Part shown: piece after piece, positions 1 to 64,000 of the stretch
Numbering within the stretch: the stretch's first letter is position 1
How the letters are laid out: every line of letters begins with the position of its first letter
Assembly (NCBI RefSeq): GCF_002005225.1
Contig: NZ_CP019724.1
Coordinates: 2,416,001-2,480,000 of the forward strand
Direction: 5' to 3'
DNA: 64,000 bases
Source: Streptomyces pactum
GTDB taxonomy: Bacteria; Actinomycetota; Actinomycetes; Streptomycetales; Streptomycetaceae
Translations under genes and position numbers: made by a program
The notes under the pieces: generated by a model
Databases searched by the model: none
What the model saw: the letters and a program-made list of their open reading frames with translations, nothing else
Told to the model about the DNA's origin: nothing

Positions 1-1
1 C

Positions 2-1063
2 GGCACCGGCACCGGCACCGGCGGTGAGGGAAAGGCCGAGGTCCCGGCCGGCCTCGCGGACCGGCTCAAGGAGCACGGCATCGACGTCGACCGGTGGAAG
101 GACGGCGGCTGGAAGGACTGGGACAAGGACGAGTGGCTCAGTGAGGCAAAGGACTTCGTCAATCCGGTGATCGAGGGTCTGTGGGAGCCGGACCGGATGC
201 AGTCCGCGACCGAGGCCGACAAGACCGTCACGACCAAGGACACCGCCGCGGACCAGGGCGCCACCGACCCGGAGCCGACGCCCGTCGAGGCCGTGGCCGA
301 GAAGACGCCGTACCACGACAACGCCGCCCCGGTCGGCAAGGTCTTCTTCGACTCCCCGGAGGGTTCGATGGTCTGCTCCGGCACGGTCGTCAAGGACGCG
401 AACCACCCGGGCAAGTCCAACCTGGTCTGGACCGCGGGCCACTGCGTGCACGCCGGCGGCAGCGGCGGCTGGTACCGCAACATCGCCTTCGTACCGTCGT
501 ACAACGATCTCGGCAAGGCCGAGGCGGAGCTGGCGAGCGCGACGACCACCGAGATGGCCCCGTACGGCACCTGGTGGGCCGACTGGGCCTCGACCTCGAA
601 CCAGTGGATCAAGGGCGGTGCGGAGGACGGCGGCGACGGAGCCGCGTACGACTACTCCGTGCTGCACGTGAAGCCGGAGCAGGGCGGCAAGTCCCTGGAG
701 GAGACGGTCGGCGCCGCCTTGGAGGTGGACTTCTCCGCCCCTTCCGCGACGGAGGTCGCCAGCATGGGCGCCTGGGGCTACCCGGCCGCCGCGCCGTACA
801 ACGGCCTGGAGATGTTCAAGTGCGTCGACCGGCCCGGCCGGCTGTCGCTGAGCCCGTCGCTGCCGACGATGTACCGCATCGGCTGCACCATGACCGGCGG
901 CTCGTCCGGCGGTGGCTGGTTCCGGGTGGTGGACGGCGAGACCAAGCTGGTCTCGAACACCTCGATCGGCCCGCTGGAGAACACCTGGCTGGCGGGACCG
1001 CAGCTCGGCCGGGAAGCCGAGGCCATGTACCAGAAGATGAGTCAGACGTACGGCGGCCGGTGA
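2..1063 (+). CDS. Secreted trypsin-like serine protease, 5' partial
   Basis: The reading frame is open to the left edge, so the N-terminus and any signal peptide lie outside the window. The visible part begins with a Gly-Thr repeat linker. A trypsin-fold protease domain follows, with the catalytic His in TAGHCVH, the Asp in YDYSVLHV and the Ser in GGSSGGGWF. Two further Cys residues (in MFKCVD and RIGCTM) could form a disulphide. The layout resembles the secreted trypsin-like or glutamyl-endopeptidase-like peptidases of actinomycetes that are made with a pro-region, so an extracellular location is inferred. The substrate cannot be told. The gene ends 81 bp before the convergent hflX gene, with a strong hairpin between them. 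Confidence 0.85.
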   Translation, partial: GTGTGTGGEGKAEVPAGLADRLKEHGIDVDRWKDGGWKDWDKDEWLSEAKDFVNPVIEGLWEPDRMQSATEADKTVTTKDTAADQGATDPEPTPVEAVAEKTPYHDNAAPVGKVFFDSPEGSMVCSGTVVKDANHPGKSNLVWTAGHCVHAGGSGGWYRNIAFVPSYNDLGKAEAELASATTTEMAPYGTWWADWASTSNQWIKGGAEDGGDGAAYDYSVLHVKPEQGGKSLEETVGAALEVDFSAPSATEVASMGAWGYPAAAPYNGLEMFKCVDRPGRLSLSPSLPTMYRIGCTMTGGSSGGGWFRVVDGETKLVSNTSIGPLENTWLAGPQLGREAEAMYQKMSQTYGGR

Positions 1064-1081
1064 CACGCACGCGCACGTGCT

Positions 1082-1117
1082 GAGGGCCCGCCCCCTGTCG
1101 GCAGGGGGCGGGCCCTC
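1082..1117. terminator. Bidirectional hairpin terminator between protease gene and hflX
   Basis: A perfect 16-bp inverted repeat (1082-1097 with 1102-1117, loop of four bases) lies between two convergent genes. It has no U-run, as is common for Streptomyces terminators. Its position suggests it ends both transcripts. Confidence 0.75.
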
Positions 1118-1143
1118 GTCGTCGCTGTGCGACCGAGCGGACC

Positions 1144-2637
1144 TCAGGCGAGCGGGACCGGAACGTACGGCGTGAGCTCCGCCGCCAGTTCCTCGTGCAC
1201 CCGCACCTTGAGCAGGGTGCCCTCCGGGGTGTGCTCCTCGGAGATCACCTCGCCCTCGTCATGGGCACGGGCGACCAGCTTGCCGTGGGTGTACGGCACG
1301 AGCGCCTCGATCTCGACCGACGGGCGCGGCAGATCGTTGTCGAGCAGAGCGAGCAGTTCGTCGATGCCCTGGCCGGTGCGCGCCGAGACGGCGATGGACC
1401 GCTTCTCGGTCCGCAGCAGCCGCTGGAGCACCAGCGGGTCGGCCATGTCGGCCTTGTTGATCACGACGATCTCGGGTACTTCGGTGGCGCCGACGTCCCT
1501 GATCACCTCGCGCACGGCGGCCAACTGCTCCTCCGGGACCGGGTGCGAACCGTCCACCACGTGCAGGATCAGGTCGGAGTCGCCGACCTCCTCCATCGTG
1601 GAGCGGAACGCCTCGACCAAGTGGTGCGGCAGGTGCCGGACGAAGCCGACGGTGTCCGCCAGGGTGTACAGCCGGCCGCTCGGTGTCTCGGCGCGGCGCA
1701 CGGTCGGGTCGAGAGTGGCGAACAGCGCGTTCTCCACCAGCACGCCCGCGCCCGTGAGGCGGTTGAGCAGCGAGGACTTGCCCGCGTTGGTGTAACCCGC
1801 GATGGCGACGGACGGCACCTTGTGGCGCTTGCGCTCCTGGCGCTTGATCTCGCGGCCGGTCTTCATGTCCGCGATCTCGCGGCGCATCTTCGCCATCTTC
1901 TCGCGGATCCGGCGCCGGTCCGTCTCGATCTTGGTCTCACCGGGGCCGCGGGTGGCGAGACCGCCGCCCTTGCCGCCACCCATCTGCCGGGACAGCGACT
2001 GACCCCAGCCGCGCAGCCTCGGCAGCATGTACTGCATCTGCGCGAGCGCGACCTGTGCCTTGCCCTCTCGGGACTTGGCGTGCTGGGCGAAGATGTCCAG
2101 GATCAGGGCCGTACGGTCGATGACCTTGACCTTGACGACGTCCTCGAGGTGGATGAGCTGACCCGGGCTGAGCTCACCGTCGCAGATGACGGTGTCCGCG
2201 CCCGTGTCGAGGACGACGTCGCGCAGTTCCTCGGCCTTGCCGGAGCCGATGTAGGTGGCGGCGTCGGGCTTGTCACGGCGCTGGACGACTCCGTCGAGCA
2301 CGAGCGCGCCGGCGGTCTCCGCGAGGGCGGCCAGCTCGGCGAGGGAGTTCTCCGCGTCCTGCACGGTGCCCGAGGTCCACACGCCGACGAGGACGACCCG
2401 CTCCAGACGGAGCTGGCGGTATTCGACCTCGGTGACGTCCTCGAGCTCGGTGGAGAGGCCCGCCACCCGGCGCAGGGCCGCGCGGTCGGAGCGGTCGAAC
2501 TGCTCACCGTCCCACTTCGGGTCGATGTCGTGGCTCCAGGCGACGTCCTCTTCCATCAGGGCATCGGCCCGGAGGCCCTCGGGATAGGTCTGCTCGAGAC
2601 GCTTCGTGTCCTGGGAGGGGGAAGAAGAGGAGGTCAT
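1144..2637 (-). CDS. hflX: GTPase HflX
   Basis: A 497-residue ribosome-associated GTPase. The N-terminal HflX domain contains GSGKAEELRD and a Gly-rich stretch (GGGKGGGLATRGPGE). The G domain follows, with a P-loop (GYTNAGKSS), the G3 region (DTVGFVRHLPHHLVEAFRST) and G4 (NKAD). HflX binds the 50S subunit and rescues stalled or heat-damaged ribosomes. I chose the ATG at 2637 because AAGGAT lies just upstream (2642-2647); the frame extends further but has no other good start. The gene is convergent with the protease gene. In S. coelicolor it sits in the same order next to the M1 peptidase and rshA (from memory). Confidence 0.95.
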   Translation of the reverse strand: MTSSSSPSQDTKRLEQTYPEGLRADALMEEDVAWSHDIDPKWDGEQFDRSDRAALRRVAGLSTELEDVTEVEYRQLRLERVVLVGVWTSGTVQDAENSLAELAALAETAGALVLDGVVQRRDKPDAATYIGSGKAEELRDVVLDTGADTVICDGELSPGQLIHLEDVVKVKVIDRTALILDIFAQHAKSREGKAQVALAQMQYMLPRLRGWGQSLSRQMGGGKGGGLATRGPGETKIETDRRRIREKMAKMRREIADMKTGREIKRQERKRHKVPSVAIAGYTNAGKSSLLNRLTGAGVLVENALFATLDPTVRRAETPSGRLYTLADTVGFVRHLPHHLVEAFRSTMEEVGDSDLILHVVDGSHPVPEEQLAAVREVIRDVGATEVPEIVVINKADMADPLVLQRLLRTEKRSIAVSARTGQGIDELLALLDNDLPRPSVEIEALVPYTHGKLVARAHDEGEVISEEHTPEGTLLKVRVHEELAAELTPYVPVPLA

Positions 2638-2784
2638 TGGATCCTTACGTAGCTGGATTCGAATCGCGCGGCACTGATACCGCGACATTCCGCACAACGC
2701 ACGAGTCGCCGTGGAGATTCCCGCGGTGCCCCTGCCGTGCCGTCCCGAAGATGGTCGCACGGCACGGGCCGTCTCGTCACCGGC

Positions 2785-4311
2785 TTATTCCCCGCGCGCC
2801 TTCCCGGTGCCGGCCGCCGGCGCCTGGTCGGTCGCCGTCGGCTTCCAGTCCGGGTGGCCGGGCATCGGCGGGGTCTTCTCGCCGTACAGCCAGGCCTGGA
2901 AGAAGCCGCCCAGGTCTCGGCCGGAGATCTCGGAGGCGAGCCGGACGAAGTCGGCGGTCGTTGCCGTGCCGTCCCGGTGACGGCTGACCCAGGCACGTTC
3001 GAGGCGCTCGAAGGCGGGGCGGCCGACCTCCTGGCGCAGGGCGTAGAGCACGAGGGCGGCACCGTCGTACACGTTGGAGCGGAAGATCCCGGTCTTGCTG
3101 CCGTTCTTCGGCGGCTCGGGAGCGGCCGGCGGTCCGCCCGCCGCGCGCCAGCGGTCGGAGGCGCCGTAGGCGGCCTTCATGCGCGCCGCCATGGGCTTGT
3201 CCGCGGTCTCCTGCGCGTACAGCGCCTCGTACCAGGTGGCGTGTCCCTCGTTGAGCCACAGGTCGGACCAGGTGCCCGGGCTGACGCTGTTGCCGAACCA
3301 CTGGTGGGCCAGCTCGTGCACCATGATCGACTCGGTGTACCACCTGGGGTAGGCGGGTTCGGTGAACAGCTCCCGCTCGAAGAGGGAGAGGGTCTGGGTC
3401 TCGAGTTCGAAGCCGGTGGTGGCGTCGGCGATGAGCAGGCCGTAGGTCTCGAAGGGGTAGCGCCCGACCTTGTCCTCCATCCAGGCGATCTGGCCGGGGG
3501 TCTTCTCCAGCCACGGTTCGAGCGCCGCGCGGTGCTTCGTCGGCACGACGTCCCGCACGGGCAGTCCGTGCGGACCGGTGCGGTGCAGGACCGTGGAGCG
3601 GCCGATGGACACCTGGGCCAGCTCGGTGGCCATCGGGTGCTCGGTGCGGTACGTCCAGGTGGTCGCTCCGCCGGCCCGGTCCACGCTCGTCGGCAGGCCG
3701 TTGGCGACGGCCGTGAGCCCGTCGGGGGCGGTCACGCTGATGGTGAAGCGCGCCTTGTCGGAGGGGTGGTCGTTGCAGGGGAAGACCAGGTGGGCGACGT
3801 CGGCCTGGTTGGCCATGGCGAGGCCGTCGGAGGTACGCACCCAGCCGCCCTGGCGGTCCTCGGGGTACACGGGGTCGCTGCTGTGCCGCACGGTGATACG
3901 CGTCCACTCCCCCTCGTCGAGCGCGTCCTCGGGCGTGACGACGAGGTCCTCGCCGGCCGTGGCGAAGCCGGCGGGCTCGCCGTCGACCTCGACGGAGTCG
4001 ACCTCGCCGTGCGCGAAGTCGAGGTTGACCCGGTCGAGGTCGGCCGTCGTCCGGGCGTCGATGGTGGTGACGGCCTTCAGCGGCTCGCTGTTGCCGCCGG
4101 AGTAGGTGAAGGACAGGTCGTAGGCCACCACGTCGTAGCCGGGATTGCCCAGGTGCGGGAAGAGGCGGTCGCCGACGCCCAGGGGGGCGGGCGGGGCGCT
4201 CGCGGCGACCAGGCAGACGGAGACGGCCGAGGCGAGCAGCGCCGCGGCCCTGAACCGGCGGCGGGACCACGCGCGGGGCCGCGGAGTCGGGGGGTGAGGG
4301 GTGTGCAGCAT
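2785..4311 (-). CDS. M1 family zinc metallopeptidase, secreted
   Basis: A 508-residue aminopeptidase-N-like protein. It has an Arg-rich N-terminus and a hydrophobic stretch (residues 22-40) that looks like a signal peptide, so an exported enzyme is likely. The M1 signature is complete: zinc ligands in HELAH (H332, H336) and the third ligand in NEGHATW (E355). The exopeptidase motif is GFELETQ (300-306) rather than the canonical GAMEN, as seen in other actinobacterial M1 peptidases. Peptide substrate preference cannot be read from the sequence. It stands alone on the minus strand between rshA and hflX with a TAA stop at 2785. Confidence 0.88.
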   Translation of the reverse strand: MLHTPHPPTPRPRAWSRRRFRAAALLASAVSVCLVAASAPPAPLGVGDRLFPHLGNPGYDVVAYDLSFTYSGGNSEPLKAVTTIDARTTADLDRVNLDFAHGEVDSVEVDGEPAGFATAGEDLVVTPEDALDEGEWTRITVRHSSDPVYPEDRQGGWVRTSDGLAMANQADVAHLVFPCNDHPSDKARFTISVTAPDGLTAVANGLPTSVDRAGGATTWTYRTEHPMATELAQVSIGRSTVLHRTGPHGLPVRDVVPTKHRAALEPWLEKTPGQIAWMEDKVGRYPFETYGLLIADATTGFELETQTLSLFERELFTEPAYPRWYTESIMVHELAHQWFGNSVSPGTWSDLWLNEGHATWYEALYAQETADKPMAARMKAAYGASDRWRAAGGPPAAPEPPKNGSKTGIFRSNVYDGAALVLYALRQEVGRPAFERLERAWVSRHRDGTATTADFVRLASEISGRDLGGFFQAWLYGEKTPPMPGHPDWKPTATDQAPAAGTGKARGE

Positions 4312-4406
4312 CCCCCACGGCTATCAGCGCGTGCCCGCGCCTCGGCGACGGCGCGCGCCCGGGGCACCCGAACGGGTACGTCCCGGCGGCCGGCGACCGG
4401 TCCGGC

Positions 4407-6575
4407 TCAGACTCCCGTGGTCTGCGGCTGCGCTCTGCTCACGTCGTACACACCGGCGACGTCGCGCATCGCGCGCATGAGGGCGGGCAGCCGCGCGGCG
4501 TCCGGGAGCAGGACGGTGTAGGTGTGACGGACCCGCTGCCGGTCGGGGGGTTCGACGGTCGCGGAGACGATCTCGGCGCCTTCGAGGGCCATGGCCTCGG
4601 TGAGATCGGCCAGGAGGTGCGGGCGGCCGAACGATTCGGCGAGCAGGGTGACCCGGCACTGGGAGCTCTCTCCCCAGCGCACGCCGACCTCCGCGCGCCC
4701 CGCGCTCTTCATCCGCGCCACCACCGCGCACTGGGATCGGTGCACGGTCACCACTCCCCCGCGCACGGCGAAGCCGGTGATCTCGTCGAGTGGTACGGGG
4801 GTGCAGCAGCCTGCCAGCCGCACGGTCGCGCCCGGCGGGTCGACGAGCACGTCGGCGGAGGCGGGGCGGACGGCCGGGCCGTCGGACGTGGGGCGCGAGG
4901 CGGGCGCCCCGCCGGTGGCGGGATGCCGGGACGTCGCCTCCGCATCGGCGGGCACCTGCTCCCGGCGCGCCGCGAGCCGGCGCTGGATGGCGATCCGCGC
5001 CGCGGGCGTGCGGGCGTGCTCCAGCCACTCCCTGGAGGGCTCGGAGGCGGGGTCCTGGCCCATCAGGAGCTGCACCGTGTCGCCGTCCCGCAGCACCGTG
5101 CTCATGGTCGCCAGGCGGCCGTTGACCCGGGCGCCGATGGTCGCGTGCGCGTCCTCGCCGTACTGGGCGTACGCGGCGTCCACGCAGGTCGCGCCCTCGG
5201 GCAGGCCGAGGGTGCCGCCGTCGGGCCGGAAGACGGTGATCTCCCGGTCCTGGGCGAGGTCCTCGCGGAGGGTGGACCAGAAGGTGTCGGGGTCGGGGGC
5301 GCCCCGCTGCCAGTCGAGCAGCCGGGAGAGCCAGCCGGGCCGGGTCGGGTCGGCGCGCTCGCCCTCGCCCGCGGTCTGCTCCTCCGACGGCGGGGCGTAG
5401 GGATTGCCGAGCGCGACGACGCCGGCCTCGGCGACCTTGTGCATCTGGTGGGTGCGGATGAGGACCTCGACGACCTGGCCGTCCTGCGCGCGGGCCACCG
5501 CGGTGTGCAGCGACTGGTACAGGTTGAACTTGGGTACGGCGATGAAGTCCTTGAACTCGGAGACGACGGGCGTCATGCAGGTGTGCAGCTCGCCGAGGAC
5601 GGCATAGCAGTCGGCGTCCTCCTGGACCAGCACCAGGAGGCGGCCGAAGTCGGCGCCGCCCAGTGGGCCGCGTTTGCGGGAGACGCGGTGCACGGAGACG
5701 AAGTGGCGGGGGCGGATGAGGACTTCGGCGGTGATGTCGGCCTCGCGCAGCACCTTGCGCACCTCGTCGGCCACGGCGGCGAGCGGGTCGTCCGCGCGGG
5801 CGGCGTTCTCGTCGACCAGCGCCCGCGTGTGCTGGTACTCCTCGGGGTGCATGACCGCGAAGACGAGATCCTCCAGCTCTGACTTGAGCGCCTGTACGCC
5901 GAGCCGTTCGGCGAGCGGGATGAGCACGTCCCGGGTGACCTTGGCGATGCGTTCCTGTTTCTCCCGGCGCATGACGCCGAGGGTGCGCATGTTGTGCAGC
6001 CGGTCGGCGAGTTTGATCGACATCACGCGGACGTCGTTGCCGGTGGCGAGGAGCATCTTGCGGAAGGTCTCGGGCTCGGCGGCGGCGCCGTAGTCGACCT
6101 TCTCCAGCTTGGTGACACCGTCGACGAGGTAGCGGACCTCGGCGCCGAACTGCTCGCCCACCTGGTCGAGCGTCACGTCGGTGTCCTCGACGGTGTCGTG
6201 GAGGAGGGAGGCGGTCAGGGTGGTGGTCTCCGCGCCGAGTTCGGCGAGGATCAGGGTCACGGCGAGGGGGTGGGTGATGTACGGCTCGCCGCTCTTGCGC
6301 ATCTGGCCGCGGTGCGAGGACTCCGCCAGCACGTAGGCGCGGCGCAGTGGATCGAGGTCGGCGTCGGGGTGGTGGGCGCGGTGGGCCTCGACGACGTGGC
6401 CGATGGCGTCGGGCAGCCGGCCGCGGGCGGTGGAGCCGAGCAGTGCGGCGCGGCCCAGGCGGCGCAGGTCGATCCGGGGGCGGGCCTTCCTGCGGGGCGC
6501 GGCCGGCGCGACGGCACCGTTGGCCGCGGGCGTCACAGGGCCTGGGCTCGCTGGATTCACGGCCTCCGCGTTCAT
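4407..6575 (-). CDS. rshA: RelA/SpoT homologue RshA, (p)ppGpp synthetase/hydrolase
   Basis: A 722-residue bifunctional-type Rsh protein. Domains in order: Pro/Ala-rich N-terminus; HD hydrolase domain with H88, H102 and the H126-D127 pair all present; synthetase domain (about 240-370); TGS domain (EITVFRPDGGTLGLPEGAT); a zinc-finger-like segment (LAGCCTPVPLDEITGF with later His and Cys); and a C-terminal ACT domain. The synthetase keeps YQSLHT and EVLIRT, but the segment that normally reads like RGRDFDDIYDLVGIR is shorter and degenerate here. The ATG at 6575 follows a good GGAGGT. In S. coelicolor rshA is the second, phosphate-starvation-linked Rsh gene beside relA (from memory). The N-terminal hydrolase looks fully functional. 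Confidence 0.92.
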   Translation of the reverse strand: MNAEAVNPASPGPVTPAANGAVAPAAPRRKARPRIDLRRLGRAALLGSTARGRLPDAIGHVVEAHRAHHPDADLDPLRRAYVLAESSHRGQMRKSGEPYITHPLAVTLILAELGAETTTLTASLLHDTVEDTDVTLDQVGEQFGAEVRYLVDGVTKLEKVDYGAAAEPETFRKMLLATGNDVRVMSIKLADRLHNMRTLGVMRREKQERIAKVTRDVLIPLAERLGVQALKSELEDLVFAVMHPEEYQHTRALVDENAARADDPLAAVADEVRKVLREADITAEVLIRPRHFVSVHRVSRKRGPLGGADFGRLLVLVQEDADCYAVLGELHTCMTPVVSEFKDFIAVPKFNLYQSLHTAVARAQDGQVVEVLIRTHQMHKVAEAGVVALGNPYAPPSEEQTAGEGERADPTRPGWLSRLLDWQRGAPDPDTFWSTLREDLAQDREITVFRPDGGTLGLPEGATCVDAAYAQYGEDAHATIGARVNGRLATMSTVLRDGDTVQLLMGQDPASEPSREWLEHARTPAARIAIQRRLAARREQVPADAEATSRHPATGGAPASRPTSDGPAVRPASADVLVDPPGATVRLAGCCTPVPLDEITGFAVRGGVVTVHRSQCAVVARMKSAGRAEVGVRWGESSQCRVTLLAESFGRPHLLADLTEAMALEGAEIVSATVEPPDRQRVRHTYTVLLPDAARLPALMRAMRDVAGVYDVSRAQPQTTGV

Positions 6576-6805
6576 GGGCACCTCCGGCTGCACGGACCGG
6601 CGGACGGGGTATCCCAGGGCGGACACGGCTCAGGGGATGGTGTCGGTCCCCCGTCCGGGCCGGTGCTTGATGCTATCGAGCCCATCGCGTGCGGCCGACC
6701 GCCTCTCGCCGAGCGTGAAACGGATCACCCATTCGAGCGATGGTCCGAGAGTTTACGTTTTCGCACTGAATGTCAGGGTCTGAGTGCCGTCGACCGGACG
6801 GCGGT

Positions 6806-7699
6806 TCAAGCGATCACCCCTTCCAGCCATCCGGCGTCGATCTCGCCCTCGGCGACGATCACCGCGGGGCCGGTCATCTCGATCTCGCCGTCGGGGCGCT
6901 CGGTGATCACCAGGGTGCCGCCGGGCACGTCGACGGTGTACGTCGCCGGAGTACCGGTGACCGCCGGGTCGGCGCCGTCCCGGCGGGCGGTGGCGACGGC
7001 GACGGCGCACGCGCCGGTGCCGCAGGAGCGGGTCTCCCCGGAGCCGCGCTCGTGCACGCGCATCGCCACCTGGCGGGGGCCGCGGTCGACCACGAACTCG
7101 ACGTTGACGCCGTCCGGGTAGGCCGTGGCGGGCCGGAAGGGCGGCGGAGAGTACAGGTCGCCGGCGTCGGCGAGGTCGGCGACGAAGGCGACCGCGTGCG
7201 GGTTGCCCATGTTCACGTTCCGCGCGGGCCAGTCGCGCTCGCCGACGCTCACCTCGACGTCCCCCTCGGGGAGCAGCGCGCGGCCCATGCCGACGGTGAT
7301 GTCGCCCGCGGCGGAGCCGTTGTCGGACACGGCCTTGGCGATGTGCACGGTCTTCACGCCGCCGCGCGTGGCGATGGCGAGGTCACCCTCGGTGGCGTGC
7401 CCGGCACGCTGGAGGTAGCGCGCGAAGACCCGTACGCCGTTGCCGCACATCTCCGCGACCGAGCCGTCGCCGTTGCGGTAGTCCATGAACCACTCCGCCT
7501 CGGCCGCCATGTCCTTGGCCTCGGGGTGGGCCGCGGACCGCACCACGTGCAGCAGTCCGTCGCCGCCGATGCCCGCGCGTCGGTCGCACAGGGCGGCCAC
7601 GGCGGCGGGGGGCAGGTCGATGGCGTTCTCCGGGTCCGGGACGATCACGAAGTCGTTCTCGGTGCCGTGACCCTTGAGGAAGGCGATCCGCGTGCTCAT
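6806..7699 (-). CDS. dapF: Diaminopimelate epimerase
   Basis: A 297-residue cytoplasmic enzyme that converts LL- to meso-diaminopimelate for lysine and, in part of the cell cycle, peptidoglycan precursors. The two catalytic cysteines are visible: C85 in EMCGNGVR and C225 in TRSCGTGAC. The N-terminal substrate loop GHGTENDF is also present. Length is normal for the family. ATG at 7699. It lies upstream of rshA on the same strand with 230 bp between, so separate transcription is likely. Confidence 0.97.
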   Translation of the reverse strand: MSTRIAFLKGHGTENDFVIVPDPENAIDLPPAAVAALCDRRAGIGGDGLLHVVRSAAHPEAKDMAAEAEWFMDYRNGDGSVAEMCGNGVRVFARYLQRAGHATEGDLAIATRGGVKTVHIAKAVSDNGSAAGDITVGMGRALLPEGDVEVSVGERDWPARNVNMGNPHAVAFVADLADAGDLYSPPPFRPATAYPDGVNVEFVVDRGPRQVAMRVHERGSGETRSCGTGACAVAVATARRDGADPAVTGTPATYTVDVPGGTLVITERPDGEIEMTGPAVIVAEGEIDAGWLEGVIA

Positions 7700-7841
7700 T
7701 CCTCGATCGTACGGGGTCGGTACGACAGAACGTCGAGGAGCGGACGCGCGCGGAGGAGGCGCCGGGGCGGAGAGCCGCGTGAAGGAGGGGCGGACGCGGA
7801 ACGCCCGCCCGCACCGGTGTTGCCCGGGCAGTGTGCTCGTG

Positions 7842-8342
7842 TCAGCCGCGCAGGCGGGCGACCCGCCACACGGCGAGGACGACGACGGCGGCGACCGCGA
7901 GGGCGTACACGAGGATCATCCGCCAGTCGGCACGGCGTCCCGAGCCGCGCTGCGGCAGGCCCGGCCAGGTGTAGCCGACCCGGCGGGCGGCCATCATGCC
8001 CCAGCCGGCCGCGCAGGAGCAGATCAGCAGCCCCAGCATCGCGATGACGGCGCCGCTGTCGCCGAAGTCGAAGGCGAGCGGGAAGGCGAACATCAGGGAG
8101 CCGACCGCGGCCAGGCACACGATGGGCGCCAGTTGCCAGATCCGCAGCCGTCGCTGCGGACGCAGCTCGACCTCGACCTCGTCCCCGTACATCTCGTCGG
8201 GCTCGGGACCGTCGGCGGACACGCCCTCCGGCGTCTCGTCGGGGCCGTCGGGGCTCAGCGAGGCTCCGTCCGGCTCCGGGCCGCCGTGGTCGGCGCTGCC
8301 GTGCTCGGCGCTTGGTGCGGTGTCGCGAGGGCCGGCCTCCAT
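7842..8342 (-). CDS. Small three-helix membrane protein
   Basis: A 166-residue protein not recognised beyond being a conserved-looking Streptomyces membrane protein. The first 65 residues are acidic and rich in Pro, Ser and Asp, likely cytoplasmic. Three hydrophobic segments follow (around LAPIVCLAAVGSLMFAF, VIAMLGLLICSCAAGW and MILVYALAVAAVVVLAV), ending in a short basic tail. I chose ATG 8342 because GGGAGG lies 10 nt upstream (8353-8358); a TTG 18 nt further up is less likely. The neighbours miaA and dapF give no clear hint of function. Confidence 0.75.
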   Translation of the reverse strand: MEAGPRDTAPSAEHGSADHGGPEPDGASLSPDGPDETPEGVSADGPEPDEMYGDEVEVELRPQRRLRIWQLAPIVCLAAVGSLMFAFPLAFDFGDSGAVIAMLGLLICSCAAGWGMMAARRVGYTWPGLPQRGSGRRADWRMILVYALAVAAVVVLAVWRVARLRG

Positions 8343-8449
8343 CGCCACGCGCCCTCCCAACTAGGATTCACTCGGTCGATCGAAGCTCGATGATGGCACG
8401 CCGCCGAAGGCCCGGATGACGGCCGGGGCGTCCCGATGCCATCACGTGA

Positions 8450-9388
8450 TCAGGCTGTAACCGGTCGTTCGACCAACGACAGGGCGAGCTGCGGAAGTTC
8501 CGTGCGGTCCGCCACAGCCCCACTCAACCAGTGCACCCGCGGATCGCGCCTGAACCACGAATCCTGACGGCGCGCGAAGCGTTTGGTGGCACGGACGGTC
8601 TCGGCCCGCGCCTCGTCCAGCGTGCACTCGCCGGCGAGCGCCGCGAGCACCTGCTGGTAGCCGAGCGCGCGCGACGCCGTACGCCCCTCGCGCAACCCCT
8701 GGGCCTCGAGTGCGCGTACCTCCTCGACCAGGCCCGCCTCCCACATCCGGTCGACGCGGTGGGCGATCCGCTCGTCCAGCTCGGGGCGCGCCACGTCGAC
8801 GCCGATCTGCACGGTGTCGTAGACGGAGTCGTGGCCGGGGAGGTTGGCCGTGAAGGGCTTGCCGGTGATCTCGATCACCTCGAGGGCGCGCACGATCCGG
8901 CGCCCGTTGCCGGGCAGGATGGCCCGCCCGGCCTCCGGGTCGGCGGCGGCCAGGCGGGCGTGCAGCTCCCCGGGGCCCCGCAGCGCGAGCTCTTCCTCAA
9001 GCCGGGCCCTGACCTCCGGGTCGGTGCCGGGGAACTCCAGGTTGTCGACGGCGCCGCGGACGTAGAGGCCGGAGCCGCCGACGAGGACCGGCCAGCGTCC
9101 GTCGGCGAGCAGCGCGTCGATCCGCTCCCGCGCCAGCCTCTGGTACTCGGCGACGGACGCCGTGACCGTCACGTCCCAGATGCCGAGCAGATGGTGCGGG
9201 ACGTCTCCGCGTTCCTCGGGCGTCAGCTTGGCGGTGCCGATGTCCATCCCACGGTAGAGCTGCATGGAGTCGGCGTTGACGACCTCGCCGCCGAGCCGCT
9301 GGGCCAGGAAGACGCCCAGATCGGACTTTCCGGCCGCGGTGGGTCCGACTACGGCGATGACGCGGGGGGCGGGGGGTGCGCTGCTCAC
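8450..9388 (-). CDS. miaA: tRNA dimethylallyltransferase
   Basis: A 312-residue enzyme that transfers a dimethylallyl group to A37 of tRNAs reading UNN codons. The P-loop GPTAAGKSD (residues 14-22) and the substrate signature NADSMQLYRGMDIGTAKL are clear, as is the C-terminal ALGYQQ motif. The start is a GTG at 9388, the only start that gives the usual MiaA N-terminus; the frame runs further upstream only as an accident of high GC. MiaB, which acts next on the same base (methylthiolation of i6A37), is encoded nearby at 11102-12619. Confidence 0.95.
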   Translation of the reverse strand: MSSAPPAPRVIAVVGPTAAGKSDLGVFLAQRLGGEVVNADSMQLYRGMDIGTAKLTPEERGDVPHHLLGIWDVTVTASVAEYQRLARERIDALLADGRWPVLVGGSGLYVRGAVDNLEFPGTDPEVRARLEEELALRGPGELHARLAAADPEAGRAILPGNGRRIVRALEVIEITGKPFTANLPGHDSVYDTVQIGVDVARPELDERIAHRVDRMWEAGLVEEVRALEAQGLREGRTASRALGYQQVLAALAGECTLDEARAETVRATKRFARRQDSWFRRDPRVHWLSGAVADRTELPQLALSLVERPVTA

Positions 9389-9571
9389 CGCACCAGTCTC
9401 GCAAACCTCTCGCCCGGCCCTCGAACGAGTTACGTGACGGTGCGGGGCCGGGATCGTTGCCCGTTGCGAGATTCCCGCGCCCCGGACCACCGGGGCCACG
9501 GCCCCGGCCACGCAAACGGACGCACCGGATGCCGCGGGATTTCGCCCGCACGAGTAATGTATGGAGTTGAT

Positions 9572-9856
9572 ATGGGCGTTTTTGCACGGCTTTTTCGGAG
9601 GTCCAAGACCACGGAGGAGGCGCCGACCGCCGAGGTGTCGGCCGACACCCCGGAGCCCGAGCGTGCGGTGGAGAAGAGCGCGGCCGAGACCGCTGAACCG
9701 GCCGAGGCCGGGCCCCGGAACACGGCACAGGGCGCCGAGGCCGACGACACCGCCGAGGCCGACGGGTCCGCCGACTCGGAGAACGTCGGTATCCCCAAGC
9801 AGCAGTCCGCCGGGGAGGCCGTCGACAACGAGGCCGACAAGGGCGCCCGCACCTGA
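9572..9856 (+). CDS. Small acidic protein with amphipathic basic N-terminus
   Basis: A 94-residue protein I do not recognise. The first 12 residues (MGVFARLFRRSK) form a basic amphipathic helix that could touch the membrane or nucleic acid. The rest is very rich in Glu, Ala, Asp and Thr, with no Cys and no hydrophobic core, and is likely disordered. GGAG at 9563-9566 is well spaced from the ATG. It lies 24 bp ahead of the antitoxin-like gene on the same strand and probably shares its transcript. It is the mirror of many small Streptomyces proteins of unknown role, and the sequence gives no functional clue beyond this. Confidence 0.7.
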   Translation: MGVFARLFRRSKTTEEAPTAEVSADTPEPERAVEKSAAETAEPAEAGPRNTAQGAEADDTAEADGSADSENVGIPKQQSAGEAVDNEADKGART

Positions 9857-9880
9857 CTGCCCCGTGAGGGAAGGCGAGCC

Positions 9881-10219
9881 ATGGGTCTGCTGGACAACTT
9901 GAAGGCCAAACTGGGACCGGCGAAGGGCAAGGTCTCCGACCTCGCGCAGCAGCACGGGGACAAGATCGATAGCGGTCTCGACAAGGTGGCGAGGACCGTC
10001 GACGAGAGGACCAAGGGCAAGTACAGCGACCGGATCCAGACGGGCACGGGCAAGGCGAAGGGCGCCGTGGACCGTCTCGCCCACAAGGACGCCGACGGCA
10101 CGGACGGAGGCGGAAACGCCCCCGGCGCCACTCCGGGCGGCACCACTCCGGGCGGCACCCCGCCGGCCGGACCGCCTCCGGCCGGACCGCCTCCGGCCGG
10201 ACCGCCTCCGGCTTCCTGA
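9881..10219 (+). CDS. MT0933-type antitoxin-like protein
   Basis: A 112-residue protein. Residues 1-68 resemble the MT0933/Rv0909 antitoxin family: MGLLDNLKAKLG, a Lys-rich helical stretch with KGKVSDLAQQHGDKI, and VARTVDERTKGKYSDRI. The tail is Gly/Pro-rich and ends in three PPAGP-type repeats encoded by a 15-bp DNA repeat. A strong Shine-Dalgarno (GAGGGAAGG) precedes the ATG. In mycobacteria the family pairs with a SRPBCC-fold toxin; no such gene adjoins it here. The function is therefore inferred from family only, and many Streptomyces members may not act as antitoxins. Confidence 0.75.
   Translation: MGLLDNLKAKLGPAKGKVSDLAQQHGDKIDSGLDKVARTVDERTKGKYSDRIQTGTGKAKGAVDRLAHKDADGTDGGGNAPGATPGGTTPGGTPPAGPPPAGPPPAGPPPAS
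10166..10210 (+). repeat. Three tandem 15-bp repeats at the 3' end of the antitoxin-like gene
   Basis: The unit GCCGGACCGCCTCCG occurs three times in direct succession (10166, 10181, 10196), coding for a Pro/Ala/Gly tail. Such in-frame repeats can change copy number between strains. Confidence 0.9.
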
Positions 10220-10228
10220 CCCGCGCAG

Positions 10229-10249
10229 CCCGCCCGGCACGCGGGCGGG
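10229..10249. terminator. Hairpin after the antitoxin-like gene
   Basis: An 8-bp GC stem (10229-10236 with 10242-10249, loop of five) begins 10 bp after the stop of the antitoxin-like gene. It has no U-run. It lies between convergent genes and may serve both. Confidence 0.5.
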
Positions 10250-10328
10250 TCACCGGCACATCGGCGGACGGTCAAGAGCTGATCAGCTCCGGGCCGTCCG
10301 CCGGCCTGTACGGGCCTGGGCCGGCCTC

Positions 10329-11051
10329 CTACGACCAGGTGGCCGCGACGTACCCCACCCCGTACGGCGCGTCCTCGTACAGCAGCGTGCCGGCGAGAGC
10401 CGTGTCCCCGGCCGCGCCCGCGAGGACCTGCCAGGGCGCCCGGCCGGACACCTTCAGCTCACGGGCCAGTGCGGCGTCCAGCGCCGCGAGGGCGGCCACG
10501 TCCGCCGCTCCCAGCGCACGCCCCACCTCCGCGTCGAAGGGCGCGGCCCGCTCGTCGAGGTACCCGGGGGCCTTGAGCGTGCGGCACGCGCTGGCGTCGC
10601 CCAGCACCAGCAGAGCACTCCGCCGGTCCCGCGCGGCGACGTCCCGTCCGAGCGCCGCGCAGCGCTCGGCGGGGAAGGCCTCTCCCACGCCGATGCCCTC
10701 GACGGGGGCGTCGGCCCACCCCGTACGCCCGAGCAGCCAGGCCCCCACCGCGAGCCCGTACGGCAGCCCACGCGCGGTCCGCTCGCTCTCCGGACCGCGG
10801 TCCGGGCCCAGGCTCACGTCCAGATCCACTCCGAAGCCGCGGAACGAGCCCCGCGTGCCCTGCGGGTAGGTCTCGGGTCCGGCGCCGTCCGCGGGTCCGA
10901 CGACGAGGAGCCGGTCGGGCCGGGCGGCGGCGAGCACACCCAGCGCGTCCGTGCAGGCGGCACGCGCTGCGTCCAGCTCGGGTGCGGCGCCCGCGGCCAC
11001 CTCCGGCACGAGCAGCGGCGGGCAGGGGCAGACAGCGGCGGCGACAAGCAT
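10329..11051 (-). CDS. Class III extradiol dioxygenase-like protein
   Basis: A 240-residue protein resembling the subunit-B-like domain of class III extradiol ring-cleavage dioxygenases. It starts MLVAAAVCPCPPLLVPEVA and has the typical RPDRLLVVGPAD strand and LLVLGDAS loop. The usual iron-binding His pair of true dioxygenases is not obvious, so catalytic activity is doubtful; family members in actinomycetes are mostly uncharacterised. It starts 50 bp after miaB on the same strand and may be transcribed with it. The reaction is unknown. Confidence 0.75.
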   Translation of the reverse strand: MLVAAAVCPCPPLLVPEVAAGAAPELDAARAACTDALGVLAAARPDRLLVVGPADGAGPETYPQGTRGSFRGFGVDLDVSLGPDRGPESERTARGLPYGLAVGAWLLGRTGWADAPVEGIGVGEAFPAERCAALGRDVAARDRRSALLVLGDASACRTLKAPGYLDERAAPFDAEVGRALGAADVAALAALDAALARELKVSGRAPWQVLAGAAGDTALAGTLLYEDAPYGVGYVAATWS

Positions 11052-11101
11052 GACCGGCAGCGTAACCCCCGTGCCACCGTCCGCTGTCGCGTGGCCCGCG
11101 G

Positions 11102-12619
11102 TCAGTCGCAGCCGCAGCCGCTCGCCACGGCCGGCTGGGGCTCGGGAACGCCGATCTTCGGCAGGCCCAGCAGCACGCCCACGGGCTTGGCCGGCTCGGT
11201 CGCGTTGCGCTTCTCCCAGGCGTCCCCGGCCCGGGTGCGGCGCACGTCGAGTACCGCGCCCTCGGCGAGGAGGTGGTGCGGGGCCGCGTAGGTGATCTCG
11301 ACCGTCACCACGTCGCCCGGGCGGACCTCCTGGTCGGGCTTGGTGAAGTGCACCAGGCGGTTGTCGGGGGCGCGGCCGGAGAGACGGTGGGTGGCGCCGT
11401 CCTTGCGGCCCTCACCCTCGGCGACCATCAGCTCCAGGGTGCGGCCGACCTGCTTCTTGTTCTCCTCCCAGGAGATCTCCTCCTGGAGGGCGACGAGACG
11501 CTCGTAGCGCTCCTGGACGACCGCCTTGGGGATCTGGTCGTCCATTTCGGCGGCCGGGGTGCCGGGCCGCTTGGAGTACTGGAAGGTGAAGGCCTGGGCG
11601 AACCGGGCCTCGCGCACCACGTGGAGGGTCTGCTCGAAGTCCTCCTCGGTCTCGCCGGGGAAGCCCACGATGATGTCGGTGGTGATCGCCGCGTGCGGGA
11701 TGGCCGCCCGCACCTTCTCGATGATCCCCAGGTAGCGCTCCTGGCGGTACGAACGGCGCATCGCCTTGAGCACCGGGTCGGAGCCGGACTGGAGCGGCAT
11801 GTGGAGCTGCGGCATGGCGTTCGGCGTCTCGGCCATGGCGGCGATGACGTCGTCGGTGAAGTCGCGCGGGTGCGGGGAGGTGAAGCGGACGCGCTCCAGG
11901 CCGTCGATGTTCCCGCAGGCGCGCAGAAGCTTGCTGAACGCCTCGCGGTCGCCGATGTCGGAACCGTAGGCGTTGACGTTCTGCCCGAGAAGGGTGATCT
12001 CGCTGACGCCCTCGGCGACCAGGGCCTCGACCTCGGCGAGGATGTCGCCGGGGCGGCGGTCCTTCTCCTTGCCGCGCAGCGCCGGGACGATGCAGAAGGT
12101 GCACGTGTTGTTGCAGCCGACGGAGATGGAGACCCAGGCCGCGTAGGCGCTCTCGCGGCGGGTCGGGAGCGTGGACGGGAACGCCTCCAGGGACTCGGCG
12201 ATCTCGACCTGCGCCTCTTCCTGGACGCGGGCGCGCTCCAGCAGCACGGGGAGCTTGCCGATGTTGTGCGTGCCGAAGACGACGTCCACCCAGGGCGCCC
12301 GCTTCACGATGGTGTCGCGGTCCTTCTGCGCCAGGCAGCCGCCGACCGCGATCTGCATGCCGGGCCGGCTCGCCTTCTTCGGGGCGAGGTGGCCGAGGTT
12401 GCCGTACAGCTTGTTGTCGGCGTTCTCCCGCACGGCGCAGGTGTTGAAGACGACGACGTCCGCGTCGCCGTCGGCGCCCTCGGAGGCACGGACGTAGCCC
12501 GCGTCCTCCAGCAGACCGGACAATCGCTCGGAGTCGTGGACGTTCATCTGGCACCCGTAGGTGCGTACTTCATAGGTGCGCGTGCCGCCCGCTGACTGGC
12601 TCCGGTCGATGCTGCTCAT
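11102..12619 (-). CDS. miaB: tRNA-2-methylthio-N6-dimethylallyladenosine synthase
   Basis: A 505-residue radical SAM methylthiotransferase. In order: N-terminal UPF0004 domain with its iron-sulphur cysteines ([23 protein letters not shown]), radical SAM core with the CxxxCxxC cluster site in GCNNTCTFC, and a C-terminal TRAM domain. It adds a methylthio group to i6A37 of tRNA made by MiaA. ATG at 12619, with only a weak ribosome-binding site upstream. The C-terminal tail ends GCGCD. It probably heads an operon with the dioxygenase-like gene downstream. Confidence 0.97.
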
Positions 12620-12722
12620 GGCAATAAGGGTAGGCGGTCGGCGCCGATGGCCCGGGCCGCCTGTGGACAACCGGGGCCGAGACCGGTCAGGACTGGCCGG
12701 AACCGGTGACCGGCGCCGGTGG

Positions 12723-13382
12723 TCAGGGCTCGATGAGGCCCGCGCGGATCGCGTACCGGGTGAGTTCCAGGCGGTCGCGGACGCCCAGCTTCTGGAGGAG
12801 GTTCGCGCGGTGGCGTTCGACGGTCTTGGCGCTGATGAAGAGCAGCTCGCCGATCTCCTTGGACGTGTGGCCCTCGGCGACGAGCTTGAGGATCTCCTCC
12901 TCGCGTTCGGTGATGGGCCGCTCGGGCAGTCCGCCGCCGCTGTGCAGGCGGTCCAGGTAGGAGCGGACCAGGGCCCGTTCCGCGCCCGGGTAGATGAACG
13001 GTTCGTCGCGCACGGCCGCCCGGCACGCCTCGACCAGGTCGCGATCGGCGACGGACTTGAGGACGTACCCGCAGGCACCGGCCTTGAGGGCCTCGAAGAA
13101 GTACTGCTCGTTGTCGTACATGGTCAGGATGAGGATGCGCAGCTCGGGCAGGCGGCGGGAGAGCTCGCGGGCCGCCTGGAGGCCGGTCATGCGGGGCATG
13201 GCCACGTCCAGGACGGCCAGGTCGACCTCGGTGGCCCGCGCCGCCGCGACCGCCTCGGCTCCGTCGCCGGCCTCGGCGACGACCGTAAGGTCCGGTTCGC
13301 CGTCCAGAATCAGGCGCACTCCGCGGCGTACGAGGGTGTGGTCGTCGGCGAGCAGAACGCGGATCGGGGGCCGGGCGGGCAT
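12723..13382 (-). CDS. NarL/LuxR-family response regulator
   Basis: A 219-residue two-component regulator. The receiver domain (1-120) has the acidic pocket DD13-14, phosphoacceptor D59 (LAVLDVAMP) and K108 in YVLKS. The LuxR-type HTH occupies about 150-215 ([21 protein letters not shown]). Its ATG overlaps the kinase stop by one base (TGATG), so the pair is translationally coupled. From memory it matches the S. coelicolor SCO5784/SCO5785 pair, which was linked to sporulation and antibiotic production. The signal is unknown. Confidence 0.92.
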
Positions 13383-14392
13383 CAGGGGCGGTCTCCGGTT
13401 CGGTCCGGGGACCGGTCCCCGATGACGTCCAGGGCCCGGCCCGCGGTCCGGTCCCCCGGCGGGACGGGGACGCGCAGGCGCACGTCGGTGCCCCGTACGG
13501 GGGCGGGTTGGAAGTGGATCTCGGCTCCTGTCAACAGGGCCCGTTCGCGCATACCCCGGATGCCGGCGCCCTCGGGGGCCGCGCCGAGGCCGGTGCCGTT
13601 GTCGCGGACGAGTAGTTCGACGCAGTCCGGCAGCGCGCGGAGACTGAGCTCCGCGCGGTCTGCGGCGGCGTGGCGGGCGGTGTTGGTCAGACCCTCCTGG
13701 GCCACCCGGTAGATCACGAGTTCCGCCTCCGGGGCGAGCGGGGGCAGGGCGCCGGGGACCTGATGGTGAACGGTCAGCCCGTGGTGCGTGAACTCGGCGG
13801 CGAGCGAGCGCAGGGCGCTGGCGAGGCCGAGCTCCTCGAGGACACCGGGGCGCAGACGACGGGCGATGCGGCGGATCTCGTCGAGGCCGGCCCGGGTGGC
13901 CTCCTGGGCGAGGGACACGTCCTCGCGCAGTTCGCCGGGCACCCGGTCGGCGACCCGCTTGAGCTGGAGGAGCACGGCGGTGAGGGTCTGGCCGACCTCG
14001 TCGTGGAGCTCGCGGGCGATGCGATGTCGTTCGCGTTCCTGGGCTTGCAGGGCACGGCCGGCGCCCGCGGCGCGTTCGGCCTGGAGCCGGTCCAGCATCG
14101 TGTTGTACGTCGCTGTGAGCTGCGCCGCCTCGGCCGGTCCGGCGACCGTCGGGCGGGCCCCGGGCACCAGCAGGTCGGCGGTGGCCATGGCCCGGCCCAG
14201 CCTGTGCAGCGGGGTGAGACCCATGCGCAGGACGACCGCGTTGCCGGCCAGCAGCGCCGCGAGGCCCGCCAGCAGGATCAGCGCCTCCCCGGGCAGGACG
14301 GGCGTCGACACGGTGACGGGTCCCAGCAGCAGTGCTGTGGCGACGACCAGGCCCGCGGCGTTGAGCGAGAAAATCCGCCAGAACAACGACAC
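13382..14392 (-). CDS. NarL-type sensor histidine kinase
   Basis: A 336-residue membrane kinase. Two hydrophobic segments lie near the N-terminus (FSLNAAGLVVATALLLG and ALILLAGLAALLAG) with almost no extracellular loop, then a HAMP-like linker, a HisKA_3 dimerisation domain with the phosphoacceptor His in RIARELHDEVGQ, and a HATPase domain (NTARHAAA, RDNGTGLG, GIRGMRERA). I chose GTG 14392 because GGAAGAGG precedes it and the protein then begins right at the first membrane helix; ATG 14488 would add 32 basic residues. The tiny sensor loop suggests sensing in or at the membrane. Confidence 0.88.
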   Translation of the reverse strand: MSLFWRIFSLNAAGLVVATALLLGPVTVSTPVLPGEALILLAGLAALLAGNAVVLRMGLTPLHRLGRAMATADLLVPGARPTVAGPAEAAQLTATYNTMLDRLQAERAAGAGRALQAQERERHRIARELHDEVGQTLTAVLLQLKRVADRVPGELREDVSLAQEATRAGLDEIRRIARRLRPGVLEELGLASALRSLAAEFTHHGLTVHHQVPGALPPLAPEAELVIYRVAQEGLTNTARHAAADRAELSLRALPDCVELLVRDNGTGLGAAPEGAGIRGMRERALLTGAEIHFQPAPVRGTDVRLRVPVPPGDRTAGRALDVIGDRSPDRTGDRP

Positions 14393-14590
14393 GGTCCTCT
14401 TCCCGCTCCTCCCGGCCTTCGCGCACGACACCGCCGCAGCCAGCTTCGCCGCCCGCGACCGGCCGCGTATATCCGTCACGACACCCATATCGCCACCGTA
14501 CGTGCGGATGACAGCATGGCGAGGTCGCGAGCACGTCACGCACGTGCGGGAAGTGCGGCAAGGGAAGCAAGACGAATGAGGGGAAAGCTC

Positions 14591-15076
14591 GTGTCAGCTC
14601 CACGCCTGAAGGCGACGCCGCTGCCGGGTATCGGGGTCCAGTACGACCTGGTGACCCGCGAACACCGCCACCTGTCGGTGGTGGCACACCGCGACGGCAC
14701 CCGCACGGTGAACATGTACCGGGCCGACGACCCCGATTCCTGCGCCCACTCGCTTCGACTGGCCGGCGCGGAGGCGGGCGCGCTGATCGACGCGCTGAAG
14801 CCTTCCCACCACAGCGCGAGCCTGCTCTACACCACGGATCTCGGCCTGGTCGCCGAGCGGATCGAGGTGGCCGCGACCTCCCGCTGGAACGGCCGTCTGC
14901 TGGGCGAGACGTGCATGCGGACCGAGACCGGCGCGTCGATCGTCGCGGTGCTGCGGCGGGCCGAGGCGATTCCGTCGCCGGCGCCGGACTTCCGGCTGGT
15001 GGGTGGCGACACCCTGATCGTCATCGGCACCCGCGAGGGCGTCGACGCGGCCGCGACGATACTCGGGCAGGAGTGA
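14591..15076 (+). CDS. KhtT-like regulatory subunit of a K+/H+ antiporter
   Basis: A 161-residue soluble protein. The N-terminal half (LKATPLPGIGVQYDLVTREH) and a C-terminal RCK-C/TrkA-C domain (about 85-161, ending GGDTLIVIGTREGVDAA) match regulatory subunits of CPA2 antiporters such as Bacillus KhtT. These bind nucleotide and gate the partner. I chose GTG 14591, with AGGGGAAAG at 14579-14587; an in-frame ATG at 14576 would leave no such site. It lies 4 bp before the antiporter gene, so the two form one operon. Confidence 0.88.
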   Translation: MSAPRLKATPLPGIGVQYDLVTREHRHLSVVAHRDGTRTVNMYRADDPDSCAHSLRLAGAEAGALIDALKPSHHSASLLYTTDLGLVAERIEVAATSRWNGRLLGETCMRTETGASIVAVLRRAEAIPSPAPDFRLVGGDTLIVIGTREGVDAAATILGQE

Positions 15077-15080
15077 GCCG

Positions 15081-16313
15081 GTGCACTCCGCGGTTCTGCT
15101 GATCGAGTTCGGTTCCATCATCCTGGGACTCGGGCTGCTCGGCCGGTTCGCCGGCCGGTACCGCCTCTCCCCCATCCCGCTGTACCTGCTGGCCGGGCTG
15201 GCGTTCGGCGAGGGCGGGCTGCTGCCGCTGGGCGCGAGCGAGGAGTTCGTCGCCATCGGCGCCGAGATCGGCGTCATCCTCCTGCTGCTGATGCTCGGCC
15301 TCGAGTACACGGCCGGCGACCTGGTCACCAACCTCAAGTCCCACTACCCGGCCGGCCTCGTGGACTGCGCGTTCAACGCCGTGCCGGGTGCGGTGGCCGC
15401 GCTGCTGCTGGGCTGGGGCCCGGTGGCCGCCGTCGTCCTGGCCGGCGTGACCTGGATCTCCTCGTCCGGCGTCATCGCCAAGGTGCTCGGCGACCTCGGC
15501 CGGGTCGGCAACCGGGAGACTCCGGTGATCCTGAGCGTGCTGGTCCTGGAGGACCTGGCGATGGCGGTGTACCTGCCGATCGTCACGGCGCTGGTGGCCG
15601 GTGCCGGGCTGATGACCGGGAGCATCACGCTGGCGGTCGCACTGGCGGCGGCCGGCCTGGTGCTGTTCGTGGCGGTGCGGTACGGCCGTCTGATCTCGCG
15701 GTTCGTCTCCAGCGACGACCCGGAGAAGCTGCTCCTCGTGGTGCTGGGCCTGACGATCCTGGTCGCGGGCATCGCGCAGCAGCTCCAGGTCTCGGCCGCG
15801 GTGGGTGCGTTCCTGGTGGGCATCGCGCTGTCCGGGGAAGTCGCGGAGGGCGCGCACACGCTGCTGAGCCCGCTGCGGGACCTGTTCGCCGCGGTCTTCT
15901 TCGTCTTCTTCGGGCTGCACACGGACCCGGCTAGCATTCCGCCGGTTCTGCTGCCCGCGCTGGCGCTGGCCCTGCTCACCGCGGTAACCAAGATCGCCAC
16001 CGGTTACTGGGCGGCGCGGCGTGCGGGAATCTCCGTGAAGGGCCGCTGGCGCACGGGCGGTGCGCTGGTGGCGCGCGGCGAGTTCTCGATCGTCATCGCG
16101 GGTCTCGCGGTCTCGGCCGGCATCGAACCGTCCCTGGGCCCGCTGGCCACGGCCTACGTCCTCATCCTGGTCGTCCTCGGCCCCCTCACCGCCCGCTTCA
16201 CCGAGCCGCTGGCCACCCGCCTGTTCCGCCGCCGGGACAACCCCGACCTCCCCGGCGGCCTCCCCGATGGGACGCCGCAGACGGCGGGGGCGGAGGCGTC
16301 GGTGGGCGACTGA
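15081..16313 (+). CDS. CPA2-family cation:proton antiporter (KhtU-like)
   Basis: A 410-residue integral membrane protein with about 12 hydrophobic segments, typical of the Na+/H+ exchanger domain of the CPA2 family. Conserved stretches include GLEYTAGDLVTNLKS, TWISSSGVIAKVLGDLGR and VLEDLAMAVYLP. The acidic residue in VLVLEDLAM falls in the ion-binding helix pair. The C-terminal tail is short and has no TrkA-N domain, which fits regulation by the separate KhtT-like protein encoded just upstream. GTG start at 15081, 4 bp after that gene. K+ efflux or Na+/H+ exchange is likely; the ion is not certain. Confidence 0.9.
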   Translation: MHSAVLLIEFGSIILGLGLLGRFAGRYRLSPIPLYLLAGLAFGEGGLLPLGASEEFVAIGAEIGVILLLLMLGLEYTAGDLVTNLKSHYPAGLVDCAFNAVPGAVAALLLGWGPVAAVVLAGVTWISSSGVIAKVLGDLGRVGNRETPVILSVLVLEDLAMAVYLPIVTALVAGAGLMTGSITLAVALAAAGLVLFVAVRYGRLISRFVSSDDPEKLLLVVLGLTILVAGIAQQLQVSAAVGAFLVGIALSGEVAEGAHTLLSPLRDLFAAVFFVFFGLHTDPASIPPVLLPALALALLTAVTKIATGYWAARRAGISVKGRWRTGGALVARGEFSIVIAGLAVSAGIEPSLGPLATAYVLILVVLGPLTARFTEPLATRLFRRRDNPDLPGGLPDGTPQTAGAEASVGD

Positions 16314-16567
16314 CCCCACCTCGGCCCCGACTCGGCCTCGGTACGGCTCCGCCATGGCCCCGACTCGACCCCGGTACGCAAGTGCCGGGGTCGTCGTACG
16401 CCGGCGGCGCGGGCCGTCGCGTCGACGCACCGGCCCCGTCACGCCGTACCGAGGTGGCAACGCGCGCGGGCAACGGCGCACCCCTCCACCGCGCACCCCC
16501 GCACCGCGCACCCCGGGCCACGCGGCGCCCTCACACCGCGCCCCCGAACCGCGCCCTCGCGCCCGTG

Positions 16568-16996
16568 TCAGGCGCCCGGCGTCTCCACCGCCCCCGGTGT
16601 CCGCGGCGTCCACCCCTGCCGACGCAGTACGCCCAGCACGTCCGGTGCCTCGTAGTGGTCGCCCTTGAGTACCTTGCCGTCGGCTCTGCGGCTGATCCGG
16701 CCGTCGGGGCCCAGCTTGGTCATGTTGGAGCGGTGGATCTCGGCGATCACCTCGTCGAGATCGATGCCGTGGACGAGTGCCGTGCCGTAGGCGACGTAGA
16801 CCACGTCGGCCAGTTCGTGCGCGAGGTGGTCGAGCGGGCCCGTCACCGACACCTCGGCGACCTCGGCGGCCTCCTCGGCGAGCAGCTCGCCTCTGTGGGC
16901 GGCCAGCTCGGGCGAGATCTCGGTCGGAGTGCTGCGGGCGTCCAGCCCGAAGGCGTGGTGGAAGGCACGGACCAGGTCGGCGGGCGAGGAACTCAT
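16568..16996 (-). CDS. MazG-like nucleotide pyrophosphohydrolase
   Basis: A 142-residue all-alpha protein. The metal-binding signature of the MazG/dUTPase-like superfamily is visible: EELLAEE-AAEVAE in the first helix pair and HELADVVYVAYG in the second. Members hydrolyse NTPs or phosphoribosyl-ATP-like nucleotides to monophosphate and pyrophosphate; the substrate here is unknown. ATG at 16996. An IS110 element now begins about 41 bp upstream of the start, so its promoter may have been altered. The 254 bp between it and the antiporter gene hold only short GC-rich direct repeats. Confidence 0.85.
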   Translation of the reverse strand: MSSSPADLVRAFHHAFGLDARSTPTEISPELAAHRGELLAEEAAEVAEVSVTGPLDHLAHELADVVYVAYGTALVHGIDLDEVIAEIHRSNMTKLGPDGRISRRADGKVLKGDHYEAPDVLGVLRRQGWTPRTPGAVETPGA

Positions 16997-17037
16997 GCCC
17001 ACGACTGTAACGAGCACCGCTGACATTGATCCTGATA

Positions 17038-17242
17038 CTCAGGTTCCGGTGGTCATGGCTCTGCCACTGACTGACGTCCTGCTGGACTGTCTTCTGGCTG
17101 TTCTGTCCGGCCACCGGGACCTGTTCTCATGGCTCCGGCCGGGCGGAACATGACCTGATAGGAGCTTGGTCAGAAGCCCCTTCAATGTCCTGTCTGCGCC
17201 ACCCGGCCGGCGCCCACCTTCGGCTGGGAAGGCACCATCAGC
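17038..17242 (+). ncRNA. Candidate bridge (seek) RNA region of the IS110 element
   Basis: IS110-group elements encode a structured guide RNA in the left non-coding end, with loops that pair to donor and target DNA. This interval is non-coding and full of short inverted repeats: TGTTC/GAACA (17122-17126 with 17146-17150) and TGACC/GGTCA (17151-17155 with 17167-17171). GGGACCTG (17116-17123) can pair, with one G-T wobble, to CAGGTTCC just inside the left end (17040-17047), as a donor guide would. The CCTGATAGGAGC segment matches the deduced target. RNA ends and folding were not computed; the assignment is inferred. Confidence 0.4.
17154..17165 (+). repeat. 12-nt internal copy of the deduced IS110 target site
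   Basis: CCTGATAGGAGC here shares its first seven bases with the left flank (17031-17037) and its last eight with the right junction (18464-18471). The overlap of those two parts is ATA. Confidence 0.6.
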
Positions 17243-18457
17243 ATGACATCAGCGGTCATGGACAACACGGCAGACCAGGATGTGGTCGGCGGGGTCGACT
17301 CCCACACCGACACCCTCCACGTCGCGGTCATCAGCGACAACGGCGGCCATCTCGCGGACGCCGAGTTCACCACCACTGCCGCCGGATACGCCGCGGCCCT
17401 GGCCTTCCTGACCGCCCACGGCCACGTGATCGCCATCGGGGTGGAGGGCACCGCCTCCTACGGAGCCGGATTCACCCGCGCCGCCCGCGAGGCGGGGCTT
17501 CATGTCGTGGAGGTCAACCGGCCCGACCGGGCCGAACGCCGCCGCATCGGCAAGTCCGACCCCATCGACGCCTACGCCGCCGCCCGCGCCGCCCTGTCCG
17601 GACGAGCCTCCAGCGCCCCCAAGGACGACACGGTCGCGGGCATACGCGCCCTGCACAACGCCGCCCGCTCCGCGGTCAAGGCCCGCACCGCCGCCCTGAA
17701 CCAGATCGGCAGCCTCCTCATCACCGCTCCCGACACCATCCGCGCCAAGTACGGCCGGCTCAAAGGAACGGACCGCACCGACGCCCTCGCCCGGCTGCGG
17801 CCCGCCGGGGACGCGGTCCATACCGCGGTCCTCACCGCGCTGAAGAGTCTCGCCCGACGCGTCAAGAAACTGACGGTCGAACACGAGACCCTGGTCAAGG
17901 CACTGGACAGCGTGGTGAGTGTCCACAACCCCGGACTGCGAGCCGCCCACGGAGTCGGCCCCGACACCGCGGCCCAACTGCTCGTCACCGCCGGAGGCAA
18001 CCCCGACCGCATGCGGACCGAGGCCTCCTTCGCGGCCCTGTGCGGAGCCGCACCGGTCCCCGCCTCCAGCGGCCGGACCAACCGCCACCGCCTCTCGCGA
18101 GGCGGCGACCGGCAAGCAAACGCAGCCCTCTACCGCGTCGCCCTGGTCCGCATGTCGAGCGACTCCCGCACCCGCGAGTACGTGGCACGTCAGACCGCCG
18201 CCGGCCGGACGAAGAAGGAGATCATCCGGCTGCTGAAACGGGCCATCGCCCGGGAGATGTTCCGCTGCCTGACCACCACGGTCACCGTCCCCGGCATCGA
18301 CGATCTACGGCCGCTGCGGCGGTCCAAGAACATCACCCTGACCGCTGCAGCCCGCCACTTCGCCCTCTGGCCGGCCACCATCTCCACCCTCGAACGCGGG
18401 ACCCGCCGAGACGACGACCTCGCCCACGCCTACCGCAACTGGCTCCAAGCCGTTTGA
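17243..18457 (+). CDS. IS110-family transposase with XRE-like C-terminal tail
   Basis: A 404-residue recombinase. The N-terminal RuvC-like DEDD domain (about 15-165) shows D19 (GGVDSH), E68 (GVEGTA), and D106 and D109 (KSDPIDAYAA). The C-terminal Transposase_20 domain (about 230-320) contains HGVGPDTAAQLL and the catalytic-serine region APVPASSGRTN (S275/S276). Residues 353-400 then read like a Cro/XRE helix-turn-helix (LRPLRRSKNITL, ATISTLERGTR), an addition not part of the usual IS110 architecture. GGGAAGG at 17226-17232 precedes the ATG. All key residues are present, so the enzyme looks active. It acts with a guide RNA in known relatives. Confidence 0.93.
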   Translation: MTSAVMDNTADQDVVGGVDSHTDTLHVAVISDNGGHLADAEFTTTAAGYAAALAFLTAHGHVIAIGVEGTASYGAGFTRAAREAGLHVVEVNRPDRAERRRIGKSDPIDAYAAARAALSGRASSAPKDDTVAGIRALHNAARSAVKARTAALNQIGSLLITAPDTIRAKYGRLKGTDRTDALARLRPAGDAVHTAVLTALKSLARRVKKLTVEHETLVKALDSVVSVHNPGLRAAHGVGPDTAAQLLVTAGGNPDRMRTEASFAALCGAAPVPASSGRTNRHRLSRGGDRQANAALYRVALVRMSSDSRTREYVARQTAAGRTKKEIIRLLKRAIAREMFRCLTTTVTVPGIDDLRPLRRSKNITLTAAARHFALWPATISTLERGTRRDDDLAHAYRNWLQAV

Positions 18458-18554
18458 CAGGCAATAGGAGCATCAGTCGGCCCCGCGCGTCTCCGCGCCC
18501 TCCGTGTGAGCTCGGCCCTGGTCAGCGGGGTGGCGGACTGGCAGGATCGCGCCC

Positions 18555-19550
18555 ATGTCCACGCTGCTGTCCCGTATCGGCAGACGCCGGGCCGTGCAGG
18601 GCACGGTCGCCGGTGCGGTCGCCCTCGGGCTGCTGCTGTGGTGGCTGCTGCCGCTGGGCGAGAAGCCGCCGAGCGGGGCGATCACGTTCAGCACGGGCAC
18701 ACGTGCGGGCGTCTACCAGAAGTACGGCGAACTGCTGCGCACCGAGCTGCGCAAGGACATGCCGGGCCTGAAGGTGCGGCTGATGACCAGCGCGGGCTCG
18801 CAGGAGAACGTCGAGCGGGTGGCGTCCGGGGAGGCCGACTTCACGATCGCCGCGGCCGACGCGGTGGAGACGTACAAGATCGCGGGCAGGCCCGGCGCCG
18901 AGGAACTGCGCGGTGTCACCCGCCTCTACGACGACTACGTGCAGCTCGTGGTGCCGAGCGACTCGGACATCCAGTCCGTCGCCGACCTGCGCGGCAAGCG
19001 GGTCGCCATCGGGCTGCCCAACTCGGGCGTACGGCTGATCGCCACCCGGCTGCTGAAGGCCGTGGGTATCGACCCGGAGAAGGACATCACGCCCCGCGCG
19101 GACGGGATCGACACCGGCCCAGGGCGGCTGGGCGAGGAGCTCGACGCGTTCTTCTGGTCGGGCGGCGTACCGACGGACGGGCTCAGGCAGATCGCGGAGA
19201 GTTCCGCCTTCCGTTTCGTGCCGATCGGCGAGGACCTCGTGACCCGACTGCACGAATCCGGCGGCGCGACCCGCTACTACCGCACCACCAACATGCCCGA
19301 GTCGGCCTACCCCACCGTGCAGAACGGTGCCGTGGTGCCCACGATGGCGGTCTCCAACCTGCTGGTGACCCGCGCGGACATGGATCCGCGGCTCACCGAG
19401 TGGCTGACCCGGACCGTGCTCGACAGCCGCGACGGCATCGGGGCGACCGTCCACTCCGCGCAACTGGTGGATCTGCGCACCGCGATCTACACCGACCCAC
19501 TCGAGCTGCATGAGGGGGCCCGGCGCTACTACCGGTCGGTGAAACCGTAG
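18555..19550 (+). CDS. TAXI-family solute-binding protein
   Basis: A 331-residue protein of the TAXI type (TRAP-associated extracytoplasmic). One N-terminal membrane segment (about residues 14-32, GTVAGAVALGLLLWWLLPL) without a lipobox cysteine suggests an anchored or cleaved exported protein. The binding domain has ITFSTGTRAGVYQKYGELL, LMTSAGSQENVERV and DLRGKRVAIGLPNSGVR, all typical of the family. No TRAP membrane subunits adjoin it. It converges on the gluK-gluR pair instead, as in S. coelicolor (from memory). TAXI proteins often bind glutamate or other organic acids; the ligand here is unknown. The IS110 element lies 88 bp upstream. Confidence 0.87.
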   Translation: MSTLLSRIGRRRAVQGTVAGAVALGLLLWWLLPLGEKPPSGAITFSTGTRAGVYQKYGELLRTELRKDMPGLKVRLMTSAGSQENVERVASGEADFTIAAADAVETYKIAGRPGAEELRGVTRLYDDYVQLVVPSDSDIQSVADLRGKRVAIGLPNSGVRLIATRLLKAVGIDPEKDITPRADGIDTGPGRLGEELDAFFWSGGVPTDGLRQIAESSAFRFVPIGEDLVTRLHESGGATRYYRTTNMPESAYPTVQNGAVVPTMAVSNLLVTRADMDPRLTEWLTRTVLDSRDGIGATVHSAQLVDLRTAIYTDPLELHEGARRYYRSVKP

Positions 19551-19715
19551 GGCCGGGCCGCTCCGGACTCTCGTCGGTGACGCCACTCTTGTCGGTGACG
19601 CCATAGGCCGCCCTCCGGACCACCGGACCACGAGGGCCGTGGGACCGCTCCGGACCACCGGTCCGTGAAGCCGCGGGGTCGCTCCCGACCAGCGGTCCGT
19701 GAAGCCGTGGGACTG

Positions 19716-21167
19716 CTACGGCTCCTTCCGCTCGCCCGTCCCCGCCCCCGCCCCCGCCCCCGCCGTCGGCCCGGATCTCGGCATCGTGACCGTCACCTCG
19801 AGGCCGTGCGGCTCGTGGTGGCCGAAGGTGATCGAGCCGTCGCCCGCCGCGAGCAGCGCCCGGCAGATGGACAGGCCGAGGCCGGAGCCCTTGATGTTCT
19901 GGTGCCGGCCGCTGCGCCAGAAGCGGTCGCCCACGCGCGCGAGTTCCTCGTCGGTCAGCCCGGGACCGTTGTCGGTGACGACGACGGTGGCGGCGTCCCC
20001 GGTGGAGGAGACGGTGACCCGGACGGTCTCGTCGGCCGGCGTGAACTTCACCGCGTTGTCGATGACCGCGTCCAGGGCGCTCGACAGCGTCACCGGGTCG
20101 GCCCAGCCGGTGGTCGGCGGGCAGTCCCCCACCAGCCCTACGCCCTTGACCTCGGCCGTCGGCGACCAGGCCGCCACCCGCTCGGCGGCCAGCGCGCCGA
20201 TGTCGGTGACTTGCAGGTCGGCCTGACTGTGCTCGGCGAGCGCCAGGTCGAGCAGGTCGTCCAGGACCCGGGCCAGGCGCTTGCCCTCGGTCTGGACGGA
20301 GGCGATCTCCTCGTTGCCCTCGGGCAGCTCCAGCGCCAGCAGCTCGATGCGCAGAAGCAGCGCCGCGAGGGGGTTGCGCAGTTGGTGCGAGGCGTCGGCG
20401 ACGAAGGCACGCTGCTGCTCCAGCACGTCCTCCACGTGGTCCGCCATCTCGTTGAACGACCCGGCCAGGCGTCTGAGCTCCGGCGGTCCACCGGCCGGCG
20501 CGACCCGCGACTTGAGCCGTCCGGTGGCGATGTCGTGGGTGGTGGCGTCGAGCACCCGTACCGGCCTGAGCACCCAGCCGGTCAGCCGTAGCGCGGCGCC
20601 GACGGCGAGCAGCATCGCGGCGATCTCGCCGGCGCCGATGACCAGCCAGCCGCGCAGGGTGCGCGACCGCATCGAGTCGGTGGGCGAGTCGGTGACCACG
20701 ACCGCGACCACGTCCCCGTCCCGGATGACGGGCGAGGCGACGACGAGCCGGCCGTCCTCCCACGGCCACACCTGCTGCGGGTCGTGGCTGCGGCGGCTGA
20801 GCAACGCCTCGTCGAAGGAGTCGCGCACCTCGCCGGTCTGAGGGAGGAACCAGGTCGTGGGCGCGTTGGCCATGGGGATGTGGTTGCGGTAGAAGACGCC
20901 CGCCTTGATGCCGTAGACCTCGTAGTAGCTGATGAGCTCGGTCTGCAGCGTCTCCAGGCGTTCGTCCGTGGTCGTCCGGCGGGAGCCGCCCGGCACGTCC
21001 TCGGTGACGAACTGGGCGAGCGCGGCGAAGCGTGCCGTGTCGTCTATCCGGTCGATGACGACCTTCTGCTGCTCCGCGCGGGCGACGCTGACTCCCAAGG
21101 GAACGCCGAGGGCGAGCAGTACGGCCGCCATCAGGACGATGAGCAGCGGGAGCAGGCGTGTGCTCAC
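19716..21167 (-). CDS. gluK: Sensor histidine kinase GluK-like
   Basis: A 483-residue membrane kinase. Two membrane segments (about 4-24 and 172-198) flank a 145-residue extracellular sensor domain. HAMP (about 200-250), HisKA with H261 in DASHQLRNPLA, and HATPase (N box DNAVKFTP, G boxes DNGPGL and GSGLGLS) follow. The C-terminus is Gly/Ala-rich. GTG start at 21167, leaving 9 bp to the regulator gene upstream in the same operon. In S. coelicolor the syntenic pair GluR-GluK senses glutamate and controls gluABCD (from memory). The gluABCD operon next door supports that role. Confidence 0.88.
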   Translation of the reverse strand: MSTRLLPLLIVLMAAVLLALGVPLGVSVARAEQQKVVIDRIDDTARFAALAQFVTEDVPGGSRRTTTDERLETLQTELISYYEVYGIKAGVFYRNHIPMANAPTTWFLPQTGEVRDSFDEALLSRRSHDPQQVWPWEDGRLVVASPVIRDGDVVAVVVTDSPTDSMRSRTLRGWLVIGAGEIAAMLLAVGAALRLTGWVLRPVRVLDATTHDIATGRLKSRVAPAGGPPELRRLAGSFNEMADHVEDVLEQQRAFVADASHQLRNPLAALLLRIELLALELPEGNEEIASVQTEGKRLARVLDDLLDLALAEHSQADLQVTDIGALAAERVAAWSPTAEVKGVGLVGDCPPTTGWADPVTLSSALDAVIDNAVKFTPADETVRVTVSSTGDAATVVVTDNGPGLTDEELARVGDRFWRSGRHQNIKGSGLGLSICRALLAAGDGSITFGHHEPHGLEVTVTMPRSGPTAGAGAGAGTGERKEP

Positions 21168-21176
21168 CCGGCCCCG

Positions 21177-21863
21177 CTACCCGGCGGGCGCGACGAGGCG
21201 GTAGCCGACGCCACGGACGGTCTCGATGAGCGCCGGCATGCGCAGCTTGGCGCGCAGCGAGGCGACGTGCACCTCCAGCGTGCGCCCGGTCCCCTCCCAG
21301 CTCGTGCGCCAGACCTCGCTGATGATCTGCTCCCGGCGGAAGACCACTCCGGGGCGCTGTGCGAGCAGGGCGAGGAGGTCGAACTCCTTGCGGGTGAGTT
21401 GGACAACCGAACCGTCCACGCTGACCTGGCGCGTCGGCAGTTCGATGCGCACCGCTCCCAGGCGCACCACGGTCTCGGTGCTCCCCGTGGTGTCCTCGTG
21501 GGCGGTGCGCCGGCTGACGGCGTGGATCCGGGCGAGCAGCTCTCCGGTGTCGTACGGCTTGACCACGTAGTCGTCGGCGCCGAGGTTGAGGCCGTGGATG
21601 CGGGAGCGGACGTCGGAGCGGGCGGTGACCATGATGACCGGGGTGCTGGTGCGCTTGCGGATCTTGCCGCAGACCTCGTAGCCGTCCTGGTCGGGCAGGC
21701 CGAGGTCGAGCAGGACGACGCCGAAGCAGTCGCCCTCGGGGACGAGCGCCTGGAGTGCTTCCTCGCCGCTGCGCGCGTGGGTGACGTCGAAGCCGTGCCG
21801 TGCCAGGATCGCGGACAGGGCGGCGGCCACGTGGTTGTCGTCCTCGACGAGCAGCAGTCTCAT
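21177..21863 (-). CDS. gluR: OmpR-family response regulator GluR-like
   Basis: A 228-residue regulator. The receiver domain (1-115) has E7-D8-D9, phosphoacceptor D53 (VVLLDLGLP) and K in VVKPYD. The winged-helix OmpR/PhoB DNA-binding domain covers about 135-226 (LTRKEFDLLALL, GTGRTLEVHVASLRAKL, RGVGYRL). ATG at 21863 with AGGGAG upstream. It is divergent from gluA across 288 bp, which should hold both promoters and the regulator's binding site, though I could not pin down a repeat there. Confidence 0.9.
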   Translation of the reverse strand: MRLLLVEDDNHVAAALSAILARHGFDVTHARSGEEALQALVPEGDCFGVVLLDLGLPDQDGYEVCGKIRKRTSTPVIMVTARSDVRSRIHGLNLGADDYVVKPYDTGELLARIHAVSRRTAHEDTTGSTETVVRLGAVRIELPTRQVSVDGSVVQLTRKEFDLLALLAQRPGVVFRREQIISEVWRTSWEGTGRTLEVHVASLRAKLRMPALIETVRGVGYRLVAPAG

Positions 21864-22151
21864 CCGGGCTCCCTTCGGTTCATCGGCCGTACGCTTGCCT
21901 TGGCTAGAAAGACGGGTGCACGCGCGCGTGCACCTTGTGCAGTGACGCCGATGGAGGGGGACGGCGTCAAGAGCGTTCCGGTTGCGGCCGCTCGAAGTTA
22001 TCCGGCCGATATGCACCCCTGCTCACAGTGCTACGACTCGTGTCCGATTGCTATCGGATCGTGATGCTCAGATTCCCCTCAGATGTAGAGACGCAGGTCG
22101 TTTGGCGTTACTACTGTCCTCCGAAACCGAGGAGGACGGAGCCCGAGAGCG

Positions 22152-22928
<777 letters not shown>

Positions 22929-23053
22929 CATATCCGGCGCGGCTCCGACGTCCCGCGTCGCGCCTTGGCGGCCCAGCCCCGTCGGCCGCGTCCGAATCGC
23001 CTGATCCTCTGATCGTCCGATCGCAGTTCGATCACAGCCAAAGGATGTTCACC

Positions 23054-23893
23054 ATGAAGCTCCGCAAGGTCACCGCCGCCTCGGCCACCGTGTTCGCCCT
23101 CGCCCTGACCGCCACCGCGTGCGGCTCCGACGACGGAGGCGACACCGGCTCCTCCGACGGTGGCGACAAGAAGATCACCATCGGCATCAAGTTCGACCAG
23201 CCGGGCCTGGGCCAGAAGACCCCCGACGGCTACGAGGGCTTCGACGTGGACGTCGCCACGTACGTCGCCAAGAAGCTCGGCTACACCGAGGACCAGATCG
23301 AGTGGAAGGAGTCGAAGAGCGCCGACCGCGAGACCATGCTGCAGCGCGGTGACGTCGACTTCATCGCCGCCACGTACTCGATCACCCCGAAGCGCGAGGA
23401 GAAGGTCGACTTCGCCGGCCCGTACCTGCTGGCCCACCAGGACGTGCTGCTGCGCGCCGACGACGACAAGATCAAGTCGCCGGAGGACCTGAACGACGCG
23501 AAGCTCTGCTCGGTCACCGGCTCGACCTCGGCCCAGAATGTCAAGGAGAAGCTGGCGCCCAAGGCCCAGCTCCAGAACTACCCGACGTACTCCGCCTGTC
23601 TGAACGGTCTGCAGACCGGTGCCATCGACGCGCTGACCACGGACGACTCCATCCTCGCCGGTTACGCCGCCCAGAAGCAGTTCGAGGGCAAGTTCAAGCT
23701 CGGCGGCTTCGAGATGACCAACGAGAACTACGGCATCGGCGTCAAGAAGGGCAGCGACCTCAAGGCCAAGATCAACGACGCGCTCGAGGCCATGGTCGCC
23801 GACAAGTCCTGGGACCAGGCGGTCAAGGACAACTTCGGTCCGGCCAACTACAAGAACGAGCCCGCGCCGAAGATCGGCGACGTCAAGAGCTGA
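23054..23893 (+). CDS. gluB: Glutamate-binding lipoprotein
   Basis: A 279-residue solute-binding protein. The signal peptide ends in the lipobox LTATAC, so the mature protein is lipid-anchored at the outer face of the membrane. A Gly/Ser/Asp linker leads into an SBP_bac_3 domain (GYEGFDVDVATYVAKKLG, DFIAATYSITPKR, NENYGIGVKKG). I chose ATG 23054, nine bases after AAGG; the ATG nine bases earlier has no room for a ribosome-binding site. A strong hairpin follows the stop, which may set the excess of binding protein over permease. Confidence 0.94.
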   Translation: MKLRKVTAASATVFALALTATACGSDDGGDTGSSDGGDKKITIGIKFDQPGLGQKTPDGYEGFDVDVATYVAKKLGYTEDQIEWKESKSADRETMLQRGDVDFIAATYSITPKREEKVDFAGPYLLAHQDVLLRADDDKIKSPEDLNDAKLCSVTGSTSAQNVKEKLAPKAQLQNYPTYSACLNGLQTGAIDALTTDDSILAGYAAQKQFEGKFKLGGFEMTNENYGIGVKKGSDLKAKINDALEAMVADKSWDQAVKDNFGPANYKNEPAPKIGDVKS

Positions 23894-23908
23894 AGCCGGG
23901 CCTGACAG

Positions 23909-23940
23909 GGTGCGCCGCCCTCCGGAAGGGGCGGCGCACC
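23909..23940 (+). terminator. Intercistronic hairpin between gluB and gluC
   Basis: A perfect 12-bp GC-rich stem (23909-23920 with 23929-23940, loop of eight) lies 16 bp after gluB. It could be a partial terminator or a 3' stabiliser that leaves gluAB message more abundant than gluCD, as is common for transporter operons. Confidence 0.75.
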
Positions 23941-23977
23941 GGGGCGGGCATCCCTACACGCGGAAGCGCGGGAGATC

Positions 23978-24643
23978 GTGTTCGACTTTCTTCAGGATTA
24001 CGACCTGCTGGGAGCCTTCTGGACGACAGTGCAGCTCGCTGTGCTCTCGGCCGTCGGCTCCCTGATCTGGGGCACCATACTGGCCGCCATGCGCGTCGGC
24101 CCGGTGCCGTTGATGCGCGGCCTCGGGACCGCGTACGTGAACATCGTGCGGAACATTCCCCTGACCGTCATCATCTTGTTCGCGTCCCTCGGCCTGAACC
24201 AGACCCTCGGAGTCGAACTCGGCGGCGGCGATTTCGAGACGATCAACTTCCGGCTCGCCGTCCTGGGTCTGATCCTCTACACGTCGGCCTTCGTATGCGA
24301 GGCGCTGCGCTCCGGCATCAACACGGTGCCCGTCGGTCAGGCGGAGGCGGCCCGGGCGATCGGGCTCAGCTTCGGCCAGGTGCTCCGCCTCGTGGTGCTG
24401 CCGCAGGCGTTCCGGTCCACCGTCGGCCCCCTGGCTAACGTACTGATCGCGCTCATCAAGAACACCACGGTGGCCGCGGCCATCGGTGTCGCCGAAGCGG
24501 CGGCACTGATGAAGGACATGATCGAGAACGAGGCGCAGCTACTGCTGATCTCCGCGATCATCGCGTTCGGCTTCGTGGTTCTGACGCTGCCGACCGGCCT
24601 GATGCTCGGCTGGGTGGGCAAGAAGGTGGCGGTGAAGCGATGA
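23978..24643 (+). CDS. gluC: Glutamate ABC transporter permease
   Basis: A 221-residue membrane protein of the HisM family with about five helices. The EAA-type loop that contacts the ATPase is seen in GQAEAARAIGLSFGQVLRLVVLPQAF. GTG start at 23978 with a GGAG nearby. Its stop overlaps the gluD ATG by four bases (ATGA), so the two permeases are translationally coupled and probably made in equal amounts as a heterodimer. Confidence 0.94.
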   Translation: MFDFLQDYDLLGAFWTTVQLAVLSAVGSLIWGTILAAMRVGPVPLMRGLGTAYVNIVRNIPLTVIILFASLGLNQTLGVELGGGDFETINFRLAVLGLILYTSAFVCEALRSGINTVPVGQAEAARAIGLSFGQVLRLVVLPQAFRSTVGPLANVLIALIKNTTVAAAIGVAEAAALMKDMIENEAQLLLISAIIAFGFVVLTLPTGLMLGWVGKKVAVKR

Positions 24644-25527
24644 GCTCCGTTCTCTACGACGCGCAGGGGCCGCGCGCCAAGCGGCGCAACGTCCTGTTCA
24701 CGGCCGTCTTCCTGGTCGCCCTCGTGGCCCTGCTGTGGTGGGTGTACAAGACCCTCGACGAGAAGGGCCAGCTCGACTGGGCGAAGTGGCAGATGTTCTT
24801 CACCAGCGGCGAGCCCTGGTCGACGTACATCTGGCCCGGTCTGCAGAACACACTGAAGGCAGCGGCTCTCGCGATGGTCATCGCCCTGCCGCTCGGTGCC
24901 GTGCTGGGCATCGCCCGGCTCTCCGACCACGCGTGGGTGCGGGTCCCGGTCGGGATCGTGGTGGAGTTCTTCCGGTCCATCCCGGTGCTGGTTCTGATGA
25001 TCTTCGGCAACGCCCTGTTCGCCGAGTACACCGGCGTCAGCTCGGACGACCGCCCCCTGTACGCGGTCGTCACAGGCCTGGTTCTGTACAACGCCGCCGT
25101 CCTCGCGGAGATCGTGCGGGCCGGCATCCTGGCACTGCCCAAGGGCCAGGCCGAAGGCGCGATGGCGATCGGACTGCGCAAGAGTCAGTCGATGCGGCTG
25201 ATCCTGCTGCCACAGGCGGTCACCGCGATGCTCCCGGCCATCGTCAGCCAGCTCGTCGTGATCCTCAAGGACACGGCTCTCGGCGGCGCTGTCCTCACCT
25301 TCCCCGAGCTGCTCGCCTCCGCCAACACGATGAGTGCCTACTACGGCGCCAACGTCATCGCCAGCTTCACCGTCATCGCCGTTCTCTTCATCGCGCTCAA
25401 CTTCGCCCTCACGACCTTCGCGAGCTGGCTGGAGCGCCGGCTGCGGCGGGCGAAGAAGTCGAGCGGTGCGGTACTCAAGGTGGATGACGCCGAGACAGCG
25501 GGGACCGGAGCCGGCGGTCCGGCCTGA
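24640..25527 (+). CDS. gluD: Glutamate ABC transporter permease
   Basis: A 295-residue partner of GluC. A short cytoplasmic N-terminus leads to the first helix (VLFTAVFLVALVALLWW), then a binding-protein-dependent permease domain with the EAA loop in GQAEGAMAIGLRKSQSMRLILLPQA. The C-terminal tail (about 30 residues) is polar and Gly/Ala-rich. Last gene of the operon; a strong terminator follows 36 bp after the stop. Confidence 0.94.
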   Translation: MSSVLYDAQGPRAKRRNVLFTAVFLVALVALLWWVYKTLDEKGQLDWAKWQMFFTSGEPWSTYIWPGLQNTLKAAALAMVIALPLGAVLGIARLSDHAWVRVPVGIVVEFFRSIPVLVLMIFGNALFAEYTGVSSDDRPLYAVVTGLVLYNAAVLAEIVRAGILALPKGQAEGAMAIGLRKSQSMRLILLPQAVTAMLPAIVSQLVVILKDTALGGAVLTFPELLASANTMSAYYGANVIASFTVIAVLFIALNFALTTFASWLERRLRRAKKSSGAVLKVDDAETAGTGAGGPA

Positions 25528-25562
25528 CCCACCTGACACTCGGTCACCTCGTATGACCTTCA

Positions 25563-25596
25563 ACGGAGGCCGTGGCATGATCGCCACGGCCTCCGT
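25563..25596 (+). terminator. Terminator of gluABCD
   Basis: A perfect 14-bp stem (25563-25576 with 25583-25596, loop of six) lies shortly after gluD. It is GC-rich without a clear U-run. Confidence 0.8.
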
Positions 25597-25712
25597 CGCT
25601 TGACGCAAGCTGCGGCAATAGGTTGCATACGTTCTGTGACCGTGCACCCTGCCCCAACGTCCTGTTCACCCACGTCCCCCGGGACACCGCCACGGGCAGG
25701 GGGCGTCGCGCC

Positions 25713-27344
25713 GTGGACCCGGTGATCATCACCGGAGCGGGGCCCGTCGGGCTCACGCTCGCCCTGGCGCTGGCACGGCAGCAGGTGCCCTGTGTCGTAC
25801 TCGACGAAGGGCCGGGCAAGGACGAACCGCGCCCCGCACGCACCGTCGTCGTGCGCGAGGACGCCGTCGCCCTCGTCGAGCGGCTGACCGGCACACCGCT
25901 GACGGGGCTGGGTTGCCGTTGGGCCGGATGGCGGTCGACGCGGCGCAAGCAGGTGATCCGTGAGGTCGTGTTCGGCGACACCGACCCGGCGCCCCTGCAC
26001 ATCGCCCAGCACGAGCTGACCGGCGTCCTGCGCGCGGCACTCGCCCGCGAGCCGCTCGTCAAGATCGCGGTGGACAGCCGCCTGGACGGCATCGAGCAGG
26101 AGACCTCGGGCGTCACGGCCCACACCCGCGGCCCCGGCGGCACCTGGTGGCGCGGCAGTTACCTGGTGGGCTGCGACGGCCCCCGCTCGACCGTCCGCAA
26201 GCTCCAGGACATCCGCTTCCCCGGCCGTACGGCGGTGGAACGATACGCCGTCGCCGCGCTGCGCACGGATCTTCCCTGGACCGACGAGGCCTTGCTCCAC
26301 CGCTCACCCCCATGGCGGACGTCCGGTCCGTCGGCCGGTGAGATCGTCGGACGCCCCCTGCCGGACGGCGTGTGGCGCCTGGACTGGCTGCTGCCCCCGG
26401 GCAAGGACCTGGTCACCCCCGAACTGCTGGTCAACCGGGTCCGCGAGACCCTCACCGGCTGGGTCGGCACGTCGAACCCGTCGTACGAGCTCCTCGACAC
26501 CGGAGTCCACACGGTCCACCACCGGTTGGCCCGCCGCTGGCGGGTGGGCCGCGTACTCCTCGCCGGGGACGCGGCGCACCTGCTGGGCGCGCTGGGCACG
26601 CAGGGACTGGAGGAGGGGCTGCGGGACGCGGACAACCTCGCCTGGAAACTGGCCCTGGCCTGGCATCACGGGCCGCGCGAGGCGCTGCTCGACAGTTACC
26701 AGGAGGAGCGGCGCACCGCGATCGCCGCACGACTGCGCGCCGCCGACCAGGTACTGCCGCTGCTGCGCGGCGGCGGAGGCCTGCGTTCCTACGTCCCCGG
26801 CTCCGCCCGCGGGAACGACGCGCTGCTCGCGGACGGTCATCTGGGGCGCGGGACGCTGGGCTCGCCGGGCACGTACGGCGCATCGCCCCTCGCCCCCGAG
26901 CACCTCGCCGGAGAGGTGCCGGTCGGCACACCGCCCGGGGCGCCCGTCACCGACGTGCGGGTCACGGCGGAGGACGGCACGTTCGTGAGGCTGCGGGACC
27001 GGCTCGGGCGCGGGGCGCTGCTGGTGGTGCTGATCGCGCCGGGCACGGGTGTGTGGGAACGCAAGCACTGGGTGACCGCCGGAATCATGCCCCGGCTGGC
27101 GGCGGCGGTGACGGCGCTGCCCCATTACGCCGAGCTGCTGGTCGCCGAGAGCTATCCGGGGGCCGCCGCCCACACGGTGCTGCTGGTGCGCCCCGACGGT
27201 CATCTCGTCACAGCACTGAGCGGGGTGCGCCCGGCCGACCTGTACGCGGCGGCGGAGGCGGCGGTGGGCGGGGCGACGCCACCGGCGGCCGCGGAGTCCA
27301 CGGAGGAAGAGGCGGAGGCGGGAGCCGCGGCCGGGTCCCGCTGA
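25713..27344 (+). CDS. FAD-dependent monooxygenase (aromatic hydroxylase type)
   Basis: A 543-residue flavoprotein of the PHBH/PheA-TfdB-like class. The N-terminal Rossmann motif is GAGPVGLTLALALARQ, the DG motif appears as VGCDGPRSTVRK, and the FAD-ribityl motif is LLAGDAAHLLGALGTQGLEEGLRDADNLAWKL. The canonical His-Pro-hydrophobic motif is altered (GDAAHLLGALGTQG instead of GDAAHxxPPxGGQG). A thioredoxin-like C-terminal domain follows, ending in a low-complexity Glu/Ala tail. I chose GTG 25713 because the FAD motif then starts at once and a GGCAGGGGG lies upstream. It stands alone; no biosynthetic cluster surrounds it, and the substrate is unknown. Confidence 0.85.
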   Translation: MDPVIITGAGPVGLTLALALARQQVPCVVLDEGPGKDEPRPARTVVVREDAVALVERLTGTPLTGLGCRWAGWRSTRRKQVIREVVFGDTDPAPLHIAQHELTGVLRAALAREPLVKIAVDSRLDGIEQETSGVTAHTRGPGGTWWRGSYLVGCDGPRSTVRKLQDIRFPGRTAVERYAVAALRTDLPWTDEALLHRSPPWRTSGPSAGEIVGRPLPDGVWRLDWLLPPGKDLVTPELLVNRVRETLTGWVGTSNPSYELLDTGVHTVHHRLARRWRVGRVLLAGDAAHLLGALGTQGLEEGLRDADNLAWKLALAWHHGPREALLDSYQEERRTAIAARLRAADQVLPLLRGGGGLRSYVPGSARGNDALLADGHLGRGTLGSPGTYGASPLAPEHLAGEVPVGTPPGAPVTDVRVTAEDGTFVRLRDRLGRGALLVVLIAPGTGVWERKHWVTAGIMPRLAAAVTALPHYAELLVAESYPGAAAHTVLLVRPDGHLVTALSGVRPADLYAAAEAAVGGATPPAAAESTEEEAEAGAAAGSR

Positions 27345-27691
27345 CCGGCCGTCCGGGTGTGCGCCGCCGGCGCCTGACCGCCGACCCTCGGCGGTCGCCG
27401 TCCACAGGGTGACGATGAGCTGACCGGCCCGGCCGCCTTTCCGGGCACACCGGAAGGTTCCGGGCGGGTCCGTTCGCCGACCGGTGCTCCAGGGGTGGTG
27501 TAGGTGTACGTGCTCGGTGACCGCGGATCGGGCGGCCGCGCGACGGCGCAGACGGTACAGCCGTACGGAAGGTGTTCACCCTGCCGGGAACGCAAGGTAG
27601 TCCTGCGCGGTCTTCGCCTCTCGGGGCGGGTGCCGTTTCGACCGTCCCGGCGCTCTCACCGGCAGGTCGGCCAGGCCCGGCGGGATGCGGA
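27345..27691. other. Convergent intergenic region without a recognisable gene
   Basis: These 347 bp separate the convergent monooxygenase gene and recX. Besides the hairpin at 27376-27396 I see only GC-rich sequence. Open frames here lack ribosome-binding sites and resemble no family. Confidence 0.6.
27376..27396. terminator. Hairpin after the monooxygenase gene
   Basis: A perfect 9-bp stem with a CCC loop (27376-27384 with 27388-27396) follows the stop by about 30 bp. It lies between convergent genes. Confidence 0.55.
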
Positions 27692-28576
27692 TCAGAACCC
27701 CTCGTCGCCGAGGAACTCCGTGTCCTCGCCCTCCTCCTCCAGAGCCTGGCGGACCACCCGCAGGGCCATGCCCTCGGGGTAGCCCTTGCGGGCCAGCATG
27801 CCCGCGAGGCGGCGAAGCCTCTTGTCGCGGTCGAGGCCCCGGGTGGCCCGCAGCTTGCGGGCGACCAGGTCGCGCGCGGTCTCCTCCTCCTGCTCGGAGT
27901 CCAGTCGGGACACCGCCTCGTCGATGAACGAGGCGTCGACACCCTTGGTGCGCAGCTCTCTGGCGAGGGCACGACGGGCCAGCCCGCGGCCGTGGTGCCT
28001 GGACTCCACCCAGGCTTCCGCGAAGGCGCTGTCGTTGATCAGGCCGACCTCCTCGAACCTGGACAGCACCTCCTCGGCGGCCTCGTCGGGGATCTCCCGC
28101 TTGCGCAGGGCGTCGGCGAGTTGCTTGCGGGTGCGCGGGGTCCCGGTGAGCAGGCGCAGGCAGATCGCCCGTGCCTGCTCGACCGGGTCCCGCGGAGGCT
28201 CCCCCTTCTCGGCCCTCGACGAGGAAGTGGCGCCTCCGTCCTCGGCGGACGACTCCGCACGCTCGCGCCGCCGCCCGCGCCCGCCGCCCGGCCCACGGCC
28301 CCGTCGGGCACCGCCACGCGCCCGGCCGTCACCGTGGTGCGCCCCGCCGTCACCGGGTGGGGCGGCGTCGTACGGGTCCTCGGCGCCGTACGGCGCGAAA
28401 GGGTCGGCCGTGCCGTCCGCGACGGCGGACAGGCCCGTCTCGTACGGGACCGCAGCCGCCCCGTACGCGCCGTCGTCCGTGCCGACGGAGCCGTTGTCAC
28501 CCGGTCTCCCCCGCTCGCGCCCCCGCGAGACGGCATCCGGGTAGGTGTACTCGGCCCAGTCGGTTCGTCGTGTCAC
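27692..28576 (-). CDS. recX: Regulatory protein RecX
   Basis: A 294-residue modulator that caps or inhibits RecA filaments. The first 125 residues are a disordered, Gly/Arg/Asp-rich extension common in Streptomyces; the RecX domain (about 130-285) has the typical three-helix repeats (AICLRLLTGTPRTRKQLADAL, LINDSAFAEAWVESR, RKLRATRGLDRDKRLRRLAGMLARKGY). GTG start at 28576, three bases after the recA stop, so it is cotranscribed with recA and its expression follows the SOS response. Length is greater than the usual 150-190 residues only because of the extension. Confidence 0.93.
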   Translation of the reverse strand: MTRRTDWAEYTYPDAVSRGRERGRPGDNGSVGTDDGAYGAAAVPYETGLSAVADGTADPFAPYGAEDPYDAAPPGDGGAHHGDGRARGGARRGRGPGGGRGRRRERAESSAEDGGATSSSRAEKGEPPRDPVEQARAICLRLLTGTPRTRKQLADALRKREIPDEAAEEVLSRFEEVGLINDSAFAEAWVESRHHGRGLARRALARELRTKGVDASFIDEAVSRLDSEQEEETARDLVARKLRATRGLDRDKRLRRLAGMLARKGYPEGMALRVVRQALEEEGEDTEFLGDEGF

Positions 28577-28579
28577 GGG

Positions 28580-29701
28580 TCAGCTCTTGGCTGCCGCGGC
28601 CTTGGACTTGGTGGCCTTGGCGGTCGCGGGGGCGGGCACCGCCGGGGCTGCGTCGGCCGGGGCGGCGGCGGCGTCCGCGCCCGGCTCGGTGGCCGGCTCC
28701 TCGGGCCGTACGCCGACGCCCAGCTTCTCCTTGATCTTCTTCTCGATCTCGTTGGCCAGGTCGGGGTTGTCCTTCAGGAAGTTGCGCGCGTTCTCCTTGC
28801 CCTGGCCGAGCTGGTCGCCCTCGTACGTGTACCAGGCGCCGGCCTTGCGGACGAAGCCGTGCTCCACACCCATGTCGATCAGACCGCCCTCGCGGCTGAT
28901 GCCCTGGCCGTAGAGGATGTCGAACTCGGCCTGCTTGAAGGGCGGCGCGACCTTGTTCTTGACGACCTTGACGCGGGTGCGGTTGCCGACCGCGTCGGTG
29001 CCGTCCTTCAGCGTCTCGATACGCCGGATGTCGAGTCGCACCGAGGCGTAGAACTTCAGTGCCCGGCCACCGGTCGTGGTCTCCGGAGAACCGAACATCA
29101 CGCCGATCTTCTCGCGGAGCTGGTTGATGAAGATCGCGGTGGTCTTGGACTGGTTGAGCGCGCTGGTGATCTTCCGCAGGGCCTGGCTCATCAGGCGGGC
29201 CTGCAGACCGACATGGCTGTCGCCCATCTCGCCCTCGATCTCCGCGCGCGGCACGAGGGCTGCGACGGAGTCGATGACGATGAGGTCGAGGGCGCCGGAG
29301 CGGACCAGCATGTCCACGATCTCCAGGGCCTGCTCACCGTTGTCCGGCTGGGACAGGATCAGGTTGTCGATGTCGACGCCGAGCTTCTGCGCGTACTCGG
29401 GGTCGAGGGCGTGCTCCGCGTCCACGAACGCGACCTGGCCGCCGGCCTTCTGCGCGTTCGCCACCGCGTGCAGGGTCAGGGTCGTCTTGCCCGAGGACTC
29501 GGGGCCGTAGACCTCGATGACACGGCCGCGCGGCAGGCCGCCGACGCCAAGGGCCACGTCGAGCGCGGTCGACCCGGTCGGGATGACCTCGATGGGCTCC
29601 TTCGACCGGTCACCCATGCGCATGACCGCGCCCTTGCCGAACTGCCGTTCAATCTGTGCGAGCGCGGCGTCCAGGGCCTTCTCGCGGTCGGTTCCTGCCA
29701 T
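28580..29701 (-). CDS. recA: Recombinase RecA
   Basis: A 373-residue recombinase that coats single-stranded DNA, pairs homologous strands and triggers LexA self-cleavage. Walker [10 protein letters not shown], Walker [13 protein letters not shown], the L1 region [18 protein letters not shown] and the L2 region [20 protein letters not shown] are all standard. The C-terminal 45 residues are an Ala/Pro/Lys-rich tail typical of streptomycetes. ATG at 29701. A LexA-type box lies about 165 bp upstream, and recX follows in the same operon. Confidence 0.98.
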
Positions 29702-29865
29702 GGGTTCCACCCGGTTTGCTTGATTCGATCGCTTCACGTCAAAGACGCTAATGCCTGCCACTGACAATCCACCCCGATGCGGGTCCGGCCTGTGGATAAC
29801 TCGGGCACTTCTCCGTCCAAACCCTGCCGAATCACCCGTCATGAGCCTCGCCAGAACCTCCATGA

Positions 29866-29877
29866 GAATGGATGTTC
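29866..29877 (-). promoter_or_regulatory. LexA (SOS) box of recA
   Basis: On the minus strand the sequence reads GAACATCCATTC, matching the actinobacterial SOS consensus GAACNNNNGTTC at seven of eight fixed positions. From memory this same variant precedes recA in other streptomycetes. It points to damage-inducible recA-recX expression. Confidence 0.75.
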
Positions 29878-29978
29878 GATTTTCGTGTCAAGCGCACCAC
29901 GGGCACCTCCGAGCGTACGTCTGCCGGGCCGGCGGTCGGGTGGCTAGAGTGCGGACGCGACGTGGAGGAGGGGACAGC

Positions 29979-30179
29979 ATGGCCAAGGTCAGCATCAGTC
30001 TCGACGCCGAGCTGGTGGTGGAAGCGATGGTCCTGGCGGGCATCGGCTCGCCCCAGGACGCCGTCGAGGCGGTGGTGCGGGACTACATCGCCCGCGGCCA
30101 CCGCACGGAGACCCGCACCGAGTTCAAGGACCGGAACCTGCGGGAGGTCGACGCCAAGCCTCAGGAGCCGCAGGGCTGA
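29979..30179 (+). CDS. VapB-like ribbon-helix-helix antitoxin, no partner seen
   Basis: A 66-residue protein. MAKVSISLDAELVVEAM and then a helix with SPQDAVEAVVRDYIARG match the VapB-type antitoxin family (one beta strand followed by two helices), which binds DNA as a dimer. The C-terminus is charged and would be the toxin-binding tail. GGAGGAGGGG precedes the ATG. No PIN-domain VapC toxin is encoded on either side, so it is an orphan or acts as a stand-alone regulator. It is divergent from recA, and the recA LexA box lies about 100 bp upstream of its start. Confidence 0.78.
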   Translation: MAKVSISLDAELVVEAMVLAGIGSPQDAVEAVVRDYIARGHRTETRTEFKDRNLREVDAKPQEPQG

Positions 30180-30583
30180 CCCCCCGCGCCCTGCCGGTGT
30201 CCCGGCGGCCCGGTCGCTCCCCTCGGCGTAGGGCGGGTGCCTCCGCCGGACGAGGACGGCGCGGGCGGGCGGGCCGCGGCCAGGCTTGCCCCACTCAGCA
30301 CGTGAGGACCGTCCGCACCGCCCGCGGGGCCGCACCCGCCCGGGTCCCGGATGCCGCACCGTCCGGCCGCTCCCCCGTACCGCACCTGTGCCGCTCGACC
30401 GGCCTCAAGCCCTTGCACGGGGGTCGCCCTGCACGGCGTCCTGGTACTGCCGGTGCTCGCCAGGCTGCTGTCCCTCCCACCGGAGCAAGACCGTTCGGCA
30501 GCGGGACGTGGCCGTGGCGGTGTGCTGCTGCGCGGGTGCCGTCGGCGGCGCGGGCCTGTGGGCCGGCCCGACGTGCTGAGGCG
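30180..30583. other. Intergenic region without a recognisable gene
   Basis: About 400 bp between the antitoxin-like gene and the convergent AI-2E family gene. It contains several GC-rich inverted repeats but no open frame with a credible start site, conserved motif or codon pattern. I see no RNA gene. Confidence 0.55.
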
Positions 30584-30610
30584 GCCTCAGGCGGAGCCGC
30601 CGCCTGAGGC
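30584..30610 (-). terminator. Hairpin covering the stop of the AI-2E family gene
   Basis: An 11-bp perfect stem (30584-30594 with 30600-30610, loop of five) includes the stop codon of the minus-strand gene. It may work as a terminator or 3' stabiliser. Confidence 0.6.
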
Positions 30611-31867
30611 ACCCTCCGTGCCCGGGCGTCCCGGCTCCGGTCGCCGGGCCCACAGTTTGCGCAGGCGTGTGGGCGCCCCCGGCCCCGACCGGCGGTTCCG
30701 GCGTCCGTGGACGCGCGGATCGTCCGTGACGTCGTAGCGCTTGACGTACGCACCGAGGAACGCCTGGAGCGTGGCGATCGCCGGGATGGCGATCAGCGCG
30801 CCGACGGCGCCCAGCAGGGCGGCGCCCGCGACGACCGAGCCGAAGGCGACCGCCGGGTGGATGTCCACGGTCTTGGAGGTCAGCTTGGGCTGCAGCACGT
30901 AGTTCTCGAACTGCTGGTAGACCACCACGAAGATCAGTACCCACAGCGCGTACCAGGGGTTGACCGTGAAGGCGATCAGCATGGGCAGGGCGCCCGCGAG
31001 ATAGGTACCGATGGTGGGGATGAACTGCGACACCAGGCCCACCCACACGGCGAGCGCGGGAGCGTAGGGCACCTCGAGTATCTCCAGCAGGATGTAGTGC
31101 GCTATGCCGGAGATCAGCGCCATCAGACCGCGCGAGTACAGGTAACCACCGGTCTTGTCCACGGCGATCTCCCACGCGCGCAGGACCTCGGCCTGCCGGG
31201 CGGGCGGCAGGACGGAACAGAGCCCGCGCCGCAGCCGGGGGCCGTCGGCGGCGAAGTAGAAGGAGAACAGCAGAACCGTCAGCATCTGGAAGAGGCCGCC
31301 GAGGACCTGGGCCGACACGTCCAGGACGCCCGTGGCACTGTCCTGGACGTAGTTGCGCAGCCAGTCGGAACGGAGCAGGCCTTCCTGGATGTCGACCCGT
31401 CGCAGCTCGGTGTGGAAGTGGCCGTTGACCCAGTTGATGACCGAGTCGAGGTAGTCCGGGAAGTCCTCGACCATCTTGACGATCTGGCCCGCGAGCATCG
31501 AACCGAGCAGCGTGACGAACCCCGCGGCGGCGATCAGCACGGCGATGAAGACAAGGAAGGTGGCCAGCCCGCGGCGCATTCCGTGCCCGGCCATCCAGCT
31601 CACCGCGGGTTCGATGGCGAGGGCCAGGAAGAACGCGATGAGGACGTTGATCAGCAGGCCGGTGAGCTGGTGGAACGCCCAACTGCCGAGCTGGAAGACG
31701 GCGATGAGCGAGAGCGCCAGCACCATGGCGCGCGGCAGCCAGCGCGGCATGCGGGCACCCGCTCCGGCGGTGCCGCCGGCCTCGTCGTCCGGGGGGCCGG
31801 TGGGCGGCGTCGCGCCGGTCGGGGATGCTTGCCGGGCCGCCTGCCCGGTCTCGTCAGTGGGTGCCAC
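30587..31867 (-). CDS. AI-2E family (TqsA/PerM-type) transporter
   Basis: A membrane protein of about 426 residues with some eight helices. The family pattern is clear: paired N-terminal helices (VLALSLIAVFQLGSWAF, LLINVLIAFFLALAIEP), a soluble middle region, then GLVSQFIPTIGTYLAGALP and the late motif NYVLQPKLTSKTVDIHPAV. Some relatives export AI-2, others exchange Na+ for protons; the substrate here cannot be told. The N-terminal 45 and C-terminal 40 residues are polar and disordered. The start is uncertain: GTG 31867 is chosen, and GTG 31885 would add six residues. Confidence 0.88.
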   Translation of the reverse strand: MAPTDETGQAARQASPTGATPPTGPPDDEAGGTAGAGARMPRWLPRAMVLALSLIAVFQLGSWAFHQLTGLLINVLIAFFLALAIEPAVSWMAGHGMRRGLATFLVFIAVLIAAAGFVTLLGSMLAGQIVKMVEDFPDYLDSVINWVNGHFHTELRRVDIQEGLLRSDWLRNYVQDSATGVLDVSAQVLGGLFQMLTVLLFSFYFAADGPRLRRGLCSVLPPARQAEVLRAWEIAVDKTGGYLYSRGLMALISGIAHYILLEILEVPYAPALAVWVGLVSQFIPTIGTYLAGALPMLIAFTVNPWYALWVLIFVVVYQQFENYVLQPKLTSKTVDIHPAVAFGSVVAGAALLGAVGALIAIPAIATLQAFLGAYVKRYDVTDDPRVHGRRNRRSGPGAPTRLRKLWARRPEPGRPGTEGASGGGSA

Positions 31868-31927
31868 GGACCAAGTCTCGCCCACGCGACCGACAGCGGA
31901 GTCCCGCCCGGTGATCTTTGTGACCGG

Positions 31928-32122
31928 TCAACGCTTTTCCCGGGGCACGTTCATGACGGTGCAGACCACCCGCCAGACGTCCTTGGCGTCCCATCCGGCG
32001 TCCAGCGCCCCGTGCACCGTACGCCCGCCCAGCTCCGCCATCACGTGATCGCGCGCGAAGGTGTCGGCGTACCCCGGACCGAAGTGATCCGTCATCCGCT
32101 CCCAGAAGACCGTCAACCGCAT
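31928..32122 (-). CDS. DUF3046 protein
   Basis: A 64-residue protein matching the small actinobacterial DUF3046 family: MRLTVFWERM, FGPGYADTFARDHV and a helix ending VWRVVCTVMNVP. Function unknown. In many actinomycetes it lies close to recA-recX, as here, but nothing links it to recombination directly. ATG at 32122. Confidence 0.85.
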   Translation of the reverse strand: MRLTVFWERMTDHFGPGYADTFARDHVMAELGGRTVHGALDAGWDAKDVWRVVCTVMNVPREKR

Positions 32123-32202
32123 GACTCCAGTATCCCGCCCCTGGGAGTGGGCCCTGTGCCGGGACCGGGTACCGGGGCCGCTTCACGTCCTACGGTCTGA
32201 CC

Positions 32203-33144
32203 ATGGCCGAAAACGGAGCTTCCCCACTCCCCCCGACGCCCCCGGCTCCTGCCGCGCACTCCCCGCTCGCGCGCGCGGAGCACTTCGTCTGGCTCACCGC
32301 GCGCGTACTGGAGCAGCGCCTCTTCGCGTACCACTTCCGCGGTGGCGACGCCGGTCCGGTGGAGACCGCGCTGGACGCCTACCGCAACGAGGACGGCGGG
32401 TACGGCCACGCGCTGGATCCCGGTCTGCGCGGCCCGGGAAGCCGACCGCCGCACACCGCGCACGCCCTGCGCGTGCTGGACGCCGTCGGGCGCTGCGGCG
32501 GACAGCGCGTGGAGCGGATGTGCCGCTATCTGACCTCCGTGTCCACTGCGGACGGTGCCCTTCCGGCGGCCCGTCCCGGCCGGCCGGGGTATCCGGCCGC
32601 GCCCTTCGGGCCGGTCGTGGACGACCCGCCCGGCGAGCTCCTCGCCACCGGTCCGGTGGTCGGCCTGCTGCACCGCAACGAGGTCTGGCACGCCTGGCTG
32701 TTCCGGGCCACGGACTTCTGCTGGCAGGCGGTCGAGTCTCTGGGGACCTCGCACCCGTACGAGGTCGAGGCCGCCGTGGCCTTCCTGGACGCCGCCCCCG
32801 ACCGCCCGCGCGCGGAGGCGGCGGCCGACCGGCTGGGCCGCCTGGTGCGCGAGCAGCGCCTCGCGGTGCTGGACCCGGACGACCTCGGCGCGTACTCGGT
32901 CTCCCCGGGCGAGTACCGCTTTCCCCATGACTACGCGAGGCATCCGCGCTCACTCGCGCGCGCGTGGTTCACGGACGAGGAGATGGCCCGCTCCCTCGAC
33001 GTCCTCTCGGCCCAGCAGGAGGACGACGGCGGCTGGCCCGTCCGCCGGAGCCAGTGGGCACCCGCCCCCGCCCTGGAGGAGCGCCCCGGGGTGACGCTCG
33101 ATGCCCTGCGCACACTGCGCGCGTACGGCCGTCCGGTCGGCTGA
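32203..33144 (+). CDS. Hypothetical protein with alpha-toroid (prenyltransferase/terpene-cyclase-like) repeats
   Basis: A 313-residue soluble protein. Two stretches resemble the QW-type repeats of the alpha6-alpha6 toroid fold: AYRNEDGGYGHALDPGL (about 63-79) and SAQQEDDGGWPV (about 267-278). The N-terminal 20 residues are Pro/Ala-rich. No DXDD or other catalytic acid motif of terpene cyclases is visible, so activity is unknown. It is probably a single gene: it is divergent from the DUF3046 gene (80 bp) and convergent with azlD (6 bp between stops). Confidence 0.75.
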   Translation: MAENGASPLPPTPPAPAAHSPLARAEHFVWLTARVLEQRLFAYHFRGGDAGPVETALDAYRNEDGGYGHALDPGLRGPGSRPPHTAHALRVLDAVGRCGGQRVERMCRYLTSVSTADGALPAARPGRPGYPAAPFGPVVDDPPGELLATGPVVGLLHRNEVWHAWLFRATDFCWQAVESLGTSHPYEVEAAVAFLDAAPDRPRAEAAADRLGRLVREQRLAVLDPDDLGAYSVSPGEYRFPHDYARHPRSLARAWFTDEEMARSLDVLSAQQEDDGGWPVRRSQWAPAPALEERPGVTLDALRTLRAYGRPVG

Positions 33145-33150
33145 CCCGGC

Positions 33151-33459
33151 TCATCCGCCCATGGCCCGTACCCCCGCGGTGACCACCACGGCCGCCGCGA
33201 CGACGAGCAGGAAGGGCGCGCGCAGCACCAGCGCCAAGGCGGCCGCGGCGACCCCAGCGGCCCGCGCGTCCAGCACGAGTGCCTGCCCGTCGGCGAAGGT
33301 CTGCTGGGCGGTGAGCGCGGCCAGGAGGGCGACGGGCAGCAGGGCGGCGAGCCGCCGGACCACAGGCCGCTCCAGGGCGCCCGCGGGCACCAGCAGCCCG
33401 AGGAGCTTGACGGCGTAGCAGCCGACCGCGGTCACGCCGATGGCGATCCAGACGCTCAA
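33151..33459 (-). CDS. azlD: Branched-chain amino acid exporter small subunit AzlD-like
   Basis: A 102-residue protein with four hydrophobic helices, matching the AzlD subunit. AzlC and AzlD together export branched-chain amino acids in Bacillus. The start is a TTG at 33459 that overlaps the azlC stop by four bases (TTGA), so translation is coupled. No other start gives the family N-terminus MSVWIAIGVTAVGCYAVK. Confidence 0.87.
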   Translation of the reverse strand: MSVWIAIGVTAVGCYAVKLLGLLVPAGALERPVVRRLAALLPVALLAALTAQQTFADGQALVLDARAAGVAAAALALVLRAPFLLVVAAAVVVTAGVRAMGG

Positions 33460-34202
33460 CGTTCCCCCTCCCGCGCGGAGTCCTCGACGGCGCTGCTCCC
33501 GCGGCATCCCCGCGCCCACAGGACGACCGGTGCCGCCAGCGCGGCCACCAGGACGGGCACACCGGCGGGCAGCACGGGCAGCAGGCCGAGCCCCACAAGG
33601 ACGGCCAGGGTGGCGGCCGCGCGCTCGGTGGTGGTCTTCAGCATCGGCGCGAGCAGCGCCAGGAAGACCGCGGGGCCGGCCGCGTCCAGCCCCCAGGCGT
33701 CGGTGTCCCCGATGGCCTCCGCGCCCAGCGCGCCGAGCAGCGTGGTGAGGTTCCACAGCAGGTACAGGGTGAGTCCGGTGACGGTGAACCCGATCCGGAC
33801 GCCGCGCCGCGTGGGCTGTGCGAGGGCCACGGCCGTCGTCTCGTCGATGACCCACTGCGCGGCGAACGGCCGCACCGCGCGCGGGAGGGCCAGCAACTGC
33901 GACAGCCGAAGCCCGTAGAAGGCGTTGCGTACGCCCAGGAAGAAGGCCCCCGCCGCGGCGGTGATCGGGTTGCCGCCGGCCGCGAGCGCCCCCACGAGGG
34001 CGAACTGGGAGGCCCCGGTGAACACCAGGAGGCTGAGGGCGCACGTCTGCATGGGTGTCAGTCCGCTGCCGGCCGAGGTCACCCCGAAGGCGAACCCGGA
34101 GAGGCCGACGGCGACTCCGACCCCGAGGGCGTCCCGGACGACGGCGGCGTCCGGTTTGTCCTCGACGGCGCTCGTGTCGGGGACGGCTGTCTGTTCTGTC
34201 AC
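33456..34202 (-). CDS. azlC: Branched-chain amino acid exporter large subunit AzlC-like
   Basis: A 248-residue membrane protein. Family motifs include GFAFGVTSAGSGLTPMQ, FTGASQFALVGALAAGG and FFLGVRNAFYGL. About six helices are visible. GTG start at 34202 overlaps the stop of the AraC-type regulator by four bases (GTGA). The three genes form one translationally coupled operon, which suggests the regulator controls its own exporter. Substrate is inferred from the family. Confidence 0.9.
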   Translation of the reverse strand: MTEQTAVPDTSAVEDKPDAAVVRDALGVGVAVGLSGFAFGVTSAGSGLTPMQTCALSLLVFTGASQFALVGALAAGGNPITAAAGAFFLGVRNAFYGLRLSQLLALPRAVRPFAAQWVIDETTAVALAQPTRRGVRIGFTVTGLTLYLLWNLTTLLGALGAEAIGDTDAWGLDAAGPAVFLALLAPMLKTTTERAAATLAVLVGLGLLPVLPAGVPVLVAALAAPVVLWARGCRGSSAVEDSAREGER

Positions 34203-35065
34203 GCCTCGGACGGTAGGAGAAGCCGCCGCCGCGCGTCTTGGACGTTCTTGCGCTCCCGCTGGTAGGCGCCGGGCGGCACACCCACCATCCGCGCGAAGTG
34301 CCGGTTCAGGTGCGGCTGGTCGGTGAACCCCACGGCGACGGCGGCCTCGGACGGCTTCGTACCGGCGTCCAGCAGCCGCCGTGCCCGGCGCACCCGGGCG
34401 TCCGTCAGCCAGGTGTGGGGCGGCATTCCGTAGGCGTCCCGGAAGGCGCGCAGCAGCGCGAACGGACTGCTCCCGAGCTCCCCGGCGAGCCGCTCCAGAC
34501 CTGGCGGGTCGGCCATCCGCTCCTCCAGCACGGCACGCGCACGTGCCGCGATCCGGGTTCCGGCCGTCCGTACCTCGCGCCGCGGCAGCGGGCCGCCGTT
34601 CAGCCGCAGGAGCCGGGTCACGGCCACTCTGAGCAGGGTGTCGGCGGCGAGCGCGTTCCCCTCGTCGGCGGCCCGCAGCACGCGGTGCACCAGCTCTACG
34701 GTGTAGGGGTCGTCGAGCACCGGCCGGACGAACCCCGGGGTCCCGCGCAGCGTGGTCGTCTCCGCCGCGATGCCGGCCACGAGCTCGGGCGCCGGGTAGA
34801 CCGCCTCGTACCGCCATCCCTCCGGCACCCCGGCCCGGCCCGTGTGCGGCGTGTCCGGGTTGACCAGGGCGATCGATCCCGCCCCGGCGTACTGGTCGCT
34901 TCCTCCGTGGTGGAAGACCTCCACTCCGTCGGCGATGGCGGCGATGACGAATTGCTCGTGCGTGTGGCGTACGAAGGTCTTCTGTATGTACTGGGCCCGC
35001 AGCAGGTCGACGTCGGGCAGCTCCGCGTACCGCCAGTGCCGTGCCCGTTCGCTCGATGCCGCCAT
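34199..35065 (-). CDS. AraC-family transcriptional regulator
   Basis: A 288-residue regulator. The N-terminal cupin domain (about 20-150: VRHTHEQFVIAAIADG, NPDTPHTG) should bind a small ligand. The C-terminal double HTH (about 180-275) reads LERLAGELGSSPFALLRAFRDAYGMPPHTW and VGFTDQPHLNRHFARMVGVPPGAYQ. ATG at 35065 with GGGAG just upstream. It heads the azl operon, so the ligand may be a hydrophobic amino acid; that is inference. It is divergent from the Lhr helicase gene by 97 bp. Confidence 0.92.
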   Translation of the reverse strand: MAASSERARHWRYAELPDVDLLRAQYIQKTFVRHTHEQFVIAAIADGVEVFHHGGSDQYAGAGSIALVNPDTPHTGRAGVPEGWRYEAVYPAPELVAGIAAETTTLRGTPGFVRPVLDDPYTVELVHRVLRAADEGNALAADTLLRVAVTRLLRLNGGPLPRREVRTAGTRIAARARAVLEERMADPPGLERLAGELGSSPFALLRAFRDAYGMPPHTWLTDARVRRARRLLDAGTKPSEAAVAVGFTDQPHLNRHFARMVGVPPGAYQRERKNVQDARRRLLLPSEA

Positions 35066-35162
35066 GCTCCCATTCTCCGCCACGGCTTCACGGCGCCGGA
35101 GCGGCCGTCCGGCATCCGTCCGGCTCAGGCCGATTGTCAGTGCCGGGGTGCACGATGGATCC

Positions 35163-38100
35163 ATGGTCAGCTCCGCACACCGAGCCCTGGACGGCTTCTC
35201 CCCCGCGACCCGCGGCTGGTTCACGGGGGCCTTCTCCGCGCCCACCGCCGCGCAGACGGGCGCGTGGCAGGCCATCTCGGAGGGCTCGGACGTGCTGGTG
35301 GTCGCGCCCACCGGCTCCGGCAAGACGCTGGCCGCCTTCCTCGCCGCCCTGGACCAACTGGCCTCGACGCCCCCGCCCGCCGACCCCAAGAAGCGCTGCC
35401 GCGTCCTGTACGTCTCCCCGCTCAAGGCCCTGGCCGTCGACGTCGAGCGCAATCTCCGCAGCCCGCTGACCGGCATCCGCCAGGAATCCGTACGCCTCGG
35501 CCTGCCCGAGCCCGAGGTCAAGGTCGGCATCCGCTCCGGGGACACCCCGGCCGCCGAGCGCCGCGCCCTGTCCACCCGCCCGCCGGACATCCTGATCACC
35601 ACCCCGGAGTCCCTGTTCCTGATGCTGACGTCGGCCACGCGCGATGCGCTGACCGGCATCGAGACGGTGATCCTGGACGAGGTGCACGCGGTCGCGGGCA
35701 CCAAGCGCGGGGCCCATCTCGCGCTCACCCTGGAGCGGCTGGACGAGCTGCTGCCGAAGCCGGCCCGTCGCATCGGCCTGTCGGCGACGGTCCGTCCGGT
35801 GGACGAGGTCGCCCGATTCCTCGCACCCCGCGGCAAGGTCGAGATCGTCCAGCCGGACTCGGGCAAGGAGTTCGACCTGTCCGTCGTCGTACCGGTCGAG
35901 GACCTGGGCGAGCTGGGCGGCTCCCCGGTCGCGGACGGCAACGAGGGCGCGGAGCGTCCGTCGATCTGGCCGCACGTCGAGGAGCGGATCACCGATCTCG
36001 TCCAGTCCCACCGCTCCACGATCGTCTTCGCCAACTCCCGGCGCCTGGCCGAGCGCCTGTGCAACAGGCTCAACGAGATCGCGTACGAACGGGCGACCGG
36101 CGAGCCCCTGGACGAGCACCACTCCCCCGCCGAGCTCATGGGCGGTTCGGGAGCCGCCCAGGGCGCCCCTGCCGTGATCGCCCGCGCCCACCACGGCTCG
36201 GTGTCCAAGGAGCAGCGCGCCCTCGTCGAGGAGGACCTCAAGGCGGGCCGCCTGCCCGCGGTGGTGGCCACCTCCAGTCTGGAGCTGGGCATCGACATGG
36301 GCGCCGTCGACCTGGTCGTCCAGGTCGAGTCACCGCCCTCCGTCGCCTCCGGCCTCCAGCGCGTCGGCCGCGCGGGACACCAGGTCGGCGCCGTGTCCAC
36401 GGGCGTGGTCTTCCCCAAGTACCGCGGCGACCTTGTGCAGGCGGCCGTGGTCACCGAGCGGATGCGCAGCGGCGCCATCGAGGCCCTCAGGGTCCCCGCC
36501 AACCCGCTGGACGTCCTGGCCCAGCAACTCGTGGCGATGACCGCGCTGGACACCTGGCAGGTCGACGACCTCCTCGCCACCGTCCGCCGCGCCGCGCCCT
36601 TCGCCTCGCTGCCGGAGTCCGCCTTCACGGCCGTCCTCGACATGCTCGCGGGCCGCTATCCGTCCGACGCCTTCGCCGAGCTGCGCCCCCGCGTGGTGTG
36701 GGACCGCGTCGCCGGCACGGTCACCGGCCGCCCGGGGGCGCAGCGCCTCGCGGTCACCTCCGGCGGCACAATTCCCGACCGCGGGCTCTTCGGCGTCTTC
36801 CTCGCCGGCACCGATCCGAAGAAGGGCGGCGGCCGGGTCGGCGAGCTCGACGAGGAGATGGTCTACGAGTCACGCGTCGGGGACGTCTTCACGCTCGGCA
36901 CCAGCTCCTGGCGGATCGAGGACATCACGCGTGACCGGGTCCTGGTCTCCCCCGCACCGGGCGTGCCGGGCCGGCTGCCGTTCTGGAAGGGCGACCAGCT
37001 CGGCCGACCGCTGGAGCTGGGCCGCGCGCTGGGCGCGTTCCTGCGCGAAGTGGGCTCCCTCACCAAGGAGGACGCCCGGCTCCGCCTGGTCACCGCCGGC
37101 CTGGACGCCTGGGCGGCGGACAACGTCCTGTCGTACCTCGACGAGCAGCGCGAGGCCTGCGGTCACGTCCCCGACGACCGCACTATCGTCGTCGAGCGTT
37201 TCCGGGACGAGCTGGGCGACTGGCGGGTCGTGGTCCACTCCCCCTTCGGCGCCCAGGTGCACGCCCCCTGGGCGCTCGCGCTCGGCGCCCGCCTGTCCGA
37301 GCGGTACGGCATGGACGCCCAGGTCATGCACGCCGACGACGGCATCGTGCTGCGCCTGCCGGACGCCGACCTGATGGGCCTGGACCTGCTCGACCAGGAA
37401 CCGTCGAAACCCGGGTTGGAGTACGACGCCGAGCAGGCACCCGTCGGCGCGGCCGACGTCGTCTTCGACAAAGGCGAGGTCGACCGGGTCGTCACCGACC
37501 AGGTGGGCGGTTCGGCCTTGTTCGCGTCTCGTTTCCGCGAGTGCGCCGCCCGTGCGCTGCTGCTCCCGCGGCGCAGCCCCGGCAAGCGCACCCCCCTGTG
37601 GCAGCAGCGCCAGCGCGCCGCGCAGCTACTCGAGGTGGCGAGCGAGTACGGCTCGTTCCCGATCGTCCTGGAGGCGGTCCGCGAGTGCCTCAAGGACGTC
37701 TTCGACGTGCCCGGCCTGACCGAGCTGATGGGCGACCTGGAAGCCCGCAAGGTGCGCCTGGTCGAGGTGACCACCCCGGAGCCGTCCCCGTTCGCCCGCT
37801 CACTGCTCTTCGGGTACGTCGCCCAGTTCCTGTACGAGGGCGACTCGCCCCTCGCCGAGCGCCGTGCCGCCGCCCTTTCCCTGGACTCTCGGCTGCTGGC
37901 CGAGCTGCTCGGGCAGGCAGAGCTGCGCGAGCTGCTCGACGCGGAGGTGCTCACCGAGCTGGAGCGCGAGCTGCAGTGGCTCACCGAGGACCGCCGCGTC
38001 AAGGACCCGGAGGGAGTGGCGGACCGGCTGCGGATGCTCGGCCCGCTCACGGACGCCGAGCTGGCCGAGCGGGGCGCCGAACCGCAGTGGGCGCGGGAAC

Positions 38101-40139
38101 TGGCCGCCGCCCGCCGCGCGATCAAGGTGCGCATCGCCGGCGCCGACCACTGGGCGGCGATCGAGGACGCGGGCAGGCTGCGCGACGCGCTGGGCACGGC
38201 GTTGCCCGTGGGCGTGCCCGAAGCCTTCACCGAGCCGGTCAAGGACCCCCTCGGCGACCTCCTCGCCCGCCATGCCCGCACCCACGGTCCCTTCACGTCG
38301 GTCACCGCGGCGGCCCGCTTCGGCCTGGGCGTCGCGGTCACCGAGGGCGCCCTGCAGCGGCTCGCGGCGGCGGGCCGGGTCGTGCAGGGCGAGTTCCATC
38401 CGGCCGGCATCGGCCAGGAATGGTGTGACGCGACCGTCCTGCGCCGGCTGCGCCGCCGTTCCCTTGCGGCGCTGCGGCACGAGCTGGAGCCCGTGCCGCC
38501 GGCCGCGCTCGGCCAGTTCCTCCCCCAGTGGCAGCACATCGGCAAGGGACACGCGCTGCGCGGCATCGACGGGCTGGTCCGCGCCGTCGAGCAGTTGCAG
38601 GGCGCGTCCGTGCCCGCCTCCGCCCTGGAGAAGCTGGTCCTGCCCTCCCGGGTGGCGAACTACAGCCCGGCGATGCTGGACGAGCTCACGGCCGCCGGTG
38701 AGGTGGTGTGGGCGGGAGCGGGTTCGCTCCCGGGGAAGGACGGCTGGGTCTCCCTCCATCTGGCGGACACGGCCCCGCTGCTCCTGCCACCTCCGCATCC
38801 CCTGGAGACGACCGCCCTTCACGAATCCGTCCTGAGCGCTCTCTCGGGCGGGTACGGCCTGTTCTTCCGGCAGATCGCCGACCAGGTCCGCGCCACCACC
38901 CATCCGGACGCCACCGATCCGCATCTGGCCGACGCCCTGTGGGACCTGACCTGGTCCGGACGTCTGACGAACGACACCCTCGCACCCCTGCGCTCCCTGC
39001 TGGGCTCCGGCCGCACCGCTGGCTCCACCGCCCACCGCGCCAAGCGCGCGGTGCCACGCGGACGCTACGGCTCGCTGACGGCCGCCGCCCGCACCGCCTC
39101 CCGCACCGGCCCGCCGACCGTCGCGGGCCGCTGGTCCCTGCTCCCCGCACGCGAGGCCGACACCACGGTGCGTGCCCATGCCCTGGCCCGCACGCTCCTG
39201 GACCGGCACGGCGTGGTGACCCGCGGCGCCGTCGCCGCCGAGGGCGTCGAAGGCGGCTTCTCCGCGGTGTACCGCATCCTGGCCGCCTTCGAGGAGAGCG
39301 GACAGGCGCGGCGCGGCTATGTCGTGGAAGGGCTGGGCGCGGCGCAGTTCGCCATGGAGGGTGCCGTGGACCGGTTGCGCGCGGTCTCGAACGCCCGGGA
39401 GCGCGGCGAGGCTCCACCGGGGCGGCCGGACCTCACCGGCGGCGGCCTCGAAGCGGACTTCTCACCCGACGGCTCCGGCGGCCCGGGCGACCTGGTCTCC
39501 GGCGGCTCCCCCTTCGACGACTTCCCGTCCGGCGGCGATGGGGACGCCGACGCGCCGGAGCAACCCGGCGGCGTCTTCGCGGCGCGTCAGCACCTTCCGT
39601 CCTCCCGGGGGGACCACGTCTCCCCCCGCAACTACGCCGAGCCGGGAGCCGGCGGGCCGCGCGGGGGCGGCGCGCACGGCGGCTTCGGTGGTTCGCACGC
39701 CTCGTACGACACCGGATTCCCCGGCAGTCGCGGCCGCTCCTTGACCGGTCCACGGGCCGTCGTCCTGGCCGCCGCCGATCCGGCCAACGCCTACGGCGCG
39801 GCCCTCGGCTGGCCCGAGCCCCCGGCCGGTGCCACGCACAAGCCGGGCCGCAAGGCGGGCTCCCTGGTGGTACTCGTCGAGGGCGAACCTGCGCTGTACA
39901 TGGAGCGCGGCGGCAAAACACTCCTGCTCTGGCCCTCCGTCCCGGACGGCCTGCCCACCGACGACCCCCGTCTGCGGGCGGCCGCGGAGGCGCTCGCCTC
40001 GGCCGCCCGCGCCGGTTCGCTCGGCACGGTCACGGTGGAGCGGGTCAACGGCGCGGCGGCCCTGACGTCCCCGTTCGGCCCGCTCCTGGAGGAAGCGGGT
40101 TTCATCGCCACCCCGCGCGGCCTGCGCATCAGAGCCTGA
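35163..40139 (+). CDS. lhr: Large helicase-related protein Lhr
   Basis: A 1658-residue superfamily-2 DNA helicase, one of the largest in the cell. The helicase core has Walker A APTGSGKT (48-55), DEVH (172-175), SATVR (motif III) and the C-terminal RecA fold with QRVGRAGHQ. Winged-helix and Lhr-specific domains follow (to about 1300), and the long C-terminal domain is typical of actinobacterial Lhr. Residues about 1420-1530 are low complexity and Gly/Ser/Asp-rich. Lhr is a 3'-5' ATP-dependent translocase linked to DNA repair. The nei glycosylase gene starts 18 bp downstream, so the two are one operon with a shared repair role. The N-terminal start chosen (ATG 35163) has only a weak ribosome-binding site. 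Confidence 0.95.
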   Translation: MVSSAHRALDGFSPATRGWFTGAFSAPTAAQTGAWQAISEGSDVLVVAPTGSGKTLAAFLAALDQLASTPPPADPKKRCRVLYVSPLKALAVDVERNLRSPLTGIRQESVRLGLPEPEVKVGIRSGDTPAAERRALSTRPPDILITTPESLFLMLTSATRDALTGIETVILDEVHAVAGTKRGAHLALTLERLDELLPKPARRIGLSATVRPVDEVARFLAPRGKVEIVQPDSGKEFDLSVVVPVEDLGELGGSPVADGNEGAERPSIWPHVEERITDLVQSHRSTIVFANSRRLAERLCNRLNEIAYERATGEPLDEHHSPAELMGGSGAAQGAPAVIARAHHGSVSKEQRALVEEDLKAGRLPAVVATSSLELGIDMGAVDLVVQVESPPSVASGLQRVGRAGHQVGAVSTGVVFPKYRGDLVQAAVVTERMRSGAIEALRVPANPLDVLAQQLVAMTALDTWQVDDLLATVRRAAPFASLPESAFTAVLDMLAGRYPSDAFAELRPRVVWDRVAGTVTGRPGAQRLAVTSGGTIPDRGLFGVFLAGTDPKKGGGRVGELDEEMVYESRVGDVFTLGTSSWRIEDITRDRVLVSPAPGVPGRLPFWKGDQLGRPLELGRALGAFLREVGSLTKEDARLRLVTAGLDAWAADNVLSYLDEQREACGHVPDDRTIVVERFRDELGDWRVVVHSPFGAQVHAPWALALGARLSERYGMDAQVMHADDGIVLRLPDADLMGLDLLDQEPSKPGLEYDAEQAPVGAADVVFDKGEVDRVVTDQVGGSALFASRFRECAARALLLPRRSPGKRTPLWQQRQRAAQLLEVASEYGSFPIVLEAVRECLKDVFDVPGLTELMGDLEARKVRLVEVTTPEPSPFARSLLFGYVAQFLYEGDSPLAERRAAALSLDSRLLAELLGQAELRELLDAEVLTELERELQWLTEDRRVKDPEGVADRLRMLGPLTDAELAERGAEPQWARELAAARRAIKVRIAGADHWAAIEDAGRLRDALGTALPVGVPEAFTEPVKDPLGDLLARHARTHGPFTSVTAAARFGLGVAVTEGALQRLAAAGRVVQGEFHPAGIGQEWCDATVLRRLRRRSLAALRHELEPVPPAALGQFLPQWQHIGKGHALRGIDGLVRAVEQLQGASVPASALEKLVLPSRVANYSPAMLDELTAAGEVVWAGAGSLPGKDGWVSLHLADTAPLLLPPPHPLETTALHESVLSALSGGYGLFFRQIADQVRATTHPDATDPHLADALWDLTWSGRLTNDTLAPLRSLLGSGRTAGSTAHRAKRAVPRGRYGSLTAAARTASRTGPPTVAGRWSLLPAREADTTVRAHALARTLLDRHGVVTRGAVAAEGVEGGFSAVYRILAAFEESGQARRGYVVEGLGAAQFAMEGAVDRLRAVSNARERGEAPPGRPDLTGGGLEADFSPDGSGGPGDLVSGGSPFDDFPSGGDGDADAPEQPGGVFAARQHLPSSRGDHVSPRNYAEPGAGGPRGGGAHGGFGGSHASYDTGFPGSRGRSLTGPRAVVLAAADPANAYGAALGWPEPPAGATHKPGRKAGSLVVLVEGEPALYMERGGKTLLLWPSVPDGLPTDDPRLRAAAEALASAARAGSLGTVTVERVNGAAALTSPFGPLLEEAGFIATPRGLRIRA

Positions 40140-40157
40140 GCCTGTCACCCTTGACCC

Positions 40158-40997
40158 ATGCCCGAAGGAGACACGGTCTGGCAGGCCGCACGACGGCTGC
40201 ACGACGCCCTCGCGGGCAAGGTGCTGACCCGCAGCGACTTCCGCGTGCCCCGGCACGCCACGGCCGACCTGACCGGCCGGACGGTGCTGGACGTCACACC
40301 GCGCGGCAAACACCTGCTCACCCGGGTCGAGGGCGGCCTGACGGTGCACTCGCACCTGCGGATGGACGGGTCCTGGAAGGTGTTCGCGGCCGGTCAGCGC
40401 TGGAGCGGCGGCCCGGCGCACCAGATCCGGGTGATCCTCGGCACCGCCGACCGCACCGCCGTCGGCTACCGCCTGCCGGTGCTGGAAATCCTCCGCACCG
40501 CCGACGAGGAGCGCGCCGTCGGCCATCTCGGCCCGGACCTGCTGGGCCCGGACTGGGACCCGGAGCAGGCCCTGGCCAACCTGCGCGCGGACCCCGCCCG
40601 CCCGCTCGGTGAGGCCCTGCTCGACCAGCGCAACCTCGCCGGTATCGGGAACGTCTACAAGTGCGAGCTCTGCTTCCTGCTCGGCGTCACTCCGTGGCTC
40701 CCCGTCGGGGAGCTGCCCGCCGCACACGCCGTGAAGCTGCCCGCACTCGCGAAGAAGCTCCTGGAAGCCAACCGCGGCCGCCCGGTCCGCCGTACGACGG
40801 GCCTGCGCGGTCATGACCTGTTCGTGTACGGCCGCGCGCCCCGCCCCTGCCTGCGCTGCGGCACGTCGGTCCGCGTGGCGAACCAGGGCGACGGCTCCCG
40901 CGAGCGCCCCACATACTGGTGCCCGGCCTGCCAGCCCGGTCCCGCGCCGCGCCCACGCCGCCAGGCCGGTACCGGGCCGCGGCGCGAGCCTGGCTGA
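40158..40997 (+). CDS. nei: DNA glycosylase/AP lyase of the Fpg/Nei family
   Basis: A 279-residue enzyme that excises oxidised bases. The N-terminal catalytic Pro-Glu (MPEGDTVWQ) and the helix-two-turn-helix (LLDQRNLAGIGNVYKCE) are intact. The zinc finger is complete: two CxxC pairs in PCLRCGT and YWCPACQ. The TVWQAA start fits the Nei2 subgroup of actinobacteria. It follows lhr by 18 bp and, as in other streptomycetes, is probably cotranscribed with it. The C-terminal tail is basic. Confidence 0.94.
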   Translation: MPEGDTVWQAARRLHDALAGKVLTRSDFRVPRHATADLTGRTVLDVTPRGKHLLTRVEGGLTVHSHLRMDGSWKVFAAGQRWSGGPAHQIRVILGTADRTAVGYRLPVLEILRTADEERAVGHLGPDLLGPDWDPEQALANLRADPARPLGEALLDQRNLAGIGNVYKCELCFLLGVTPWLPVGELPAAHAVKLPALAKKLLEANRGRPVRRTTGLRGHDLFVYGRAPRPCLRCGTSVRVANQGDGSRERPTYWCPACQPGPAPRPRRQAGTGPRREPG

Positions 40998-41048
40998 CCC
41001 GGCCGACAAGCCGAGCAGGCGAGCTCGGCCGACCGACCGGGCCAACGC

Positions 41049-41068
41049 GCTGAGCCGGCGAGCTCAGC
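41049..41068. terminator. Hairpin between nei and the AHSA1 gene
   Basis: A 6-bp stem (41049-41054 with 41063-41068) overlaps the AHSA1 stop codon and lies in a short, repeat-rich gap between convergent genes. It is weak. Confidence 0.35.
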
Positions 41069-41549
41069 CGGCGAGCACGCCGTCCATCTGGCCGACCGCC
41101 TCGCGCAGCCCTTCCTCCATCCCCATCTTCGTGAGCTGGTCCATCTGTTCCCGGGTGTCGAAGGCGGAGCGCATCTCCATGCGGGTGCCGCCGTCCCGCT
41201 CGGTGAGCGTCACCCGGGTCGAGGTCGTCGGCATGTCGGCGCTCGGGGCCCCGTCCGCGTCGGCGAATCCGTCGGTGAACTCCAGGGACGTCGGCGCGTC
41301 GACCGAGGTGATCCGCCACCACCCGCGGTGCTTGTCCCCCTCCGGGCCGGTCATGAAGTACGTGACGTCGCCGCCGGGGGTCAGGTCGTGCTCCTCCACC
41401 GTCGCCGGGTAGGTCGGCGGGCCCCACCAGCGCTCCAGTTGCCGCGGGTCGGACCACAACCGCCACACCCGCTCGACGGGCGCGGCGAAGTCGGCGACCA
41501 GGGTGAGGGTCAGGTTGTCGAGATCCTTGTCCAAGCTGGTGACACTCAT
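41064..41549 (-). CDS. SRPBCC/AHSA1-domain protein
   Basis: A 161-residue single-domain protein of the START-like AHSA1 family. Signatures are FAAPVERVWRLWSDPRQLERWWGPPTYP and MRSAFDTREQMDQLTKMGMEEGLREAV. Such proteins bind a hydrophobic ligand in a deep pocket. Its ATG overlaps the stop of the ArsR-type gene upstream by one base (TGATG), a common pairing in actinomycetes where the regulator controls the ligand-binding protein. The ligand is unknown. Confidence 0.88.
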   Translation of the reverse strand: MSVTSLDKDLDNLTLTLVADFAAPVERVWRLWSDPRQLERWWGPPTYPATVEEHDLTPGGDVTYFMTGPEGDKHRGWWRITSVDAPTSLEFTDGFADADGAPSADMPTTSTRVTLTERDGGTRMEMRSAFDTREQMDQLTKMGMEEGLREAVGQMDGVLAG

Positions 41550-41929
41550 CAGATCTGTCCTTCTGTCGGGTCGTGCGTATCGGAGTCCGCCTCCTGGGCG
41601 AGCAGGTGGGACATGCGGTCCACCCGGCCACGCCAGGCCGCCTCCAGTGCGTCCAGTGCCTGCCGGGCGCGGCCCACGGCGTCGGGGTCGGTGCGCACGA
41701 GCTGCTCCCGTCCGCGGCGCTGCTTGACCACCAGACCTGCCCGCTCCAGAACCGCGACGTGCTTCTGTACCGCGGCGAAGCTCATCGGATAGGCCTCGGC
41801 CAGTCGAGACACCGACAGGTCGCCCCGTACACAGCGACGCACGATGTCGCGGCGCGTCGTGTCGGCCAGGGCGTGGAACAAGCGGTCCACACCCTCTTCG
41901 GCTACTTCGGGGAATCCATCTACAACCAT
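41549..41929 (-). CDS. ArsR-family repressor
   Basis: A 126-residue winged-helix regulator. The HTH lies at about 30-75 (LSVSRLAEAYPMSFAAVQKHVAVLERAGLV), then a wing (VKQRRGREQL). There is no metal-binding cysteine pair, so it is the non-metal type usually paired with AHSA1 proteins. The ATG at 41929 sits inside a perfect palindrome (41921-41938) and has no Shine-Dalgarno, so the message may be leaderless and self-repressed. It is translationally coupled to the downstream AHSA1 gene. Confidence 0.9.
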   Translation of the reverse strand: MVVDGFPEVAEEGVDRLFHALADTTRRDIVRRCVRGDLSVSRLAEAYPMSFAAVQKHVAVLERAGLVVKQRRGREQLVRTDPDAVGRARQALDALEAAWRGRVDRMSHLLAQEADSDTHDPTEGQI

Positions 41930-41938
41930 TTGGTTGTA
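41921..41938 (-). promoter_or_regulatory. Palindromic operator overlapping the arsR-type start codon
   Basis: TACAACCA-AA-TGGTTGTA is a perfect 8-bp inverted repeat with a two-base centre. The start codon of the ArsR gene lies within it. On the minus strand a possible -10 (GATAAC) lies just upstream. It is the likely site of autorepression. Confidence 0.8.
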
Positions 41939-41988
41939 CGTTATCCGGGTCACGCCCCCTTGTAAAGCAACGCACGTCGGCCGCCACC

Positions 41989-42300
41989 TCACGGCCCGCC
42001 CGATCCGGGCGGGCCGAGGCCCACCGCCGACCGGCACCGCGACGGGGGCGACGCACCCCGGGCCCCGCGCAGGGCGCACCGCCACCGCCCCGCACCCACG
42101 GCCCCGGCGGCCCGGCGTCTGGGCACACAGTGCACCGGCAGCACGCTCAGCCCCCAGCCGCCGACCGCGACCGCCCCTTCGAGCACCCCCGCGCCGGGCT
42201 CCAGGGCCAGGCGCAGCACGGCCCACCACCACAGCGCACCGAGCGCCAGCGCACCGAGCCTCAGCGCGGCCGCCCGACGAGCAGTCCGCGCCGACGCCAT
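41989..42300 (-). CDS. Small hypothetical membrane protein
   Basis: A 103-residue protein not recognised. Two hydrophobic stretches are visible (about 13-33, LRLGALALGALWWWAVLRL, and 42-58, GAVAVGGWGLSVLPVHCV), followed by a basic, Gly/Ala/Arg-rich tail. It starts 7 bp after the dps stop on the same strand, which supports a real gene in one operon, though the ribosome-binding site is weak. The tail may be partly an artefact of high GC. Function unknown. Confidence 0.5.
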   Translation of the reverse strand: MASARTARRAAALRLGALALGALWWWAVLRLALEPGAGVLEGAVAVGGWGLSVLPVHCVPRRRAAGAVGAGRWRCALRGARGASPPSRCRSAVGLGPPGSGGP

Positions 42301-42307
42301 CCCCGCG

Positions 42308-42778
42308 TCATCCGTTTTCGGCTTGGAACATCCAGTGCTGTTTCTCCAGATCGGCCGTGACCTGGATGAAGATGTCCTGGCTCACCGGGTCCGCGTCCCC
42401 GGTCGCGGTGATCCGCTCCCGCATCCGCCCGATCACCGCGCCCAGGGCGTCCACGATCGTCTGCACCGCGGTGGTGTCGTCGACCCAGCCTTCCGGAGTC
42501 ACGCCGATACCGCTGCCGACGGCCACCGTCGCGGCGCGCCCGTCCGGGGACACGCCGAGCGCCGAGGCGCGCTCCGCCACGGTGTCGGAGTGCGTGCGTG
42601 CGGTGCCGACGAGTTCGTCGAGCTGAAGGTGTACGGAACGGAAGCGCGGACCGACCACGTTCCAGTGGATCTGCTTCGCCACCAGGGCCAGGTCCACCAG
42701 ATCGACGAGGGCGCCTTGCAACGCCTCGGACACGGTCTTCAGGTTCGCGTCGGACAACGAGCTCTTCACGACGTACAT
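42308..42778 (-). CDS. dps: Dps-type ferritin-like DNA-protection protein
   Basis: A 156-residue protein that forms a dodecamer storing iron. All ferroxidase ligands are present with the correct spacing: H38, H50, D54, D65 and E69. The short N-terminus lacks the Lys-rich DNA-binding tail seen in some Dps proteins; the C-terminus is also short. In S. coelicolor the syntenic gene is dpsB (from memory). GGAGGTG lies upstream of ATG 42778. Expected to protect DNA from oxidative and osmotic stress. Confidence 0.93.
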   Translation of the reverse strand: MYVVKSSLSDANLKTVSEALQGALVDLVDLALVAKQIHWNVVGPRFRSVHLQLDELVGTARTHSDTVAERASALGVSPDGRAATVAVGSGIGVTPEGWVDDTTAVQTIVDALGAVIGRMRERITATGDADPVSQDIFIQVTADLEKQHWMFQAENG

Positions 42779-42908
42779 CCGCACCTCCGTCGGTCGGCTC
42801 CCCCGGCCATGTCCCTCCACGATGACCGCACCACCGGGGACCGGCAAACCGGACGAACCAGTCGCCGGGCACGCCCCACCACCCGCGCCCGGCACCACCC
42901 GCGTACGC

Positions 42909-42960
42909 AAAAACCCCGACCGCACCTCTCCGGGACCTCCCGGAGAAGCCCCGGCCGGGG
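42909..42960 (-). terminator. Terminator of clgR
   Basis: On the minus strand a GC-rich stem with an 8-bp perfect core (42928-42935 with 42938-42945) and outer GGGG/CCCC pairing is followed by GGTTTTTG. It lies about 25 bp after the clgR stop and is a classic intrinsic terminator. Confidence 0.8.
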
Positions 42961-42985
42961 CCTCACACGCACACGTTCTCGACGG

Positions 42986-43366
42986 TCAGGCGGCGACGAC
43001 GTCCACTGCCTCGGCGGGCGCCTTGATGGTCACCCGTTCCGGTGGCACACCGGTCACCGACACGGAACCCAGCATCGGGCGCACCGGTGCCGGCACGGTC
43101 TCGCTGGACGTGGCCGCAGCGGACTGGGCCAGTTCGGCGAGGGCGAGTTCGTCGCTCACTTCCCGCATGAGCTCGGACATCCGTACGTCCAGCGCGTCGC
43201 AGATGGCGGAGAGCAGCTCGGAAGAAGCCTCCTTCTGCCCCCGCTCCACCTCGGAGAGATAGCCGAGTGAGACTCGGGCGGAGGAGGAGACTTCGCGCAG
43301 AGTACGGCCCTGGCGTTGGCGCTGCCGACGCAGCACGTCACCCAGTAGGCGACGGAGCAGAATCAT
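42986..43366 (-). CDS. clgR: Transcriptional activator ClgR
   Basis: A 126-residue XRE-family regulator. The HTH lies at about 16-70 ([39 protein letters not shown]). It matches ClgR, which activates clp protease and lon genes in actinomycetes. The protein ends in Ala-Ala, the signal by which ClpP degrades ClgR in Streptomyces (from memory). GGAGGGAG precedes ATG 43366. Position next to cinA-pgsA and near ftsK is the same as in mycobacteria, which supports the name. Confidence 0.9.
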
Positions 43367-43475
43367 CGGTGGCTCCCTCCTCGGACCGTGTAACCGCATC
43401 CTTCACGCCCCACCGTACCGCCTCGCGCCGCGGCCGTGCGGGGAGCGATGTCGTGTTCACTCAGGGCTGCAAACA

Positions 43476-44021
43476 TCAAAACCCCCCGTTCCGTTCCGTA
43501 TCCTGTGCCCGCTCATTCCCGGTCTGTTCGCCCGCAAGCTCCCTCAAAAGGAGTGCGAGTACGCTCCGTACACTCTCCATACGAATTTCCGCGCGGTCGC
43601 CGTTCAACCGCAGCGCCTCCACTTTTCCGCCACGGGCGGAAGGGTCGTCTGCTCCGAAGGGCCCGTCGACGGCCACGAAGACCGTCCCGACGGGCTGTCC
43701 GTCCTGGGCGTCCGGGCCCGCGACGCCCGTCGTCGCTATGCCCCAGTCGGCGCCCAGCGCCTTGCGCACGCCTGCCGCCATCCGGGCGGCGACCTGCGGA
43801 TCCACCGCTCCACGCGCCGTGAGCAACCCGGCATCGACGCCGAGCAGTTCCCGCTTCAGCTCCGTCGCGTAGGCGGTCACCGATCCCCGGAAGGCCTTGG
43901 ACGCGCCGGGAACCGCGGTGATGGCGGCCGCCACCATTCCGCCGGTCAGCGACTCGGCGACCGCCAGGGTCTCGCCCCTGACGGTGAGTAGTCGCACCAC
44001 GTCGGCGGCCGTGGAACTCAA
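43476..44021 (-). CDS. CinA C-terminal domain protein (nicotinamide-nucleotide amidohydrolase)
   Basis: A 181-residue PncC-type protein that deamidates NMN in the pyridine nucleotide salvage pathway. Motifs AESLTGGMVAAAI, SVTAYATELKRELLGV and TTGVAGPD are intact, including the catalytic Ser. Only the C-terminal half of CinA is present, as usual in Streptomyces. The start is a TTG at 44021 that overlaps the pgsA stop by four bases (TTGA), with AAGGAG eight bases ahead. It is the last gene of a rimO-pgsA-cinA operon. Confidence 0.88.
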   Translation of the reverse strand: MSSTAADVVRLLTVRGETLAVAESLTGGMVAAAITAVPGASKAFRGSVTAYATELKRELLGVDAGLLTARGAVDPQVAARMAAGVRKALGADWGIATTGVAGPDAQDGQPVGTVFVAVDGPFGADDPSARGGKVEALRLNGDRAEIRMESVRSVLALLLRELAGEQTGNERAQDTERNGGF

Positions 44022-44836
44022 CCTTCCGTCTCCTTCAACGCCGCACGGCGCTCGGCAATTCCTTGACGGCGCAGCACAATGGCCTGCTTCACATAGTCCA
44101 GTCCGGTCGCCACGGTCAGGACAACCGCCGCCGCCATCACCCAGAACCTCAGGGTGGCCAAGGGCCCCGTCAGTGCCAGGACGTACATGCCGACGGCGAT
44201 GCCCTGGGTGAGGGTCTTGAGTTTGCCGCCCCGGCTCGCCGGGATGACTCCGTACCGGATGACCACGAAACGCAGGACGGTGATCCCGAGTTCCCGGCCG
44301 AGGATGACGGCCGTCACCCACCACGGCAGATCGCCCAGTGCGGACAGACAGACGAGCGCAGCCCCCATGATCGCCTTGTCGGCGATGGGGTCCGCGATCT
44401 TCCCGAAGTCGGTGACGAGGTTGTAGGCGCGCGCCAGGTGGCCGTCGAAGAGGTCCGTGATCATGGCTACGGCGAAGGCCGCCCAGGCGAACGAGCGCCA
44501 GGCCGGGTCGTACCCGCCGTTGCCGAGCATCAGCGCGACGAAGGCCGGCACGAGGAGCAGCCGGAGCATCGTCAGCAGGTTGGCGACGTTCCACACGCTG
44601 GCCTGGTTGACGGCGGCGGCCGCGATCTTGCCGCCGCGCCCGGTGGCACCGCCCTCGGTCGCACCCCGCTCGGCCGTAACCCGCTCGGCCGCACCCCGCT
44701 CGGCCGCACCCTTGTCCGCCGCACCCCTGGAAGGCGTACGCTCCGTCGGTTCCTGCGCCGCGCCAGTGGCACCGCGGGGGCCGGCCCTGCGCGCGCCGGA
44801 GGAGCCGCCCGCAGCGGACGCCGGGACTCCGGTCAT
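44018..44836 (-). CDS. pgsA: CDP-diacylglycerol-glycerol-3-phosphate 3-phosphatidyltransferase
   Basis: A 272-residue membrane enzyme making phosphatidylglycerophosphate. The CDP-alcohol phosphotransferase signature is complete (DGHLAR, then G and two D in [13 protein letters not shown]). About five helices occupy residues 80-260. The first 75 residues are a disordered Ala/Gly/Glu/Arg-rich extension encoded partly by a 15-bp DNA repeat. ATG 44836 overlaps the rimO stop by four bases (ATGA). More than one pgsA paralogue is usual in actinomycetes, so the exact phospholipid product is inferred. Confidence 0.88.
44661..44720 (+). repeat. Four 15-bp tandem repeats in the 5' part of pgsA
   Basis: Units at 44661, 44676, 44691 and 44706 are near-identical (GCACCCCGCTCGGCC and variants). 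They code for GAAER-type peptide repeats in the N-terminal tail and may vary in number between strains. Confidence 0.85.
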
Positions 44837-46314
44837 CTGCCGGCCTCCTCACTCCACTCGGGCGACTCCAGCAGCGGTTCGGCCACCAGGTCGACACCCT
44901 CCGTACCGACCACCTTCGCGTCGACCATACGACCGACACTCATGCCTTCGCCGCTCGTGAGCACCACCTGGCCGTCCGTCTCCGGCGCCTGGTGCTCCGC
45001 GCGGCCGCGCACGCCGTCCCCCTCGTCGACGGACTCCACGGACTCGACGAGCACGCGCACGGTCGCGCCGACGCGCTCCTCGGCCCGCTGCGAGACGAGT
45101 TCCTCGGCCAGGCGGGACACGCGTGCCAGTCGCTCGGCGACGATGTCCTCGTCCAGCTTGTCGCCGTAGGTCGCCGCCTCGGTGCCCTCCTCGTCCGAGT
45201 ATCCGAAGACCCCGATGGCGTCCAGCCGCGCGTGGGTCAGGAACCGCTCCAACTCGGCGAGGTCCGACTCGGACTCGCCGGGGAAGCCCACGATGAAGTT
45301 GGAGCGCACGCCGGCCTCGGGAGCCTTGCTCCGGATGGTGTCCAGCAGTTCCAGGAAGCGGTCCGTGTCGCCGAAGCGGCGCATCGCGCGCAGCACGTTC
45401 GGCGCGGAGTGCTGGAAGGAGAGGTCGAAGTAGGGCGTGACCTTCGGGGTGGAGGTCAGTACGTCGATGAGACCGGGGCGCATCTCGGCCGGCTGGAGGT
45501 AGCTGACGCGCACACGCTCGATGCCGTCGACGTCGGCGAGGTTCGGCAGCAGCGACTCCAGCAGGCGGATGTCGCCGAGGTCCTTGCCGTAGGAGGTGTT
45601 GTTCTCGGAGACCAGCATGATCTCCTTGACGCCCTGCTCGGCCAGCCACCGGGTCTCGTTCAGCACGTCGCTCGGGCGGCGCGAGATGAAGGAGCCGCGG
45701 AAGGACGGGATGGCGCAGAAGGAGCAGCGCCGGTCGCAGCCGGAGGCCAGCTTCACCGAGGCGACCGGGGAGCCGTCCAGGCGGCGGCGCAGGGGCGCGC
45801 GGGGCCCGGAGGCCGGGGCGACGCCCTCGGGGAGGTCGGTCGGGCCGTGCCCCGGCAGGGCGACGGAGGCACCGGCCTCCTGGCGCTCGGCGGGGCTGAT
45901 CGGCAGCAGCTTGCGCCGGTCGCGCGGGGTGTGGGCGGCGTGGATGCCGCCGTTCAGGATGGTCTGCAGGCGGTCGGAGATGTCGGTGTAGTCGTCGAAG
46001 CCGAGTACACCGTCGGCCTCGGGAAGCGCCTCGGCGAGCTCCTTGCCGTACCGCTCGGCCATGCAGCCCACCGCCACCACGGCCTGCGTTCTGCCGTGCC
46101 CCTTGAGGTCGTTGGCCTCCAGGAGGGCGTCCACGGAGTCCTTCTTGGCGGCCTCGACGAAGCCGCACGTGTTCACGACGGCGACGTCCGCTTCCTCGGC
46201 GTCATCGACGAGCTTCCAGCCGTCCGCCTCCAGACGGCCTGCGAGCTCCTCCGAGTCCACCTCGTTGCGGGCGCAGCCAAGAGTGACGAGTGCGACGGTA
46301 CGGCTTTCAGGCAT
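44833..46314 (-). CDS. rimO: Ribosomal protein uS12 methylthiotransferase
   Basis: A 493-residue radical SAM enzyme that methylthiolates the conserved Asp of ribosomal protein S12. The N-terminal UPF0004 domain has the cysteines in [20 protein letters not shown] and VGCMAERY. The SAM cluster site is GCDRRCSFC (CxxxCxxC), and a TRAM domain ends the protein. The [14 protein letters not shown] start at 46314 fits the family. It is a relative of MiaB, encoded elsewhere in the window. It heads the coupled rimO-pgsA-cinA operon. Confidence 0.95.
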
Positions 46315-46352
46315 GGGCTCAAGACTACTTCGTCCCGCCGACACCCCACGTC

Positions 46353-46384
46353 GACGGGGTTGCCCGATCTTGGACAACCCCGTC
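46353..46384 (-). terminator. Terminator after the RodZ-like gene
   Basis: A perfect 10-bp stem (46353-46362 with 46375-46384, loop of twelve) lies between the stop of the RodZ-like gene (46406) and rimO. It could end the upstream transcript. Confidence 0.7.
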
Positions 46385-46405
46385 CGCGTCGGCGCCTTCC
46401 GCGCC

Positions 46406-47281
46406 CTATCCGACCTGCGGGTCGCCCTTCGTGTACGTCAGGCGCTCCACGGAGCCCGGCTGGAAGTCGTCCTCGATCTTCTTGCCGTTGACGTAGAGCT
46501 GGATCGCGCCCGCGTTGCCGAGGACGAGGTCGACCTTCTCGTTGTCCTGGAAGGTCTTGGAGTCACCCTGCTTGAGCAGGCCGTCGAAGAGCAGCCGGCC
46601 GTTGTGGTCCTTCACGGAGATCCAGCTCGGGTCGTCGGTGGCGCTGATCTTGACCGTCACCTTGTCCCGCGGAGCGGCGGCGATGGCGCTGTCGGTCGGG
46701 TCGGGCTTCGGGTCGGCGGGCTTCTTCGGCTTGGCGCTCGGCGAGGCGGACTCGCCGGCCGACGGCTGGGAGCCCTCGGCGACGCTCACCTCGTTGCCTC
46801 CGTCGTCGCCCCCCTTGACGAAGGTGAAGCCGACGAAGCCGATCACCGCGACGATCGCGGCGACCATGGCGGCGGTCCAGTTGGGTCCGCGCCGCTCGGG
46901 ACGGATGCGTTCCGCCTCGAACAGGGGCGCGGCGGGTGTCGGCGCGGGGCGTCCGCCGTGGTCGGCGTCGAACTGCGCGAGCAGTGCGGCCGGGTCGAGC
47001 CCGACGGCCTTGGCCAGGGTCCTGATGTGACCGCGCGCGTAGACGTCGCCGCCGCAGGGCGTGAAGTCGTCCGCCTCGATGGCGTGCACGATGGCGATCC
47101 GGACGCGGGTGGCGGTGGTGATGTCGTCGACGGTCAGCCCGGCGGCGATCCGCGCCTGCTGCAGTGCGCGGCCGATGGAGGGGCGGGCTTCCTCGGAAAC
47201 GTCTTCAGAACGGTCTTCGGAAACGTCTTGGGACACGTCTTCGATCGGACGCTCGTCTTCAGGGGAGTTGCCGTTGGACAC
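46406..47281 (-). CDS. RodZ-like HTH membrane protein with DUF4115 domain
   Basis: A 291-residue bitopic membrane protein. An N-terminal acidic tail with [16 protein letters not shown] leads to a HTH_25 domain (about 34-108, [42 protein letters not shown]). A transmembrane helix lies at about 134-154. A Pro/Lys/Ser-rich linker and an extracellular DUF4115 beta domain follow (about 210-291). RodZ links MreB to the cell wall machinery in rods. In streptomycetes the orthologous gene sits beside ftsK and may act in wall growth. GTG start at 47281 with AAGG upstream. Confidence 0.87.
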
Positions 47282-47531
47282 GGGGGCGCCTTTCGAGCGT
47301 TAGCCGCCTGTGCTGGACGTTCAGTTTAGGGGGGCTGCAAACGGGTGGGGCAACCGGGCGACGGGACTTTGTACGCCATCGGAATGGCCTCGCGTCCCGA
47401 TGGTGGACTGCCTGTTTGTCATTTCCCTCAACTTGACGTACGCGAGGGGGGAACGGTTGCTCAATGATCCCTAACGGGTGAGTCACGATCGCCGCGGCCC
47501 TCCGTCGAAGGATCCCCTCGCGTACCGTTCC

Positions 47532-50288
47532 CTACCCTTCAGACTCCCCCCGGATCAGCGCGAGCACGCCGTCCAGCTCGTCAGGCTTCACAAGAACGTC
47601 ACGAGCCTTCGATCCCTCGCTCGGCCCGACGATGCTCCGCGACTCCATCAGGTCCATCAGCCGACCGGCCTTGGCGAAGCCGACGCGCAGCTTGCGCTGC
47701 AGCATGGAGGTCGAGCCGAACTGCGTGGAGACGACCAGTTCGGCGGCCTGGCAGAGCAGGTCGAGGTCGTCGCCGATGTCCTCGTCGATCTCCTTCTTCT
47801 GCTTGGTGCCGACCGTGACGTCGTCCCGGAAGACCGGCGCCATCTGGTCCTTGCAGTGCTGGACGACGACCGCGACCTCCTCCTCGGTCACGAACGCGCC
47901 CTGCATACGGGTCGGCTTGTTGGCGCCCATCGGCAGGAAGAGGCCGTCGCCCTTGCCGATCAGCTTCTCGGCACCGGGCTGGTCGAGGATGACCCGTGAG
48001 TCGGCCAGGGAGGACGTGGCGAAGGCGAGGCGGGAGGGCACGTTGGCCTTGATCAGGCCGGTGACGACGTCCACGGACGGCCGCTGGGTGGCGAGCACCA
48101 GGTGGATGCCGGCCGCCCGCGCGAGCTGCGTGATCCGCACGATGGCGTCCTCGACGTCCCGCGGCGCCACCATCATCAGGTCCGCCAGCTCGTCCACGAT
48201 CACCAGCAGGTACGGGTACGGCTGGAGCTCGCGCTCACTGCCCTCGGGCGGCTTGACCTTGCCCTCGCGCACCGCGCGGTTGAAGTCGTCGATGTGCCGG
48301 TAGCCGTAGGCCGCGAGGTCGTCGTAGCGCAGGTCCATCTCCCGTACGACCCACTGGAGCGCCTCCGCGGCCCGCTTCGGGTTGGTGATGATCGGGGTGA
48401 TCAGGTGCGGGATGCCCTCGTACGCGGTCAGCTCGACGCGCTTGGGGTCGACCAGGATCATCCGGACGTCCTCGGGGGTCGCCCGCATCATGATCGAGGT
48501 GATCAGGCAGTTGATGCAGGACGACTTGCCGGAGCCGGTGGCGCCGGCGACCAGCATGTGCGGCATCTTCGCCAGCGAGTGCATGACGTAACCGCCCTCG
48601 ACGTCCTTGCCGAAGGCGACCAGCATCGGGTCGTCGTCCTCCGCGGACTCCGCGAGGCGCAGCACGTCGCCGAGGTTGACCATCTCCCGGTCGGTGTTGG
48701 GGATCTCGATGCCGACCGCGGACTTGCCGGGGATCGGGCTGATGATCCGCACGTCGGGGCTGGCGACGGCGTACGCGATGTTCTTGGCCAGTGCGGTGAT
48801 CCGCTCGACCTTCACGGCGGGACCGAGCTCGACCTCGTAGCGCGTGACCGTCGGCCCGCGGGTGAAGCCGGTGACGGCGGCGTCGACCTTGAACTCGGTG
48901 AAGACGGTGGTCAGCGAGGCGACTATGGCGTCGTTGGCGGCGCTGCGCGCCTTGCCGGGGCCGCCGCGGGTCAGCATGTCGAGGGCCGGCAGGGAGTAGG
49001 TGATGTCGCCGGAGAGCTGAAGCTGCTCGGCGCGCGGCGGCAGGTCCCGCTCCTTGGGGAACGGGGTCTTGGTGAGGTCGGCGACCACCGCCGTGCCCTG
49101 ATCCGAGTCGTCCTTGTGCGCCTTGCCCTGCTTGAGCTTCCCGGGCTGCGGGCGCGCGGCCGGCACCGGCGTCGGGGTCGGCGTCGTCGACTCGCGGTCC
49201 CCCGTACTCACGCCCTGGGTGAGGTCGGCGACCACGGGCGAGGGCGGCATGCCGTGCAGCACGGCGCCGTCGAGCGCGGCGGCGGCCGCGGTGGCGACGT
49301 CCACGGCGTCCATCGGCCGGTTCATCTCGGGCTGCGACACGGCGGACCGCCGGGGCCGGCCGCGACGCCGGGTGAACGCCTCCTCCTCGACCGCGTCGGG
49401 GTCGTACGGCTCCGCGGCCGCTCCCCCGCGCCTGCGGGCCTTCGCCGGCAGCGCCTCGCGCCACTGCTCCTCGTAGCGTTCGTCGTCCGCGCCGAACGCG
49501 TCGGCCTCCGCCTCCGGATCACGTACGAGCCCGAGCCGGACACCCAGCAGCCGCAGCCGCTGCGGGACGGCGTTGACCGGGGTGGCCGTGACGACCAGCA
49601 GCCCGAAGACCGTCAGCAGCACCAGCAGCGGCACGGCCAGGACGTCGGTCATCGTGTACGACAACGGGGTCGCCGCGCCCCAGCCGATGAGGCCGCCGGC
49701 GTCCCTTATGGCCTGCATGCCGTCGCCGCGGGCCGGTGAGCCGCAGGCGATGTGCACCTGGCCGAGGACGCCGATGACGAGTGCGGACAGGCCGATCACG
49801 ATCCGGCCGTTGGCCTCGGGTTTCTCGGGGTGCCGGATCAGCCGCACGGCGATGGCGCCGAGCAGGATGGGCACCAGCAGGTCCAGCCGCCCGAAGGCAC
49901 CGGTCACCAGGATCTCGACGAGGTCGCCGACGGGGCCCTTGAGGTCGGCCCAGGTGCCCGCGGCGACGATCAGCGCCATGCCTAGCAGCAGCAGCGCGAC
50001 GCCGTCCTTGCGGTGCGCCGGGTCGAGGTTCTTCGCGCCCTGCCCTATGCCGCGGAAGACGGCACCGACGGCGTGCGCGACACCCAGCCAGAGGGCGCGT
50101 ACAAGCCGGTAGACGCCTCCGGTGGGGCTGGGTGCCGGTGCGGGCGCGGGCTTCTTCGCCGCGGCCTTCCTGGCGGGCGCCTTCTTCGCGGGCGCCCTCT
50201 TCGCAGCGGCCTTCTTCGCCGGAGCCTTCGCGGGAGCGGCCGCCTTCTTCGCGGGCTGCTTCTTGGCTGCGGAGGGACGTGAGGCCAT
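47532..50288 (-). CDS. ftsK: DNA translocase FtsK
   Basis: A 918-residue membrane-anchored DNA pump. The first 48 residues are a Lys/Ala/Pro-rich histone-H1-like tail, then about four membrane helices, a disordered linker (about 230-450), and a hexameric motor with Walker A GATGSGKSSC and Walker B LLVIVDELADLMM. A winged-helix gamma domain ends the protein. In Streptomyces it clears chromosomes from closing sporulation septa. ATG at 50288. The TAG-like gap to the RodZ-like gene is 250 bp and looks like a promoter region for the latter. Confidence 0.95.
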   Translation of the reverse strand: MASRPSAAKKQPAKKAAAPAKAPAKKAAAKRAPAKKAPARKAAAKKPAPAPAPSPTGGVYRLVRALWLGVAHAVGAVFRGIGQGAKNLDPAHRKDGVALLLLGMALIVAAGTWADLKGPVGDLVEILVTGAFGRLDLLVPILLGAIAVRLIRHPEKPEANGRIVIGLSALVIGVLGQVHIACGSPARGDGMQAIRDAGGLIGWGAATPLSYTMTDVLAVPLLVLLTVFGLLVVTATPVNAVPQRLRLLGVRLGLVRDPEAEADAFGADDERYEEQWREALPAKARRRGGAAAEPYDPDAVEEEAFTRRRGRPRRSAVSQPEMNRPMDAVDVATAAAAALDGAVLHGMPPSPVVADLTQGVSTGDRESTTPTPTPVPAARPQPGKLKQGKAHKDDSDQGTAVVADLTKTPFPKERDLPPRAEQLQLSGDITYSLPALDMLTRGGPGKARSAANDAIVASLTTVFTEFKVDAAVTGFTRGPTVTRYEVELGPAVKVERITALAKNIAYAVASPDVRIISPIPGKSAVGIEIPNTDREMVNLGDVLRLAESAEDDDPMLVAFGKDVEGGYVMHSLAKMPHMLVAGATGSGKSSCINCLITSIMMRATPEDVRMILVDPKRVELTAYEGIPHLITPIITNPKRAAEALQWVVREMDLRYDDLAAYGYRHIDDFNRAVREGKVKPPEGSERELQPYPYLLVIVDELADLMMVAPRDVEDAIVRITQLARAAGIHLVLATQRPSVDVVTGLIKANVPSRLAFATSSLADSRVILDQPGAEKLIGKGDGLFLPMGANKPTRMQGAFVTEEEVAVVVQHCKDQMAPVFRDDVTVGTKQKKEIDEDIGDDLDLLCQAAELVVSTQFGSTSMLQRKLRVGFAKAGRLMDLMESRSIVGPSEGSKARDVLVKPDELDGVLALIRGESEG

Positions 50289-50410
50289 AGGTGTGAGGTT
50301 ACCGGGGGAGACGGCGGTCGACACGTGTGCCTACCGCTTCACCCGTTCGTGTCGTCGGCGCGAGTGACCGGAACTGACGCCCGCGGTACAGACGCTGACA
50401 TGTCCTCACG

Positions 50411-50438
50411 GGCGGGCCCCACCGAGACTCGGCCCGCC
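50411..50438 (-). terminator. Hairpin after osaB
   Basis: An 8-bp GC stem (50411-50418 with 50431-50438) lies eight bases after the osaB stop. It has no U-run. It may separate osaB from ftsK transcription. Confidence 0.6.
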
Positions 50439-50446
50439 TTCGGAGC

Positions 50447-51121
50447 TCAGTTGACCGTGGCCTGTCCTCCGGACGTCCCCGGCTCCAGGGCGTCCAGAGC
50501 CCGACGCAGTCCGGTGAGCTTGCGTTCCAGATGGGCCGCCGTCGCCACCGCGGCCGCGTCCGTCGACTCGTCGCCGAGCTGCTTGGAGAGCGCCTCGGCC
50601 TGCTCCTCCACGGCAGCCAGCCGCGCCGACAGCTCGGCGAGCAGCCCCGCCGGCTCCTTGGTCTCGCCGGCCGTCGCCTTGCCGCCGCCCTCCAACTGGA
50701 GCCGCAGCAGCGCCGCCTGCTCACGGAGCTGGCAGTTCTTCATGTACAGCTCGACGAAGACGGAGACCTTGGCGCGCAGCACCCAGGGGTCGAACGGCTT
50801 GGAGATGTAGTCCACCGCGCCCGCCGCGTACCCCCGGAAGGTGTGGTGCGGGCCGTGGTTGATCGCGGTGAGGAAGATGATCGGGATGTCCCGGGTCCGC
50901 TCCCGCCGCTTGATGTGCGCGGCGGTTTCGAATCCGTCCATGCCCGGCATCTGGACGTCCAGCAGAATGACCGCGAAGTCGTCCGTGAGCAGTGCTTTGA
51001 GCGCTTCCTCCCCGGACGATGCCCGCACCAGCGTCTGATCGAGCGCCGAGAGGATCGCCTCCAGCGCCAGCAGATTCTCCGGCCGGTCATCGACCAGGAG
51101 GATCTTGGCCTTCTGCACCAT
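50447..51121 (-). CDS. osaB: Osmoadaptation response regulator OsaB
   Basis: A 224-residue regulator without a DNA-binding domain. The receiver domain (1-125) has D11-D12, phosphoacceptor D55 (VILLDVQMP) and K in ISKPFD. The C-terminal 90 residues are a helical coiled-coil-like region (LLAELSARLAAVEEQAEALSKQ). Synteny and architecture match S. coelicolor OsaB, which is needed for growth at high osmolarity and works with the hybrid kinase OsaA encoded upstream (from memory). GGAGGG precedes ATG 51121. Confidence 0.9.
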   Translation of the reverse strand: MVQKAKILLVDDRPENLLALEAILSALDQTLVRASSGEEALKALLTDDFAVILLDVQMPGMDGFETAAHIKRRERTRDIPIIFLTAINHGPHHTFRGYAAGAVDYISKPFDPWVLRAKVSVFVELYMKNCQLREQAALLRLQLEGGGKATAGETKEPAGLLAELSARLAAVEEQAEALSKQLGDESTDAAAVATAAHLERKLTGLRRALDALEPGTSGGQATVN

Positions 51122-51515
51122 GGCCCGCCCTCCTCGCCCCGGCGTGGGGCCTCCCCTGTCCGCAGGACTTGGGGCAGCACCGGCGGGCGCCGCCCCAGGG
51201 GACGACTCCCTTGCGCCGCCCGTCCTTGTGCCGGTCATCGTAGCCGCACCCCGCCCGTCGCCACACCCTGTCACCGCGATGTCACTGTGCACGTAGCAGA
51301 AACGCAGCGGGAGATCAGAAGGTTCCCCGAATCCCGCACTTCTACACGGCTTCGGGCACACTGAGTCAGCAACTCCGCGTGAACGCCGAAGGTTCCCGCC
51401 ACGTGCGTGCACTCCACATTCGCACACTGCCCGGACGTGCCGCGCGGACGGTGCCCGTACGTACCGAGGGCACGCCGCCCGAACGTACCGTCCGGTGCCC
51501 GTCCGAACCTACTCC
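51122..51515. other. Intergenic region between osaA and osaB
   Basis: These 394 bp hold no credible gene. GTGCCC/GGGCAC (51451-51456 with 51468-51473) could form a weak terminator for osaA. GGTGCCCGT occurs twice (51450, 51494). The part next to osaB probably holds its own promoter; I could not place it. Confidence 0.5.
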
Positions 51516-54500
51516 TCACTCCTGCCGCATCCACTGCTGCATCACCGTCAGCAGGTGATCGGGGTCGACCGGCTTCGTCACGTAGTCGGACGCGCCCGAC
51601 TCGATCGCCTTCTCCCGGTCGCCCTTCATCGCCTTCGCGGTCAGCGCGATGATCGGCAGACCGGCGAACTGGGGCATCCGGCGGATCGCCGTGGTCGTGG
51701 CGTACCCGTCCATCTCGGGCATCATGATGTCCATCAGAACGACCGCCACGTCCTCGTGCTGCTCCAGGACCTCGATGCCCTCGCGTCCGTTCTCGGCGTA
51801 CAGCACGGAAAGGCCGTGCTGCTCCAGGACGCTGGTGAGCGCGAAGACGTTGCGGATGTCGTCGTCGACGATCAGCACCTTCTGCCCGCCGAACCGGATC
51901 CCCCGGTTCGGCGGCGTCTCCTCCTGTTCGGCGGCCGACCGCTGCTCCTGCGCCGCGAGCCGGTCCCGGGCCTCGGTCTCCGCGGCCGCCCTGCGGCGGC
52001 GCCGGAACAGCGCCGCGGCACCGTTCTGCGAGTCCTGGTACGACGTCACCTCGGCCGGCGGTTCGGTCTGCGCCCCCGACAGCTCGGTCAGCGCGCCCGG
52101 AGAGGCGAGCACCCCACCGGGCTCCAGGGCCGGAAGCGGCTGCTGGTAGCCGTGCGCGGGCAGCTCGCTCGGGTGCAGCGGCAGGTAGAGCGTGAACGTC
52201 GACCCGCGCCCCGGCTCGCTCTGCGCGTGGATCTCGCCGCCCAGCAACTGCGCGATCTCCCGCGAGATGGACAGTCCCAGACCCGTACCGCCGTACTTGC
52301 GGCTGGTGGTGCCGTCGGCCTGCTTGAACGCCTCGAAGATCACCCGCATCTTGCTCGCCGCGATCCCGATGCCGGTATCGCTCACGGAGAACGCGATCAG
52401 GTCCGCGTCCGGGTCGGTCATCGAACCGGCCTCCAGCAACTGCTCCCGGATGGCCTGCGGGACGTCGTCCCGGGCCGGCCGGATGACCAGCTCGACCGCC
52501 CCCGAATCGGTGAACTTCACCGCGTTGGACAGCAGGTTGCGCAACACCTGGAGGAGCCGCTGCTCGTCGGTGTGCAGCGTGGCGGGCAGCTCCGGCGACA
52601 CCCGCACCGACAGGTCCAGGCCCTTCTCCGCGGTCAGCGGCCGGAAGGTGGCCTCCACGTAGTCGACGAGCTGGACGAGCGCGATGCGCGTCGGGGAGAC
52701 GTCCATCTTGCCCGCCTCCACCTTCGACAGGTCGAGGATGTCGTTGATGAGCTGGAGCAGGTCGGAGCCGGCGCCGTGGATCGTCTCGGCGAACTCGACC
52801 TGCTTCGGGGACAGGTTCGCGTCGGCGTTGTCGGCGAGCAGCTTGGCCAGGATCAGCAGCGAGTTGAGCGGCGTACGCAGCTCGTGCGACATGTTGGCCA
52901 GGAACTCGCTCTTGTAGCGCATCGAGACCGCGAGCTGCTCCGCGCGCTCCTCCAGGACCTGCCGCGCCTCCTCGATCTCGGTGTTCTTCACCTCGATGTC
53001 GCGGTTCTGCTGCGCCAGCAGCTCGGCCTTCTCCTCCAGTTCGGCGTTGGACGACTGCAGCGCCTTCTGCCGCTGCTCCAACTCCTCCGACCGGTCCCGC
53101 AGTTGCTCGGTCAGCTCCTGCGACTGCTTCAGCAGCACCTCCGTCTTGGTGTTGACGGAGATGGTGTTGACGCTGGTCGCGATCATCTCGGCGATCTGGT
53201 TGAGGAAGTCCTTCTGGATCTGCGTGAACGGGGTGAAGGACGCCAGCTCGATGACGCCGAGCACCTGCCCCTCGAACAGCACCGGCAGGACGATCACCTG
53301 GGCGGGCGGAGCCTCACCGAGCCCGGAGGAGATCTTCAGATAGCCACTCGGCGCGTTCTCCACCAGGATCGTGCGCTTCTCCTGGGCGGCCGTGCCGACC
53401 AGCGCCTCGCCCGGCCGGAAGGACGTGGGCATGGAGCCCATCGAATAGCCGTACGAACCGAGCATGCGCAGCTCGTACTCCTCCTCGTCGGCGCCGGCCT
53501 GCTCCTGACCGTCGACATGCGGCATGGCGAGGAAGAACGCCCCGTGCTGCGCGGAGACCACCGGAGTGAGCTCGCTCATGATCAGCGAGGCCACGTCCTG
53601 GAGGTCCCGGCGGCCCTGCATCAGCGCGGAGATCCGGGCCAGATTGCCCTTGAGCCAGTCCTGCTCCTTGTTGGCGATCGTGGTGTCGCGCAGGTTGGCG
53701 ATCATCTTGTTGATGTAGTCCTGGAGCTCGGAGATCTCCCCGGAGGCGTCCACGTCGATCTTGAGATTCAGGTCGCCGCGCGTCACCGCGGTGGCCACAC
53801 GCGCGATGGCACGCACCTGCCGGGTGAGGTTCCCGGCCATCTCGTTCACGGACTCCGTCAGGTCCCGCCAGGTGCCGTCGACGTCGCGCACGCGCGCCTG
53901 ACCGCCGAGCTGCCCCTCCGTGCCCACCTCACGGGCCACGCGGGTGACCTCCTCGGCGAAGGAGGACAACTGGTCGACCATCGTGTTGATGGTCGTCTTC
54001 AGCTCCAGGATCTCGCCGCGCGCGTCGATGTCGATCTTCTTGGTCAGGTCGCCCTTGGCGATGGCCGTGGTGACCATGGCGATGTTGCGCACCTGACCGG
54101 TCAGGTTGGACGCCATCTGGTTCACCGACTCGGTGAGGTCCTTCCAGGTGCCGGCCACACCGGGCACGTGCGCCTGACCGCCGAGAATGCCGTCCGTGCC
54201 CACCTCGCGGGCCACCTTGGTGACCTGGTCGGCGAACGAGCTCAGCGTCTTCACCATGGTGTTGAACGTGTCGGCGAGCTGTGCGACCTCGCCGCGCGCC
54301 TCGATCGTCACCGTCCGCGTCAGGTCGCCGTTGGCGACGGCCGCGGCCACCTGGGAGATGTTCCGCACCTGGACGGTGAGGTTCTTCGCCATCAGGTTGA
54401 CGTTGTCGCTGAGGTCCTTCCAGATGCCCACGACACCGGGCACGTGCGCCTGACCACCGAGGATGCCCTCCGTGCCCACCTCACGGGCCACGCGCGTGAC

Positions 54501-56993
54501 CTGCTCGGCGAAGGACGACAACTGGTCCACCATCGTGTTGACGGTGGTGACGAGCTCGAGGATCTCGCCCTTGGCGTCGACGGTGATCTTCTTCGACAGG
54601 TCGCCCTTGGCCACGGCGGTCGTGACCTCGGCGATGTTGCGCACCTGCATGGTCAGGTTGTTGGCCATGCCGTTCACGGACTGCGTGAGGTCCTTCCAGG
54701 TGCCGGAGACCCCCTGCACCTCCGCCTGGCCGCCGAGGATGCCCTCGGTGCCCACCTCACGGGCCACCCTGGTGACCTCCTGGGCGAACGACGACAACTG
54801 GTCCACCATCGTGTTCAGGGTGTTCTTCAGCTCCAGGATCTCCCCGCGCGCGTCCACGGTGATCTTCTGGGACAGGTCACCGCGGGCCACCGCCGTCGCG
54901 ACCTGCGCGATGTTGCGCACCTGCGCGGTCAGGTTCCCGGCCATGCCGTTCACGGAGTCGGTCAGATCGCGCCACACACCGGCGACGCCGGGCACCTGGG
55001 CCTGACCGCCGAGGCGGCCCTCCGTGCCCACCTCGCGGGCGACCCGGGTGACCTGCTCGGCGAAGGCGGAGAGCTGGTCGACCATCGTGTTGATGGTGTT
55101 CTTCAGCTCCAGGATCTCGCCGCGGGCGTCGACGTCGATCTTCTGCGACAGGTCACCCCGCGCCACGGCCGTCGTCACCTGGGCGATCTGCCGCACCTGG
55201 GAGGTCAGATTGCCCGCCATGAAGTTGACGGAGTCCGTCAGCTCCTTCCAGGTCCCCGACACCCCGTCGACGCGCGCCTGACCGCCGAGGCGGCCCTCCG
55301 TGCCCACGTCCCGGGCCATCCGGGTCACCTGGTCGGCGAAGCTGGAAAGCTGGTCCACCATCGTGTTCACGGTGTTCTTGAGCTGGAGCATCTCACCGGA
55401 GACGTCCACCGTGACCTTCTGCGACAGGTCGCCGTTGGCCACCGCCGTCGTCACCTGTGCGATGTTGCGCACCTGTCCGGTGAGGTTCCGGAACGCCGTG
55501 TTGACGGAGTCCGTGAGGTCCTTCCACGTACCCGCCGCACCCGGCACCTGGGCCTGACCGCCCAGCTCACCCTCGACCCCGACCTCACGAGCCACACGCG
55601 TGACCTCGGCACCGAAGCTCGACAACTGGTCCACCATCGTGTTCACGGTGTTCTTCAGCTCGAGCATCTCACCGGCCACGTCCACCGTGACCTTCTGCGA
55701 CAGGTCACCGCTGGCCACCGCCGTCGTCACCGCGGCGATGTCGCGCACCTGAGTGGTCAGGTTCCGGAAGACGGTGTTGACGGAGTCCGTCAGGTCCTTC
55801 CAGATCCCCGCCGCGCCCGGCACGTTCGCCTGGCCGCCGAGCTGCCCCTCGCCGCCGGTCTCGTTGGCGACGCGCGTGACCTCGTCCGCGAAGATGCGCA
55901 GCGTCTCGGTCATCTGGTTGATCGTCTCGGCGAGCTGCGCGACCTCCCCGCGGGCCGGCACCGTCACCTTCTTCGACAGGTCACCGTTGGCGACCGCCGT
56001 CGTCACATGGGAGATCTCACGCACCTGGGCCGTCAGGTTCCCGGCCATGGTGTTGACGGAGTCGGTGAGCTCCTTCCACACCCCGGCCACGCCCGGCACC
56101 TGGGCCTGTCCGCCCAGGGCCCCCTCGGTGCCCACCTCCCGGGCGACGCGCGTCACCTCGGAGGAGAACGCGGAGAGCTGGTCCACCATCGTGTTGACGG
56201 TGTTCTTCAGCTCCAGCATCTCGCCGGCCACGTGAACCGTGACCTTCCGGGACAGATCCCCCTTGGCCACCGCCGTCGTCACCAGCGCGATGTCCCGCAC
56301 CTGCGCGGTGAGCCGGTACGCCATCGTGTTGACGGAGTCCGTCAGGTCCTTCCACGAGCCGGACATGCCGCGCACCTGCGCCTGGCCGCCCAGTTTGCCC
56401 TCGGTACCGACCTCGCTGGCCACCCGGGTGACCTCGTCCGTGAACGTCGACAACTGGTCGACCAGGTTGTTCACGGTCCGCCCGACCTTCAGGAACTCAC
56501 CGCGCAGCGGATGCCCGGCGCCCTCCGCCGTCTGCGTCCGCAGCTCCATACGCGGCGACAGGTCACCGTCCGCCACCGCCGACAGCACCCGGCTGACCTC
56601 GGAGACGGGCCGCACGAGGTCGTCCACGAGCGCGTTCGAGTTGTCGATCGCGGTCGCCCAGGACCCCTCGCAGGCACCCGTCTCCAGCCGCTCCGTGAGT
56701 TTTCCCTCACGACCGACCATGCGCCGTACCCGGGCCAGCTCACCCGTGAGGTGGAGATTTCGGTCGGCGACCTCGTTGAAGACCGCCGCGATCTCCGCCA
56801 TCACGCCGTCGCCGGACACCGTGAGCCGTTTACGGAAGTTGCCCTCCCGCATGGCGACGAGGGCCGTCAGCAGCCGATTCAGCGCGGCCGTGTCCACGGT
56901 CGTGGTTCCGCCCCGCGTTTTGCCCTGGTTACTCAGGGACTGTCCGCCTTTCGCGCGCGCCTTAGTGCCCCGCGTCGCTGCGCCAGACTCCAC
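51516..56993 (-). CDS. osaA: Hybrid sensor histidine kinase OsaA with ten HAMP units
   Basis: An 1825-residue cytoplasmic hybrid kinase with no membrane segment. Domains in order: an N-terminal region with a divergent HAMP; ten copies of a 92-residue HAMP unit (about 175-1100), each with a GGQA motif and VNTMVDQLS; a GAF domain (about 1120-1280); a coiled coil; HisKA with H1370 in SHELRTP; HATPase; a linker; and a receiver with D1755 (VVLMDIMMP). GTG 56993 follows GGGAGGGA and gives almost the same length as S. coelicolor OsaA. It should sense osmotic stress through the HAMP stack and phosphorylate OsaB. It is divergent from osaC. Confidence 0.93.
53690..56460 (-). repeat. Ten-copy 276-bp tandem repeat inside osaA
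   Basis: A landmark starting GCCTGACCGCC or close variants recurs on the plus strand at about 53898, 54172, 54450, 54724, 55000, 55276, 55552, 55828, 56104 and 56380, a constant spacing of 276 bp. Each unit codes for one HAMP domain. Similarity between units is high enough for unequal crossing-over. Confidence 0.9.
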
Positions 56994-57386
56994 TGTGTCC
57001 CTCCCGCAGGGGTCGACCGTTACCGCTGTGCCCGGCCGCCACCACTCGGCGAACCGGTTACTGCCGCGTACATTCTGTGCTGCCACACGATCCGGACCGG
57101 CTGGTCCGACCGCTTCCGGGCTGCTGCCCGTCGCACATGGTGCGCATTCAACCTGCCCGGACCTTCATAAGAAGCTTGCCCAGTGTTTCACCCCGGCCGA
57201 ACCAGGCCATAACAGTTCGGCAGCTTCGCACATCGTCCGCACACCCTCTGGGCGGAAACACTGCAGACCGGCATCCGCAGCGACGGCGAAGGTAAGTAAC
57301 CTTGCATGCGGCTGTCCAGCCGTGCCGGTCTGTCCGGCCTGGGCGGTGGCACGGAGACGAGCGGGCATCGGAGGGGCGGCCGGAAC
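56994..57386. other. Divergent promoter region of osaA and osaC
   Basis: These 393 bp separate divergent osaA and osaC. I searched by eye for a SigB-type promoter (GTTTAC and GGGTAC) expected for osmotic genes and saw none that was properly spaced. No gene is evident, although the osaC frame can be extended to ATG 57306. Confidence 0.5.
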
Positions 57387-60137
57387 ATGACCACCGGACT
57401 GATCCCGGGGGAGCAGCCCCCGGATCCCGGGCCGACGGGTGGACTGCCGCAGCAGCGGCGCGAGCCGGTCGGCCATGGGGCCGTGCACGGGGAGAGAGGG
57501 TCGAGGAGTTCTGTGATCACCGCGCGCGCGGCCGCCAGCTTCGAGCCCGTCGGACGATCGGTGGCGAGCGCCCGGTCCTTCGTCCGGGACACGCTTCAGG
57601 GCTGGGGCCAGGCCGACATCGTCGACGACGCCGTGGTGCTCACCAGCGAACTGGTGACCAACGCCGTGGTGCATGCCGGCACCACCGCCGACGTCGTGTG
57701 CCTGCGCAGCGACGACGGCGTGCGGATCGAGGTGGCCGACCACTACCCGGAGCGCGAGGTCCCCCTCCAGGGCTCCCCCGCCACCATGGGCAGCCTCGAC
57801 CGCGAGGGCGGCCGCGGCCTCCAACTGTGCGCGGCCCTGGCCGACCGGTGGGGCGTGGAGTACACGCCCACGCTGAAGAACGTCTGGTTCCACCTCCACC
57901 TCCCGGAGCGCCCGGTCGGCACCCGCGCCGCCGGCCCCTCCCTCCCGGTCGACGTGCTCCCCCTCGCCGACGCCCGCGTCCGCGTCGCCGTCGTCCAGAT
58001 CGACCGCACCGGCGCCGTCACGTCCTGGAACGAGGACGCCGAGGAACTCTTCGGCTACCCCGCCGACCAGGTCATCGGCAAGCCGCTCACCGACCTCGCC
58101 GCCTGGCCCCAGACGCCGGGCACCAACACCGGTATCGCCGAGGCGCTCCAACTCTCCCGCTGGGAGGGCAGCTACGGCATGAGGGGAGCCAACGGCCGCA
58201 TCACCCCGGTCTACGCCTCCCACCTCCGCGTCCGCGACGCCGGCGGCGAACCCTCCACGGTCTGCCTCCTGGTCCGGGACGACGAACGCGCCGTCCTGCA
58301 GACCCCGTTGCGCGCGCCGGCCTCCGACTCCTCCTCCTCCGAAAGCCAGAGCGCCGATCCCTTCGAGGTCTTCATCGGCTCCCCCGCCCCGGACGACCTC
58401 GACGGGCTCCTCCAGCGCACGGTCGAACGCGCCCGCGACATGCTCGACGCCGACGCCGCCTTCCTCCTCCTGGCGACCGACGACGAAACGGAGTTGGAGG
58501 TCCGCGCGTCCACGGGCCTGCCCTCCGCCCGCCAGCGCTTCGCCCGCGTCCCCGTCGAGGCCGGCCCCGGCCGCTACGGCTCCGCCCGCATGCCCGCCGT
58601 CCACGACGACCTCGCGGTGGTCCCCGGTGCCGTCCCGCTGCTGAACGGCACCGGTATGCGCTCGGTCGTCACCGTCCCCCTCAAGGTCGAGGGCCGCCTC
58701 ACCGGCTCCCTCGGCGTCGCGGCCGAGTCCGCCGGCCGGTACTCCAACGAGGAGGCCCTGCGCCTCCAGTTCGCCGCCGACCGCATCGCCCTGGCCGTCG
58801 AGTCGGCCCGCCTGGGCGAGCTGGAGCGCCTGCGCCGCGGCTCCCTCAGCTTCCTCGTCGAGGCCTCCGACCTCCTCGCCGGCACCCTGGACCGCGACCA
58901 GACCCTGGCCCTGATGGCCCAGATGACGGTCCCCACCCTGGCCACCTGGTGCGCCGTCTACACGATCGCCGACCAGGCCTCGGACCCGTACCTCTCCTAC
59001 GTCCTGCACGAGGACGAGGAGCTCATCGACGGCATCAAGTCCCTGCTGTCCAAGATCGCCCCGCCCGACCCGGTCCCGTCCCCGGGCGCCCGCGTCTGGA
59101 CGGCTCCCGGCGAGCTGGCACACCAGGCGGCGCTGCGTACCTCCATGCGCGACCTGGGCCTCAGCGGCGGTCCCACGCCCCCGCTACGCTCCGGCATCGG
59201 CCCGACCCTGACCACCGCCTCCGCGGTGGGCGGCGAGACCGTGGTCCTCCCGTTGGTCGCCCGCAACCGCGTCATCGGCATGCTCACGCTCGGCAAACCC
59301 ACCGACGAGCACTTCCGCCAGGAGATCCTGGAGCTGGCCGAGGACCTGTCCCGCCGTGCCGCGCTGGCTCTGGACAACGCCCGCCTCTACTCGGAGCGGA
59401 CGGCCATCAGCCAGTCCCTCCAGCGCAGCCTGCTGCCGCCCGAGCTCCCCCTGATCGACGGCGTCGAAGTCGAGGTCATCTACCGCGCGGCCGGTGAGGG
59501 CAACGAGGTCGGCGGCGACTTCTACGACCTGTTCCCCATCAGTGACGGCGCCTACGGCTTCGCCATCGGCGACGTCTGCGGTACGGGCCCGAACGCGGCG
59601 GCCGTAACGGGCCTGGCCCGGCACGCCCTGCGTCTGCTGGCCCGCGAGGGCCTCAGCGGCCCGGCTGTCCTGGAGCGCCTCAACTCGGCCATCCTCGACG
59701 AGGGCGCCCGCAGCCGCTTCCTCACGCTGCTGTACGGCGAGATGCGTCCGCAGGAGGACGGCAGCGCCGAGTTGAAGGTGGTCTGCGCGGGCCACCCGCT
59801 CCCGCTCCGTCTGCGTCAGGACGGCACGGTCGAACCGGCGGCGGAGCCGCAGCCCCTCCTCGGCGTCATCGAGGACCTGGAGCTGTACGAGGAGACGGTC
59901 ACCCTCGACCCGGGCGACGTCCTGCTCTGTGTCACGGACGGCGTGACCGAACGCCGCGAGGGCACGCGCATGCTGGGCGACGACGGCCTCGCCGACGTCC
60001 TCACCACGTGCACGGGCCTGACGGCCGGCGCGGTGGCGGCCCGCATCATGCGCGCGGTCGAGCGCTTCGCGTCGGACGCCCCGTCCGACGACATGGCGAT
60101 CCTCGCGATGCGCGTCCCTGAGCCGCACACGGACTGA
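57387..60137 (+). CDS. osaC: OsaC-like multidomain phosphatase and anti-sigma-factor-type protein
   Basis: A 916-residue cytoplasmic regulator. Domains in order: RsbW-like HATPase (about 40-150; [22 protein letters not shown]), PAS (about 190-290), two GAF domains (about 310-470 and 480-640), and a C-terminal SpoIIE-type PP2C phosphatase (about 660-910; [28 protein letters not shown]). It matches S. coelicolor OsaC, which is required to return SigB to normal after osmotic stress (from memory). ATG 57387 has GGAGGGG ten bases upstream; ATG 57306 would add 27 residues and cannot be excluded. Confidence 0.9.
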
Positions 60138-60158
60138 CGCGCCGGACCAGGGCATGCG

Positions 60159-60188
60159 AAAGGCCCCGCCCAATCGGGCGGGGCCTTT
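60159..60188 (+). terminator. Terminator of osaC
   Basis: A perfect 13-bp stem (60159-60171 with 60176-60188, loop of four) ends in TTT. It also lies just downstream of the convergent tRNA gene and may serve both. Confidence 0.85.
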
Positions 60189-60193
60189 CGCGG

Positions 60194-60269
60194 TGGAGCC
60201 CCCAAACGGAATCGAACCGTTGACCTTCTCCTTACCATGGAGACGCTCTGCCGACTGAGCTATAGGGGC
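60194..60269 (-). tRNA. tRNA-Thr (GGT anticodon)
   Basis: A 76-nt tRNA with CCA encoded. The acceptor stem pairs GCCCCTA with TGGGGGC; the anticodon loop ATGGTAA carries GGT, reading ACC codons; the T arm is AACGG-TTCGATT-CCGTT. The D arm is GCTC-AGTCGGCA-GAGC. Confidence 0.96.
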
Positions 60270-60346
60270 CGGTCGCTTTCGAGGATTCCCTCGCGGCAAC
60301 GGGATAGATCATACCCCGAACAGACCGGTGCTCCCAACCACGGCTT

Positions 60347-61024
60347 TCAGAAGGCCGGCTGCAGAAGGCCTCCCAGGGCATTGCAGGCGGACACGATCCG
60401 CTGCATGTCCCGCTTGGTCAACGAGGCGTCGACGGGCAGCGCGAGAGTCTCGTCGGCGGCCCGCTCCGTCTCCGGCAAGGACACGCACCGCCGGAATCCG
60501 GGCATCCTGTGCACGGGCGTCTTCACCGGCACCCGGCACTCGACTCCCCTCACCCTCACGGCGCGGGCGAACGCGTCACGATCCGGCCGACCGTTGCCCG
60601 GCACCCGCACCACGTACTGCTGGTACGTGTGCCCCTCGCCCCAGTCCGGGGTACGCACGCCCCTCAACTTCCCGTCGAGATAGGCCGCCCGCTGCCTGCG
60701 CTGCGCCGTCTCGTCGTACGGCATCTCGGACTCGCCCTGCTCCAGCACGAGCAGTCCGTGCCGCTGCCCGACACCGTGCAGCGGCCTCATGTCCGCCGGC
60801 CGCCCGAACCGGTGTACGGCGACCACGGCCGCGGTACGGGACGTCAGCGCCGCCTCCACGGAGGAGGCGTCCAGACAGTACGTATCCGGATCTATGTCGG
60901 CGAACACCGGCAACGCGCCGACCAAGGCCACGGCCTCGGCGAGTTCCACGTTCCCGAAGGCAGGTACGACGACCTCGTCGCCGACTCCTATGCCGGCGGC
61001 CCTGAGCATTGCTGCAGTACCCAT
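60347..61024 (-). CDS. Shortened DegT/DnrJ-type aminotransferase-like protein lacking the PLP lysine
   Basis: A 225-residue protein homologous to parts of DegT/DnrJ/EryC1 sugar aminotransferases. It begins at the point that in full-length members reads SGTAAL (here MGTAAMLRAAGIGVGDEVVVPAF), keeps VHRFGRPADMRPL, but the segment that should hold the PLP-binding Lys is missing: LLVLEQGES runs on to the C-terminal region (EGHTYQQYVVRVP, VECRVPVKTPVHRMPGF, LALPVDASLT). The Asp of the VIEDAA motif is replaced too. About 55 N-terminal and 75 internal residues are lost. It is a pseudoenzyme or decaying gene. No ribosome-binding site is seen. It lies behind the rRNA terminator. Confidence 0.7.
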   Translation of the reverse strand: MGTAAMLRAAGIGVGDEVVVPAFGNVELAEAVALVGALPVFADIDPDTYCLDASSVEAALTSRTAAVVAVHRFGRPADMRPLHGVGQRHGLLVLEQGESEMPYDETAQRRQRAAYLDGKLRGVRTPDWGEGHTYQQYVVRVPGNGRPDRDAFARAVRVRGVECRVPVKTPVHRMPGFRRCVSLPETERAADETLALPVDASLTKRDMQRIVSACNALGGLLQPAF

Positions 61025-61070
61025 ACGAGTGATGGTCGTAGCGCAACGTGAACTTCAAGTGACGGAGAAC

Positions 61071-61115
61071 AAAAAAGGGTTGGACCCGAAACCGAAGCTC
61101 CGGGTCCAACCCTTT
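61071..61115 (-). terminator. Intrinsic terminator of the rRNA operon
   Basis: A perfect 15-bp stem (61074-61088 with 61101-61115, loop of twelve) is followed on the minus strand by a run of T. It lies just after the 5S gene and is a textbook rRNA operon terminator. Confidence 0.93.
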
Positions 61116-61124
61116 GAATGATTG

Positions 61125-61241
61125 TTCGGCGGCGTCCTACTCTCCCACAGGGTCCCCCCTGCAGTACCATCGGCGCTGTAAGGCTTAGCTTCCGGGTTCG
61201 AAATGTAACCGGGCGTTTCCCCTACGCTATGACCACCGAAA
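61125..61241 (-). rRNA. rrf: 5S ribosomal RNA
   Basis: The minus strand reads TTCGGTGGTCATAGCG at the 5' end and ends near GGACGCCGCCGAA, the typical streptomycete 5S. Internal sequence CCGATGGTACTGC is universal. Ends are approximate by a few bases. Confidence 0.95.
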
Positions 61242-61330
61242 CACTATGAAACAGACAACCAACCCGGTGACCAACACAGGTCTGATTGTTCGTGGTTTCA
61301 GAACCAACACAGTGGACGCGAGCAACTGAG

Positions 61331-64000
<2,670 letters not shown>

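Follow-up and report, generated by a model that had tools for sequence, protein, structure and literature searches.

An IS110-group insertion sequence of Streptomyces pactum with a predicted IS621-like bridge RNA and its donor and target guides

An insertion sequence of the IS110 group, found here in a 64,000-nt stretch of the Streptomyces pactum genome (the window), very probably moves by RNA-guided recombination in the manner of IS621; we put the chance of this at roughly 93%. By comparison of its copies and relatives, it is an ordinary member of the group with a bridge RNA of known kind, and no new guide arrangement is needed to account for it. A 12-nt string in its non-coding left end, CCTGATAGGAGC, which a sequence-only reading had taken for a continuous guide to the target, is by the same comparison a donor guide extended by a chance match. 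The ends of the element, its target, the covariation of guides with their partners and the stems of the RNA all emerge from alignment of multiple insertions. The features are collected in Table 1.

Table 1. Features of the element, in window coordinates
Feature	Position	Strand	Basis
Left target half CACCGCTGAC, ending in the shared C	17015..17024	+	8 of 12 empty loci; tracks left target guide over 55 insertions
Element, from after the left shared C to the right shared C (1450 bp)	17025..18474	+	Five copies; empty loci
GATCCT, −10-like hexamer of a putative promoter formed only in the circle	17028..17033	+	TTGAC at a distance of 17 or 18 nt in 57/57
Predicted bridge RNA, target-binding then donor-binding stem-loop	17040..17215	+	Fold z −5.3; consensus of 30 relatives; start putative
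Stem arm with CAGGTTCC	17040..17052	+	12 of 18 pairs of the stem changed on both sides
Left target guide CTGCCACTGA	17061..17070	+	Permutation test; one of the top-scoring positions for the left flank in 56/56 elements
Right target guide TTCTGGCTG	17092..17100	+	Permutation test
3' arm of target-loop stem, containing GGGACCTG	17111..17123	+	Fold and consensus
12-mer of the sequence-only reading; last 8 letters ATAGGAGC (17158-17165) as left donor guide	17154..17165	+	Conservation in relatives
Right donor guide CCCTTCAATG	17178..17187	+	TCAATG (17182-17187) is the reverse complement of CATTGA (17024-17029)
IS110-family transposase, 404 aa	17243..18457	+	PF01548, PF02371, NF033542
Helix-turn-helix-like C-terminal tail, residues 354-403	18302..18451	+	HTH_31 in relatives; four predicted helices
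Putative −35-like hexamer TTGACA, sharing bases with the stop codon of the transposase	18454..18459	+	TTGAC in 57/57; inference
Right-end ATAGGAGC, DNA read by the left donor guide	18464..18471	+	Conservation in relatives
Right target half AGTCGGC	18475..18481	+	Tracks right target guide over 55 insertions; uninterrupted in L021

Searching the S. pactum genome with the transposase returned 12 matches: five at 100% identity, three at 54% and four partial. The five at 100% belong to identical full-length copies of the element, which, aligned with their flanks, agree at every position from 17022 to 18476 and over 17018-18477 differ at 17019, 17021 and 18477 only. The sequence-only reading had set the edges of the element at CCTGATA (17031-17037) and ATAGGAGC (18464-18471), giving a length of 1429 bp. 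These strings are present, as are its CCTGATAGGAGC (17154-17165, the only exact occurrence of the 12-mer in the window), GGGACCTG (17116-17123) and CAGGTTCC (17040-17047), but because the five copies are identical from 17022 to 18476, CCTGATA and the right-hand ATAGGAGC both lie inside the element. On the left, seven or more bases before CCTGATA belong to the element or to a fixed target, as do three to five bases after ATAGGAGC on the right, and the element measures 1450 bp. The C at 17024/18474 is the sole base common to both junctions in every case. The five copies thereby fix the ends on comparative grounds, and their identity suggests that the element has moved recently. Ends deduced from short repeats can evidently mislead for elements of the IS110 type, and ends, target and guides can be fixed without experiment given several identical copies and a set of relatives.

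The assignment to the IS110 group follows from both the protein and the layout. The transposase matches the two IS110 DEDD domains, PF01548 (70 bits, cut-off 29) and PF02371 (69.1 bits, cut-off 21.3), as well as NF033542, the NCBI model for IS110 RNA-guided transposases (171.3 bits, cut-off 140). Residues D19, E68, D106, D109 and S275-S276-G277, which we take to be the catalytic columns in line with published descriptions, are invariant in all 31 proteins of an alignment that leaves out, among others, L065 and L082, both interrupted by a stop codon, and L096, which contains one unknown residue. An AlphaFold2 model built with 31 sequences (mean pLDDT 84.4) has IS621 and ISCro4 as its nearest structures, with a best TM score of 0.55 by query and 0.68 by target. 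ISCro4 (PDB 9t56) is a relative in sequence and fold, but has 341 residues, and its match ends before the tail region described below. The element has 218 bp before the transposase ORF and 17 bp after it (stop codon counted in the ORF), which is the layout of the IS110 group. Elements of the IS1111 group, which move with a seekRNA, have the same type of transposase and are likewise RNA-guided, but PMC11187229 places their RNA region downstream of the transposase, where this element ends only 17 bp past the stop codon.

Empty loci point to the target. In a search of 61 genomes (S. pactum and 60 relatives) with the left flank, the loci L014-L030 were examined; the left flank matched in 17/17 cases and the right flank as well in 14 of the 17, and because both flanks match, these 14 lack the element. 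Of the 17 orthologous-looking loci, 12 were printed for the junction and 13 searched for the 12-mer. The junction reads CC[AG]C[CT]GACA in eight of the 12 (L015, L019, L020, L021, L022, L024, L025 and L026), two of which, L020 and L021, carry CCGCTGACAGT, and this motif is absent from the other four (L014, L016, L017 and L018). L021 contains CCGCTGACAGTC uninterrupted. Joining the flanks in the window gives CACCGCTGAC followed by AGTCGG, or CACCGCTGACAGTCGG when they are joined at the shared C. In Micropruina glycogenica, the target of elements L105 and L107 is the repeat GTCTCGACRAGCTCGACCA, which occurs at 245 places in that genome with at most one mismatch (136 forward, 109 reverse; control 0); IS621 likewise sits in REP sequences.

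A scan of genome contigs supplied 80 of 213 relatives. Together with the copies in S. pactum, these gave 89 loci at which the transposase matched; all anchors could be placed in 62 of them and both ends in 56, of which 55 were distinct insertions. The 27 of 89 loci that were dropped lacked the 5' end or an anchor, and the permutation set of 56 of 62 was reached by dropping L064 (contig edge), L075, L098 and L100 (no left-end call), and L080 and L086 (no right-end call).

Among these 56 elements, 50 read CA at the left and the right junction alike; our search patterns had required CA on the right-hand side, as well as the TG that ends the right target guide. The remaining six (L088, L093, L105, L106, L107 and L110) have CG on the left and CA on the right, with a donor guide matching CG; for L105, the target repeat exists in both CA and CG forms. 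A second group of elements has CA at the left junction and, on the right, CG (L006-L008), CC (L108, L109, L111 and L112) or CA (L104). Only the C is common to all junctions of the 56 elements and the second group, and the crossover at ATA proposed in the sequence-only reading does not stand. The base beside the shared C differs between the two sides: on the left it fits the donor guide, on the right the target guide. An IS621-type CT core was not found at the two ends, which share C and mostly read CA. According to passages of PMC11208158, IS621 cuts the top strand after the second core base, and this second base is called the stricter. If the top strand were cut after the shared C, as in IS621, all the junctions would be explained. 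That the shared core is instead the dinucleotide CA is possible though rather unlikely: it would suit the 50 elements with CA on both sides, for which the right-hand CA was a requirement of the pattern, but conflicts with the six elements whose left-hand CG is matched by the donor guide, as well as with the sister group, in which CG or CC stands at the right junction of every member named above except L104. A count of 'handshake' bases was discarded, since our own patterns required the TC after the donor guide and the GA before the junction.

In the scheme given for IS621 in PMC11208160 and PMC11208158, the left guides pair with the bottom strand and equal the top strand on the left, whereas on the right it is the top strand to which the guides pair; the target loop precedes the donor loop. 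Read in this way, 4 of 6 scored letters of the left flank GCACCGCTGA in the window agree with the left target guide. The right target guide pairs with CAGTCGG over seven letters with two wobbles (2 of 4 scored letters strictly, 4 of 4 with wobble). Across the five copies, the left flank agrees with its guide at 5, 4, 6, 6 and 4 of 6 letters, and the right flank at 2, 3, 3, 2 and 2 of 4 letters strictly or 3, 3, 4, 3 and 4 with wobble.

Over the 55 distinct insertions, the agreement of guides with their own partners exceeded that with permuted ones. Left target pairing averaged 5.40 of 6 letters against 3.82 (sd 0.12) after permutation; right target pairing 2.64 of 4 against 1.52 (sd 0.11), or 3.09 against 2.05 with wobble; and right donor pairing 5.89 of 6 against 5.37 (sd 0.04). 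In each of the three guide-DNA pairings, 0 of 20,000 permutations reached the observed value, and the outcome was unchanged when each guide set was represented by a single insertion (n=37), although these statistics ignore kinship and the elements are not fully independent. The letters scored for target pairing are free of anchors; those scored for the left end are partly fixed by anchors, equally so in the permutations. We also compared the left flank (9 nt) with every position in 180 nt of the RNA: the left target guide was among the best places in 56/56 elements and the single best in 54. The mean was 8.39 of 9 letters, whereas shuffled flanks averaged 6.14 and reached at most 6.41 in 200 shuffles, three of the nine flank letters being fixed by the search pattern. 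On this comparative evidence, guides and flanks covary across insertions. All four guides of the IS110 group, matching target and donor on opposite strands, can thus be recognized, three by permutation and the fourth, the left donor guide, by conservation only, since both it and the right end are nearly invariant.

The region harboring the guides is predicted to fold as a bridge RNA. Positions 17034-17233 reach −99.7 kcal/mol against −76.8 (sd 4.3) for 200 shuffled sequences, that is, a z-score of −5.3. The consensus fold, calculated from 30 of the 45 RNA stretches, contains 53 pairs, 21 of them with changes on both sides, and forms two stem-loops with internal loops, the target loop first, as is characteristic of IS110 bridge RNAs. 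Its first element is the target stem, which begins 16 nt in from the left end, at the presumed start of the RNA. GGGACCTG and CAGGTTCC, earlier proposed to be a donor guide and its match, make up the closing stem of the target loop; 12 of its 18 pairs have changed on both sides, and the donor-guide assignment was rejected. The consensus leaves both target guides unpaired, while the single-sequence fold pairs some of their letters. In the left donor guide, the consensus pairs GG and GC, which speaks either against a free guide or for a rearrangement upon binding. Rfam gave no match up to an E-value of 1 in 16500-19000. These results bear on a further alternative, namely, that the left end is an untranscribed relic in which sequence habit, and not a guide RNA, produces the matches. 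We consider it very improbable: guides and flanks covary across insertions, base pairing in the stems is preserved where both partners have changed, and the five identical copies suggest recent movement. The suggestion of the sequence-only reading that this is an IS110-group element with a likely guide RNA in its non-coding left end is borne out.

What, then, is the 12-mer? The right end starts with ATAGGAGC in 58 of 62 related elements (two more are one letter off and two are without a call, under a search pattern that allowed small departures only), the RNA region holds it in 48, and 44 elements have it in both places, in excess of chance. Because of these frequencies, we identify ATAGGAGC, by comparison, as the functional part of the 12-mer and as the left donor guide for the right end, in line with an alternative already raised alongside the original claim, that it belongs to the right donor end. 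The remaining match, of CCTGATA to the left end, looks like chance: it occurs in both the left end and the RNA region in 7 of 59 elements, in the RNA region alone in 28 and in neither in 24, and the seven double cases, among them the five identical S. pactum copies, share one left-end sequence. The RNA regions read GACCTGATAGGAGC, GACCTCATAGGAGC, GACCTTATAGGAGC or GACCTAATAAGAGC and the left ends, for instance, CATTGATGCTGATACT, CATTGATACTCGTAGC or CAGTCATAGTGATACG, and the two do not track each other. The full 12-mer is shared by the RNA regions of 34 of 62 elements with differing flanks, and the flanks of other insertions bear no relation to 17154-17165: AGGAG stands at the right flank in none of 55 distinct insertions and CCTGA at the left flank in one (L106). 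The target guides proper lie about 90 and 60 nt upstream. An original target CCTGATAGGAGC with crossover at ATA and the 12-mer as a continuous target guide, although the letters are all present as described, is close to impossible: both edge strings lie inside the five identical copies, the 12-mer occurs in 0 of the 13 orthologous empty loci searched (L014-L026), relatives with the same 12-mer differ in their flanks and follow other guides, and the 26-nt host sequence built from both ends, as would be expected for insertion into a repeated sequence, has no match in the S. pactum genome with up to three mismatches.

From the conserved parts, we infer how transcription, with its promoter and start site, and recombination would proceed. 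For IS621, parts of PMC11208160 and PMC11208158 describe an RNA made from the left end and a promoter expected across the circle junction. Here, the right and left ends would abut in an excised circle, with an expected junction of AATAGGAGCATC followed directly by ATTGATCCTGATA, and TTGACA and GATCCT, 18 nt apart, would form a promoter. TTGAC is found in 57/57 elements, at a spacing of 17 nt in 13 and 18 nt in 44; for the −10-like hexamer, the search pattern required the A in second place but not the last T. All ten elements with passenger DNA between the transposase and the right end also retain TTGAC, so its conservation does not come from the stop codon alone. On the linear sequence, where a junction promoter would not be visible, scanning 16900-18600 for promoters gave no sigma-70 site. 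Transcription would begin near 17040, where the first stem opens, and continue through the target-binding and donor-binding loops. In the target loop, CTGCCACTGA would read the left target half and TTCTGGCTG the right half (target form CCACTGACAGCC); in the donor loop, TCAATG would recognize the left end and ATAGGAGC the right, and the transposase would join both DNAs beside the shared C.

The element thus resembles IS621 in its predicted left-end RNA, the order of target and donor loops, the strands that the guides read, the putative circle-junction promoter, and a recombinase with DEDD and catalytic serine. It differs in a core of C (or CA) instead of CT, and in its guides and target; moreover, because the RNA would start near 17040, there would be no room for the 5' stem-loop of the IS621 type. 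The protein, at 404 aa, is also longer than the IS621 chain of 328 residues and ends in an additional C-terminal tail.

Beyond the part shared with IS621, helices are predicted at residues 355-361, 366-373, 377-385 and 391-403. The tail is present in 29 of the 31 aligned proteins and absent in the 54% identical sister group. HTH_31 matches 26 of 31 relatives at E ≤0.1 (best 1.7e-6) and the window protein at 0.035, or 0.00097 with the tail alone, the last two both below the Pfam cut-off. The abbreviation HTH is absent from the main text of PMC11208160, and the term helix-turn-helix from that of PMC11208158; a limited literature search on such domains at the C-terminus of IS110 transposases, covering portions of the sources, came upon no description of a tail of this kind. 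As a guess, the tail might regulate the junction promoter. More broadly, we tentatively entertain, while holding it unlikely as a whole, the picture of an actinobacterial branch in which exchange takes place beside a single C with the neighboring base set separately by the guides, the RNA lacks the 5' stem-loop, the tail binds the junction promoter and tunes RNA supply or donor capture, and passengers are repeatedly picked up inside the right end. The branch to which the element belongs could yield recombinases that use a different core, have one more DNA-binding tail and come with natural cargo.

The three matches at 54% identity in S. pactum are copies of a second IS110-type element (L006-L008), which has the same RNA layout and a ATAGGAGC right end, but lacks the C-terminal tail and has other target guides and a G instead of an A at the right junction. 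Together with L104, L108, L109, L111 and L112, it lay outside the permutation test, having no anchor, and the layout is alike by eye; in L108, CTCCGCCTGAC is common to guide and left flank, and in L104 the guide CCGTTG pairs with CAACGG. The four partial, more distant transposase matches (L009-L012), at about 7.53 and 8.31 Mb of the S. pactum genome, are perhaps relics.

Passenger DNA of about 0.3-1.1 kb lies between the transposase and the right end in 14 of the 21 relatives that were checked for a right end lying farther away (L051, L055, L063, L066, L069, L071, L077, L084, L085, L087, L091, L099, L102 and L104). Its ORFs encode DUF7660 in L066 and something similar in L071, while L077 has a GyrI-like domain and L102 an epimerase; one further ORF is common to L051 and L104, and another to L085 and L099; PADLOC returned nothing for four passenger proteins. 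The relatives are mostly from Streptomyces, and related DNA is found on six plasmid records, all Streptomyces, two of which cover most of the element.

In the window, the element lies 28 bp upstream of the likely start of a MazG/PRA-PH-like gene (PF01503; minus strand, ATG at 16996, region 16568-17024) and may have separated this gene from its promoter. Beyond the right end, a gene for an NMT1-like binding protein begins at 18555. Finally, for an IS110-like element in mycobacteriophage Omega, a passage in PMC3706429 describes a 5-bp duplication, CACTG. The left target in the branch described here, CCACTGA, contains this string, and the Omega 'duplication' may therefore merit re-reading with guides in mind.
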